A DNA stretch of 64,000 nt, taken from Melieria omissa. Its lineage: Eukaryota; Arthropoda; Insecta; Diptera; Ulidiidae. A program made the position numbers and the translations under genes. The notes under the pieces are model-generated. The model searched no databases and was not told the DNA's origin. It saw only the letters and a program-made list of their open reading frames with translations. Where the stretch lies: assembly GCA_963971225.1 (NCBI GenBank), contig OZ020267.1, positions 103,403,392-103,467,391 of the forward strand, written 5' to 3'. Positions 1 through 64,000 of this stretch are shown piece after piece (positions within the stretch are counted from its first letter, which is position 1; every line of letters starts with the position of its first letter).

Positions 1-374
1 CGCTTGGCTATCAGACAGGATCGCAATTCTCCCATTCCGGTAGTTCCTCGCTAAGTTGAAGTAAGCAAACCTTTCAATAGCGTATATTTCCGCTTGAAAT
101 ATTGTTGTGTGCTTACCCGTGGGTTCCGAGTATCTAGTCCTCGGCCCATATACACCAATCCCGGTACCTTCATCCGTAAAGGATCCATCCGTGTACCAGG
201 TTATCATGTACTGGTTTATCAGATACGTTTCTGATATCCCTACCCAGTTCCGTTTGTTGCTAAGTTCGGTTTTGAATCTCTTGATAAACCTGAACTTCGG
301 TGTGATTGTGTTTCTCGGTATTGCTATCTCTGGATATTGGTTCGTAAGAATATTAAGCTTATTATGGCCCAAGG
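1..374 (-). mobile_element. LINE fragment, RNase H domain (broken, runs off left edge)
   Basis: Read on the minus strand, one open frame continues from about 374 to the window edge. It contains the RNase H hallmarks TWYTDGSFTDEG near 180, FQAEIYAIERFAYF near 90 and ILSDSQA at the edge. These are the first catalytic Asp, the Glu helix and the second Asp of the RNase H found downstream of reverse transcriptase in R1-, I- and LOA-type non-LTR retrotransposons. Only this domain is seen; the reverse transcriptase and the 3' end are absent or outside. The fragment stops where a short TA microsatellite and a mariner relic begin. Confidence 0.8.
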
Positions 375-376
375 TT

Positions 377-402
377 TGTATATATATATATATATATATA
401 TC
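377..402. repeat. (TA)n microsatellite
   Basis: An alternating TA run sits between the LINE fragment and the mariner relic. Confidence 0.9.
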
Positions 403-469
403 GATTGATACTAAGGGGACTCTGCATCATAAAATTAAATGGTTAAGAATTGGTGTACCGAATACTGTT

Positions 470-1103
470 GTGGTCGTACGCCGAACGTTCAGGTCGCCCA
501 AAGAGGTTGTCACGCCAGAAATGGTTGATAAAGTCCATGGAATGATATTGGATGAACGGAGAATTAAACTTTGTGAGCTGGCTGAAGCTGCAGGCATCTC
601 AACTAAGCGGGTACCTCACATTTTGCGTGAATATTTGGACATAAAAAAGCTATCCGCGCAATGGGTGTCGCGATTGCTCATACTCGACTAACGCGTGACG
701 ACTTCAAGGGAGTGTTTGGCGATGTTTATCATGGCTACAGTTTTTTGGGATGCATACAGTGTCATTCACACCGAATACCTTCAAGAGGATAAAACGATTG
801 CTGTTTGATCGATTCGACGCCGATTTAAAGTAAAAACTGCCGCATTTGGCGAATAAAAACCCGGACCAGGGTCACCAGGGCAACGCACCAGCGCACATGT
901 GTGTAGTCGCTATGGCAAAACTCCATCAATTGGGCTGCGAACTGCTAACCCAACCAGTATATTCTCCAGATTTAGTCGCATTTCTTGTTACCCAACCGGA
1001 AGAAATGGCTCGGCGATAAGAGATTTGACTCGAATAAAGAGGTCATCACTGAAACAGATATTTGAGAACCCTGAGCTGAATGGAAACTATGTTGAGAAAT
1101 AAC
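470..1103 (+). pseudogene. Decayed mariner transposase (irritans-like)
   Basis: Broken pieces of a mariner transposase lie in order across changing frames. Positions 480-690 encode a second helix-turn-helix region (RSPKEVVTPEMVDKVHGMIL ... EYLDIKKLSAQWV). Positions 745-800 encode VFWDAYSVIHTEYLQEDKTI around the second catalytic Asp. Positions 885-985 encode NAPAHMCVVAMAKLHQLGCE followed by QPVYSPDL, the third catalytic Asp region. The tail near 1,085-1,100 reads GNYVEK, the usual mariner C-terminus. Stops, frameshifts and a large gap between the first two pieces show it is dead. The segment resembles the irritans/Himar branch, unlike the three mariners further along. Confidence 0.75.
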
Positions 1104-1109
1104 ATCTTT

Positions 1110-1315
1110 TTTTATGTGAAGCGATGTTAAAAAAATGTGTATACCTCTTTATTTGAAACTTACAACATTCAGTTTTATTTATTGGAAAACATACAATATT
1201 TTTTTTATATCCTAAGACTGTAAACTGTTTTAAGGACCAACGAAAAATGCATAATATTTCAGGTATCCACAAAGTGGCATGTACCCATATGGCAACAGGC
1301 AACACCATCACGCTG
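1110..1315. repeat. Fragment of dispersed repeat related to the 46,587-47,102 TTAA element
   Basis: The sequence around TTTGAAACTTA..ATTCAGTTTTATT, the GGACCAACGAAAAATG block and CACAAAGTGGCATGTA..CATATGGCAACA match, diverged, the segments at about 32,210-32,390 and (inverted) 46,590-46,760. No termini are recognisable here. Confidence 0.55.
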
Positions 1316-1512
1316 GCGATGTATGAAAAACCATCGGAACCACTCGACCAGTTGTAGGGCTCTTTTTTTTATCGGCATTTGCATTCCTTGTAATTTACTT
1401 TAGATTTGGTAGCGAATCGATTTTCATGTTGTATTTTCCGGTCGTCACACCTTCGTTTGAGAAAATGTTCTATGTTATGGGGAAACATTTGATCTTCACC
1501 GACGCAATTTCG

Positions 1513-1550
1513 CATAAAATCCGGTAGCACGAATTGAAGAAAATACAGTT
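1513..1550 (+). promoter_or_regulatory. Candidate core promoter of first mucin gene
   Basis: CATAAAA at 1513-1519 is a TATA-like box. ACAGTT at 1545-1550 lies about 30 bp downstream and resembles the arthropod initiator TCAGTT. The coding start at 1606 would leave a 5' leader of about 60 nt. Spacing supports it; the TATA match is imperfect. Confidence 0.45.
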
Positions 1551-1605
1551 GCGCAAGCGATCGCTGTTTGTTTGGTTCGATATCGATTGATTTTAAAATT
1601 CAAAC

Positions 1606-4600
1606 ATGGCCTCCACTCGAAAATGGCAACTTTCCGCGCTGTTGTGTGCCCTATTAGTGATGACGATACAAACATCCCAAGGACTGGTAAATATGGCAGC
1701 GAAAATTTTTGTACACGAATTGAATTGTTCAACTTTGCTCCATGAGATTTTAACGCATGGAATGCAATTTCTGATCGAAGAACAACCTTCTTTTTATTTC
1801 CATAAAAACATTGAAGGAAAAAGAGGACTTAGATCACCTTGCAAATATATTGGAAACCGAAAAAGAAATTGGTCCTGAAACGAATGCAGCCGCCGTTGAA
1901 CACAACGCTTGGGTCGCGAAATTGAAAAAATTATTCACAGCCGATAAGTCAGAATTTGATAAAACGATAAAAGAATATGAGGAGTTTGTGAGGGCGCGTG
2001 CTGATCGCCGAAAACTTGTGCGACAATTGCTCGGTTCTCTTTTAAAGTATAAGGAAAATTCGACACTACCTGAAAATTTAAAAGCAACAATCGAGGAGCA
2101 AATTGAACAACTACAAAAACATCTTTTCGATGGAAGTCTTGCAGACATGAATAGAATAACTGATGAAGCTTTTAAAACTGTAGCGGCAATAGAAACATTG
2201 TCAACTACAACGACAGTAATTGCAACAACACTACCCACTACTTCGACGACCCTAGAACCAATAGTCAACGATTTTATACGACAAGCTTCAAATATATTGG
2301 AAAACCAAGTAAAGAAGCCACTGGTGGAACTTTTAAATGATTTGAAAATTAGTGATTTAGAAAATTTGTTAAAAGAGTTAAAAACAGTTGTATCGGATTC
2401 CGTTAGCATGGTTTGTAATTGTCCGGTCCCAGAAACTCCTGGAAGCTTAACTTCTTCCACATCAACTAATGATGCCATTGACAAACTTATAGAAAATCTT
2501 ATACAAGTTATAACTAAAGGAATTGAATTAACTAAAGTCCCCTTGACATCAACTGACTATGACAGGTGCTTGACTTTTTTCGAAATATTTTTGGAGAATA
2601 GCATTTTGAATTTCGCAATTGAGATTCAGAAAAGACGGTGTAATAGTACAACTACAACAACTACACCAACTACAACAACTACACCAACTACGACAACTAC
2701 ACCAACTACAACAACTACGACAACTACACCAACTACGACAACTACACCAACTACGACAACTACCCCAACTACGACAACTACACCAACTACACCAACTACG
2801 ACAACTACACCAACTACAACAACTACACCAACTACAACAACTACACCAACTACGACAACTACACCAACTACGACAACTACACCAACTACGACAACTACAA
2901 CAACTACACCAACTACAACAACTACACCAACTACAACAACTACACCAACTACAACAACTACTCCAACTACAACAACTACACCAACTACAACAACTACAAC
3001 AACTACTCCAACTACAACAACTACACCAACTACGACAACTACACCAACTACGACAACTACACCAACCACGACAACATCATCAACAACAGCAATTAGCCAT
3101 TCACCTACTTCGCCAATAGTAGAAATTTCACTCGATGCATTTTTACGTCTTATGGAGGAGTTTTTCGAAAGAGTGAAAGACAATATGAAGAAAGCCGTGG
3201 AAGACATTTTGAATGCTTTGGAAAATGGGGATTTAGAAAAGTTGCATAAAGATTTACAAGCAGGAGTATTGGATTACATTAACAAGATTTTCGGTTGCAC
3301 CATCCCTCAAACACCTTGGAACAATACTGATTGCTCATCTCCTACTGAATGTTTAGATGATATTATCAATCACTTAGGAAATGAAATAACAAACGGACTG
3401 GCCACAAGTGCCACACCCATATCACAAAAAGAGTTTGACAAGTTCTTGGCTTATCTGAAAATTCTTCTGGACAACATCGCTATGAGGTTTAAACTGGCGA
3501 TGCACGAACAATCAAAGAGAACTACGACGACCATACAAACAACAACAACAGCAATTGCAACTACGTCGCCGCAATATTCATCGCCAGTACAAGGAACTTC
3601 ACTCGATTCATTTTTACAACGTATGGAGGAGTTTTTCGAAAGAGTGAAAGACAATATGAAGAAAGTCGTGAAAGACATTTTGAATGCTTTGGAAAAAGGG
3701 GATTTAGAAAAGTTGTTTAAAGATTTACAAGCAGGAGTATTGGATTACATTAGCAAGATTTTCGGTTGTACCATCCCTCAAACCCCTTGGAACAATACTG
3801 ATTCCTCATCTCCTACTGAATGTTTAGATGATATTATCAATCACTTAGGAAATGAAATAACAAACGGACTGGCCGCAAATGCCACACCCATATCACAAAA
3901 AGAGTTTGACAAGTTCTTGGCTTATCTGAAAATTCTTCTGGACAATATCGCTATGAGGTTTAAACTGGCGATACAGAAAGAAAAAGAGAGAACTACGACG
4001 ACCATACAAACAACAACAACAGCAATTGCAACTATGGCGCCGACAACAAGTGGAGTTCCAATTGATTCATTAAAACAAATTTTGGAAAAGTTTTTCAAAG
4101 CAATGGAAGACGAAATAAAGAAAGCTGCGAACATGGTGGATGCTTCGACAATGGCTGATTTAGAAAAGTTGTTAGACGATTTTAAAGCAACTGTATTGGA
4201 TTTGGTTAACAAATTGTTTCATACCAATATCCACGAAACCCCTAATGGCCCATCTTCTACGATTGCAGACTTTATGAAAAAGCTTATACAAGATATAATT
4301 AATGGACTTACCTCAGCTCACGCACCCATAACATCAGTTGACCTTGACAAATTTTTGACTGAACTGCAAATTCTTCTGGACAATCTTGCTTTGAAAGTGC
4401 AAACTATAATTCAGGATAATATGAATCGGACAACAGCGCAACCAACTAAACCACCTACTACTACTACTACACCTACTACTACTACTACACCTACTACTAC
4501 TACTACTACTACACCTACTACTACTACCAAACGTACTACTACTACCAAACGTACTACTACTACCAAACGTACTACTACCACAAAAAAAACTACAACTAAA

Positions 4601-4705
4601 AAGCCTACAACCGTAATATCAGATTACGATATAGATGCTTTAATTAAAAAAATAATTGAAAATGCAAACTCGATTGGTGGTCAGATTGGACAGATTAGTC
4701 GATAA
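1606..4705 (+). CDS. Secreted Thr-rich mucin, glue-like (two exons)
   Basis: Exon 1 is 1606-1686 and exon 2 is 1817-4705, joined across a 130-bp GT..AG intron in phase 0; 989 aa. Exon 1 is a signal peptide ([20 protein letters not shown], cleavage near TSQG). Exon 2 starts with a charged helical domain of about 130 residues shared with the next gene. Then come four copies of a helical module of about 125 residues (A about 2256-2640, B 3112-3520, C 3587-3997, D 4049-4431). They are separated by Thr-rich linkers, the longest a PTTTTT tract at 2646-3080, with TTTTKR repeats near 4,520-4,580. Modules A-C keep a Cys near a P-x-TP motif; D has lost it. Dense Thr implies heavy O-glycosylation and secretion. 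Larval salivary glue or a gut/salivary mucin are candidate roles (inference); no chitin-binding domain is visible. The continuous antisense frames here are low-complexity shadows. Confidence 0.85.
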
Positions 4706-4806
4706 CATTACTTTTAAGTTAAAAAGATTTGCGAGCCTGTCTAAAGAATCATTGCAAGCAACTTGAAAATCACACATCGTATCTCCATTTAAATACCTTA
4801 CTACAC

Positions 4807-4812
4807 AATAAA
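4807..4812 (+). terminator. Polyadenylation signal of first mucin gene
   Basis: AATAAA lies about 100 bp after the stop codon of the 989-aa mucin gene. Confidence 0.6.
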
Positions 4813-4973
4813 TGAAGAAAAATGTATATACAATGTTATTCGTGGGGCTACAATTTATGAACGGGTCTGTGGAGACTGAACAACTCGATCGTCGTATTCC
4901 CTTGATACCGATTTGAGATTCTGTTGGATGTTGGTTTCCTAATAGCATCGATATCAGTGTGGTTTGAGTTTAA

Positions 4974-5177
4974 CACTAGAAAGAAAGCAAGTTTTCCATA
5001 CTAACAAAGACTTCATATCATATTCGCTGATATCTCGAAAAGTAAAAGTTGGCTAATAAAAATTCAAAATTTTTCACTATCAAAAAAATGAAAGCCAAAG
5101 TTGAAAGAAATACTAAAGAAAATGCAGATACTTAAAAATTAAAAATAGTCAAAATGACTGCAATGGTCTTTCTAGTG
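4974..5177. mobile_element. TTAA MITE, CACTAGAAAG family, copy 1
   Basis: The 204-bp segment begins CACTAGAAAGA after TTAA (4970-4973) and ends TCTTTCTAGTG before TTGA (5178-5181, a one-base decay of TTAA). There is no coding capacity. Two relatives lie at 32,778-33,016 and about 53,110-53,258. TTAA duplication is the mark of piggyBac-type insertion, so this is a probable piggyBac-mobilised MITE. Confidence 0.7.
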
Positions 5178-5181
5178 TTGA

Positions 5182-6368
5182 GCTTAAAATCGTATCTACA
5201 GTTTCCACCACCGATATTTCATTATCGACAATTCTCGGCCACGGCATAAAATCCACTAGGCTGCGAATGTAGTTAGGTTTCAAATTCAACGTGAAACATT
5301 GTCGTTGCCCTATAAAATTGTCTTCAAATTTGCTTCCTAACCGAACAACACTATACAGCTTATATGTTATTGTTGTTATGTTTTAAATCACATCGATTCA
5401 AACTTGTGAAGGGTGTTTTTTGTAGAGGTGTAGAACTTTAAAATGAAATCAAATACTGAGATAACATAATTTCAAACTGTAATCTGACTTTATTAGAAAG
5501 ATAATTTCATGCCATTGGTGATAGTGGTGGCGGTGTTCCGAACTCAGCATTACGTCCATGATAATTTCTAGTCGAATCTACACGTTCGCTCGAACCGCTG
5601 GGCGTTGAAGGTTACATACCTGAAAGCGGTCACGTCCGATCAGTAACTGCATCAAAACGTAACTCACTGTTTCAGGTTCGCGGCTCGTTCACTTGAACAT
5701 GTTCGAAATTAGACAGCGCTCTTGGTCATCGGTCATCAAGCTGCGTCTTCGCGCCCAAGCAGTGTGATTCGTTTACCAGAATATCGATATCGATGGGTAT
5801 CGTTTCTGCAGGAAAGCACCTCGGAGCACTGTCACTTTTTTGATGTTGTAGCATGTAAGCTACCTGCGACTCAGTTCCATATGTCGCCTCATGCCCACAT
5901 ATCGAATTACTGGTTTTGAGTCGATGTTGCAGCGAAACATCAGCGATGAAACCAATGTCGAAGATACTTTGACTTCAGGCAAAAAAAAATACCAAAACAG
6001 CGACAATTTGAATGTCTTTAAAGTATCTTCAGAATTGATTAATAGTGTCAAGCCTTGGCCAGACAGTTTTCAGTTTTAAAGATGTAGAGACCATGTATGT
6101 TTCAGAATTTTTTCGTCACCCGGAACAACCATGACGATGTTATAAAATAACCAACCGAAAGTGCCGAAACCCGTACGAAACTGCATCGTTTAGTCCGATT
6201 CTTTTTTGACCAAAACGAATGCTTTACGTTTTGCTTTTTAGGCGATGTGAATTGCAATTATTAGGTAAATTTTGTGATTTTCACACTGGTCCACGTCAAC
6301 TTCATGCACGCGTAATAGCTTTTCTGCCAGCATGAGCGTTAAATGCAATTGGTCTCGCTCGAGTCGTG
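5182..6368. other. Intergenic, no gene recognised
   Basis: This stretch lies between the two mucin genes. Short open frames near 5,722-6,079 have no recognisable domain. The segment before 6,360 presumably carries regulatory DNA of the second mucin gene. Confidence 0.5.
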
Positions 6369-6375
6369 TATAAAA
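6369..6375 (+). promoter_or_regulatory. TATA box of second mucin gene
   Basis: TATAAAA lies 62 bp upstream of the start codon at 6431. A transcription start about 30 bp downstream would give a leader of about 30 nt, typical of strongly expressed fly secretory genes. Confidence 0.7.
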
Positions 6376-6430
6376 GCCATACACATATATCGCAGAAGTT
6401 ATAGTTTGCTTTGTGTGATTACGGTACGCT

Positions 6431-7628
6431 ATGGGCCAGCTTGTTGGGAGAACGACTACGATAGATTGGTCCTTGTTGCTGTTCGCCTTTACACTGTTGC
6501 TGATGGCAGTTGAACCAGTTTACGGCGCATTTAAGGTGAATATAAGAGTAGACAAAGAAATTGCGCGATTTTTTACGTAATATTTGCACAAATTCTGTAC
6601 AGCATGTGAAGAAAGATTTAGATTTACAAAAGGTCGTTGATGCACTTGAACGCCATACCTACATTCCGAATGCGTCTTCACCAGGCGACCTTGAGATGAA
6701 TGAGTGGCGTTTAAAATTGAAGGAATACGTTAATGGTTCGGGTCCGGATACTATCATTGCAGACTATTTAAAATATTTCAAAGAACTGGAAGACGTGAAT
6801 AAGCAAATTACAAAAGCCTTGATTATTGCTGCTGATTTGATTAAAAAAGATAACTTATTACCAGAACATGGACAGGCACTAAAGGACGCAGCCAATAAAC
6901 TTTACACCATGAGCAAGGGAACTCTTCAACAAAAGAAAGATGCGTTACGTGTTATAGCGGAAGTTTTAATGACAATTCTCACTTTTACGACTACTGCACC
7001 GCCACCTCCTACAACAGTTCCACCACCACCTCCTACAACAGTTCCAACGCCTCCTCCCACAACAGTTCCACCACCACCTCCCACAACAGTTCCAACGCCT
7101 CCTCCCACAACAGTTCCAACGCCTCCTCCCACAACCGTTCCACCACCACCTCCCACAACAGTTCCAACGCCTCCTCCCACAACAGTTCCACCACCACCTC
7201 CCACAACAGTTCCAACGCCTCCTCCCACAACAGTTCCACCACCACCTCCCACAACAGTTCCAACGCCTCCTCCCACAACAGTTCCACCACCACCTCCCAC
7301 AACAGTTCCAACGCCTCCTCCCACAACAGTTCCAGCGTCTTCTCCCACAACAGTTCCAACGTCTTCTCCCACAACAGTTCCAGCGTCTTCTCCCACAACA
7401 GTTCCAGCGTCTTCTCCCACAACAGTTGCAACGTCACCTCTTGCGACAGATATAATTAGTTTGGCGACGATATCACCAACCTATTGCCCTGATCTATCAA
7501 ACCCCAATGTGGTTGTTATCGATATTGAGAAATTTATAAAAATGTTGGAGGTCTACGTAAGACTAACTGAGGAAAATGAAAATTATGTTGATGAGGATGC
7601 TGATGAGGATGCTGATGATTATTATTAA
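6431..7628 (+). CDS. Secreted Pro/Thr-rich mucin, glue-like paralogue (two exons)
   Basis: Exon 1 is 6431-6535 and exon 2 is 6603-7628; the 67-bp intron is GT..AG, phase 0; 376 aa. Exon 1 is the signal peptide (hydrophobic LLLFAFTLLLMAV, cleavage near VYG-A). Exon 2 opens with HVKKDLDLQKVVDALE and then a helical domain matching the first mucin (NEWRLKLKEY here, [10 protein letters not shown] there; LLPEHGQALK against [10 protein letters not shown]). Next are about 18 units of an 8-residue repeat, PPPPTTVP/TPPPTTVP changing to ASSPTTVP, coded by a 24-bp DNA repeat (about 7009-7440). The tail has one Cys, a short piece resembling the start of the first gene's module (VVVIDIEKFIKMLEVYVRL) and an acidic DEDADEDADDYY end. 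Matching intron position, phase and N-terminal domain show tandem duplication from a common ancestor. Function is unknown; a secreted glue or coat mucin is inferred. Confidence 0.85.
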
Positions 7629-7700
7629 AACACATGTAAAGATATAATTCATACTTAAGTCAAATTTGTTAAGGGACACCGCTATGATGAAAATATTAAG

Positions 7701-7706
7701 AATAAA
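7701..7706 (+). terminator. Polyadenylation signal of second mucin gene
   Basis: AATAAA lies 73 bp after the stop codon of the second mucin gene. Confidence 0.6.
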
Positions 7707-8289
7707 TTTACTGATGTTCACCAAACTACGATCGTCTGGTTTATGAAGGCAGTCCTACTTCATATAAAGATGTTTCAAAATTAAAGGCGAAGCTAATATC
7801 CCACGGAGGTGGGGTTCATTGATTGTTTGAGTCCTGATTATGTACGTTAATAATACAGCCCGCATGACGGTGTGAAATGAACTAAAAAGAGTAGAAAAAT
7901 AAATTCAATTAAGTATTATTTAAGTTTAGCAGTGTTTATTTAAAAAATATCAGCCGACTCTGTCAGAGTGGCGCAGTTACACGCCTGGCTTTTTCTCTCA
8001 GAGGGACTCGATGTCAATAGGTGAAAAATATTCATGTTTACAAAGCATTAATGCTGCCGTTTAGCTGACCTCGTCTATGTGTTCGGGGCATAAAATTGCA
8101 GCTCTGCATTGTGTTCTGGTTTCGGACGTCAGTGGTTGTGTTGCTGTGGCGGTCAATATCAAACCTCGTCCTAAAGTCAGAAGAATGTCGGCCATTTTGT
8201 TTATCGTGATACTAAACGCAAAAAAGAAAATTGTTTACTGTGTATTAAATTCTATGCATTGATTGAGAAATTCATCCATTAGATTAAAA
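7707..8289. other. Intergenic, nothing recognised
   Basis: Unremarkable AT-rich sequence; short open frames show no domain. Confidence 0.5.
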
Positions 8290-8291
8290 TA

Positions 8292-9052
8292 TCAGGTGTA
8301 CAACTTTGCTTCCGTCGTTTTCCGATAGGTGGCTGTACCGGCTGAGGCTGGTTGAAATACATAGATGGTAATGCCTTTAAAGTGAGTGTGGACAGTGCCT
8401 AACGAATTGTCATCGCCGTTTCAGTGACAGTTGTTCTTGTTTTCGTATTATTCACGCTCGAAAATGTCCGTTTATGTGCCCAATTCTCGCCATTTGCGGG
8501 AAGTTTTACTTTTCTGTTACAATTCGAAAAAAAATGCAGCTGAAGCGCATCGAATGCTCTCAGAAACTTACGGTGATGCTGCTCTGAGTGTAAGAACGTG
8601 TCGGGAGTGGTTTCAACGTTTTAAAAATGGATGAACAGCGGCCACAATATCAAGAGCGACATGACAAAGTCATCCTCCAACACAACAATGCTCGGCCTCA
8701 CGTCGCAAAAGTGGTCAAAAAGTACCTGGAAACGCTGAAATGGGAAGTCTTGCCCCACCCGCCGTATTCCCCAGATGTCGCCCCTTCTGACTTCCACCTA
8801 TTCCGTTCGATGGCACACGGCCTGGCAGATCAACATTTTCAATCCTTCGAAGAATTGGAAAAATGGATTGCTTCATGGATAGCGTCAAAAGAGGAGTCCT
8901 TTTTTCGAGCCGGGATCCGAAAATTGCCGGAAAGATGGGAGAAAGTTGTCGCTAGCGACGGACAATACTTTGAATAATACATCTGTAAGCACTTTTTCGC
9001 AATAAAGCTTTTAATTTTGGAAAAAACGGCGGAAGCAAAGTTGTACACCTGA
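8292..9052 (+). mobile_element. mariner deletion derivative, copy 1 (both ends intact)
   Basis: The 761-bp element is flanked by TA (8290-8291, 9053-9054). Its inverted ends start TCAGGTGTACAACTTTGC. The transposase starts at 8464 (MSVYVPNSRHLREVLLF...) with the first helix-turn-helix, breaks at about 8625, and resumes at QRPQYQERHDKVILQHNNAR then HPPYSPDVAPSDFH (third catalytic Asp), ending VVASDGQYFE. About 600 bp encoding the middle, including the first two catalytic Asp residues, is missing compared with the usual length of about 345 aa. The deletion also shifts frame, so no active protein is made. The sequence fits the mauritiana/mellifera side of mariner. It could move only if transposase is supplied from elsewhere. 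Confidence 0.9.
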
Positions 9053-9420
9053 TAAATATGAACAATTTATTGGTTATTTGGGGTTAAAGTATATTTGCAT
9101 TGATTTCAGTTAAAAACCTGATTGGCATTTTTTTCAGTTTATCTGAATGTGATTGAAAACTTGCGTAATAACTTATTGCGTATTAGTTATTAAGTTTATA
9201 TAAAATAATTATAATACAGCAAGCATTGTTAAAGTTTTTATACAGTTAAGTATTTGCTGAAGGACTCACTAATTATTCACAAATGTTATTATTTTCTAAA
9301 AATTAGTCATTTGCCAATGCTATAACTATTAATAACTAATAACTAAAACTAATTGATAATTAGTTCTAGGTTAGTTGCCAATAAAAGCTAATTAATAATT
9401 AGTTCGTAATAATTAATTGA

Positions 9421-9732
9421 TTGGCACGACAGCCCGCTTACGCGAGACTAAGGCCTAGCTTCCCGCAACCACCCGTGTTGTGCGTGTGAATTTTGTACGC
9501 GGGTGGAAGGGACCTACAGTTTTATGCCGGTTCCGAACGGCAGGTTGGGAGCTTTTTCATAGGCAATTTTTACTCTCAGAGGTTTGCCATTTCCAGCTGA
9601 GAGGACAGCCACCGAAAGAGAAAACGAGTTTCCCGTTATTTTTTTTAGGTGTTACTACATGCAGAATTCGATCTTGCGTCGCTCTGCATGCGACTCGCTG
9701 GACCGCGCACTAACCAACTGAGCCACGGCGAA
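9421..9732 (-). mobile_element. tRNA-derived SINE, copy 1
   Basis: Read on the minus strand it begins with a tRNA-like head, TGGCTCAGTTGGTTAGTGCG (box A type) near 9,725-9,700 and GATCGAATTC (box B type) near 9,672. A body follows with ATGGCAAACCTCTGAGAG. The conserved tail is GCCGTTCGGAACCGGC, a small hairpin, followed by ATAAAACTGTAGGTCCC. The tail is shared with the SINE at 62,812 and, diverged, with that at 38,640. AATTAGTTCGTA flanks both sides, but the host repeat also contains that word, so the duplication is not certain. Confidence 0.75.
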
Positions 9733-10334
9733 TTAGTTCGTAGTAGTTATTATTATTGAATAACTAGTACTTTTAATATTAATGAATAATTTATAGCTAA
9801 TTGCTTATTAATTTTTAGTTAGTTTATAAGCTTGTTAGTACACCAGTTGATAATTAGCTCTGAATTAGTAATTAAGACTAAATAATAATTAGTTAGTAGT
9901 TATTATTATTACCGAATAATTAGTTATTTCATATTGTTACGGTTAATAACTAATTGCAATTTTGTTTCTAATTAGTTAGTATCTAAATCTTAGTTCGTAG
10001 TTATTGCTAACAAATAACTAAAACCAATTGATAATTAGTTCTTTACTAATAACTAAGACTAATTAATAATTAGTTCGTAGTTATTATTACCGAATAATTA
10101 GTTATTTTATATAATTACCGTTAATAACTAATTGCAATTTTGTTTTTAATTAGTTAGTATCTAAGACTAATTGATAATTCATTGATAATTATAGCTAACA
10201 AATAATTAAGATCAGGTGATAAGTTGTTTTAGTTTTTAGTTAGTTAGTAACTATAACCGATAACCATTAGTTCTTTGTTTAACCACTAACCATTAGTTTG
10301 TAACTAAGAAAAATTGATAATTACTTCATAGTAT

Positions 10335-10739
10335 TGTTACGAATACTAAGTCTAGTGGGCTAGTACGTATCACTGGATTGTGCAATTTGAAAATGAAACA
10401 ACTTTGTTTATTCGAACGCAGCCAATTAAAAACCAACAGTCACTTTATTATTCACAGTTTACACTATACTGTTCGTACACTTAAGTATTTGCTTAATTAC
10501 TCCGTGTGGCAACTTTACTTGTCAAAACCATACTGACTCGCTGCGCCGCACCCGACTGCCTTTTATACCTGTCCGGCCATCGCGCAGATCGTTCTCGCAA
10601 TTTCCCGAGTGGACTAAAGGTTTCCATGATGATCGCGACCATCGTTGCCAGATTGGACTAAAAGTTATTATCGCGGCCGTCGTTGCCAGATTGAATTATA
10701 GTACGGCGCGTAGCGGCAGGGTTGCTTTGCACAGCGACA
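10335..10739 (-). mobile_element. Probable solo LTR (minus strand)
   Basis: The segment is GC-richer than the AT field around it. On the minus strand it has GTATAAAAGG (about 10,570) as a TATA box and AATAATAAAG (about 10,450) as a polyadenylation signal downstream. It ends CGTAACA at 10335 and begins TGTCGCTG at 10739, the TG..CA ends of an LTR. No flanking retroelement genes are present. I could not find a matching target duplication, so the exact ends are uncertain. Confidence 0.55.
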
Positions 10740-12322
10740 GACCGAAAAATTAATTATTTAATATTATTACAATGAATAACTAATTGCTTATTTGTTTTGA
10801 GTAAGTTAGCAACTAAGACTTATAATTATATTCTTAGTTATTGTTAACAAATTGATAAAACCCATTGATCATTAGTTCTTTGTTAGTAAGTAACTAAGAC
10901 ATATTGATCGTTAGTTCGTAGTTATTTTATGTTATTACTTATTGCTTATAATTTGTAATTAGTTAGTAACTAAGATTTAAATATAAATCTTAGTCATAGT
11001 TTGTTAATAAATAGCTGAAACCAATTGATAATTAGTTTTTAGTTACTGTTAACAAAACACTAAGACAAATGGGTAATTAGTTCTTGGTTAAATAAATAAA
11101 TAACTAATTATTCGGCAATAATACTAACTACGAAGAAATTATTAATTAGTCAAATAATTTCTTCGTAGTTAATATTATTACGGAATAATTAGTTATTTTA
11201 TATTATTATTTAATTAATATTATTATTAGTTATTTAATTTTATTATTTTAATACTATTACTTTTAATAATTAATTCCCTTAGTAACTCAGACAATTTAGT
11301 AGTTAGGAACTCAGATTTATTTAGAATTATTTCTTAGTTATTAATTAAAAATTGTTGTTGTTGTTAGTTTTGTAAAAAACCAACTCTTGTATACTAAGAG
11401 TTATTGGCGAAAATTATGCATTCACCAATTAGTTGGTTGCTTAGATAACAACAATAAAATGTAGTTACTAATTATTGGAAAATGAATTGTATGCAATTAA
11501 TTTATAAATATAATTAATAAGCGAAAACTGCCATTAATTTATATTGACTCTATCATTATTTATTAATAGAAAAGTATATTAAATATTTAAGTATTTATTA
11601 ATTTATTATTAGTCAGATTAGTCAGACATCAGATTATTTTCAATTCAATTCAATTCATCAATTATTTTATAATTACCATATACAATTATTATTAAATAGA
11701 ATATGTATGATGTAACTGTTTGTTAATATTAAAAAATAATAATCAGTGTTTCATAGTTAACTAAATTACTGCAATACCAATGAAATAATCAATTTTTATA
11801 ATAAATTTTGATTAAAATCACATTTAAAGAACAACAAAACATTTGGCATCAGTGTTTAATGGTGAACTAAATTACTGAAATGAAATGAAATACTAACATT
11901 TGAACTAACATTTAACTAATTGTTTAATTATTAACTTAATTAAATATTCAATACCATTGAAATGATAAATTGTTGTTTTTATAGTCAATTTCAAAATAAT
12001 CATTTAATTCATTAAATTCCTTCACAATGTCCTTAATGATAATAAGTGAACTTAATAGTAATTATAAATTAATTACATTTGAATAAATATAATTGCTAGG
12101 AAATAACTAATCAATGACTAATCAATTTACGTGTAATAATTAATTACTGACAATTTAAAAACACTTTTACATCGAAATGATGTTATCTGATTAAACAATA
12201 CATAATATTTTCCACATTTGACTGTTTAGAAATTCATCGACAATTAATTAAATAGTAATTAATGTTAATTAAAATGCTGCTAACATTTAACACTTTGATG
12301 ATTTGTGAGTAGCAGCTTTCAA

Positions 12323-15300
12323 TTATATATTGGCAATGCCTTTGGCCAAAAGATAATCCTCCAAATCGGTGGTGCGCTCCACCAGCCAAATCGAGTAGAA
12401 CAGCAGCCGATGCATTTTATTCAAATCGGGCTCATTCAGTGCCATGCTCACAGTGTTGTATAATTCCTGTAGTTCAACGGCGAAATTGGCATTCTCCTCC
12501 TGCAGGAGGCTCGCATAGAAGTTGCGATATTTGCCCAAGTTCCGCTTGAATCGCAACAGCCACGAGCATTTCTCCTTGGAAATCAGTGTTTCGTTATCGC
12601 TATTCTTACAATCGGAGTCGTGCGGTATGAGGAACGCGTACGCCAGCTGCGGAGATATGGGAACAAATTAACATTAATACATACAAAATATACTGTGACT
12701 TGTGTGCAAAAACAAAATAATATGGTTAACAAATATTGAAGCAGGTTTCATTTGTTATTGATTTGTGTATGTAAACGTCGCACATTGGGAAAAAACAGGC
12801 AAAAACGCTTGCATTGGAGCAAATTCAAAAGTTGCGAATGTGAATATTTTTTTTTACTTGTCGTAATATAGATCCTCTAGCCAGATAGAAAATCAACTTT
12901 TTAAGTCCCTTCATCCCATGACCTGGACTTTACAGCCTTTCAAAGTTGAACGTTTTATTAAATTATTTTCACTTCTAGCAAAATATCGTTAACAGGGCTG
13001 TCTTCAAATGCCCGTACAATCTACATTTTTTAATGAAATTCCATAATTTTTCACATGTGGGGTACCGATATCTAAGCAATTAATATGAAAAAAAATTGTA
13101 TTTAAAAATGTTTATTTTGGCAAAAAAAATATATCTAACCTTTGCCTAATTTTTTGATAAAAATGAGAAAAATCGGGATTTTCTCTGGACTGTAACTTTT
13201 GAGATTCAACAGCATTCAACGAAATATGTATACACTGATTAGGTGGAACATTCAGCTAACTGATGGTACCAAACTCATCTGCGACGTTCTGCAACAAAAT
13301 GAATGCGAGCAATTTTCGCATGCCAACCCAAGCACTTTTTGTACTCAGTTGTGGTGAGCAACGATATATTTTTAATTGCTGAGCAAAACTATAACGTATG
13401 AAAAACAGCAAGGCTGCTGTTGAAAGGAATAAATATGTATTTAAATGTATAGAATTGAGATATGTATATATATATCGCATTGATTTATCTATGTCCGTCT
13501 GTTAATATGTCTTCCAATTCGTCTGTCTGATGGAAGGTATTCACAATTCCTTTCGAAAAAGTTGAGACACCAAACTGAAATTTCGTACAAACACTTTGGA
13601 AATCACGAGAACAACATATTGCCTAAAATGGGCGTGGTTTGCCCATTCTTAACAGGGTTGCCATATAAAGATATTTTTCAAAATATGAACTTTTAAATAT
13701 TTACCGTCCGTTTCGGGATACTTTTGTCTGGAAATAGGTGTGACATGCCTCTTTAACCCCTTGAGATACATAATAAGTCATTAGTTTAACTTCTAGTGAG
13801 GAAAGTTATACTTGTCAGTTAACCTTTTCCGTGCTTTATAAAAGTAAATGAATAGTTTCGATTTTTTTAAGAAAGAGTTTGCCTACTTTTATAAAAGTGG
13901 GTTAAGTGTCTCTTAAGAACATTTTAATGCATGACAACATGATTTTAGCCTATTTTAATATTGTTAAAAATAAAGTCTGTATGGAGAGTAGGCGTGGCCG
14001 TGGGCGAATTTTTTTCATTTTTGGAATAAATCATCTTCTACTTATGGGAAACAGTTATGCGAAAATTCAATCGTTTATCTTTTTTATTTCCGAAGTTATT
14101 AAATCTTTTGTTATACACTCGGAAAACATAAACAGTGCTGCAAAAAAGTGCTAAAATTAAAAAATCCTAAAACACGTTTAACTTTATTTTTGATCTTCTA
14201 CTGGAATCAGTTATCAAAATATTGAATTATTTTTTTTGCTTCTGATTATGCATATTTCTAAAACTCTTAACTTCCGACTGTAGGGTACCAGCTCCTGGTA
14301 AAGGAAATGAAAAAAAATTACACCCTACAATTCTATGAGGAATTCTAAAGATAGTAGCGAAATTTCAGTTCTCTAGTGCAAAAACTATAGATTCTAGAGT
14401 TCAAAACAGGCGATGCGAGCGTTTTTGCCTGTTTTTTCCCAATGTGCGTCGTAAGAACACTTAAAGTGATGCCTAGTTAAATTGGTTTTCATTGTATTCA
14501 TTCACATTGAACAACAACAACAACACCAACTGACTAAAGAAGGAATGTTCTATCCCACTTGAAGACTTTATATCAATGTCAATCACAATGAAATCCATCT
14601 GGTTGCGGGTGGATTGATCGAGGGATAACCAGGTGGCCTAACTAATATCGAGGTACTGGAATCTGGTGCTACTAACTACTATGTTTTGTGCCGTGGTGAA
14701 ATCGATCAACCTCAGAACGTTGTTCGAAGTGGTCCCAAATTCAGCTCAAATCAATTAAATTAAATTAAACTCAACTAAGATTAATTCAATTCATTCGATT
14801 CAATCAATCATTAAATCCATTCAAATCAATTCAATTCAGTTCAAGTCAAGTAAGTTCAATCGATTTTAATTCACTTCCTTTCAGCCCATTTAAATTCATC
14901 ACAATTGAATTCAACTCAACTCAAATCAATTCCTTGCAGTTTAAATTATCTCATTTCATTTCATTTCATTTCATTTCATTTCATTTTATATCATTTCAAT
15001 TCATTTCATTCCATTTCATTTCATTTCATTTCAATTCAAATCAATTTTTTAAATTGCAATTAATAAACTGCAATTCAAATCAATTCATTTGAGTTTTTAT
15101 CTTATCTTATCTTTATTTCAGTAATTTATCTCATATCACTTCAATTCAATTTATTTTAATTCATTGCAATTTAATCCACTGCAATTCAATTAAATTTAAT
15201 TTAGTTGAATTCTCGCTCGATCTTTGCATTCAAGTCATAGACGTCCTCGAGTTTCGCATAGAAGGCAAAACAAAACTTCCATTTAGTTATAAGTTCTTAG

Positions 15301-18149
15301 TTAAAGGCAGAACGGTTTTCAAACTGATATATGATCTAAAAAGAAGGTTATTGTATGATGTTGTCCATCTGCTCTCAGCAGCTCAGTACTCAGTTGGTAT
15401 TCCGAATTTCTTTTTAATATATCAACAACCTAGAAAGCAATTGTGTTCCTTTGCTCATTAGCTCTCAGTTATAAAGTCAGAAGAATTCATAGTGAATTTT
15501 GTTCCAATATATAGATTACCTAATATATAGATTACCTACAATTTATAGATTACCTACTATGTAGATTACCTACTATGAAAATGATTATATTTCTTCATTA
15601 TCTTTCAGTCGGACACTCTGGAGAATTTAAACTTAATTTCATTCTGATATATTAACTACTAAGAAAAGCTTTTCTGCCTCCAAACAACTGGCCTTAGTTG
15701 GAGTCTATGCATAATACACATACAATTTTCTTCTATTATGTAAATGAAATTTCCAAGTACAGGGTAGGCCATTTAAAGTGGAAGCATCTGGTAACCCTAT
15801 AACTTTTGACAGAGCTGTCAGATCGACTAATGACATAGCGCGTTGGAAGCGTCATTCCAAGATAATTTATACCATGGAACAGCCAAATGGTCCATTGAAA
15901 TGGCTGAGAACGAAGGTGACTTTTGGCGAAAAATCATCATGTCAGACGAGGCACATTTCACGTTTAATGGAGGCGTAAACAAACAAAATTGTTTGACGAT
16001 TTGACGCCGCCAGACTTTTTTTTATGGGGCTACTTGAAGTCCAAGGTATACACCAACAAGCCAAGGACACTAGCTCAACTCAGAGCCAACATACGCCGCG
16101 AAATAAGAGCCATATCGGACGATACACCACAGTGTTGCGAGTAGTGACAAAAATGCCAAAATGCAACTGTATAAGCGCAAAAATCTGAATACGAGGTTTA
16201 GTTGGAAATACTTCAGTTAGAGAAATCCGAAGTTTTATGAAAAAATATTGGATAACATAGAAGTTATGAGCTCTTGAAGTACGCTCTTCCAGCGTTGAAA
16301 AAAAATTGCGTACAAACAGCAAATTTTTGCTTTGACTTTGATGTTGAATATTTCAAAATAAATTAGGAGCAGGTCTCTAAAAGTTACTATTGTCGTAAGT
16401 TTTATATAATCTAGGTCTGACAAGACCAACATTTTGCTGATTACTCTCACCTATGAGCAGTACTGTTATGATGAAAATTAAGTAAAGAAAGCAAGGGAAT
16501 AAAAAGTGAGTTCAAATTTTAAAAGTGATTTAAAAAAAAACGTTAAATATCACTTTTGAAATTTTTTGATATTTTGTTTTGGCAAGTATGTAGATTATGC
16601 TGTACAATTTTTAGCTGCGCATATTTGCGCCAATGGAAGTTATTGGCATTTTTCGGTGAAGACTTGAGTGCAAATTCGCGATATTTTCACAGTTTGGTTG
16701 AAAGCCAATAGCAATCGGTCAATTAATGCTCTGCTGGTGATGGAAAAATTTTGTTGAAGATAGCTTCGGAAAATCAATTACGATTACCATTATATTCGAA
16801 ATAGAGGGGTTAATAGAGTTTCGACAGTAAACTTTGATTTTTTTCGTACAGAACCAAAAGTTGACAACCTTACTACTTCAATTGTATGGGAGGCGCCCTC
16901 TGGGGGTGAATTTTTTAACTTTTATCAATTTTGTATTTTTGGCATTCAGGAATGTTGACGATTTTTTAATAAATCATTCAAATCGTTTGCCAAATACGAT
17001 GTTTCTTCGCTTACTTGACTACCTTTACAAGTGTGGAGCCAGTTCCATTGAAAATTACTAGTTTTGTTTGGCAGCCACCTTAAGAGTTGCATGTAGCGGT
17101 TAGGTGTGTATAGGAAAAATATGCGAAAGGGAAAATAAATTGGGGTCAGTCTTACATATTGTACGTCTGGGACCAACCTGAGAGCAGCGGGAGCCCACTT
17201 TATAAAAACGATGGTTTTGTATAGAAGCCTCATTAAGGGTTGGAGATAGGTGGTAGGAGTATTCGAAAAAAAGATTCAGGAGGAAAAATTAGTGGAGTCA
17301 TTCTAAGATTTTAACCCTCTAAGAGCAATTTCTAAGCAGCTGTGGAGCACTTTATCGCGATTTTATTTTCAATCACTTTTGAAAAAAGCGCATTTTATCT
17401 ATATACACATTTATAAATAAATGTATATTAAAATACAAATATTATGAATGTATCTTTTATGAACTGAGATAATTTTCATTGTTAATATAAAGTTTTTTCA
17501 AATCCGTTTGTATGGGAGGTAGTCGAAGTTTCGGTCTGATTTCATTGAAATTTTGCACAGTAAGTTCTTTACTCATACAATAATTGTATACCAAATTTCT
17601 TTTATATACGACCACTCCTTCTATTTTGGTCACTCCGCTATATGAACTCGCAACACTGTGTACACTGGCAAAAGTGATGGAAAATGCCGAAAAAAGGGCA
17701 CATTTTGCGGCCAAAGCTAATGGTGGCCATTTACGCGATATCATTTTCAAAAACTAACTAGAAAATTTCTCCTTGGACCAAAATAAATGAATATCGAGAT
17801 GAAAACAAAAAAAAAACATTTTTTTTCCTCTTTTTTTTCAAAAACAAATGCTTCCACTTTAAATGGCTTACCCTGTACATAGTCACATAGACTTTGATGT
17901 CCTGTGGTCTGTGACTGACTTGACTTAATCGATGTGCCTATTCTATTCCGGCTTCTATATGATTTGCTCTCTTTTTGATCTTTTCTAAACAGACGCGTGT
18001 TTGATCCATTCGAAATTTGTTGCACCCTTTGACAGTTAAAATCGCTGCACTCTGACATATTTTTGTTTCAATCGATGCGGCAATTAACGTACCTGTTGCA
18101 GCAGCAGAAGGCCCAACACGATCAGCGACCATTTGAGTCTGAATGCCAT
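12323..18149 (-). CDS. Small secreted helical protein, two exons, signal peptide split by a 5.4-kb intron
   Basis: Exon 1 is 18149-18093 and exon 2 is 12646-12323. Donor CAG/GTACGT and acceptor CCGCAG are both phase 0; 126 aa. The signal peptide is MAFRLKWSLIVLGLLLLQQ plus LAYA from exon 2, with cleavage near AYA-F. The mature part is about 103 residues with two Cys early on (SDCKNSDNE..KEKCSW), then helices without repeats (FKRNLGKYRNFYASLL, VELQELYNTVSMALN, MHRLLFYSIWLVERTTDL). Size, signal peptide, one Cys pair and helices suit a secreted ligand or carrier-like protein, but I do not recognise the family. The intron contains two Transib-like elements and a mariner-like element. Clean splice signals, matching phases and an open frame of normal composition argue that the gene is real. 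Confidence 0.7.
12781..14446. mobile_element. Transib-like non-autonomous transposon with CGTCG duplication
   Basis: The 1,666-bp segment is flanked by CGTCG on both sides (12776-12780, 14447-14451). Ends are inverted repeats of over 30 bp starting CACATTGGGAAAAAACAGGC, differing at one or two positions. Five-bp duplications of type CGNCG and CAC-starting ends are established marks of Transib elements, relatives of RAG1. No transposase-like frame is visible, so it depends on an outside source. It lies in the intron of the minus-strand secreted gene. Confidence 0.75.
14745..15205. repeat. TTCAA / TTTCA microsatellite-like tract
   Basis: Irregular runs of AATTCAATTCA and TTTCATTTCATTTCA fill the segment. 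The 14,447-14,744 stretch before it shows nothing recognisable. Confidence 0.75.
15505..15565. repeat. Short tandem repeat (ATAGATTACCTA)
   Basis: Four adjacent variants of ATAGATTACCTA occur; the surrounding 15,206-15,759 has no other feature. Confidence 0.6.
15760..17875 (+). mobile_element. Tc1/mariner-like element, copy A, interrupted by a Transib-like insertion
   Basis: TA flanks both sides (15758-15759, 17876-17877). Ends are CAGGGTAGGCCATTTAAAGT and its near inverse. Transposase remnants: FWRKIIMSDEAHFTFNGGVN (first catalytic Asp, near 15,920-15,980), then FLWGYLKSKVYTNKPRTLAQ (16,020-16,090), and after the insertion KVMENAEKRAHFAAKANGGH (17,670-17,735) with the last residues. Much of the middle is deleted. 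The frame is split at 16,127 by the 1,533-bp element described separately; removing it gives the layout of copy B (36,675-37,244). Confidence 0.85.
16128..17660. mobile_element. Transib-like element with 12/23 RSS-like ends (nested)
   Basis: The 1,533-bp insertion has 15-bp identical inverted ends CACAGTGTTGCGAGT. TACAC is duplicated on either side (16123-16127 and 17661-17665); copy B of the host element shows a single TACAC at this site. Left end: CACAGTG, 12-bp spacer (16135-16146), ACAAAAATG (16147-16155). Right end read inward: CACAGTG (17660-17654), 23-bp spacer (17653-17631), ACCAAAATA (17630-17622). CACAGTG is the consensus V(D)J signal heptamer and the A-rich blocks resemble its nonamer ACAAAAACC. 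Five-bp duplication and CAC ends fit Transib. The interior has only short frames with no recognisable transposase, so it is probably non-autonomous. Confidence 0.85.
17876..18092. other. Intron remainder
   Basis: Ordinary intron sequence between the mariner-like element and exon 1 of the minus-strand gene. Confidence 0.5.
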
Positions 18150-19280
18150 ATTGCGCGGTAAAAATTGTACGCAACACCACACCGCAAGTGATAAAGTACA
18201 ACTTGTGAGCTGTTGAAATTGAAGCAACTGTGTTGACTTATCAAAGCCGTTAACGTTGAGGAATAATGTGTAAATTACCAGACGCTGTCGGTCCGCTGTC
18301 GTTGCAAAACTGAATTGCGTTCTGCATTGCACAGCTCGAGGCTTCAGCTAAAAAGTCTTCCGCGCCTATCGATTGTGTGCACATACCCTGTGCTATTTTG
18401 TACATAACCAGTGTACATATGTATGTATAGACGTATTGTACCTATGTGTATGCAGGTTCATTTCGAAAATGCATCGTAACAATATTGTTGGCGCAGTATC
18501 GGCTGGGTAAAGCGGAAAAAGTAGAACTCATGATAGACTGATTGAACACACATGGCGCTTATCAGCGTCCAGAGTGGGCAGACAAGATGTAATCGATTCA
18601 ATTTCGCACCAAATAATAATAATAAAAATATATTATTTTCATCATAATTGTAGTAGTAAACTGACTGACTGCTATAAAATTACGCAGCACATACATACAT
18701 ACATACAGTTGCGTTTAGAATTATATTACAGCAAAACAAATAGTCTGACAAAGTTACGTAGGCAAAGAAATGAAGATCGAAATTTTTGGAAATTTTTTCT
18801 TTATCACAAAGTGTTTTCCATATTCTCTTTAGAAGGGCTGGAAATGCGTTGAGATTGTGTTGGGTGATTTTATTTTCGTCTAAATGACCAAAGCTACCCC
18901 AGTTTGTACTCTGCTGCATTGTTTTTGTGAAGGCCAACATTCAGGTGTTGTTATTTGTTCCAGATGAATAGAATTCTCCTTGCTATAGTTGGGCTGTTCC
19001 CAAATTAGTTTATTCATTGAACTTTAGAGGATTTAAAAAAAACACATATTTCTAGAGCGAATGGTGTATTTTCATTACATTGTAAAATATATATGTAACG
19101 ATTAAGAATGCAATGAAATATCTGGCAAATAACTTCTGCGGCTCTTATTACTGGCCTGTGTTCTTTTCGTTTTTTGTTGATATATTCCCAAAGATGTGGC
19201 TCTATCTAAACGATGACACGTTGCATCTCCTTCTTGAGTAAAACGGAAAAAGTAGAACTCATGATAGATTGGGTTGACTC
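18150..19280. other. Intergenic, one repeated 30-mer
   Basis: Upstream of the minus-strand gene. A word of about 30 bp (GGAAAAAGTAGAACTCATGA...) occurs at about 18,515 and again at about 19,245, an unexplained short repeat. Otherwise nothing is recognised. Confidence 0.5.
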
Positions 19281-19432
19281 CAGGGGCGTATTCAGAAAAA
19301 TATTTCGGGGGGGTTTCAAAAAGTAATTCTTTGATATTCATAAATTGTCTTTTAATTTGTATGTAGTTTTAATGTCGATCCTAATATTTCGGGGGGTTTA
19401 AACCCCCAAAACACCCCCTGAATCCGCCACTG
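19281..19432. mobile_element. hAT-like MITE, CAGKGGCG family, copy 1 (perfect 8-bp duplication)
   Basis: The 152-bp segment begins CAGGGGCGTATTC and ends GAATCCGCCACTG. GTTGACTC is perfectly duplicated at 19273-19280 and 19433-19440. An 8-bp duplication and CAG..CTG ends point to hAT transposition. G-rich then C-rich blocks lie inside. Confidence 0.85.
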
Positions 19433-19493
19433 GTTGACTCAGTTGTTTACCAAAGATTTCACATAATCGAAAAATTCTCGGCGGAAAGCTTAC

Positions 19494-19830
19494 ATTGGAA
19501 TTTCGGGAGATGATTCGATCTGGAAATCGTTGATCCAATCTCATGGGCCAGCAATGTTTCATAACAGCAATAAGTCCAAATAGATCGCAACGTTTTTAGT
19601 TCAGCTGATTCACCGATTTATCAAAGTTGTATTTGGACACAATCTCGCTCAATTGATGGCTGTCAACTGGAATTTTGCGAGATGATTCGATCTGGAAATC
19701 GTTGATCCCATCTTACGGGCCAGTAATTTTTCACAACCGCAATTAGTCCTTATAGGGCATAACGTTTTTAGTTCAGCAGTTTCAACGATTTATCAAAGTT
19801 GTATTTAGATCAGATCGATTCCCTGATTCT
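19494..19830. repeat. Two-copy tandem duplication, period about 175 bp
   Basis: The units start at TGGAATTTCGGGAGATGATT and, about 175 bp on, TGGAATTTTGCGAGATGATT. Both continue with TCTGGAAATCGTTGATCC and, later, ACGTTTTTAGTTCAGC. Function unknown. Confidence 0.75.
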
Positions 19831-21369
19831 AGAGAATAAAGCTATGTGTATGCGGCTGTTTGATTTGATTCTGTAGTTCTTAGAGATTTAATTTACTCTT
19901 TTTATTTATTTTAAGAGAATGGAGAGTGTAAACAATTTGTTTGAAGATATTAACATTATTGCCAGTAATGCTGAATTCCTGAAGGTTAAAAGCTCCCTGG
20001 GTTGGAAAATCGCCACTTAATCCAGCCTCTTTTTGTGCCCCATATGAAAAGGATTAGTCACTCTTAATAAGGTTTAATGGTATGCGGACCTCTACTACAA
20101 ATTATTCACCACGAGCGACAGCTCTTCTGGCAAGTTCGGGAACGCCTTCATTCTTGTGCTCCAGCCCTCTAATAAGAATGGGTAGATAGGTAGGTGTGAA
20201 GTAGGAGTAGGATCGCTCACTCATTAAACCACTTTGAGCCTGGTAGACTGTGAATACTCTTGTCGGCTAGATTCCCTAGATTGACGAAGAAAAGTTTGCC
20301 CAGATGATTCTTCCTTCTGCTGGATAAAGCAGAACATATCCAAGGAAGATGAAGTGCCTTTTTTTCCTCTTCTTTGTTTATACAGCTGCGAAAGAAATCG
20401 TCTGAAATCAACGCTAATCTTTTTTTTTAATAAAGGTACCGATGGTTCGACAATCTACATACAGAAGGGGCCTTCTTGCACTCCCAAACCTGATTGGCAT
20501 TGACAATCGACAGACTGACGTCCATAAATTCTCTGTTTTTGAACTCTTTGTGCTTCAAAGCTTCAGGTTTTGTGGTACAGTGCTGGTCAACCCCTAAGCC
20601 TGGAACACGTTGGTAAAATTACTTATATGAATTGTTTACTTGCAGACTGAAATTTGAGAATTGCATAGCCTCATGAAACGGTTAATGATTTCATTAGAAT
20701 TTTGTAATGTCTTTTTTCTTCTTTCAACTTGGCTCAAAAAATGGAAAAACTCAAAGTTCACTGTTTCTTCTTGAACCACTGCTTCTTTTTAAATGGTGGC
20801 CACGTTTCCTTTTGTGGACATTATTCGAACAGTCTGTCCTCTGCAACGAGCAACAGCAATGCCAAATATGTTGACTCATCTTGTTTACAAACAAAGGTAT
20901 CACAATCCGAAGTCGCATTTATGTGATTAAAATGCTCATTAAATGCAAATCAGTCTACAGTGCTGCCACGATATAAGGAACATTGTGAATGGGCTAAAAT
21001 CAGGTTCATTCGAGTTTCATGTAAGCAGAAATTACTGTAATGACATTCAAAGTAATTGTGTATACAAAGATATGTGTTGACTAAGTGTAAAATTCTCATA
21101 TATAAAATATATATATATTTATATATTGCACTCGTATATACATATAGTAGGTTGTACAAGGTAAACAAATTTATGAGCAGATTATGAACTTTGTTGCTGC
21201 GTTGTGGGAAAGCCCGCATTATGGAATATGCCAAGCAGTGCAAGTGGTTGCAGAAGGTCAATTGGCTCTGATAAGAAGAAAAAATGTGTGTGTCTGGAAG
21301 CAGAGAGTAGCTTTATTTTGTATGGATACTTATGAGTCACTACTCTTAACCTATTGTTGATAAAAAACA
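19831..21369. other. No gene recognised
   Basis: AT-rich sequence, probably intergenic or intron of the ADAMTS-like gene. Short frames have no domain. Confidence 0.5.
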
Positions 21370-21900
21370 CGTTTCACTTTAACCTAGTTTGAAGAAAAAA
21401 AAAATCATTAAATCATGCTTATCCATACAAACTTTTAACCCTTAGTTTACCCTGTTTGATTTCGATTTAAAAAAACTGAGAAACACGTGTTTGATTATTT
21501 CGCATTTGAAGTACTTTTACGAAATTTGAAGTCAAACGGGTCAACAAATTTTGTTTTCCCATACTAACATTAAACCCTTGGTTTACCTAGTTAAATTAAG
21601 ATTTTCACAAAAGTAAAAAATTTGTGTTTAATAATTTTGTATTTCTAATGTTTTCACAAATTGTTAAGTCAATAGGCCTATCGGTTCATGGTTTTGTCGT
21701 AGTCTTTCCGTATACGAACCTTAACCCTTGGTTGACCCCGTTAAGTTTCGATTTTCGAAAAATTGAAAAATACGTGTCGAATTATTTTTTATTTGAAGTA
21801 TTTTCACCAAATTTGAAAGCAATAGGTTCATTAAAATGCGTTTCTTCATACAACACCTTAACCCATGTTTTGCCCTTTTAGACACCGAATTTCAAAAAAT
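21370..21900. repeat. Diverged tandem repeat, about 140-bp units
   Basis: TTAACCCTTGGTTTACCC-like words recur near 21,437, 21,572, 21,721 and 21,859. Each is followed by GTTAAGTTTCGATTTTC-like and TTGAAGTATTTTCACAAA-like blocks. Nearly four decayed units. Confidence 0.65.
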
Positions 21901-21984
21901 TCTTTTTGAACGAAGGTTCTTTTTGAACGAAGTACCTACACGGTAAATTTCATGTTTGTAGCTTCAGCGGTTCGACCTGGATGG

Positions 21985-22052
21985 AGTGCATATGTTTTGC
22001 ATATATTTTGCATATATTTTGCATATTTCGTGCATATTTGGTGTGCATATAT
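21985..22052. repeat. Short tandem repeat (TTTTGCATATA)
   Basis: Adjacent copies of TTTTGCATATA with variants. Confidence 0.7.
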
Positions 22053-22345
22053 ATCCGATACCTACTTATGACATATAAACAAGTTCTGCGAAAAGCTTCA
22101 GAAGTGCAACTGTGGTGCGCCTCCTCTATGATTGCCTTCGCGCTTCTCACATCACTTCTTCAGCTACCTCGCATACCTAGAGAAGACACCCCCAAGCTGT
22201 ATAAAGCCTAACAATTTACTAGAGCTACCAGGTGACTTTCATCTTCAAGAACTGTTTTGGCGAAGCAACCCTCCACGTGGTACCACAATGGACAACATGG
22301 CCTAAGTGATGTCCTGAAGGCGGCCGCTTAACCCACATACCTACC

Positions 22346-22476
22346 CAGTGGCGCACACAAAATTTCATTTTGGGGGAATTTTGAGTACAAATTTTGAGCT
22401 CAACACCATTTGAAATCGTATTTTGTACCATCAATTTGGGTTTGAACCACCCAAACTCCCCCTGTGCGCACCACTG
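22346..22476. mobile_element. hAT-like MITE, CAGTGGCG family, copy 2
   Basis: The 131-bp segment begins CAGTGGCGCACAC and ends GTGCGCACCACTG. Flanks TACCTACC (22338-22345) and TACCTTCC (22477-22484) are an 8-bp duplication with one mismatch. Confidence 0.8.
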
Positions 22477-22917
22477 TACCTTCCTACCAAACTAAGGAGG
22501 AGGAAGGATTAGCTCGTTGTTCTATGCTCATTTTTGTACCGATGACACAAAGATTCTGTCACTTCAGCTGCAATAACTACGCTTCTAGTGAGCCAAATGT
22601 CATGAAATTTTGACTGGAAATCGGAAAAGATGCAGCAACCAAGTTACAAATGGCCATCAGAAAAAACCCTATTTCAGAAGTCCTACTTACATTGAGAATG
22701 ACTAATGGCTTCGTCTAATATTCAGACGAGTACATATCATCGCCTCAGAAAACAAAAGTCGTATGTCTTACTAGGCTCAATGGAACATACGACATTCGTT
22801 TTCTGAGGTGACGATTTTTTGCTAATTTTTTTATAAAATTATGTAAAAAGAATTTTGTCATAGATTGTTTCAATTTCAATTTCGTCATAGAACATTTGCA
22901 GTTCTTCGATTACTTTT
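22477..22917. other. No gene recognised
   Basis: A mirrored pair around AAACAAAAGTCGTATGTC (about 22,750) and GACATTCGTTTTCTGAGG (about 22,790) suggests a small hairpin; otherwise nothing. Confidence 0.4.
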
Positions 22918-23350
22918 ATTTTTTATTAATTAATTAATTTATTAATTTATCAATTAATAAATAATAATTTAATTAATTAATTAATTTATTAATTATTAAT
23001 TATTAATTAATTAATTAATTATTAATTTATTAATTAATTAAAAATTAATAAATAAATAAATTAATTAATTAATTAAATTATTATTTATTAATTGATAAAT
23101 TAATAAATTAATAAATTAATTATTAATTAATTATTATTATTATTATTAATTAATTATTAATTATTAATTATTAATTTATTAATTAATTAATAATTAATAA
23201 ATAAATAAATTAATTAATTTGTTTATTTATTTATCTATCTATTTATTTATTTATTTATTTTTTTTTAGTCTCTACTTAAATTTAATTTTTAAATTTAATT
23301 AATTAATTAATTTGTTTATTTATTTATCTATTTATTTATTTATTTATTTA
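22918..23350. repeat. (TAAT/TTAA)n low-complexity tract
   Basis: Runs of AATTAATT and TTATTTATTTAT are extensively self-complementary and could fold into long hairpins. Confidence 0.9.
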
Positions 23351-24187
23351 TTTTTTATTCTCTACTTACTTAAATTCGTATATTTCAAAGTTTAAAAATT
23401 GAACATTGTCCCTTCTTTGCAGTCGATGAGTCTTTGTTGTTTGCTCGATAATTGTTGCTAATTTATGTCCAGCGGAATTTGTGTCACAACGCGCTCGCAC
23501 CGCAAATACTTCAACACCCAACTGAGCAACGTTCCAACATGCCCAATTACACTTGACATTCTGCAAGTTTAAAGAAAGACACAAAGCAACAAAAACAAAA
23601 AAACAACACTCGACTGAAAGACAAAAAAGCACATCACTTGAACAAATTTAAAAAAGCAAAACAACAAAAAAATCTAAAATAATAAAATGAATGGTGAAAA
23701 ATTGGCAATAATTTTACATATAGCGCAACCAATCGGCGAAAATGCTTGTCATACATGTATTTGTATATATATATGTGTGCGTACAAATGTATGTGTGTGT
23801 CGTTGTGTTTGTCGACTGTCGACTGCTAATCACATTGACGCCTCAGAAATACTCATGTTGCACGCACAATTGACATTTTTTAGTTTTGGCATTCTTTTTG
23901 TTTTTGTACAATTTATTTTGTGCAAATCGTGGCGCCATGGTTAATTTTGTATGCCATAATCGTTGTTGTTGTTTAGGTATTAAAACATATTTTGCACGCA
24001 TATGTCATCGAGCTACGACATTGCGGCTTCAATTAGTAAGCGAAAGAAATGCAATTAAACAATTTTACAGCAACGCAACAACAAATGGCCATGAAACTTT
24101 CAAGTTGTTTACATCTATTGGATGAATAAAAATTCCTTAATGAAGTGTTAAATTTTAAATTTTTCCATTTTTATTGCCTTATTGCAG

Positions 24188-24666
24188 CAATTCCTCGACT
24201 GGCAGACGTTACATTAGCAGCGCCTGCATTGGCATCTATAAACGTTATCACGTATGCAATGAGCAGGTAAGTCAGTGTGAGCCAAATTCTTAATTTTCAA
24301 CTATCAAATGAATTGAATTTTCAGCCTTGTGCGCTGGGAAAAGAAGATTTTCGCGCGCAACAATGTGCCGCATACAACGATGTCGATTTTCAGGGCCACA
24401 AATACAACTGGGAGCCATACATCAAAGGTATGCGGAGCTCTGTTAGAAATTGAATGGAATTGTTTCGAGTACTTGAATTATTATTTATTCATTACTTTTT
24501 ATTGACAGACGATGCCGAATGCGAATTGAATTGCAAACCGTTGGGCATGAAATATTTTGCCACGTTGAATGCTTCGGTAATTGACGGTACACCGTGTTAT
24601 CGGCCAGCCGAGTATTATCGTTCGAATTATAGGGAACGAGCCATGTGTGTGGGCGGCATCTGTAAG
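24188..24666 (+). CDS. ADAMTS-like protein, exons for TSP1 end and cysteine-rich domain (gene continues at 61,467)
   Basis: Three exons: 24188-24266, 24325-24427, 24509-24666, with GT..AG introns of 58 and 81 bp and consistent phases. They read NSSTGRRYISSACIGIYKRY (end of a thrombospondin type-1 repeat), then EDFRAQQCAAYNDVDFQGHK, then DDAECELNCKPLGMKYFATL and GTPCYRPAEYY...MCVGGICK. FRAQQC..N followed by spaced Cys and a C.GGIC end is the cysteine-rich module of ADAMTS and ADAMTS-like proteins. These are secreted glycoproteins of the extracellular matrix; the ADAMTSL class lacks the protease. The first exon begins mid-codon, so earlier exons exist; none was recognised upstream. Fly members include nolo and loh; I cannot decide which this is, so no symbol is given. 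Confidence 0.85.
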
Positions 24667-25084
24667 GTGAGTGCAATAATTGCTGTTGCTGTTGCTGTGG
24701 TTTTTATTTGCTTACTTCAAAGTGATTTAAGAAATAAGAGCGTTTATTCTTGTGCTGAGAAGGACAGTTTTGGATATTTTAACGGATTTTTTTGGGGGGT
24801 GGTGGTTCTGATTTTTTTTTAAATAATTTGCAAGTTAACTGTCGAAAGGTCCTAGGTGGTAAGAATGGTCGGAAAACATCCAGCAGACAAGGTAGAATGG
24901 AACCAATGATTGGATTTGACCCCATTTATAAAAGCTGAAGACTCCTTTCTTTTGGTCAAACTGTACTGGGTAACCATATAAGAACGATAAGAAAAAATTA
25001 ATAAACAAAATACTTAGGATATCAAATTTATTCTACTATATTTTGAAGCAACATTCATGTCGTTAAGTATGGAAGATCATAAAA
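24667..25084. other. Start of 36.8-kb intron
   Basis: Begins with donor GTGAGT. No other feature. Confidence 0.6.
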
Positions 25085-25800
25085 CTTAAATGGCCGCCTG
25101 GGTTTCGCTGACAGTACTTCAAGCGGTCAGTCCAATTTTTGATGACTGCAGCCGCAAAGAAAATAATCGAGGGGCGTCAAGTTGCATGATCGCGGCGATC
25201 AATTTGATGAACACTAGCCGTAAGATTACCCAGTCGTTAAATTTCTACTTTACAACTTCAAACGTTGCATTGCTTGTATGTCTTGTTGGAAGCATATCTC
25301 AGATATATCGATGTTGTGGGACTCTGGCCACAGAAAGTCTGTAAAGTCAGCGTGTATATTTCTTAATTTCAAAAGAAATATGGTTCCATGAAGCCTTTAT
25401 GCCTTAAACCCCATCAAACAGGAAATCTTTGTGAATGCATTGATGCGTGTTGGAACAATTGTGGATTGTATTCGCTTCAATAATGGCAATTTTGCTAGTT
25501 TACATAGTCGCTGAGCCAAAAATGCTTATCGTCTAAGAAGATGATTTTTTGATTAAAATCCGCATCTGCGGTCAACATTTTATGGCATTGTCCAGGATTT
25601 TTCTTGCGTCAGCATCAGCTTATGCGAATGTAGAATGTGTTAACTCGCTGGTGATTCTAATCGACATTTCTGAATCGACATTTCTGGGTCTTCTTCGATA
25701 CTTGACGCTATGGCAGCTATGTTTTTTTTCACTTTGCATCACACTTGGTGGCTTAAATTTTTCATTGGTACGACAATTTGTCTTCCCACTGAAGTTGACA
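25085..25800 (-). pseudogene. Fossil Tc1/mariner-like transposase, copy C
   Basis: On the minus strand pieces appear in order: AAIASSIEEDPEMS-like helix region near 25,700, FNQKIIFLDDKHFWLSDYVN with the first catalytic Asp near 25,535, PRSCNLTPLDYFLCG near 25,170, and DRLKYCQRNPGGHLSFMIFH at the C-terminus (about 25,085-25,125). Stops and frameshifts interrupt it throughout. It belongs to the same broad family as copies A, B and D but is older; no ends found. Confidence 0.75.
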
Positions 25801-27150
25801 TGATGACAAAATTTTTTGCTGAGTTGCTGAGATATTCCTATTGGGAAAAACTATCACTGCTATCTGGTCTGCTGCTTTATTAAAATATTTTTAAAACAAT
25901 TTTTATTGCTGATAATTATTTAAAATAAAGCAATATTTATGGAAATTTCTTAATGTAGGGCAATTTTGTCATTTCCAAAAATATGGATAATCATAATTTT
26001 AGGTCTCTGAAGAAAAGACTTTGTTGTGGATAAAAATGAATGAATATAGATGAAAGGATAAATAAATTAAATTTAAATTTAATTTTAATTAAATTTTTAG
26101 ATTACTTTAAAACTACTAACAAAATAATTTAAATACAAAATTAAAAAAATAACAAATAACAATTTAAATAACAAAATAAGTTTCCAGATCTTATAAGCTT
26201 AACAGATGTTTCAATGTACATACACATGTGTATGTGTTAAATATTTAAAAATTTCTTGTGTTGTATTTCAATGTAACTGCCTCTTATTTGCACAATCGAT
26301 CGATCTTGCAACAAGCGCTTTGCATACTTTTAGGCTTCGTTTACAGCGCTGCTATTTATTTCAATAGCAGACAATCGACCGCAAAGTTTACATTTTGTTT
26401 GCTTTAGTGCTGTTGTTAACATAATCGCTTATGTTACTGTTCTTTGTCAACATAAGCAGCGCATAACATAAAACAGTCAAGTGTATTAAACAACTGTTAA
26501 CTGTCAGAGTAGAAAAATACTATGTTATTGAGAAAGAGCTCTGTTAGCTATTGAGTTATTGTTTTAATAAGGTTGTTTCTTCTTTTCATGCTTTCTTTGG
26601 TGCTGCGAAGTTGTGTGAAAACTTTATGCTTCGTTTATATTTGCTGATTTTGGCTCTGTTGTTATTCTTTTAAGACACATTTGGTATTGGAAGAAATTTC
26701 ATTGAAATGGCATACAAATTGTACGCTTTGATCTATCAAGTGGTGCACAAGAAATGCAACAAAACTGTTGTGAATTTGGCATATTTTGCGCATATCAATT
26801 TCTGGTGTAGACTGTAGAATAGCCGATTGCAAGTTATTGGGGTAAATATGAAAAGCAAAAGAAATAAAGTGATGAGTGTGAAGTGCTGAGTTGAAATGCA
26901 ATTTTTCTGGCCAAGCGCCAGAGTGCATGAAGTGCGTGAATTTTGGAAATGTTCAATCGATTTTGACTGACATGTGTACATATGTATGTTTGTAAGTATA
27001 TTTGTATGTTTGAATGTATGAGTGTACTTGCAGATGAAAATTATAGATTGGTTTGGTGCGCGTTATTGAATTACACGAAAGTGGTTGCTGGAAGATGGGT
27101 CTAGCACTCTCAGGAGAGCGCTATAAAAAACATTAGTCGTATTCATAATA
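25801..27150. other. Intron, no coding signal
   Basis: AT-rich intron of the ADAMTS-like gene; no repeat family recognised. Confidence 0.5.
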
Positions 27151-27327
27151 CAATACTTTTCGCTTAAAGCGAACTTCGAGGGACCGGGCAAAATGGTTCG
27201 TTTTAACCGAAAGTTCGCTTTAAAAGAGGTCAGTAATAAGCGGAAACATAAAGTGCGTACTTTTAAAATTGGTTCGTTTTAGGCGGAAAATCATTTTAAA
27301 CGGGTTCGTTATAAGCGAAAAGCACTG
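27151..27327. mobile_element. pogo-like MITE
   Basis: The 177-bp segment is flanked by TA (27149-27150, 27328-27329). Ends are CAATACTTTTCGCTTAAAGC and, inverted, CAGTGCTTTTCGCTTATAAC. GTTCGTTTTA / TTCGCTTTAA words repeat inside. TA duplication and CAGT..TTCGCTTA ends resemble pogo. Confidence 0.65.
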
Positions 27328-30300
27328 TATGTGGCAATTGTCTTGAAGAGGAAGAGTACAGTGTGATCTTAAGGGCCATGTTGCACGTTTTTTTACGACA
27401 CCTAATACTTCCTGGTACAGAGGTTGGCTCAGGGATGAATCTAAAACTAAAGAAGAGAAGAAGAAATGAAGATTTTCCTTAAAAACGGCCTGTGCTCAAT
27501 GGGTCAAGAGGGAATTATGCTCAAATATCAAAAAATGTTTTAAGAAATATTCTTTCTCATATCTTTGCTATGCCAATTTTTTGTTTACCATTTTTTATAT
27601 TTTTCATATCGGAACTTGCCACAGTAAGTGAACACCGCTTAGACTTTATATGCGTTCTTTCTTACTTCCAAATCGATTGCAGATTTCTGTACAGCGCCCG
27701 AACCGACACTTGCCGACTCGAGTTGGTGTGAAAGCAGCAAGTAAAACTTTGCATCTGTTTTGCATTTCATCAGCCACACATAATATTCTGATTAGCTAAG
27801 ATTGCAGCAAGTAGCCAACAGAAAGTGAACTTTAAGCGGAAGTGAATTGTACAAATTGCACATCGCTGACCCAATTGTTTTTGCTTGCTTTTACATGACA
27901 CTCTCGCATTACGTCTGCACTGCATTTCGACCGCAGATTTTCATTGCATCAACGCCTCAGTGTATGCCACATAATATGTGCACAGCAAGTTGCCGCCGTT
28001 GTGGTTATGGACACATGCGGGTGCGACTTTAAGTGGCGCTGCATTGGCCCAGTGGATGGAATTGGGCAAACTTGCTGTGCGGTGAGGTTTTAATGATTTG
28101 CCTGTTTTTAAGTCTGCAGCGTCGCAACGTTTAACACAATATTTGCCAGCAATGTTTAAATTATGTGCTTTGTCGCTTTTCATTGGGTATCGTATTGCGT
28201 CTCGATTGGCGGCAGTTGGAAACCGCACTTTCCGCATGTCAACGTGTTGATATCTTTCTTTTGCGCTTGATTTGGTCGTTGTTGCTGCTGGATGCCATAT
28301 TTCTTGTAGCTGCCTTTTGAGTGCACCGCCCCAGCGATGCCAAACATTGACGTTTCCACACCACAACATTATGCGGCACAGCTTAATTTATTGTTGTCGT
28401 TTGTTTATGGTTGCTTACGAGTATATTTGTTGGCAGAAATAAAATCAAAATGAAACAAACGTAAAATACAATTAAAGTGAACATACAAATTGAGAAAAAG
28501 GGAGAGCGAGAAAGACATTAAAGGAAGCTGCCCGTGTTTGCACTTATTGCCTCGTCGTCTGCTATCACAACGCGCAGACACACAAATTTACTTAATTAGT
28601 TCCTCACCTTCAAATTCTTATCAGCGCCAGTCAGTGTTGTATGTTTATGACGGTGGCAATAGCATTTATTGGGCGCTTCTTGGTGTGCTTCGAGTGTAGT
28701 GTTGGGCCCTTTGCTGCATTCAGTTGTGTGTACAAGAAACCACTTCTGAGTCTGGCGGGTTGTATGCGTATATGTACTGAATCATTGCAATGCCTTGAGC
28801 TGGCATTGATGGCATAGAATTCAATCCATTGTGAACTACAAGAATCTCTGGCAGCTCAGTTCTAACATCTGGCAGCAAGCAGCCTTCAGTCCATATGGAT
28901 CAAAATTTCACCGTAAAATTGCCGACAAACAATTCGCAAAAATCCCAAACACAGCTCGCACTTGTTTGCGTTCAAGTGCGCCTCAGAGCGGCTTCATTGT
29001 GCTCGGACGCGCTCATAAAATGCGGCTGCTGCACATGTTAATGCTTAGAAAATATAACAACAACAACATAACAACAACGATAACTTCTGACAGAACTCAA
29101 TGCAAATGCGAAGAGACAAAATAGCACCGCAGCAGCTACTAACTCAACAGTTGCCGATGGCGTTGGTGGGCGCCGCAAGTTGTTAGCGTCCAAAACTTTC
29201 GATCTGTTAAAAAATACAAATTTTGAGTGGCATTTGAACAACAATAAAAACCAAAACAAATTTAAAAGCGAAAGCTTTTGCTTTTGGCGCAAAGGTGCAA
29301 AAGTTACTCAATTTGAGTTGGCGCTGCCGTCGGCTGACGACGCAACCGGTGGCCGACACGAGCAAAGTGGCGGCATTCCTGCGGCGAGCGACTGCTGCTG
29401 TTGACGCGACAAAAAAGCGGTCTCCAATTTCAATTTGATTAGACGACTGGCGCGTGCTGGACGTGTGTGTGCTGCGTGAGAATTGCGCGCTCGCTCTGCT
29501 AAGCGATTCAAACGAAACAAAGTATACAAAATTCGGCCGTTGGCGCATCTTGTTGATCGACGGCAAAGCGTTGTCGCCAAATAATCGATAATCGGTTTCG
29601 GGTGTAACGACTTGTGTGTGTGCGCGCGTGTGCGGTCGCTTGATTGGATTTGATTCGATTTGATGCAATTCGATTCGATTCAATTCGATTCGATTCGATT
29701 TGCTTCGTTGCGGGATTTTAATGCCGATTCAATTGTTTGGCCCAAAATCGTTGGGGTCCAATGAAGGCGACAGCGCTTTTTGTGCTTGTTTGGCTCAACT
29801 TTCAACAATTTTTAAAGCCATACTGCAACATTTGCTTATGTGAAAAATAATAAGAAAAAATTAAAATCACAACAACAAGAATATTCAATATTCGATGGCA
29901 TATTTCTGCTACAAATCACTGTGCGTACGAATGAGTGTGTGTGTGTGTTATAAGAGTTATCGCTGCGTCAATGAGCTTGTTGGCAGTTAATTGAAATTTG
30001 TTTCGCTCCATTGTAGAACGATTGTCTTCTGTGTTGTCACGGCTGCTGTTATTATTATTTTTGTTGTTGTTGGTAGTATTGTCTTGGCTGATACCGCAAT
30101 GCCATTATTTTCGCTAAATTGCTGGCATTGTTTTCGAGTATCAGTTACACGCACTATTGGATCAAAATATCGTATGCGGTTGCCAGCAAGTGCTACAAAA
30201 ACCACAACAACAAATACAACAACAAAAACTAGTGACTAGTGCGTTGCATATCAGTGCAATGCAACAAATATTGACACTTCAGCCAACAATCAGATACCAC

Positions 30301-30442
30301 AACGAACGTGGTTCATTCATAAAGATGTCAAGTTTGTTCTTAACACAAATTGCTAACACAATGTGCGTCAAGTAGAAATACGATATTTAGGTTGACCAGC
30401 GAGAGACTTTTAGATTGAATATTGCATTTGATACAAATTATA
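27328..30442. other. Intron, no gene recognised; GATTC microsatellite
   Basis: The stretch 28,850-29,650 is GC-richer than its surroundings and has several overlapping frames on both strands, none with a domain or splice context. It may be a promoter or enhancer segment. A GATTC-type microsatellite lies at about 29,645-29,702. Confidence 0.45.
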
Positions 30443-31176
30443 TCAGGTGTACAACTTTGCTTCCGCAAAGTTGTACACTTTTGTACACTTTTTTCCAAAA
30501 TTAAAAGCTTTATTGCGAAAAAGTGCTTACAGATGTATTATTCAAAGTATTGTCCGTCGCTAGCGACAACTTTCTCCCATCTTTCCGGCAATTTTCGGAT
30601 CCCGGCTCGAAAAAAGGACTCCTCTTTTGACGCTATCCATGAAGCAATCCATTTTTCCAATTCTTCGAAGGATTGAAAATGTTGATCTGCCAGGCCGTGT
30701 GCCATCGAACGGAATAGGTGGAAGTCAGAAGGGGCGACATCTGGAGAATACGGCGGGTGGGGCAAGACTTCCCATTTCAGCGTTTCCAGGTACTTTTTGA
30801 CCACTTTTGCGACGTGAGGCCGAACATTGTCGTGTTGGAGGATGACTTTGTCATGTCGAAATCACCATTTTTAAAACGTTGAAACCACTCCCGACACGTT
30901 CTTTCACTCAGAGCAGCATCACCGTAAGTTTCTGAGAGCATTCGATGCGCTTCAGCTGCATTTTTTTCGAATTGTAACAGAAAAGTAAAACTTCCCGCAA
31001 ATGGCGAGAATTGGGCACATAAACGGACATTTTCGAGCGTGAATAATACGAAAACAAGAACAACTGTCACTGAAACGGCGATGACAATTCGTTAGGCACT
31101 CTCCACACTCAATTTAAAGGCATTACCATCTATGTATTTCAACCAGCCTCAGCCGGTACAGCCACCTATCGGAAAA
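30443..31176 (-). mobile_element. mariner deletion derivative, copy 2 (one end lost, other end rearranged)
   Basis: Same family as 8292-9052, inverted. The transposase starts at 31030 and runs to FQRFKNGDF, then jumps out of frame into the region coding for RHDKVILQHNN. The C-terminal part (HPPYSPDVAPSDFH ... DGQYFE) is intact at 30,541-30,800. The end at 30443 carries TCAGGTGTACAACTTTGC followed at once by an inverted partial copy (CAAAGTTGTACAC) and a further TTGTACACTT. The opposite end stops at about 31,176, with the final 25 or so bp missing. It is probably immobile. Confidence 0.88.
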
Positions 31177-31899
31177 TTAAAGAAAATACATCGTTCGATT
31201 TAAACCTGAATATCGAATAGTATTAAAATAAAATTTTTTAACCATTTTGAGTTTTGTGTTTTGCTAAATATTTAAAAAGTTATAGCTGCTCATTAGCTAC
31301 AGACATAAGTTTTCACAGAGTTGACAGCTCAAACATTTGACATTTAATTTTGAAATATAACCAGTAAAAAAACAGAAACATTTGTTGAGAATATTAAAAA
31401 CAAAAAAGAAATTTATTGCAATTTTATATATTGTTGAAATTTCTTTAACAAATGACATTCAAATTTACACAATTTTTGTTTTTCGTTTGCTACATCATTC
31501 ACAACTTTCGAATGTGGCAATATACGTCGTGATCAGCTGATGTGACTGTGTTGCTGCATTCTGTTCAGGCAGTAACTTATGTCCTTTAAAGACTCAAGTA
31601 CTACTTACTCGATCTATTGGTCTCAAATTTTGACACCTTGCCAGTTAAAGGTTTTTGAACATCGTTTGTATCGCTTGGGTGTCCAATGCATGTCTAGTTT
31701 ATATAAATTTTTCATGATGGTTGACTATGGTCTACTGCCATAGTCACTAACCTCAGTAAGTAGAAACAGATTATAAGTTACCAAATTCCATCACTTCCCA
31801 GGACTTTTTTGACGCAAGTGGAAAACCGTGCTGCTATCGCAGAGACATTCCAAGGATCACTAACCCTTACAAGTTTTCACTGAGTTAAAATTTAAAATT
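31177..31899. other. Intron, nothing recognised
   Basis: AT-rich intron sequence without recognisable repeats or coding signal. Confidence 0.5.
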
Positions 31900-32386
31900 T
31901 ATCGATTTAGTTTTTGGTGTCATTATAACAATTATTATTCAATTTTTGTTATTGAACCCTGTTCTTTCTCGTTGTGACTGTAATAATTACTTAAATATTA
32001 AACTTAATTTTTTCTTACGCATAATTTAAAACTGAATACTTACCTTTTATTTACTTCTAAAAATTAAAATAAAAATTTTATGAAAAAATTAAATTTACTA
32101 AGAAAATTTAAATTATTAAAAAATTTATATACAACTAAAGTAAAAAGTCAAATTGAAAACATTTCTTATTTTTTTGTGCTTCTTTTTTCTTGGCTATGTA
32201 AAGAGAAAACATTCAAAAAACGTATATACTTGTCTTTTTGAAACTTAAATATTCAGTTTAATAATTTTGTATTTTTCCTAAAACTTCAAACTATCCTAAG
32301 GGCCATAAAAAAGATTATTCTTAAAACCATAGAAGGTTTAGACATTCACAAACTAGCATGTTGCCATATGGCAACAAAATAGCGAA
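31900..32386. repeat. Decayed relative of the CCCTTTCGCT TTAA element
   Basis: The right part (32,210-32,386) matches the inverted left half of 46,587-47,102, including AATTTTGTATTTTTCCTAAA and the 16-bp palindrome GTTGCCATATGGCAAC at 32360-32375. It ends ATAGCGAAAG without the final GG-TTAA. The 31,900 boundary is approximate. Confidence 0.6.
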
Positions 32387-32777
32387 AGTATGTAAAGAAA
32401 CATAAAAACGTACTTATTATTCTAGCTGGAAAAATGACCCTTTGGCGCCTTTCAATTAGTTTACCAAAACCCCAATAGAAAACTTTCCAAAGTATTCCAG
32501 TAATGTGTCCAGCATTTAAAGTGCCCATAAGAAAAATTCTTTTATGAACCCTAGCGGAGATCGTTTATGATTTGAAAGTTCAAATGCGTTCAAGTGCGTT
32601 TGAATTATTTTGAATAAAGTTTTCTGAATATTGAAATACAAAGTGTAAGTTACATTTTACATCATTGCCATGTTTTTAGACGAAGTTGGAAAGATGTGGA
32701 GTATTTTTGCTTCAATGTTCTCGAAACAAGGTGATATCAGAGATTTATGTTTGTTCATAGAAAAATATAAAAACTAA

Positions 32778-33016
32778 GACTAGAAAGACCGCAAGTTTTC
32801 GATTCCTACAAAGACTACATATTATATTCACTGATAACTTGAAAAGTACACATTGGATTTGGCTAAGTGTAATTTTAGATCCTAATCGTAGAATTTGTTG
32901 TAGAACCTAATAGAAAAGTAAAAGTCATCAAAGCAAAAGTTTATAGAAATACTCAAGAAAATACAGATATTTAAAAATGAAAAACCGTCAAAATCACCGC
33001 AATGGTCTTTCTAGTG
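32778..33016. mobile_element. TTAA MITE, CACTAGAAAG family, copy 2
   Basis: Begins GACTAGAAAGACC after CTAA and ends GGTCTTTCTAGTG before TTGA; 239 bp. Internal match to copies 1 and 3: ATACAGATATTTAAAAATGA and CGCAATGGTC. Confidence 0.7.
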
Positions 33017-33818
33017 TTGATGGATCTTACGGGAACAATAGACCTATCTAACCTTAGTGGGTTTCTTTAGTTTTCTGGGCCTGGGCAGTCACTTTGTCCA
33101 ATTACCCTTAAATTTTGTTGCTTACTTATTTTAGTAAATCATTTGCAATTATTTCTACTCCTTTTATTTATTAAGTTTTTATTTATTTATTTATTCATCC
33201 TATTATTTTTCTATGTATACATATTTCTAAAATTATTCGCAATCCTAAAGTGATGTTAGTTAGTTTTTGATTTTAGTTTAGTAACAAAACCAGGTGTTCT
33301 GTTGGATATGACAGGAACAACAACATTATCTTAGACTATGTTATCAGAAAGTCTTTTAACAGCAATTGGATTTAATAAATAGGTATATAAAGAATAAATA
33401 TGGAAGAAGGTTGATTACAAACGGAAAGAGGTAAATAAACAACGCCTGCAGGTAGCCAATCTGTTGTTCAAATCAGTTGTCATCTTAGCTGAGAGCTTTA
33501 CTAGATTTGGCACAGATAGTAGCGAGGTATACTAATTTGTTTACCATTGGTGGTAATTTATCTACGAGTGGTTTTTGCAAAGTTTGATTAAGTTAAGCTG
33601 GTTGCAGGTTGGTATTCCATAATATGTGCGAAAGAATGTTTTTATCTTTATGGCAAAAGTCAGCTATATTCGTGTGTTGTACCTATGTATATACATATGT
33701 GTGTCTAATAAGCTAATTTAAAGAAAAGTAAAGCATATCACAGAAGACAAAACTATTTCGAAACGGGGCGAATAATGGCGCATGTGACTATGCAAACATT
33801 GAAATGATCACATATGAG
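33017..33818. other. Intron, nothing recognised
   Basis: AT-rich intron sequence. Confidence 0.5.
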
Positions 33819-33965
33819 CAGTGGCGTACATAGAATTGCACTTTGGGGGGTTTTGTGTACAGGTTTTGAATAACATACTTTTTTAAAACTTTTTTGGCAC
33901 TCAAAATGTTTATAACAGATATTTGGGAAATTGAACGTCCAAAACTCTCCTTGAGTGCGCCACTG
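33819..33965. mobile_element. hAT-like MITE, CAGTGGCG family, copy 3
   Basis: The 147-bp segment begins CAGTGGCGTACAT and ends GAGTGCGCCACTG. Flanks CATATGAG and CCTAAGAG match at 6 of 8 positions, a decayed 8-bp duplication. Confidence 0.75.
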
Positions 33966-34889
33966 CCTAAGAGTATCCGTACACATACGTACATACATCT
34001 GTAGTTATGCAGCAATAATAATACTGAGGAACAAAAGCTAATTTGCGTATCTGCTGCACGTTCATTCAGCAAATTGAAGGTATTTGCGCACTCAACACCG
34101 TAAACGGTGTACAACATATCCACTTGTCATCGTTGCATATACAACAACAACAGCAATCTGTGCTGTAATTTGTTGTCATTTTTTCCGAAAAAGGCAAAAT
34201 TGTACTCTATCAGCGATTATAACGACGCCAATGCTGGCCAATCGATGCGCATAGTTCCATGTCCTTAACTGTCGAACAATAATCGCAAACGTTTACTTTT
34301 TTACATTCAACTCAAAGTCAGAGCAACAAAAAATTGTCACACACATTTGCCTCGAGTAATTAACCCAATTTGTGAAATTGCGCAAGAAAAAAAACGGCGT
34401 TTTCTCGCGTCTCGGCGTTCGATTTGGACAGTTTGAGTTGAGTTGAGTGTGTCTGTCTGTCAATCGATCGGTCGATCTGTCCAACTGATTGGTAATAAAT
34501 TTGTAGCTATATTTGTGTAGTTTTGCAAATATTTAGTTATAGAGTTATGATGATGGTGATGGCTGTTTGCAAAATTAAACAAGATATTAACGCACAATAT
34601 TTATGTCCATTCTTGGCGTTTTTTCTCGTACAAAAAAAAAGAAACGGCAGTCGCTATTTGGCTCAATTGGAGAACCGCAAGGCAGTGGTGTTTGAATGCG
34701 GTACCGAAGGCATCGACGGAATGCCATATATAGTAAATTTTGTATCGACGTCAGTCTTGTCAACAGCATACATTCATGTCGGCTACAACAATATGATTCC
34801 AAGACTGAAATCTTGTCGGAAACTGACTCACTCTTGGGGTGATTTATTCGAATTCTAGGGTCTCATTAAAATCACTGATCTAGTGCCGC

Positions 34890-35760
34890 AAATTTCTCGA
34901 TTTAATGGTTGAGTTACTTAACTTTTGACTTATCAAAGAGGATCCGAGAGATTAGTCTAATGATTCTGCTATCCTCTCGATTTAATGGTTGAGTAGCTTA
35001 ACATATAAATCATCAAAGATTATCTGGTGGCAAGATATTAGGTCTTTAGGGTCTCGGGCACGCTTATATAACTTGGTCATAAAACGTTCACCATACCTAA
35101 GTGTCTCTTCTAGGAGACAACGGATGGCAGTCACATCACCTAAGACTGCTAGCGATAGGTTAAGGAACACCTGACAGAGTTTTTCAACATCTAACTTGTC
35201 AAAGAGGACAAACTTGGAACGAGTTATTAAGGGTCTTAACGGCCTCAAGCCTTGATATCAAGAACAGTGATCAATTGCTGTAAATCTGTCGATTAAATAG
35301 CTAAACAGCTTAACATTTGACTTATCAAAGAGGACAGTATCTCGAGACCAGATAATAGGGCCCTAGGGTCTTAAGCTTACATACTTAGTTACTTAACTAG
35401 CCATAACAACCCATTATCGGGTTACGGCCTGCCGCCAAACTTCTCTCCAGGCGCCTCTGCTTTACGCGCGCCTTCTCCAGTTGGTCACACCAAGAGATGA
35501 CAAGGGCCTCTTCAACTTGGTCCTTCCACCGGAGACACAGCCTCCCTCTTCGCCGTCGACCTCCAACTATCGCATCGAACACCGGAGCTTCGTGGTCCAT
35601 ACGGCAGACATGACCGAGCCAGCGTAACCGCTGGATGTTAACTCGCTGTGCTACGTCCAGGTAGGGTCTTAAGCTCTGACATTAAATTCATTAAAAAACT
35701 GCTGCAAATCTCTCAATGAGATGACTGAGCAGCTACAGTTCCGACTTATATGGATTCCTA
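34890..35760. repeat. Diverged local repeats (TTAACNTTTGACTTATCAAAGAGGA)
   Basis: CTCGATTTAATGGTTGAGTA followed by a TTATCAAAGAGGA-like block recurs near 34,897, 34,976, 35,170 and 35,285, with a weaker copy near 35,715. A LINE tail (35,397-35,670) sits inside. Confidence 0.55.
35397..35670 (-). pseudogene. LINE C-terminal fragment (RTE-like)
   Basis: Minus-strand frame: LDVAQRVNIQRLRWLGHVCR, then MDHEAPVFDAIVGGRRRRGR, LCLRWKDQVEEAL. The RLRWLGHV.RM ... GRRRRGRP-like ... RWKDQV pattern is the C-terminal region downstream of reverse transcriptase in RTE-type LINEs. No reverse transcriptase is attached, so it is a truncated relic. Confidence 0.7.
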
Positions 35761-36674
35761 GTTACAAAATACTGCCGAGGAACAGCAAGTCAGCTAGTCA
35801 GACAAGGTAGAACCATTGAGCTGTTGCTAGAATTGACTTGCGGGGCTACTAAATTAAGTTCGTGCAACTTGGTGATGGTGAAAGTGCTGGAAGGACCTAA
35901 GAGACAAGCAAGACAATGCAACAGGTCTGACCAGAACTGTTATGGACATGCATCAAGGGTTTTCTAAACTTTGAAAGCTGTTTATTCAGGGTTGTTGTTG
36001 TTCGTTTTTAGATTCTTGGTATTCTTTTTAGCTTTTGAGGTTAGGTTGAAATCTAAAAGCATAGAGTTCAATGTTTCTGTTGGAAACTGAACCTGAATTG
36101 ATTTAATTTGGCCGTTGGGTCCATTGTGAATCCATTCATTCTTAAAAATATCGGTGTCCTTCCCTATCCGTTTGGATCCCTGTAGATCGAGACGGTATCT
36201 TTTGGGAACAATTTGGTCTTGGCAAGAAATTTGTGTAGATCGGCCATCCGTGCATCAGCTATTTCCGTAAGCCTAAGCGCCGAAGAACCTGGCTCTAAGA
36301 GACCGGAGTCCAAGAATCGTTCATGTAGTGATCTTCCATTGATTCCACTTCATCTTCACAGCTTCTGCCTAAAGCGTCGGTCGCCAGTCGCCACTTCTTT
36401 AGCAGCATTACACATACTTACTCTCTTACCTACTACTAACTTAAGTCTTTCCTACTTTCTACGAATAAAACTGCACCTACAGTTGTATACTGATTCCAAA
36501 AGACTGGTTTATCATCATTTCAGAGATTATTTGACTTTTAGGGATTTGCCTTTTCCTGCTGTGAGGAAATATGGTTATAAAAAATCAATTTTTACTTGTA
36601 ATCCAAATACTTTGAAACAAACTATGAAATAGTTTTTTATGGGCGCTTAATTTTTGGTTTAAATACGTAAAATA
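35761..36674. other. Intron, no recognised gene
   Basis: An open frame of 139 codons at 36,213-36,632 has no recognised domain, splice context or repeat match; I do not call it. Confidence 0.45.
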
Positions 36675-37244
36675 CAGGGTAGGCCATTTAAAGTAGAAGG
36701 CCATTCTTGTTTTTGAAAAAAAGAGGAAAAAAAATGTTTTTTTTTGTTTTCATCTCGATATTCCATTATTTTGGTCCAAGGAGAAATTTTCTAGTTAGTT
36801 TTTGAAAATGATATCGCGTAAATGGCCACCATTAGCTTTGGCCGCAAAATGTGCCCTTTTTTCGGCATTTTCCATCACTTTTGCCAGTGTATCGGCCGAT
36901 ATGGCTCTTATTTCGCGGCGTATGTTGGCTCTGAGTTGAGCTAGTGTCCTTGGCTTGTTGGTGTATACCTTGGACTTCAAGTAGCCCCATAAAAAAAGTC
37001 TGGCGGCGTCAAATCGGGTGATCTCGGTGGCCACTCATAATTGCCGTTTGGTTTTCACAATCGAGAAGTTATTTTTAATGTAAAGCTGAACAATTTCAGC
37101 ACGTTCTTTTGGAGTGTACTGTTCCATGGTATAAATTGTCTTGGAATGATAGCGCTTCCAACGCGCTATGTCATTAGTCGATCTGACAGCTCTGTCAAAA
37201 GTTATAGGGTTACCAGATGCTTCCACTTTCAATGGCCTACCCTG
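36675..37244 (-). mobile_element. Tc1/mariner-like deletion derivative, copy B
   Basis: The 570-bp element has TA on both sides (36673-36674, 37245-37246). Ends are CAGGGTAGGCCATTTAAAGT and an inverse with GAAAGT. On the minus strand MEQYTPKERAEIVQLYIKNN (37,127 down) gives the N-terminal helix. This is joined by deletion to WPPRSPDLTPPDFF then WGYLKSKVYTNKPRTLAQLR and a C-terminus GGHLRDIIFKN at 36,795. The catalytic centre with the first Asp is gone. It is close in sequence to copy A and gives the empty site that dates the Transib insertion there. Confidence 0.88.
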
Positions 37245-37246
37245 TA

Positions 37247-38639
37247 ACAAAAAAAATATTTTTATTTTTTACTCCGACCAATAATTAAGTTTAACTAAAG
37301 TTCGATCGGAGGTGACATTTTAACCGAAGCCAATTACTCGGTTTGGCTCTAATTTTTATCTCAGCTCAATTAAATGTTGCTCAATGATTGATTTAAATTT
37401 TTTAATAACAAAAATAATCCACATTGATTGATTTTTTTTATGAAAACAACTATCAATGATTATTTTTAGTTTATATTCCTAAAAACGGTATTATGAAATA
37501 ATTTTTCTTATATAAATCCTAATCATTGCTATATTGCTTTGATTTCATAAAACTATTTAAACTCGCTTCACTAACACAAGTGCGAGTATTACACAATTCG
37601 CACTCAAACTGACTTCAAATATATTGAAATATCTTTCGACGAGTGCGTTCCAATTATGGTCTTTATGCGTCCATTTCGCCCTCACCAATAAACATCAATT
37701 TGTTAAGTTAAATAACGATAATCGATTTTTGACACCTCAGCTCATTATCGACAAATACGCGCGCAGCATTTACGTTTGTACATATTTGTATGTGTGTGTG
37801 TGTGTGCCCATTCTTGCTGTCCCGAAAGTGGCGCATACATTTCATTTCATTTCAAATTGGCAATAAAAACATTTACACGTTTATTTATGTTTTTTATATT
37901 GTCTAAAGCGGCATTTAACATTTTCATTCAAAATTCATTCGAGTGTAGTTTGTAGGTCCGGCTGTCTTGGAGTGATGTGTGCCCATTGTTTTGCATTGAT
38001 TTAGTTTCCATGTTTGTTGTGTTTTTGTTTTGCTTTAAAAGTTGTATGCTTATCGCATTTATGCAATTCTCGCGCAATACCAAAAATGGTGTCGATGGGG
38101 AAAATTTCGTATTCAAATTGTGTTCAACAATTTGAGGTTTGGTTTGTTTTAAATGTGTAAATTTTTGTGGTTGTTGAGATTTTTGTAGATTTGTGTTGTT
38201 ATATTAAACGACAAGGCATAAATTTCGACAAAATTAAATTGATATTAATAGAAATTTGCATAGATTTGTTTGTTGATTCGATGTCATTAAGTTCGAATCA
38301 ATAAAAATGGATAATTAAATGGATTAAGTTATTGTGTTTGAAAATTTTTATTGATGTCAATGTGGTGAAGCAGATTTTATGGTAAAATTAGTAAAAGTTT
38401 TTTTAGGTCTTGATTGGGCATTTCGAATGGGTCTTACTGCGCTTTTTGAGTCGATTTGAGTTCCATTCGATCGGTCCTTTAGAATTGCTTTGATTAGTTT
38501 TTCCGAGGAGGTAGGTGGCTGCCTCTGTGTAAAACATATTTTGGCCTAAGTATATACATACTTATGTCCCGTTCTGATACCACAAATTTCAAATTGAAAT
38601 GTCTATGCAACACTGTTCTCTCAACATACATTTCAAACG
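37247..38639. other. Intron, nothing recognised
   Basis: AT-rich intron; a (TG)n tract at about 37,793-37,806. Confidence 0.5.
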
Positions 38640-38885
38640 GAGTGGGTCTTCGAGTTTAACATCGATATTGAATTACAGTCGGCAGTTTTTCTTTCGCACT
38701 TGGAGGTTTTGCCTTTGTTCCGATAAAGCTTCCTTGTTAGTTTTTTATAAAAATCTTCTACACACTTCTAATGAATAGCGAAAGAAGTAGATTAGGGTTT
38801 TATCAGCCCGAACTGGGAACCGAACCTATACCCTCTGGTGTGAAAACTCAGCGCGCTACCCACTGGACTATCGAGGGCGTATTAC
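38640..38885 (-). mobile_element. tRNA-derived SINE, copy 2
   Basis: On the minus strand: CTCGATAGTCCAGTGGGTAG (box A region), GGTTCGGTTCCC (box B), TTCGGGCTGATAAAACCCTA, AATCTACTTCTTTCGCTATTC, then GGCAAAACCTCCAAGTG and GAAAGAAAAACTGCC. These blocks occur in the same order in the SINE at 62,812-63,076. The tail GTTAAACTCGAAGACCCACT is a diverged form of the shared 3' domain. Confidence 0.8.
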
Positions 38886-40395
38886 GGACATTTTCAAGTC
38901 GATCTGATTGTTTTTTCGAGCCTTGTCTGACTGACCTTTCGAGTTCATCTGATTGATCCATTCGAGTCGGTTTGATTAGTTCTTTCGAGCCGATCTGACT
39001 GATCTTTTCGAGTTCATCTGATTGGTCTCTCCGAATCGGTTTGATTGGTTCTTGCGAGCTGATCTGACTGAACCTTTTGAGTTTATCTGATTTATTTTCG
39101 AGTCAGTTTGTTTGGTTCTTTTGAGCCGATCCAGTTGATCTGATTCGTCTCATTGAGTTGATTTGATTAGTGTTTTTGAGTCGCTCTGATTCATTTTTTT
39201 TGAACCGGTCTTACTAACCCTTTCGAGTTGATCTAATTGATCCTTTCGAGGCGGTTTGATGGTTTTTTTCAAGCCGATCTGACTGACTCTTTCGAGTTCA
39301 TCTGATTGATTGATCCAGTTGATCTGATTAGTCTCTTTGAGTCTGATTCGTTTTTTGGGTCGATCTGACTGACCCTTTCTAGTTGATCTGATTGGTCCTT
39401 TCGAGTTGGTTTTTTCGGTTCTTTTGAGCCGATCTGTCTGACCCTTTCGAGTTCATCTGATTAATAATTTGAATCGGTTTTATTGGTTCTTTTAAACCGG
39501 TCTGACTGATCCTTTCGGGTTGATCTGATTAGTCTTTTCAAGTCAATTTGAATAGTGTTTTTGAATAGCTCTGACCTTTTCGAGCCGATCTGACTGACTC
39601 TTTCTAGTTGATCTGATTGATCTTTCTGAGTCGGTTTGATTGGATTTTTTGAATCATTCTGACTGACCCTTTCGAGTTCATCTGATTAATCCTTTCGAAG
39701 TGGTTCGATTGTTTTCTTCAAGCCGATCTGACTGACTCTTTCGAGTTCATCTGATTCATTCTTTCGAGTCGGTTTGTTTGGTTCTTTTGAGCTGATCCAG
39801 TTGATCTGATTAGTCTTTTTGAGTCTGATTCGTTTTTCGAGCCGATCTGACTGACCCTTTCTAGTTGATCTTATTGGTCCTTTCGAGTTGGTTTTTCGGT
39901 TCTTTTGAGCCGATCTGTCTGACCCTTTCGAGTTCATCTGATTAATAATTTGAGTCGGTTTTTTTTTATTCTTTTGAACCGATCTGACTGACCCTTTCGG
40001 GTTGATCTGATTAGTCCTTCAAGTCAATTTGAATAGTGTTTTTGAATAGCTCTGACCTTTTCGAGCCGATCTGACTGACTCTTTCTAGTTGATTGGATTG
40101 ATTTCGAGTTCATCTGTTTGATCCATTTATGTCGGCTTGATTAGTTTTTCTGCACCGATCTGACTGACCTTATCAGGTTGAACTGATTGGTGTCTCCCAA
40201 TCGGTTTGATTGGTTCTTCGAGCCAATCTGACTGACCCTTTAGAGCTGATCTAGTCCCTTCGAGTCGATTTGATTTATGACTCACTTTGAGTGGACTTTT
40301 CGAGCCGATCTGACTGATTCTTTCAAGTTGATCTGATTAATCCTTTCGAGTCGATTTGATTAATGTTTTTGAGTCGCTCTCTTTGGAGTTGAGTT
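38886..40395. repeat. Minisatellite of GAGCCGATCTGACTGACC-type units
   Basis: About 1.5 kb of alternating short units: CTTTCGAGTTCATCTGATT, CGAGTCGGTTTGATTGGTT, CTTTTGAGCCGATCTGACTG. They make a higher-order cycle of about 60 bp with larger duplicated blocks (for example 39,280-39,600 against 39,720-40,090). Too variable for uniform recent expansion; no coding sense. Confidence 0.85.
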
Positions 40396-41727
40396 GATTT
40401 CTTTGGAGGCTCTTTAGAAGATTTTGCTCGATATTTTTTCAGAGCTGACAAATGCATTCGATGAGTAAATACTGATGCATTCCGTTTTATACTGATCCAA
40501 GGAAAACCCATGTCCATACTTGCCTTAAAATAGAATCAAGCATTTATTGGCAGTTACGGGTAAGCGATTTTCATAAGGCCTCTTCTTCATATCTCTAAAG
40601 GTGTTGGCATTGTCAAGTAATAAAAACTGAAATTTAGGTGCAGTTTAGTGTTTACATAAGTTCATATCTATAAGTATACTGCCGCCTTAGTCCAAAGGTG
40701 ATCCAATAAAACGCAACACCTCCACCAAAGTTGTGCCAAATAATTAAATATACAATAAATATGGATTTATGCATTCGTTTTATATGAAAATTACTGTAAA
40801 TATTTTTCTCAATTTAAAAATTCCTTTGAAATTCATACGTAACCGGAAATGCTTACCATAAATATTTGCTTTATTAACAATTCACTGAAAGTAAAATTAA
40901 AATTTTTAGCACAAAATGCCATAAGTAAACAACTCAATACATTTTTGTGCAAACGCAAAAAGCTGAAATATTTAAACCAATCCATGTTGCGTCGCACATA
41001 CGAGATTATCTGTTTCTATGTAGATTATGGTACAAAAAGAGGCAGACTTACCATTAATGTTTGCATAAGAATGCCCAAACGTTATGATATTTTGTATATC
41101 CACGTTTGCAACGTAAAAGGGCTAAAATACAATACGACATTGTGCTATTTTTATATTCGTAGATATGTTGTGTGGACCTTCAATATGCCACGAAAAAAAA
41201 CAAACAAACAAGCTTCGGTGACAGACCACCGACGTTGTCTATTTGAGATTCATGAAGCGTCTGTGTGTGGTAAAAATTCAATTCTTAAGCATTGTAACAC
41301 TTTTGTTAATTTTATGTATGTAGTTTTTGTTGGTGTTACTAAACTAATTCATGGGATTTTTTAAGTAATTCATAGTAAAATAGTGTTACAGTGTACAAAA
41401 GTGTTTTTGTTGATCTTGACCGATGTTTGTATGGCTTCTAACAAAATCGGACTTTGAGGACCCATTTCAAGTGGTAAATGCCCATAGATGTGTTAAATTT
41501 AGCACTGCAACTTTGAGACCTATTTCGCTTATAATAAGGGATTACTAACTTTGTCTCGGAACACTCACGTGATCAAGGTTACTTGTCTTTTGAAAAACTT
41601 TCCCAAACAGAAACCAAGAACCCTTTTAATCAATACAAAATAGATAAGAGTTGATATAAAAACACATTCTTAATTCCTTGTCTAAAGGCCAAAATGTTAA
41701 TGTTAACTAAGTGCTGCTTAAGTTATT
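40396..41727. other. Intron, no recognised gene
   Basis: A 171-codon open frame at 40,849-41,364 has no domain, signal peptide or splice context and lies in AT-rich intron. Confidence 0.45.
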
Positions 41728-42213
41728 AATAAAGTCATTGGTGAATGCAATTGGATTCCCTATTATTTATTATGATTTTTCCTGAACTAAGAAATTAGTG
41801 TTTTTCAATTTTGCCTCATCGAGTCTACGTTGTTAGGATATAGAAATCATTCCCATATCAGCAAAACATTTTAATTCCAATGAAAAGTGTGAATGGCTCA
41901 TCTCCAGAACTATTGAAGTGCCTTTAAATTAGGAATTTCTACCATTTTAGTCTATTTTAATTTAATTATAAATAAAGTCGTTGGCGAATGCAATTGGATT
42001 CCCTATAATTTATCATGATTTTTCATGACCTAAGAAATTAGTGTTTTTAAGTTTTGCCTCATCGAGTCTAAGTGGATAAGACGTGGAGCTCATTTCCACA
42101 TCAGCGAAAAATTGTAATTCCATTGAAAGGTTTGGTATGGTTCATCTCCAGAACTATTGAAGTGCCATTAAAGTTGAAATCTTTACCATTTCAATCCACC
42201 TTTATTTTAGTTC
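41728..42213. repeat. Two-copy tandem duplication, period 243 bp
   Basis: Units start AATAAAGTCATTGG (41728) and AATAAAGTCGTTGG (41971). Both contain GAATGCAATTGGATTCCCTA, TTTTGCCTCATCGAGTCTA and CATCTCCAGAACTATTGAAG. Confidence 0.85.
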
Positions 42214-42592
42214 TAACGATGTAAACTATGTCATTAGAAACTCACTGGAAGAATTGCTTAAATATTTCGACCCATACTGCGGGATTGTGAAATGTCCTTG
42301 TTATCGTATATGTCCTCGTTGGGTTCATAACTTTTTCATTCACAACCCTCCAAAACCAAAGCAATGCCTTGCATTAATAGAGCGTCTTTAATAAAAAAAA
42401 GGGTAGTAAGGGGATAAGAGCCCCCAAGATGGTATCTGAAAATCCAATATAGAGATATTGGTTTCTTATGAAGTAAATTTACATCATTTACAGAATCATC
42501 CATCGTCAGGTGTCAGGTCAAAGCATTTTTACAGAGACTTCAGTGACTTATGAGTTTGCTACTGTATTGGACCACAACTCTATAGATACCTA

Positions 42593-42720
42593 CAGTCGCA
42601 TACAGAGGATTTCATTTGGAGTGAGAGGGGGGGTTTGCAGACAACTTTTGAGCCGAGTACCATTTGAAATTATATTTTGTACCAGCAATTTTTGTGTTTG
42701 CGGGTTTGAACTGATAACTA
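42593..42720. mobile_element. hAT-like MITE, CAGTGGCG family, partial copy
   Basis: Starts CAGTCGCATACAGAGG. It contains GAGTACCATTTGAAATTATA and TTTTGTACCAGCAATTT, matching copy 2 (CAACACCATTTGAAATCGTA). The far end is lost. Confidence 0.6.
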
Positions 42721-43318
42721 TAGCTGGCATTCTCTCCGTGCTACCTAAATGTTGATTATCTGTTGTCTCTGTGGTCCATATATGATCCAGAAATTGACTA
42801 TAGAGACTTTCGTGGAATCGGCCTCAGGTAACTTAAAAGAGTAGAAGACTGCTAAGCATCTTTCGATGTTCTTGTTTAGTGAGGTTTAGGCTTTTGTCTA
42901 GTCTAAGCAACGCAGCAAAAGTTTAATTATCGAATCTGTTTAACTTCATCAAGAAATTAAATTGGTTTATTGACTGATTCACAGTTAGGATACAGTTGAA
43001 TACTCTTACAGGAAGGTGAACTCACAATGTTTTTTTTTCAATTCTCCGAGTGGAAATTTCGCTCTTTTGCAACCCAACTTAATCTCAGGTACCCCTTCTT
43101 CCGCGACTGGGATGTTTCAAATTAGTAAAAGAAAGATGTTTTTTTGTAGAGACTGAGGATCTTCTTCTAGAAATCAAATCGACTTAAGTAAAGCTTTCTA
43201 AAAATGTTCCACAAAGTATAGCTATTAGTTTTTTGCAATCTAAGTAAAAAAGATTCAAATTGCTGGCCTCAGTGTAACAAAGTATGTTTCAACAATTTTC
43301 TGTGCTTTGACTGCTATT
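42721..43318. other. Intron, nothing recognised
   Basis: AT-rich intron sequence. Confidence 0.5.
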
Positions 43319-43322
43319 TTAA

Positions 43323-44786
43323 CCTTCACACTGTCACTATTAACATATGTTAATATTTCAATTTTGATTTTGCTATAACTTTTTGGGTTTAAGTCCGATT
43401 TTCATGCGGCTTCGGCTCAGTGGCCAATTTGTCAACCTCTTTCTATATATGTAATCAGAAAACTAAAAATTTAATTTTTTCCATCTTTTTTTTACAAATG
43501 AAAATTTTTACCCCTATTTTGGTTACATATTAACATATGTTAATATTTTTCTTCTCATCCGTTTTATAAAGACAACTTTCATTTTTTGAGCTAAGTTGGT
43601 AAGCAGAAACATAAAATGGACTGTTCTAAAGAGATTTTAGGTTCACGTGTGGAAGGGGGAAAAGGGATGAATGGGGTTTCAGCCCCTACAATGTGGGCGA
43701 ATTTGTTGCTTTTTTTTAAGAAATGCCATAAAAAGTGCATTTTCAAATATATTTTCATCAAATTTCGTATTTAAGACTTTTAGGTAATACTACATCACAT
43801 ATCCAAATTTGAACGAGATCGGTCAACTATATCATATAGCTGCCATAGAAACGATCGCTCAAAAATGCGATTGGTACAAAAGGGCTAAATTGGTAATAAT
43901 TGGTGCATTTTCAAAAATATTTTCATCAAATTTCGTATTTAAGACTTTTAGGTAATACTACATCACATATCCAAATTTGAACGAGATCGGCCAACTATAT
44001 CATATAGCTGCCATAGAAACGATCGCTCGAAAATGTGTTGCATTGCGATTTGTACAAACGTGCTAAATTGGTAACAATTGGTGCATTTTCAAATATATTT
44101 TCATCAAATTTCGTATTTAAGACTTGTAGGTAATACTACATCACATATCCAAATTTGAACGAGATCGGCCAACTATCAGTTTACAAATGCACCAATTGTT
44201 ACCAATTTAGCCCTTTTGTACAAATCGCAATGCAACACATTTTCGAGCGATCGTTTCTATGGCAGCTATATGATATAGTTGGCCGATCTCGTTCAAATTT
44301 GGATATGTGATGTAGTATTACCTAAAAGTCTTAAATACGAAATTTGATGAAAATATTTTTGAAAATGCACCAATTGTTACCAATTTAGCCCTTTTGTACC
44401 AATCGCATTTTTGAGCGATCGTTTCTATGGCAGCTATATGATATAGTTGACCGATCTCGTTCAAATTTGGATATGTGATGTAGTATTACCTAAAAGTCTT
44501 AAATACGAAATTTGATGAAAATATATTTGAAAATGCACTTTTTATGGCATTTCTTAAAAAAAAGCAACAAATTCGCCCACATTGTAGGGGCTGAAACCCC
44601 ATTCATCCCTTTTCCCCCTTCCACACGTGAACCTAAAATCTCTTTAGCACAGTCCATTTTATGTTTTTGCTTACCAACTTAGCTCAAAAAATGAAAGTTG
44701 TCTTTATAAAACGGATGAGAAGAAAAATATTAACATATGTTAATAGTGACGGTTTCCGTATATAAAAATTGGTGACAGTGTGAAGG
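43323..44786. mobile_element. TTAA foldback element with inverted tandem repeats
   Basis: The 1,464-bp near-palindrome lies between TTAA (43319-43322) and TTAA (44787-44790), with ends CCTTCACACTGTCAC and its inverse. Each arm holds TATTAACATATGTTAATA, a unique stretch, and tandem units of 168-178 bp starting at 43735, 43903 and 44081 (GTGCATTTTCAAATATATTT ... CATATAGCTGCCATAGAAAC). The right arm is the inverse, with the centre near 44,180. The right arm tip has about 25 extra bp (44,750-44,771). There is no coding frame. TTAA and CCTT ends suggest piggyBac-type mobilisation. Confidence 0.85.
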
Positions 44787-44790
44787 TTAA

Positions 44791-46582
44791 ACTGAAAATT
44801 AGTCTTTGAAGCAGTGAAGAAGTCGACCACAAATGCCATTTCATTGGTTTTTCTTCGAGGCATATTTTACACTGATTCTTAGTTCTCCAGTACCCTTCAA
44901 CAATTATTGTCGCAGTTGTGTGGTGAAGGACCAGAGGGAGGCATTGCGCCACTTCAGTGTACATGTACTTCCCCTAAGACCTTAGAACAATTTTAACTAC
45001 GAAGAAAATGTTCTTTATACTTATGAACCTCACAAAGTGAATTTAAAATATCAGCCAATATTAAAATGTGAATGGAACCATTCAAGCAACCAACATTAGT
45101 TGTCAGAGCATTGAAGAAGTCGATCCCAAATGTATAGTTGATTAGTGTTTAGTTTCATGGTATTGAACATTGTTTGAAATATTAAGTTTATAACTTTGTA
45201 TGGTAACAGCTTTATGTGTGAGTGGTGGCTTTTTGGTGAAACGTGGTTTGGAGTTCTTTTGCGAAAACAGTTTTCATTTAGTTTTGCTTCATTTGGGTGT
45301 AAAAACCACGTTTTGTGCTGTTTTGACTTTTCATTTGTTACTGTAATCACTTGAGTCATGACATTGTGAGCTATTATAGTGAAAAGATCAGTACTAAAGA
45401 ACACTGCTTCAATCATCGCTGGCATCGCTAAGGACCCCACAGGATCTATGTGTGGCCTTACTGGCAGCCAGTATAATCTCACAAAATGAAATGTGATTTT
45501 TCTGTTCACATTTCGCATTTAATACAAATACTAAATCGCAATATTACTTATCAATTATTTGGCTTTTTAATTGCAAATTTGTTTTTTTTTAATTGTACAA
45601 ACCTAAAGTGTGAATTTATATTTAGTGATGTTATAATGCAGGTCACAAAATTGTCGCATGAGTTCATTGCGTTCGCAAAGTCGGAAATACTCAGTTGTCG
45701 GTGCGCGCGAATCGACTCATAAAATCATATCAGTTAGCTATTAAAAAAAATACTGTAAAATGACAACAACAAACAACAACAATGCTGCTCATAAACCTTA
45801 GCGACCCATACAAATGTTGTGCGTTCTGCGTTATAGTTGATTGTCTGTCTTTGTAAAAGTAAACAACGGCGAAATTTTTGCATTGCAAATTTCAATCGTA
45901 ACAGCAGCATAGGAAAAAATAAATAAATAATTGAAACAACAACAACTCAGCGCATAGATTGGCCCATTTGTAGGCAAACGGCGGGCAAGTTCATTATCGC
46001 AAATCACACGAACGCAAATGGCATTTTTTTTTTCGTAAACTTATTGCGTGCATGACGGGCGCGTCTGTCCAACGTTGGATGCGGTGTGTGCGCGGCGTCT
46101 CGTAGTCAAGTGCGGGCTGTGGTCCAACTATGCGAACTACGATATTTTCCATAAAAGTCATGAACAAACAATACAAAAGAATTTTGTATATTGAAAAAAA
46201 AAATTAAATATGTTTTTAACGAGCGGGGTGGAATTGGTGCGTTGGCAATGATTTGATTTTTTTCACTTGAATTTTTTTTATTGGCATTTGATGAATTGAA
46301 GGTTTTGCGCTGTGGTACATGCATACATATGTATGTACATATATATCATAACATATTTGGTTTCAATGCATGCAACTTTGCGGTATGCAAAAGAGAAAAG
46401 TGATCGCTCGTAAAATGTGTGATTTATGTTTGGAATATGATTTCATTGCTTAAACTATACTCGTAGGTACGTGTTGACGCTCAGAGCTGCACTGAATAAC
46501 AAATACCAGTGCAATGATTGGAGGTAAAATAAAAAAATAAGGAAATGCTGAGAAATTTAACAAACAAGTCAACGATAAATGG
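44791..46582. other. Intron, nothing recognised
   Basis: AT-rich intron; several short frames without domains. Confidence 0.5.
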
Positions 46583-46586
46583 TTAA

Positions 46587-47102
46587 CCCTTTCGCTATTT
46601 TGTTGCCATATGGCAATATGCTACTTTGTGGACGTCTGAACCCGCTGTGCGTACAAGAATACATTTTTTGTTGGTCCTTAGAATAGTTTGAAGTTTTAGG
46701 AAAAATACAAAATTATTAAAATGAATATTTATGTTTAAAGAAGAGAAGTATACACGTTTTTTTAATGGTACATTTTGACATAGTAAAGGAAGAAGAAGCA
46801 GAAAAATTTGATAACTTTTTAGTTTGACGTTTTCTTTCAATTTATATACTTTGTTTTTTAATTTTGACTGAAGTAAATAAAGAAATATTCAAATTTTTGT
46901 TATGCGTAAAAAATTTGATGCTTAAGTAATGATTACAGCCACAACGATGTGGTTGCTCTCATAGAAAAAATGTATCAAATAGGTTACGAGTATAAAACTT
47001 GAAAAAATTCGTTTGCAATGTTGCTAATGTAACCACATAGAAGCCTAAAACGTAACATTTAAAATGTTAACTTTTCCCAGTAAAAATCTGCAGCGAAAGG
47101 GT
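46587..47102. mobile_element. TTAA element, CCCTTTCGCT family (piggyBac-like MITE)
   Basis: The 516-bp element lies between TTAA (46583-46586) and TTAA (47103-47106), with 10-bp perfect inverted ends CCCTTTCGCT. A near-palindrome GTTGCCATATGGCAAT lies just inside the left end. Related partial copies are at 1,110-1,315 and 31,900-32,386. No transposase. Confidence 0.82.
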
Positions 47103-47106
47103 TAAA

Positions 47107-47612
47107 GAAGAATTTTTGAGTGGATTGACGGACAAACGAAGTTATGAAGTTATATTTTTTCAAATACATATTCTCACATATTTTACTTAGCAGCATATTT
47201 GAAGTTGAGCTATTTTAATAAAATTAAAAATATAAATTATTAGAATCGAAAATTCAAGTTAAATCAATTGTTAAAATTTTGCTGAAGCATTTGACTCAAT
47301 ATTGGAATTTTTTTCGTACCTTGTGGCAGATGAAATGGAATTAGAAACGATAGATCAACTACCCAAGACTTGACCCTCCAAGAAAAACGACTCCTTTTTT
47401 CATGTGGCTAGAAGGTCAAAGTCATTTTACCATTGAGACCAAAAGGACAGACTTATGAAGGCATTAGAGAGGAACTAAAAATGGACCATAATGACTTTCG
47501 ACTATCAGTTATCCAACTAACCTAAATAGAAGAAATATAATACTAGTTGTGTAAAAATTCGAAAATATAACCCTTTTCACAAATACGATAGATCTATTAG
47601 ACAAGTTGTTTC
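47107..47612. other. Intron, nothing recognised
   Basis: AT-rich intron sequence. Confidence 0.5.
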
Positions 47613-47614
47613 TA

Positions 47615-48355
47615 TCAGGTGTACAACTTTGCTTCCGCCGTTTTTTCCAAAATTAAAAGCTTTATTGCGAAAAAGTGCTTACAGATGTATTATTCAAAGT
47701 ATTGTCCGTCGCTAGCGACAACTTTCTCCCATCTTTCCGGCAATTTTCGGATCCCGGCTCGAAAAAAGGAGTCCTCTTTTGACGCTATCTATGAAGCAAT
47801 CCATTTTTCCAATTCTTCGAAGGATTGAAAATGTTGATCTGCCAGGCCTTGTGCCATCGAACGGAATAGGTGGAAGTCAGAAGGGGCGACATCTGGGGAA
47901 TACGGCGGGTGGGGCAAGACTTCCCATTTCAGCGTTTCCAGGTACTTTTTGACCACTTTTGCGACGTGAGGCCGAGCATTGTCGTGTTGGAGGATGACTT
48001 TGTCATGTCGCTCTTGATATTTTTAAAACGTTGACACCACTCCCGACACGTTCTTTCACTCAGAGCAGCATCACCGTAAGTTTCTGAGAGCATTCGATGC
48101 GCTTCAGCTGCATTTTTTTTCGAATTGTAACAGAAAAGTAAAACTTCCCGCAAATGGCGAGAATTGGGCACATAAACGGACATTTTCGAGCGTGAATAAT
48201 ACGAAAACAAGAACAACTGTCACTGAAACGGCGATGACAATTCGTTAGGCACTGTCCACACTCACTTTAAAGGCATTACCATCTATGTATTTCAACCAGC
48301 CTCAGCCGGTACAGCCACCTATCGGAAAACGGCGGAAGCAAAGTTGTACACCTGA
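47615..48355 (-). mobile_element. mariner deletion derivative, copy 3 (both ends intact)
   Basis: The 741-bp element has TA on both sides (47613-47614, 48356-48357) and ends TCAGGTGTACAACTTTGC with the inverse. The transposase starts at 48183, reads MSVYVPNSRHLREVLLF to FQRFKN-equivalent (here CQRFKN), then jumps out of frame into the RHDKVILQHNN coding region. The C-terminus ends at about 47,690. The deletion junction (TTTTAAAAATATCAAGAGCG) differs from copies 1 and 2. A right end shared by AAT in both flanks suggests 3-bp microhomology. Confidence 0.9.
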
Positions 48356-48378
48356 TATATAGTAAAGAGAAATCGTAA

Positions 48379-49450
48379 TCAGTTGACTTCATAGTCACAT
48401 CTTTCTGACAAATCTGTCAGCAAACTTATTTTCATGTAATCAACAGAAATCGGTGCGGCCTGAATGGTTGGTTGGATAACCCTGGTGACTCTATAGTCAG
48501 CTCTTTTTGATAAGTCTATCAGTCCACTTATTTGAGATGCTTCTAAACGCTTTAAGGAAACTCGGCGTTGGCCTTTCACGAAGAGGTTGAATTGCTTGGT
48601 AACCGATGTTCCAGTACCACTACTTTTCTTGGAGCTGTCAGTGAAGATGATCGTTAAGTCGAATATGGATTTTGACGTATATGACTTCTGAAGTCTATCC
48701 AAGTTGAGTTGTGCTCCAATTATAATAAGTAACTCATTTGAAGATGAGTGAAGATGATCGTTAAATCGAATGCTGATTCTAAAGTGTATGACTTCTAAAG
48801 ATATTTAAGTAAGGATCTGCTCCAATAGTAATAACCTTTCTGGAGCCATCAGTGAAGATGGCCGTTAAATCGAATATGGATTCTAAAGTATATGACTTCT
48901 GAAGTCTATTCAAGTTAAAATCTGCTAACCTTTACCTATTACCTCAATAGTAATAAACCTTTTGGAGCCGTCAGCGAAGAAGACTGTTCGACCGAATAAG
49001 GATTTTAATGTGTAACGAGAAGTCTATCCAAGTAGAGATATGATCAAATATCACTATCCTTCTTAGAACCGTTAGTAAATATGAGGTTTGACGGAACGAG
49101 GATTTTATTTCTAAGCTCCGATTTGAGTTCTTCCGTACATGAGTTAGGGGCATGGAGCGATGGTGAGTGCGTGAATCCAACCTATATTCCCTGACAAGCA
49201 TGGATCTCTAGATCTTCTGAAATCCCATTATCTCTCTTGAAGCCTTTAGTGAAGAATCGAATAAGGATTTTAATGTATATCACTTCTGAAGTCTATCCAA
49301 GTGGAGATCTGCTCCATTAACACTATCTCTCTTAAAGTCATTAGTAAAGATGGCCGTTTGACGCAACTAGGATTTTACTACTAAGCTCCAATTTATGTTC
49401 TTCCGTATATGATGTAGGGGTATCCGTAGAGAAGGACTGCACGAAGGAAA
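48379..49450 (-). repeat. Locally amplified LINE RNase H relic
   Basis: On the minus strand, units of roughly 100-150 bp repeat a sequence coding SIFDLTIIFTDSSKKSSGTG (48,600-48,670), SIFDLTAIFTDGSRKVITIG (about 48,830-48,885) and decayed versions to about 49,350. IFTDGS matches the first catalytic motif of LINE RNase H (compare YTDGS at the left window edge). A second unit type (GATTTTATTTCTAAGCTCCG and TTCTTCCGTACATGAG) is also duplicated at 49,090 and 49,370. This reads as a dead LINE segment duplicated in place. Confidence 0.55.
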
Positions 49451-50950
49451 ATAGGTTTCCCTTAAAACCATGGATCTTTAGAAAGCTTGAAATCCCTCAT
49501 GGTGTATATTTTCAACACATCTTTTCCAGCTGAATGCTTACGAACTTTGTAGAGGTTTGTTGAGAGCTATGGTGCTGTAGTGCGCATATATTACGGATCG
49601 TTTTTTATCGCTTTAATAATAGTAAACTGATTGTTCAAGCATACATACATAAATACCATTTGAAATGTTTGTGTTAAAGTTAAAAATTAGCTTACAAAAG
49701 GTGTTTACTTTCATCGGTTTCAACTGCACTTATGCAATTTTTTTATTCAATATAGTTCACACCATAGATAAATATTGAAACTAGGTTTTTTTCTTTGGTT
49801 CCATTGACTAATTACTTTTCCATGAAGACCACAATGTTCAACATTAGTGCCGCAAAATAACATTTCATGCATATGCGCTTAGTTTCTCATACCTACACAA
49901 CTTAAATAGCTGTCTTTTATTGTACGACATTTTACTGTCGACTCACAAATACCAGGCTGTCAGCCAGACAATTGCGCACTCATGATAAATGTAAGTAAAT
50001 TGTCTGCTTTATTGCCAGCATGCCAATGTTTCCGCTCTGGCAGCTATGTTGCTTCTTCGTACCGAATCGCATGATTCACTATAGAATATATATTCGTACT
50101 TATGTAAAATGCTACTCTTACATATAAACATACCTTACTGCTTCTGGTAAAATCTTATTCGTTGTAATTTTCAGCTTCTTGTAAAACCGATTTTAATGGC
50201 CAACGTAAACAACTAATTAAAACTACATAAATTTAAGTTTTCATTAACCTAACCTCAACGCTGCTGTACGCACAATGCCTCGTCAAGGTCAGACGAGACT
50301 GTGCAGACGCTTTTCTCAAGTATTCTCAGCACCAGTTGTGTGTTTAACGTGTGTGTGCGTGCGTGTTGGCATTTTGCAGTTTGTTTTTGTTGAAATTTCT
50401 ATGATTGCTTGCTAATATTTATTGTTGTTATTTAGTTTTTATCAATGGGCAAATACAAAATTGCTACTTTTTTGTGATGTTGTTTGGTTTACACTTCGTT
50501 AAGCATGAAGGGCGCCTTTTTGGTGCGTTCAAAGCGCTCTGCGTCAGTGTGCCAACACAAACGCTGGTAGCCGCTTTTACCTGCTGGGTTTATTGAGCAT
50601 TTTTCAACATTGAGCGTTTCATCAATATTTGCTGGAATTGTTTGTTGATGTTGGCCATTAAATTGCAATTAGGTACTTTGGGTTGCCGTGTGCGATATGT
50701 AAATAAACGATGCTGCGGTTGAGTGGTTGATGAGAGTTCAAATTGCAATGCTGAGACTGAAGAAAAGTTTCAGTGTTTCGTATGTGCGTGAGTTCAATTA
50801 GAGAAATTTGTATGTGATTTGATTGGACTTTTTAAAATTGGCTTTTTAAGGAAAGAATCAGATTTTTTGAAGATATCTTTTTGAATTGGCTCAACTGGTT
50901 CTTTTTCAACGGGGTTGAAACTATTTTCGATTTGTTCTCTATGCCTACAC
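49451..50950. other. Intron, nothing recognised
   Basis: AT-rich intron sequence without recognisable coding signal. Confidence 0.5.
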
Positions 50951-51141
50951 CAGTGGCGGCTACTCGCGAGTAGCAGCATATAGATTACTGTACAACACAG
51001 TGGCACTCGTAGGGGGGTTTTGGTATTTAAACCACCAAACACAAAAATTGCTGTTACAAAATATGGTTTCGAATGGTATTCGGCTTACAAATTATACGAA
51101 AGCCCTTCACTACCCAAAATGAAATCCCGTGTACGCCACTG
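50951..51141. mobile_element. hAT-like MITE, CAGTGGCG family, copy 5
   Basis: Ends CAGTGGCGGCTAC and GTGTACGCCACTG; an inner CAGTGGCACTCG at 50998 could be the true left end. The AGGGGGGTTTT and TACCCAAAATGAAATCCC blocks match the family. No clear 8-bp duplication. Confidence 0.6.
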
Positions 51142-52293
51142 ATTCAAAATTTTCAACTAAAAAACAACATATGCCGTCGAACATTTGCTGTTTTCACCAT
51201 TAAAATGTATTTATTTTCACCCAAAGTGCCAAGTTTGAGTTCACAAATCATTGGCATGGAATTTTGACACTAACATGACAGCTCCCACAGTTTACCTTTT
51301 CGTTGTAATGCTTATCTGTCGTATGTATCGTACTTTGCCATTCAGTCAGCATGTCGGACAATCAGACAGCCCGCCACATTCGATAGCGTTGATGTGTGAC
51401 GCTCAGCGAGTGTTGCACACTTAGAGTTGCGCATAATGTAAGCCAACACCACAACTGTCACTTTCAATGTCAAAATTGGCATTTCAATGTGGCCATAGTT
51501 GAACATACTGTACCACACACAAACATACAAACATACTTACATACGAAAAAATGGAGCCAGTACAGCCGCAGGGCTGGCATTGCAGCATTCCAATTGATAT
51601 GCAACGCCTCGAACTCAAGAAGCAACAGCAGTAGGCAACAAAAACAATCACAACAACGACGACGACAACGATATGCAAAATGCAAAATGCGTACAAATAA
51701 CTTGCATCGATTTGCTGCCAGTTTGCACGTCACGCTAAAGTGTGAAATTTATCACTATCGGGCGATGCGTTGCCACCTGGCAGCAGTCGATGCGGCGTGG
51801 CTGTTGCAATTACCGTCGTTGCCGACGCTGTCGCGGTTGTTGCAATTGCAACGCTGACACTCGCTGACAGTTATTATGCTTTTTAGCAACGCTGGCGCTG
51901 GCGCGACTCCAACAGCGACAGCAGCAACACGAATTTATGTCACTGGGAAGGTGATATCTTCATTCTTCAACCAAGTGGTTGGTGTTGTTGCATCGGGCCA
52001 AGACGCCGGCGCATGTGTGTGTGTGTGTGTGTGCCTGTGTGCATGGCGCTGCCAATCGACAGAGGGCGTGATGTGCACCAGTTGGCAGTTAAGACACGTT
52101 TGAGATGTGCGTTGGGTTCATGTATGAGTAACGATGGTTCATGTATTGGGTGAACTGATTTCGATTTTCAGTTTCAGTTCATTTGAAGTTCTGCTAAATA
52201 TAATTTTTCTGTGCCAAATCTGCCTGAAAGTGCATCATTTGGTGTTTGTCAACTATTTATATTAGGCTCTTACAACAACAAATTCTTTATGTA
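51142..52293. other. Intron; (TG)n at 52,015-52,032
   Basis: CAACAACAA-rich and TG-rich stretches give long frames on both strands (51,396-51,857) by composition only. Confidence 0.5.
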
Positions 52294-52839
52294 GTGTAGG
52301 GCCATCTAGTGTTGTTTTAATGCAATAAAACTAACAAAATTAAATTGTTTTCCATGTATTATAGTTTTATTAGTAGAAAAGTCATTAAAGTTGTTCAAGT
52401 AGCTGATTCGGCTGGTTTCGCAGTAGCGCATTCCATCATTCAAATTTTCCAAGTCCTTGTTGATGGTTTCGGGCTATACTCACGGATTGCTTGGATGATA
52501 TTGGCTTTCAGTTCTTGCATCTTATCTGGATTGTTAGCATAAAATCGGTCCTTCACGATTCCCCAAAAAAAAGTCCAAAGGGGTCAAATCGCAGCTCTGA
52601 GGCGGCCAATAGACATCGCCAAGACCGCTGATAACATGATTTGTTCAGTGTTTGGGTTACACAGCACTCACTTTGGAAATAAGTTTTCAATATTTCTCAA
52701 GGATGTTCAAGCGTAAAGTGACTCATTTCGTTCCACGGAGATATAATACTGACTTTCTGTCAAGATTTTGAGCGGGAAACAGTTGTCAGACTGAAAATAA
52801 TCTGTGGTTTAAAAAGAAACTACTAAATGGCCCACCCTG
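52294..52839 (-). pseudogene. Tc1/mariner-like element, copy D (decayed)
   Basis: The right end is CAGGGTGGGCCATTTAGTAG on the minus strand, beside TA at 52840-52841. A decayed left counterpart, GTGTAGGGCCATCTAGT, starts at about 52,294. Minus-strand coding shows GDVYWPPQSCDLTPLDFFFW and then FYANNPDKMQELKANIIQAI with frameshifts, the third-Asp region of this family. Older than copies A and B and with a variant end sequence. Confidence 0.75.
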
Positions 52840-53109
52840 TATACCATTTTCGGGCTTAATTGGCCTCTCGCGAAAGCAACTGTATACCAAAAACGCTTTT
52901 GGTGTATTGTCATCTGGCAACACTAACCTATGTAGGCCTTGAAGTCCTGCGACTTCCTAAAAATCCAAAGCAGGAGATCACCACGACCTTTCTACACAGC
53001 CTCGGTGTTCTTGGGGCCCAAAATTCAATCGTTGTATGTATTTCTAAGCAGTTCTAAGAACGAAGGCCCTTGAATAGTAATGGTTCAGATACTTTCATAA
53101 TTGCAGAAC

Positions 53110-53258
53110 CATAATTGTAGAACTAATTGTAGAGCCCGATAAAGAAATAAAAGTCATCAAAGCAAAAGGTGATGGAAACATTAAAGAAAACACAGGTATT
53201 TAAAAATGAAAAACCGATATTTAAAAATGAAAAAATAACCACAATGGTCTTTCTAGTG
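53110..53258. mobile_element. TTAA MITE, CACTAGAAAG family, copy 3 (left end lost)
   Basis: Ends CAATGGTCTTTCTAGTG before intact TTAA (53259-53262). AAAGTCATCAAAGCAAAAG and a doubled CCGATATTTAAAAATGA block match copy 2. Confidence 0.7.
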
Positions 53259-53262
53259 TTAA

Positions 53263-54679
53263 CACTAACAAAATTACCCAACAAATTTTCTTGACAACCA
53301 AGCAATAAAATATAAAAACTTTTACATAAATATTGAGTATTACATTTCATGAAGATCAAAGACCCAATCATACCATCTGGAATATGGGAGCTCATTTTTT
53401 GAAGCCACACATGTCAACGTTGTATAATGAACTTTGCAAAAAGCTTAGTTCCAAAGTAATCCACTTAAGCCTTAAAAAATGCCATAAGTTCGTTAAAAAC
53501 ACAACAACACCAACAAACGCTTCCAGCAACAATAACATACACAACATTCAGCTGTTTGTTTTTTCAAAAAACTTGACACCACTCAATGGCTACTCAAAAA
53601 TCGTTTCAAAGCCGCAACTAAAATGCGAAAAATATTTAAAAATAAAACCAATTTTAGCCGGAGGCGCTTAATTAAGTTATAAATCCATAAAAATGTTAAT
53701 AAATGTTCTGGCACATTTAACAAGAAATCAATTTGTTCACAACCAAAACAAAAAAAAACCATATTCAGACACAGGTATATTTTAAAGTATATATATGGAC
53801 ATATAAAGGTGTGAGTTGGCGACGCTCGTTAAACCATAGTTTTCATATTTTTCAATTTGCATTCAAGTCGATGCGCGGCGTTTTTGCAAAAGTCTTTCGA
53901 AAAAGCCGAATTCATGCGCATAAAATATCAAATCAAGTCAAAGTGAATTTTTATGAGCAAACAAAAACCTTTACTCGTAAGTTCACAAATTTATCTGTAA
54001 AATATGTAAATATTGAAGTAAAATTCTATTCAATTGGTCATTGGTCTTCTGATTGGTAAGTGGAAATAACCGGCAACGAATGTCACAACCAATTATGTCC
54101 AACAGAATGGATGACAGCCACAATTTGACAGTTGGAGTGTAGAATATGTTTTTCGCTTTTGGTATTGAAATTATGAATATTGAAGATGATGGCATTACTA
54201 ATATGTAAACGTAAAAACTTGTTAACGAACAACTTGACAATTGGATGTATAAATTTGTGAAATATTAAGTTTCATATTTTAAAGCTGTTTTAATTTACAC
54301 TCAACACGTTAATTGACAATATGACAGACTTTATTACCAAGTTAAGGTTGTAGTTGGGGTTTAGTTGAAAAAGATACAAATCAACTTAAACATTCGGTGC
54401 GTTAGTTTAACTGTGAAAGTGTCTCTGGCTGGTGGATAAAAAGATAAACTGTCGAGTAAAAGAAAATTTTTGGTGATGATTTAACAACCACGATTTATTG
54501 TCCTTGTGAATGGTTTCAGTTTCTGAAAAAGTTAATACAACGAGTTACCATGGTTTAGTGAAAGTGTTTATTACAATTTTTTTGGAATAAAACTGACATC
54601 GAAAAAAGATGTGTGATATAACTTTGTCATCTGTTAGGCAATTGTTTCCCAAAAGTATTTAAAAATATAAGTCAATACT
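53263..54679. other. Intron, nothing recognised
   Basis: AT-rich intron sequence; short frames have no domains. Confidence 0.5.
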
Positions 54680-56400
54680 TAAGAAAAAATTAAAAAAAAA
54701 TTTGGCGAGGGCTGAAAAAGTTTTACTCAAAGTTCTCTAAAAAAGAGTTGTAATTGAAAAGTGTAATTGAGTTGCTTCACATACATTAGAAAAAATTCAC
54801 AAATTTCGTGTGACCACGCCCAGTTGCGAGATATTTGATAACTTAAGTCAAAATAGATCAGAAATTAAAAGTTCTTCTTCTCGAGTTAACAGCGAAGTTA
54901 AATTAAAAGGAATTTAATTGAATTTAATTGAATTAAATTGAATTAAAATTAATTAAATTAAATTCAAATTAATTTAATTTAATTAATTCAAATTAATTTA
55001 ATTTAATTAAAATTATTTCAATTAAAACTCTATATTAAATAAAAAAAAAAAAATAAAATAAAATAAAAAATTAATAAAATAAAGTAAAATAATATAAAAT
55101 TAAATAAAATTAAATAAAACAAAATAAAATAAAATAAAATAAAATAAAATAAAATAAAATAAAATAATATAAAATAAAATAAAATAAAATAAAATAAAAT
55201 AAAATAAAATAAAATAAAATAAAATAAATTAAAATAAAATAAAATAAAATAAAATAAAATAAAATAAAATAAAATAAAATAAAATAAAATAAAATAAAAT
55301 AAAATAAAATAAAATAAAATAAAATAAAATAAAATAAAATAAAATAAAATAAAATAAAATAGAATAAAATAAAATAAAATAATATAAAATAAAATAAAAT
55401 AAAATAAATTAAAATAAAATAAAATAAATTAAAATAAAATCAAATAAAATAAAAAAAACAAATAAAATCAAATAAAATGAAATGAAATAAAATCAAATAA
55501 AATGAAATAAAATAAAATAAAAATTTAAAAATAAAATTCACAAAAAAATAAAAATTTTTACTCAAAATTCTCTCAAAATATGTAAGAATGTTAATAGTTT
55601 ATTGAATTGTTTTACATACATAAGAAAAAAATCATAAAATTTTGAGAGGACTGAAAAATTGTTGCTCAAAAATTTTTTAAAAATTTAGCGGAATGTTAAA
55701 ATTTTAATTGAAATGTTTTACATACTGACGAAAAAATCACAAAATTTGGTGTTGACTAAACAATTTTTGCTCAAAATTCTCTAAAAATTTAAAAGCATGT
55801 TAAAAGTTTAATTGAATTGTTTTACACACATAAGAAAAAAGTTTTAAATATTTGGTGTGGACTGAACAATTTGTACTTAAATAATTCTACAAATTCTTTT
55901 GCATAAGAAATGAATTCAATATTCTTTAAACACTTGTCAATTTGACATACTTTAAACTTTTACATACTTTTACATACTTAAAAAAATATTTTCAAACTTT
56001 TGTGTGGACTGAAAAATGTTTTACTTAATTAATTCTACAAATTCATTTACATATTAAGAAAAAAATTCAAAACATTTGGTGTGATGTTTTGAATTTTTGG
56101 TGTGATGTTTTGAATTTTTTTCTGAACAATTTTTCCTCAAACTTCTCTAAAGTTAAGACAAGTTAATAATTTTATCAAATTGTTTTGCATACGTAACAAA
56201 ATATTTTCAAACTTTTGTGTGAACTGAAAAATTGTAACTTAATTAATTCTTTAAATTTTTTTACATATTAAAAAAAAAAATTCAAAACATTTGGTGTGAA
56301 CTTTTTAGTTATGTGTTACTAAAAATTCTCTAAATATTTGTAGTCATGTTAACAGTTTTATCAAATTGTTTTGCATACTTAAGAAAAAATTTACAAAAAT
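54680..56400. repeat. Diverged tandem repeat (about 115 bp) split by an AAAAT microsatellite
   Basis: Units containing TTGCTCAAAATTCTCTAAAA, GTTTAATTGAATTGTTTTAC, ATACATAAGAAAAAA and TTTGGTGTGGACTGAA recur about seven times from 55,545 to 56,400. One more unit at 54,690-54,830 lies before the microsatellite, so the AAAAT tract has grown inside the array. Confidence 0.75.
55040..55500. repeat. (AAAAT)n microsatellite
   Basis: Over 80 near-perfect AAAAT units with rare interruptions (AATAT, AATTA). Confidence 0.95.
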
Positions 56401-56784
56401 TTATTCAAACTTGCAGCCAGCTGCACTGTTTGCATACGCAGAGAAAAAAATCAATTCGAGCAAAATGGACAAGTAGCAATTTTTTATGTAAGTGTCTAAT
56501 TGCCGTCGTATAAGTTGGAATGGTTTGTTTACATTTCCACTTGAGCGCATGCAACTTCACTGCGCCACACTTGGCCGTACTCCACATTACCTCCCATTCC
56601 CCCCCACACAACTCCGGCACAACTCCAAACAAACAAACCAGTTCATTAAATTAGCTTTTCCAACAACAGCGCATACACACATACTCCACGCATGCGTCCG
56701 TCCAGCCATCCACATCACCGTCTACTCAGTCGCTCGTCTGTCCGTCCAATTTGTTCGCCTTGCCGTCGCTGGCGCTAACGTTGT

Positions 56785-58517
56785 TTTTTTTTTTTTTTTT
56801 TTTTTTCCCGCGCAGGAGGTGGAAATCTTCGAAAGATACTGGGGCAACCCACCAGCATGCCGGATTCTTACCGACTAAAACCACCCCCTGTTAACCCTTC
56901 ATTCCCTCTGCGGAATTACCGTTAAGTATCGCATCGCAGAGGGGGGTTAAGTTTAGCCTATCTCTCCAGGCTCTGTTGTGCGTTGGCTGCTTCTGGCCCA
57001 TTCTGCTCTTCGCAGTTCCGCTTGCATTAAAGTAATGCCTCCACATATTTCGTCCCAGGCTTCCGCTGATTCCAACATCGCGTCAATTATGTTGCGTGGG
57101 TTCAAGATTTTCTGGGTCGCCGTGTTTAGTCTGGATCGAACGGCCTCGAATCGTGGGCATTCGAATAAAGTGTGCTCAGGGTTTTCTGGCTTGTCGCAGG
57201 ATGGACAATTGGCATTGTCGTCATGGCCGAAGCGTTGTAGGTAGCTTCTGTAGCCACCGTGGCCGGTAAGGAACTGCGTTAATTGAAAGTTTACCTCGCC
57301 ATGCCTTCTACTTGTCCACTTGTCTATGCATGGGATGAGCGTATGTGTCCACCGGCTTTTGCCCGAGCGGTCCCATCGCGCCTGCCACTGCCTCATGGAG
57401 GTTGCTCTTTCGATGCGCGCTCCTTCTTCTTTCGAGAGCGTTCCCTTAAGGACATATATACGCCGCGTCTCGTCCGCCCTGATGTCGATTGGCAACATCC
57501 CGGAGATGACACAAGCTGCTTCGTCTGACACCGTTCTAAAAGCGCTTATCACGCGCAGTGCTGCAAGCCGGTAGACGCGCTCATACTGTCGCTTATACGC
57601 CTTGATTTGCAGGGACTCGGCCCAGATTGGAGCTGCATATAGTAGCGAGGACGATATCACACTGGCAAGTAGCACACGCCTACTGGCTTTTGGGCCCCCA
57701 ATGTTGGGCAGCATCCGTGATAGGCTGGTATAGGTTTTGGACGCTTTACAGCAGGCGTATTCAGCCTGTTTTCGGAAACTGAGCCTGTCATCGATGACCA
57801 CGCCTAAGTACTTTAAGGATCGACTGGAGGTAATGATATTCGCGCCAACCTCGATTCTCATTACCTCGCTTTTCTTTCGGCTGCTCACCAGTACCGCTTC
57901 AGTTTTTTCTTCTGCTAGTTGTAGGCCCACTGACTGAAGCCACGCTCGGACGACCGCTATTGTGGCATTTGATTTCTGCTCCACGTCCGCTAGCTGTTTC
58001 GCTACCACTGTTATCGCGATGTCGTCCGCGAATCCCACCACTACCACGCCTTCTGGAACGGGGAGGTTTAGCACTTCGTTATACATAATGTTCCACAGAA
58101 CTGGTCCGAGGACTGACCCTTGTGGAACACCTGAGGTTACTACATATTGTTTGGGGCCTTCATCGCTGTCATATTGCAGTACTCTGTCCGCAAGGTAGCT
58201 GCTTAAGATAGCCAGCAGGTAGTCCGGTGCTTCCAGTTTTCGGACCGCTCTCAGGATATGGACCCATCCTGCTGAGTTGAACGCATTCTTTACGTCTAGC
58301 GTTATTATTGCACAGTACTTTTTCGTGCCGCCCTTCCATCTCTTCCCCTGGATTGCGTTTTTTGCCGTGTGTACTACCGTAGCGATTGCATCAATCGTCG
58401 ACCGTGCCTTTCGAAAACCGAACTGCCTGTCCGATAGCCCATGCTCTCCTTCGGTGAATGGAGTAAGTCTGTCGAAGATAAGGCGTTCAAGCAGCTTACC
58501 CATTGTGTCCAGCATTA
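56785..58517 (-). mobile_element. 5'-truncated R1-type LINE insertion
   Basis: GGCGCTAACGTTGT is duplicated at 56771-56784 and 58518-58531. A run of about 23 T at 56,784-56,807 is the poly(A) tail of a minus-strand element. Its 3' untranslated part is 56,808-56,952. The 5' end is cut inside the reverse transcriptase gene. A perfect 14-bp duplication and an open frame say it is recent. Confidence 0.92.
56953..58515 (-). CDS. LINE reverse transcriptase, N-terminally truncated (520 codons)
   Basis: The frame is open from the truncation point to the stop. It carries reverse-transcriptase motifs in order: ITLDVKNAFNSA at 71-82, GVPQGSVLGPVLWN at 129-142, VGFADDIAI at 160-168 with the catalytic Asp pair, and KYLGVVIDD at 235-243. 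A C-terminal Cys/His knuckle CPSCDKPENPEHTLFEC is at 437-453. No RNase H follows. This layout fits the R1 clade. The endonuclease and the start of the polymerase are missing, so it is not autonomous. The first visible Met is at the truncation edge and is unlikely to be a real start. Confidence 0.9.
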   Translation of the reverse strand: MLDTMGKLLERLIFDRLTPFTEGEHGLSDRQFGFRKARSTIDAIATVVHTAKNAIQGKRWKGGTKKYCAIITLDVKNAFNSAGWVHILRAVRKLEAPDYLLAILSSYLADRVLQYDSDEGPKQYVVTSGVPQGSVLGPVLWNIMYNEVLNLPVPEGVVVVGFADDIAITVVAKQLADVEQKSNATIAVVRAWLQSVGLQLAEEKTEAVLVSSRKKSEVMRIEVGANIITSSRSLKYLGVVIDDRLSFRKQAEYACCKASKTYTSLSRMLPNIGGPKASRRVLLASVISSSLLYAAPIWAESLQIKAYKRQYERVYRLAALRVISAFRTVSDEAACVISGMLPIDIRADETRRIYVLKGTLSKEEGARIERATSMRQWQARWDRSGKSRWTHTLIPCIDKWTSRRHGEVNFQLTQFLTGHGGYRSYLQRFGHDDNANCPSCDKPENPEHTLFECPRFEAVRSRLNTATQKILNPRNIIDAMLESAEAWDEICGGITLMQAELRRAEWARSSQRTTEPGEIG

Positions 58518-58531
58518 GGCGCTAACGTTGT

Positions 58532-60269
58532 GTCTGGCTGCGTTTGCGTTTGCATTTAACCGGCCACTTAAGCACTCAAACATGCTGCTCTGATAATTTG
58601 TCGTGAAATGTGTGCCGCCAGTGCTGTCGGTTGCGCTTTTATGCGTCAACATAATTTGGCCTTTCGTCAATTTATTTATGTTAACTTGTAAATTGTAACT
58701 CATTATCGCTGCGCCATATCGGATGCAGTTCAAGCTGTTTGCCTCTGCACAAACACACACACACACATATTTATCTTTGGCTGGACACCGATGCATGCTG
58801 CTTGACTGGCGATCGGACGATTAGTTTTAACGATAATCGAGTGATAGCGCTTGTTTATGTTTCTTCCACTCGGCTTTGATATTAAAAAAATGTTGACATA
58901 TTTCAAATGAACGAAAGGTCGAGAGTAGTCGGCAGTTGTTGTTGGTAATGTTTAAGTGATGATTAGCGAAGTGCGCGGGTTAGGTTGCGCTACATTGGAC
59001 CTCATCAATTTTTTTCTTAAACTCCACCAGTTGATCTTATCAGATGCAAAATTGTCTTTGTTTTATCTCAATCAGCTGTTGTGCCAATGTTCTCACCTAG
59101 TTTTTGTTGTTGTTTTGCTGTAGTTGAATGTTGCTCTTTTGATTTGGTGCTGCTGTGAACTTTTTTGTTAGTGCACTCAACCATTGCATTATATAACAGT
59201 ACTTTTTCTCGAGTACATTCAACAATCTGTGCGCTGGCATCTTTCGATTTTTGTTGCCTGTTGCGGAGTGTTGCAGTGTATCGAAGCGACTGTAAATTCT
59301 CAAAACAAACAACAGATTGCGCTGATTAATTGCCGCACTGTGGTTCAAAGTGCAAATGTGCGTTTCAGTTTGAGTTTGTTGTTTGTGTTGTTGTTGTTGT
59401 TGTTGATTTCTGTGCCATGTACGTGTAATAAATCAAAGATTGTACAAATAATTTTTTCATTGAACACAAAGATAGAAGAAATGGATTTTCTCTTGGCCAC
59501 AGACAGGTTTTCCCGATATCTGAGAGCTGTGTAAAGCAACATTTGAAGACAACAAAAACACTAAATTAAAAGCCATAACACAACACAATTGCGCCTCTTT
59601 GCATGTTCAACAAGCCGGAAGCAAGAAATTCTACTTAAGCTGCCTTAAGCTGTTGCCACACTTTCACACTTTTAGTTCACAAGCAAAATTCTTATCGAGC
59701 AATGAATAAATTTGAATCTAACTGTGAAGTTGGAGAATTATGATATTTTGTTTGAACAATTGATGCTTATTTGCATTAAATAACAATAACTTTTTACGGT
59801 ATTTTAGTTTGAAAGTGCGCTCAGATAAAAGCTTAAGCTATCTGTTTCAATATTATTGACGCTTCTGCTAATTTGCATATATTCGGTGGCAGCAAATCGG
59901 TCAGTTTTGTGTATAAACATATACAAATTGTTCAGCGACCAGCACAAATTCAAAAACAGAATTTAATTTACTATCGAATTATGCAAAAATTAACACATTT
60001 AATTGAAATGACAATAGACTGCGTCGAAAACTCTGAGAGCTCATAAATTTCAGGCATTGGCGCTGAATGTGAAATATTCAAAATAAATATTTGTTATAAT
60101 TTTGTTCCGAGTTTGGACGTTTCAAGGGCAGCCAGAGTGCGCTTTTATTTACAATTTAATTAAAGAATGGAAAATTAATTGCCAATTAAGTTGTACACAT
60201 GTTACGTTCAACTATGCATCGAATATGAATCAATTCAATAGAAGTAAAATTAATTATTTGTTTAACTAA
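58532..60269. other. Intron, nothing recognised
   Basis: Contains a (TTG)n tract near 59,380-59,405; no coding signal. Confidence 0.5.
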
Positions 60270-61110
60270 ATCAATTAATGAATGGCTGACTAGATTAGTT
60301 GTGCGGCATGTTTGGTTTGCTATTAAATATATAACTCTTTCATGACCTATGATGCACTTGTGACCAAGCTGAATGCTTTAATGTCTTGGACTCATAAGTA
60401 ATCCGAATATTCAGACTAGATTTATCTTATTCGGAAAACCATTTCAAGTTGTTATTGAATGAATTAATAAGTTACTATATTATGTATATATTTATTATAT
60501 ATATTTCGCTGTAATCTGTACGAATTGTATTAATTTTCTGGATTACTTATTAAATGAAGAAATAATTTTGTATGTCCGAAACCTTTGCTGTAAAAAATTA
60601 ACAAGTTTTTACAATTTCTGAAGTGCTCGTGAACGGGTTTAATATTTAGTTTATGAGTGAATTTGTAGCTTCCGTTTTCATTAATATTAACTGCAAAATA
60701 ACTAAACATCATTTTTAGTCTGAGTTATTGTTCAACAATTTTTCTCCAAATCAGTTAATGAATGGCTGACAAAATTAATTGTATGGCATGTTTGGTTTGA
60801 TATTAAATATTTAACTCTTCCACGACCAATGATGAATGTGTGACACAGCTAAACACTTTACTGACTCAAACTCATAAGTTATCAGAATAATTTATTGATT
60901 TTCATGTAGGAAACCGCAAAGCAACCAATTAACAAATTTTGATAATTTCTAAAGTGATCGTGAACGGGTTTAACATTAAGTTTGTGGGTGAATTTATAGC
61001 TTAAGTAGGTTCAACATTGAGTTTGTGAGTGAATTTGTAGCTTCCGTTGTCATTAAAATTAACTCCAAATTAACTAAACATCGTTTTTAGTCTGAGTTTT
61101 TGTTGAAAAA
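60270..61110. repeat. Two-copy tandem duplication, period about 480 bp
   Basis: TTAATGAATGGCTGAC..GGCATGTTTGGTTTG occurs at about 60,275 and 60,756. GTGAACGGGTTTAATATTTAG..TTGTAGCTTCCGTT occurs at about 60,630 and, partly doubled, at 60,960-61,050. Copies differ at many positions, so the event is old. Confidence 0.75.
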
Positions 61111-61278
61111 GTTCACTACCGGCATTTGATTAGTGACTTTGCTAGATTGTCACTCATTGCATTGACACATTGTGATTTAAATGTGACGTAATATTGTTGC
61201 TGTATACTTTTTTGAGCATCAAAATTATATTCGCAAAACAATAAACATTGAAAATTAAACGCAAAGAGTTATCAGGAA

Positions 61279-61308
61279 TGCTTCAGAAACTGCTGTACGC
61301 GCTGCTGG
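61279..61308 (+). CDS. Candidate alternative first exon (signal peptide) of the ADAMTS-like gene
   Basis: ATG at 61279 opens MLQKLLYALL, ending in CTG/GTAAGT, a strong phase-0 donor. Spliced to the exon at 61467 it would give MLQKLLYALLAVHASG, a plausible signal peptide with cleavage after VHA. That would make a secreted short form with only the spacer and thrombospondin repeats. No clear promoter is seen, so this is tentative. Confidence 0.4.
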
Positions 61309-61466
61309 TAAGTTAACTTGAAGGGTTATTGTTGTAACCAAAGCATAATTTGTGCTATCAAAATATTTTTGCTCAACTTTCATATATATCAAAAATGACT
61401 TGTATTAAAAAAGAATTAAAAAATTATTTATTAAAATTTTGCAATTTCTTTTCTGCTATTTTTCAG

Positions 61467-61668
61467 GCTGTACACGCCAGCGGCATAATTGTCGGTCTCT
61501 CGGCCCATAGCGGCTCCGTGAGTTGTGGCGGCCTCATCTGTCGTCCCATTACTGGCATTTTTACACGTGATCCACTTCCCGAAGACGCCTACGTTCATGT
61601 GGCTGACATACCGGCGGGCGCATCGAATATTTCTATAACGGAATTGAAGAATAGCATAAATTTACTGG
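61467..61668 (+). CDS. ADAMTS-like protein, exon for the start of the spacer
   Basis: Acceptor TTTTTCAG; ends phase 1 at G/GTCAGT. It reads AVHASGIIVGLSAHSGSVSC, GGLICRPITGIFTRDPLPED, then VADIPAGASNISITELKNSI. The C.GV.C..V.G.F pattern and IPAGA.NI.I.ELK are the link and first strands of the ADAMTS spacer. The upstream exon at 24,666 ends phase 0 in GGICK, so it joins in frame across the 36.8-kb intron. Confidence 0.88.
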
Positions 61669-62055
61669 GTCAGTTTGTGTATTAAGAGCTATTTTTTCTT
61701 CTTGTTTACTTCACTTGGGAGCATTGGGGACTGGTGCTTCGTGTTGGTGAATCGTTTGTTGCTCTGCTAGGGTGTGTGATTAGTCTATCACTAGAAAGAC
61801 AATACAGCAAGTTAGGATTTCAAAAACATGATGTACCTTTAGCCTTTCAAACAGATGCCACAAAGTTTTCTATTGTCTGCTACCACCTTTGTTATGAAAT
61901 TAGGGAATCCAAACAGGAAATGTCTCTTACGAGGACAATATCTTTAGGGTTCCCAACGATTGTTTTGAAGCACTCACAACAACTGATGTCTCTAAGAAGG
62001 GACCAAATAGGGATCCTTGTGAAGGTCTTCACAGACGATTGCCTCATACGACATG

Positions 62056-62220
62056 TTAAAAGACTCGGTCGGATTTAAAATGATTTTTGCTTAAGAAGTT
62101 CCAGGGACCATTGGGATCGTTATGGAGCTCCTTACAGGCCATTGTCTCATTCGCAGACAAGTTAAAAGACTCGGTCTGATTTAAAATGATTTTTGCTTTA
62201 GAAGTTCCAGGAACGAGAAG
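62056..62220. repeat. Two-copy tandem repeat, period about 106 bp (intron)
   Basis: AGACTCGGTCGGATTTAAAA and AGACTCGGTCTGATTTAAAA, each followed by TGATTTTTGCTT.AGAAGTTCCAGG. A weaker third copy precedes at about 61,990. Confidence 0.7.
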
Positions 62221-62694
62221 GAGACAGAAACTTTTAAGTACTTTGTTAATAGGCTGTGCGACCAAACTTAGATGACTAACTTTTGATATTCGGAAGATTT
62301 GGCAGAATTGCCTTCACATGGCATATTTCACGCCATGAAAACCTCCAAAGCTTTCACTTGGTTGGGGGAAATGTTAGATCATGTATTATCTGGGTCTAAG
62401 TGTGCTCCTGTGAGTAGCCACCCACAGGCCAGTAGAAATAATACTCTGCATGGTAGCAGTTTTACTTTCCAAGGAAATCCAACTATTTCGCTTAGTAGAA
62501 GGAAATGCGGATGGCCCTTCCATCATAATGGGCCAATTGGGCTAAAGTGCGCTTGTGTGAGTAGTCACCTAGCCTAACCGAACTAAGTATCCCGGCATCT
62601 CTAATGGGAATAATTAACAATTAATGGGAAAAATTTAAGTCTTTAAAGTCAGCAGAAACATTACATCGCAGTGGAAGCAGTTTTACACCCCAAA

Positions 62695-63120
62695 GAAATC
62701 CACGTCATACTACTAGGGTCCTCAAAGGGGGTTTTGGGTGTTCAACTCCCCAAATAACTGTCTGCTACAAAAACTGTTAGTGACAGATATAATTTCAAAT
62801 GGCATTGGGTTAGGCCGGCCTCGATAGTCCAGCGGGTAGCTCGCTGGCTTCTCATACTGAGGCCCTAGGTTCGATTCCTAGCTCGGGCTGTTAAAAACGC
62901 TAATCTACTTCTATCGCTATCCACATGAAGCAGATGAGAATTACAAGAATCACAAGTGCGCTCTTGGCAGGTAATGGCAAAACCTCCAAGTGTGAAAGAA
63001 AAACTGCCAATCGCCGTTCAGATTCGGCGTTGAACTGTAGGTCCCCTCCCTATTCCCTTTCCCAATCCGCTAACCCTTGGGTTCAAAAGTTGTATGCAGA
63101 ACCCCTTAAAATTTAAATTA
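62695..63120. mobile_element. hAT-like MITE relic split by a SINE
   Basis: TCCTCAAAGGGGGTTTTGGGTG..AACTCCCCAAATAA..ATAATTTCAAATGGCATT matches the CAGTGGCG family interior. The rest (GTTCAAAAGTTGTATGCAGA) resumes after the SINE. Outer ends are not recognisable. Confidence 0.55.
62812..63076 (+). mobile_element. tRNA-derived SINE, copy 3 (with target duplication)
   Basis: TTGGGTT is duplicated at 62805-62811 and 63077-63083. The tRNA-like head has TCGATAGTCCAGCGGGTAGC (box A region) and GGTTCGATTCC (box B) with a good T-arm. Body: CTAATCTACTTCTATCGCTA and GGCAAAACCTCCAAGTG. Tail: CGCCGTTCAGATTCGGCG hairpin then AACTGTAGGTCCC. Confidence 0.85.
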
Positions 63121-63263
63121 TATGTTTGCCACTTCATTACCAGAAATCGAATGTAAACTTTGCTTTGTTCTTTCGTTGAATTTTATTGTTGTTCCATTGC
63201 TTTATTATTAATTTCCTTAAATATTCTCCGTTTTCTATCTCTTTCTTTCAATTAATCTTTTAG

Positions 63264-64000
63264 TGCTTCGCACAATCGATCAAAAGTATATATTCAATGG
63301 CGACAATGTCGCTTCGGACAGCGGCGCTTATGAGGCCGTCGGTGCGGTCTTCGATTACCATCGCATTGACGGTTTGCAAAACGGCGAAGGCGTCACCGAG
63401 TGGATAACCAGCACCGGCCCGATCAGAGAAGTCTTGGAACTAATGGTTAAACCTTGGGCTTTCTCAATGAATACAACTTTTGAATCGATTATTTTTCCAC
63501 AGGTGTACAGCAAAAGCGTCAATCCGGGCGTAAAATACGAATACTTGCTGCCAATTGCGTCCGACTCCGAGGAGAGCGAACTGTCGCTGGAGAGCGATGG
63601 TTTTCTGAAGGCCGGTCCGGAGGAAACTTCAGTGAGTGTTTCGCGCTCCGGTCGTCGCCGCAAATTCAACTGGAAGGTGGTTGGCTTTAGTGCCTGCACC
63701 AAGTCGTGCGGCGGCGGCACTCAGACGCCCATTGTGCGCTGCGTCCGCGAGAATCCCGTGCGCTACTACTCGCAGCGGCGCTGCATGCACTCCGAGAAGC
63801 CGCTGCTGAACGAGAATTTGCTGCGCTGCAACACGCAGCCGTGTCCGGCCTATTGGCGTCTGGACGACTGGGGCGAGTGTCGCTGCCACCAGGGCGATGG
63901 TTATCGCGAGCGCGAGGTGAGCTGCGTACAGGAGCTGGCCTCGGGCATTGTCATACACGTGGACAACTCGGCCTGCATGGAGGAGCAGCCGCCGGCGCGC
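63264..64000 (+). CDS. ADAMTS-like protein, spacer end and thrombospondin type-1 repeats (continues off right edge)
   Basis: Exons 63264-63445 and 63503-64000 (open at edge), intron 57 bp, phase 0. The first reads LRTIDQKYIFNGDNVASDSG ... TEWITSTGPIREVLELM, the last spacer strands. The second gives YSKSVNPGVKYEYLLPI, an acidic SDSEESELSLESD loop, and a basic SRSGRRRK stretch that could be a furin-type site. A repeat follows: FNWKVVGFSACTKSCGGGTQ with six Cys ending CNTQPCP, then WRLDDWGECRCHQGDGYRER as a second repeat starting. FSAC..SCGGGTQ is the CSxTCGGG core of thrombospondin repeats. G+C rises sharply, as in conserved coding sequence. The order spacer then multiple repeats is the ADAMTSL layout. 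Confidence 0.9.

Follow-up and report, generated by a model that had tools for sequence, protein, structure and literature searches.

The insertion at positions 16128–17660 of the window, a stretch of 64,000 bp from the genome of the fly Melieria omissa, is a non-autonomous Transib element with genuine 12/23 ends. Taken as a whole, the evidence is very probably best explained by a member of Transib with unequal bipartite ends that is moved in trans by a RAG1-like transposase. The element, its ends and the surrounding host element are laid out as follows.

16128–17660, plus strand: non-autonomous Transib element of 1,533 bp, its interior 3.4% off the 29-copy consensus
16123–16127, plus strand: TACAC, left target-site duplication
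17661–17665, plus strand: TACAC, right target-site duplication
16128–16134, plus strand: CACAGTG, left heptamer
16135–16146, plus strand: left 12-bp spacer, TTGCGAGTAGTG
16147–16155, plus strand: left nonamer-like block, ACAAAAATG, with 97% per-site conservation in 29 paired copies
17654–17660, minus strand: CACAGTG, right heptamer
17631–17653, minus strand: right 23-bp spacer, TTGCGAGTTCATATAGCGGAGTG
17622–17630, minus strand: right nonamer-like block, ACCAAAATA (family consensus ACAAAAATA)
15760–17875, no strand given: Tc1/mariner-like host element including the insert, classed by reading its ends and TA flanks
36675–37244, minus strand: uninterrupted copy of the host element, with the empty site TACAC at 36887–36891

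Counted from each tip, the left end reads CACAGTG, 12 bp and ACAAAAATG and the right end CACAGTG, 23 bp and ACCAAAATA, so that the heptamers and exact spacers given in an earlier note on this DNA are correct base for base; the outermost 15 bp form perfect inverted repeats, and the right block is one base away from the consensus of its family. The same note had described a block AGTGAC(A/C)AAAAT in both ends, set 11 bp deeper in the right one, and this was borne out, with 11 of the 12 bases identical between the ends. Its account of the insertion site, inside a mariner-like element and with TACAC duplicated, also stands: the host is bounded by TA at 15760 and 17875 (its class being assigned by reading), and when the two flanks are aligned to the uninterrupted copy at 36675–37244 the alignments overlap by exactly five bases, the single TACAC. 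The element itself has a maximal open stretch of 109 codons in all frames, and a comparison with 120 Transib proteins (E 1e-3) found no Transib protein similarity in the window or in 68 retrieved loci. Elsewhere in the window, a 520-aa reverse-transcriptase frame (Pfam RVT_1) on the minus strand at 56811–58515 adjoins a match to the Rfam R2 retroelement RNA and is probably an R2-like element, and a 964-aa open frame at 1811–4705 contains several tandem-repeat arrays and yielded two weak Pfam matches only, both below the cut-off.

The ends closely resemble the recombination signals of vertebrates, whose consensus is CACAGTG and ACAAAAACC and whose 12RSS and 23RSS have spacers of exactly 12 and 23 bp and a heptamer identical to that of the window element (PMC8289069, in the part available). 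The left block agrees with the vertebrate nonamer at seven of nine bases, the right block at six and the right family consensus at seven, but the last two bases of the nonamer differ from the blocks in the window, and the window element is a transposon. Among 200,000 random pairs of window stretches, with 12 and 23 accepted in either order, a nonamer match of at least 7/9 and 6/9 at exactly these distances occurred 32 times, which puts the chance of the 12/23 layout at about 1.6e-4. The common block of 12 bases turned up at the offset seen here in 26 of 400,000 random trials; when any shared 12-mer within 45 bp was allowed, with no more than one mismatch, the count was 33 of 4,000.

Copies of this element, here called family C, were searched for in the source genome (490 Mb, 164 contigs). 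The exact 15-bp end has 435 matches, the exact 28-bp left end 119 and the exact 39-bp consensus right end 92, compared with 1, 0 and 0 for the reversed controls. The loci that were read are 32 with a single end and 29 with a pair of exact 15-bp ends, the window copy being one of the pairs; the 60 fetched loci come from contig C1, first among the matches listed, and form a sample selected for intact tips. The 12/23 spacing, on whose presence in other copies the reading of the earlier note depended, is kept in 85 of the 90 exact 15-bp ends, 39 of them with the best block at 12 and 46 with it at 23. Three of the remaining five are ties, two of 12 with 42 and one of 23 with 25; the last two are exceptions, the end in L021 being broken into by other DNA and that in L068 having a spacer of 28. 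Duplications of 5 bp, whose check across copies that note had proposed, likewise recur: the flanks are identical in 17 of the 29 pairs and unequal in 12, and CGNCG accounts for 12 of the 17 identical ones, a pattern outside which the atypical TACAC of the window falls. In their interiors the copies differ from the consensus by 2.5% to 21%, which suggests that family C was active over a long period. One copy (L032, 2,117 bp) holds an extra segment of about 600 bp with inverted-repeat-like edges, and three pairs of exact ends 2,137–2,138 bp apart (C1:112592392, C3:8953460 and C4:4162933) are near it in length; together these may be a propagating subfamily. At C4:50418828-50444272, five right ends of family C on the same strand, spaced 8,470 and 4,233 bp, perhaps reflect a tandemly repeated segment that carries the element.

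Pairing of exact left and right ends of family C located a longer element, L088, of 4,048 bp (C4:3573547-3577594), which has exact 12/23 ends, CGTCG on either side and 89% identity to the family C consensus over 649 bp on the left and 259 bp on the right. Between them lie two separate transposase frames that are 35% and 48% identical to a Transib-group protein of Helicoverpa armigera; since about 1.1 kb between the frames has no match, this copy is decayed. In the alignment to the Helicoverpa protein, the apparent Asp motifs GFDGSSG and TMVDG and a stretch TPIGMLTEEA can be recognised. The coding part replaces the 635-bp middle of family C, and no inward-facing CAC(A/T)(A/G)TG pair was found around it, for which reasons L088 reads as a full-length relative instead of a nested insertion. 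Deletion or replacement of parts of an element of this type would best account for the non-autonomous copies. When a piece of the L088 transposase was searched for, the best 150 of 1,703 candidates were scored; no intact copy was found among them, the nearest match being 66%. Two further long loci were considered and rejected: L024 (3,939 bp, same ends) as an autonomous copy, because its 764-aa frame (L024:2105-4399) looks on reading like a reverse-transcriptase-type insert in a copy of the element, and L089 (5,322 bp) as a full-length relative, because it is the same non-autonomous element split by inserts.

A full-length relative with a RAG1-like core, for which the earlier note had proposed a search, thus exists in L088, and what it carries is a Transib transposase instead of the unrelated hAT or P enzyme that would have pointed elsewhere. 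An alternative in which the insertion is a member of another superfamily (hAT, P, piggyBac) and has its signal-like ends by chance would fit a window copy that encodes nothing recognisable, but it is made exceedingly improbable by the 5-bp duplications, by the presence of a Transib transposase in relatives whose ends are identical and by the low chance expectation of the layout, and an hAT, P or chance origin is ruled out by L088 together with the second 12/23 family described below.

Other Transib types in the genome have symmetric ends. A search with the RAG1 profile (PF12940) matched the genome 40 times and 14 control genomes not at all, and led to a family, A, whose ends differ from those of family C. 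Its transposase frame of 689 aa matches the solved structure 6pqn (E 2.4e-98), described in its entry as a DNA-mediated transposase and which we take to be HzTransib of Helicoverpa zea. A copy read at both ends has CACAGTG-22-GCAAAAGTC and CACAGTG-22-GCAAAATTA with CGGCG on both sides. Copies of a second type, B, are mostly about 61% identical to A, and open frames are present in both. The left and right B-type ends come from different copies: L083 supplies the left end, CACTATG-22-GCAAAAATC, and L080, L081 and L085 supply the right, CACTATG-22-GCAAAAAT(C/A). Most of the B-type ends read adjoin CGNCG on the visible side. Symmetric 22/22 Transibs therefore coexist with 12/23 families in the same genome. 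L088 and Transib-A share a Gly-Arg-Pro motif with basic residues after it, a candidate nonamer-binding part that may resemble the corresponding motif of RAG1, although the pattern used fits only 57 of the 120 fetched proteins. A 58% relative was seen in the tephritid Eurosta solidaginis; a literature search, which was not exhaustive, found no published account of Transib ends in tephritids. An autonomous Transib usually occurs once or in a few copies at most (PMC4411706, in the text available), whereas this one genome holds many Transib families and far more copies, including ones with open frames.

These abundant symmetric types could in principle have mobilised the window element in place of an enzyme of its own kind. 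Both are present with open frames, the A copy lies in CGGCG and most B-type ends adjoin CGNCG, and the heptamer CACAGTG is common to A. Their spacing is different, however, as is the sequence that follows the heptamer (22 bp and GCTCA... in A), and the sole full-length element found with family C ends has another transposase, 44% identical to that of A, so that mobilisation by A or B appears quite improbable.

The 12/23 layout extends beyond family C to a second family, E, in which it is also exact and is accompanied by Transib frames free of stops. Family E has frames of 560 aa, seven of them without a stop inside the match, and is about 60% identical to the L088 transposase over 234 aa. The one copy sampled at both ends reads CACAGTG-12-ACAAAAATC on the left and CGCCGTG-23-ACAAAAATA on the right with a CGCCG flank on each side, and its altered right heptamer led to the prediction that other E copies have CACAGTG there. 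The exact 39-bp right end with CACAGTG has 35 matches and the exact 28-bp left end 47, with none for the controls. In six copies of 3,003–3,009 bp (starting at C1:129690229, C1:151180131, C2:17197886, C3:44028792, C3:55470440 and C4:68659338) exact 12 and 23 ends enclose a stop-free 560-aa frame, the right tip lying 551–556 bp beyond the transposase match. A seventh pair of ends, at C3:61319198 and 3,919 bp in length, has a shorter frame inside.

A BLAST comparison of E and C aligns little beyond two short stretches, one of 34 bp at the left tip and one of 69 bp close to the right tip. The impression that their DNA is alike at the tips only is nevertheless contradicted by comparison in register from the tips, in which similarity of about 50% extends to about 128 bp on the left and 240 bp on the right, shifted registers giving about 30%. 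Relatedness of the two families thus extends through the whole of their terminal regions, and their ends are alike in part by plain common descent. Within these regions the left tip agrees at 25 of 28 bases, the right spacer at 15 of 23 and the right heptamer at 5 of 7 (the sampled E copy being the one with the altered heptamer), and the nonamer-like blocks agree at 8 of 9 bases on the left and 9 of 9 on the right, 17 of 18 overall, against 50% (left) and 68% (right) in the adjoining 40 bp. With the spacings exactly 12 and 23, the ends, and above all the blocks, are better preserved than the sequence around them. This comparison is the best evidence here for what appears to be a functional layout, as judged from two related families.

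Within family C the picture is mixed. Per-site identity in the 29 paired copies is 97% in the left block and 94% in the right, against an interior mean of 88%, and 1.6% and 7.8%, respectively, of interior 9-bp stretches reach these values. When changes are counted on a tree, the left block has 4 compared with an interior mean of 13.8 per 9 bases, and 1.1% of interior stretches have as few, a depletion to be read with the qualification that A and T sites change less anyway. The right block, with 13 changes, is average for the interior, so that the copies of family C alone do not prove constraint on it. Conservation of the blocks above background, the check proposed in the earlier note, thus gives a mixed picture: between the two families the blocks are better preserved than the adjoining DNA, but inside family C a deficit of changes relative to the interior is seen in the left block and not in the right.

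The average right block is also one of the points that would suit a different account, in which the element is a Transib derivative whose 12/23 spacing is an inherited accident, the enzyme reading no more than the heptamer and the few bases next to it and the blocks persisting by common descent. Similarity between E and C that reaches past the ends, the 22/22 ends of two Transib types in the genome and the argument that protostome RAG-like elements depend on the first 15–17 bp (PMC7204232, in the part seen) point the same way. Such an account, however, leaves it unexplained why the E and C blocks are so much more alike than the neighbouring 40 bp while both spacings are exact, and why the layout is retained in copies diverged by up to 21%, and we consider it unlikely.

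Ends of this kind have precedents. Outside V(D)J recombination, 12/23 asymmetry has been reported for some Transibs, with credit to Kapitonov and Jurka (2005), namely Transib5 of D. melanogaster and Transib2, N1, N2 and N3 of Anopheles gambiae, which by their description likewise have an RSS-like heptamer and nonamer with near-perfect spacers of 12 or 23 ± 1 (PMC8355894, in the portion available). Natural 12/23 ends in an insect element, which the earlier note put forward as a living counterpart of the V(D)J signal pair, are therefore not novel; the kind is known and the surprise is limited. One subgroup of Transib includes both symmetric and asymmetric ends (PMC9435367, as far as its available text goes). 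HzTransib is of the same transposase family as Transib-A, and a 5-bp duplication is described for Hztransib (PMC1852546, in part), but its ends are described as symmetric, with little or no similarity to the nonamer (PMC8289069). ProtoRAG of amphioxus, a RAG-like transposon with 5-bp duplications, also has unequal bipartite ends (PMC8289069), but with 27/31 spacing and, in the text available, without an RSS-like nonamer (PMC8355894). The preference of D. melanogaster hopper and transib2 for CCANTGG targets (PMC3276498, in part) differs from the CGNCG of family C.

In the favoured explanation, that of a Transib with bipartite ends moved in trans, the heptamer CACAGTG of each end would be the cutting site and the A-rich nonamer-like block a putative binding part. 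That the heptamer is where cutting takes place and that 5-bp duplications follow is established for Transib and RAG (PMC8289069 and PMC7204232, in the parts available). A RAG1-like Transib transposase supplied in trans would cut at the heptamers, and the element would insert at a staggered break of 5 bp, in most cases at CGNCG; for the window copy, the site used was presumably TACAC in the mariner-like element. We infer that this enzyme is of the C/E type; it would bind the heptamer together with the A-rich block, and the difference of 11 bp, about one helical turn, would keep the block facing the same side of the helix and yet leave the two ends distinguishable, so that unequal ends may be paired preferentially.

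Whether the 12/23 rule originated in transposons or with the vertebrate RAG1/RAG2 complex is debated (PMC8355894, in the part available). It is possible, albeit doubtful, that the C and E transposases prefer 12/23 pairing without RAG2 and that the rule pre-existed in invertebrate transposons with nearly canonical signals and is not an invention of jawed vertebrates. The presence of 22/22 types and exact 12/23 families in one genome offers a matched comparison for the discrimination of 12 from 23 by a RAG1-like transposase, for which hundreds of copies of 12 and 23 ends are natural substrates and six complete E copies of near-equal length supply stop-free frames; Transib is also the presumed source of the vertebrate system of antibody-gene assembly.
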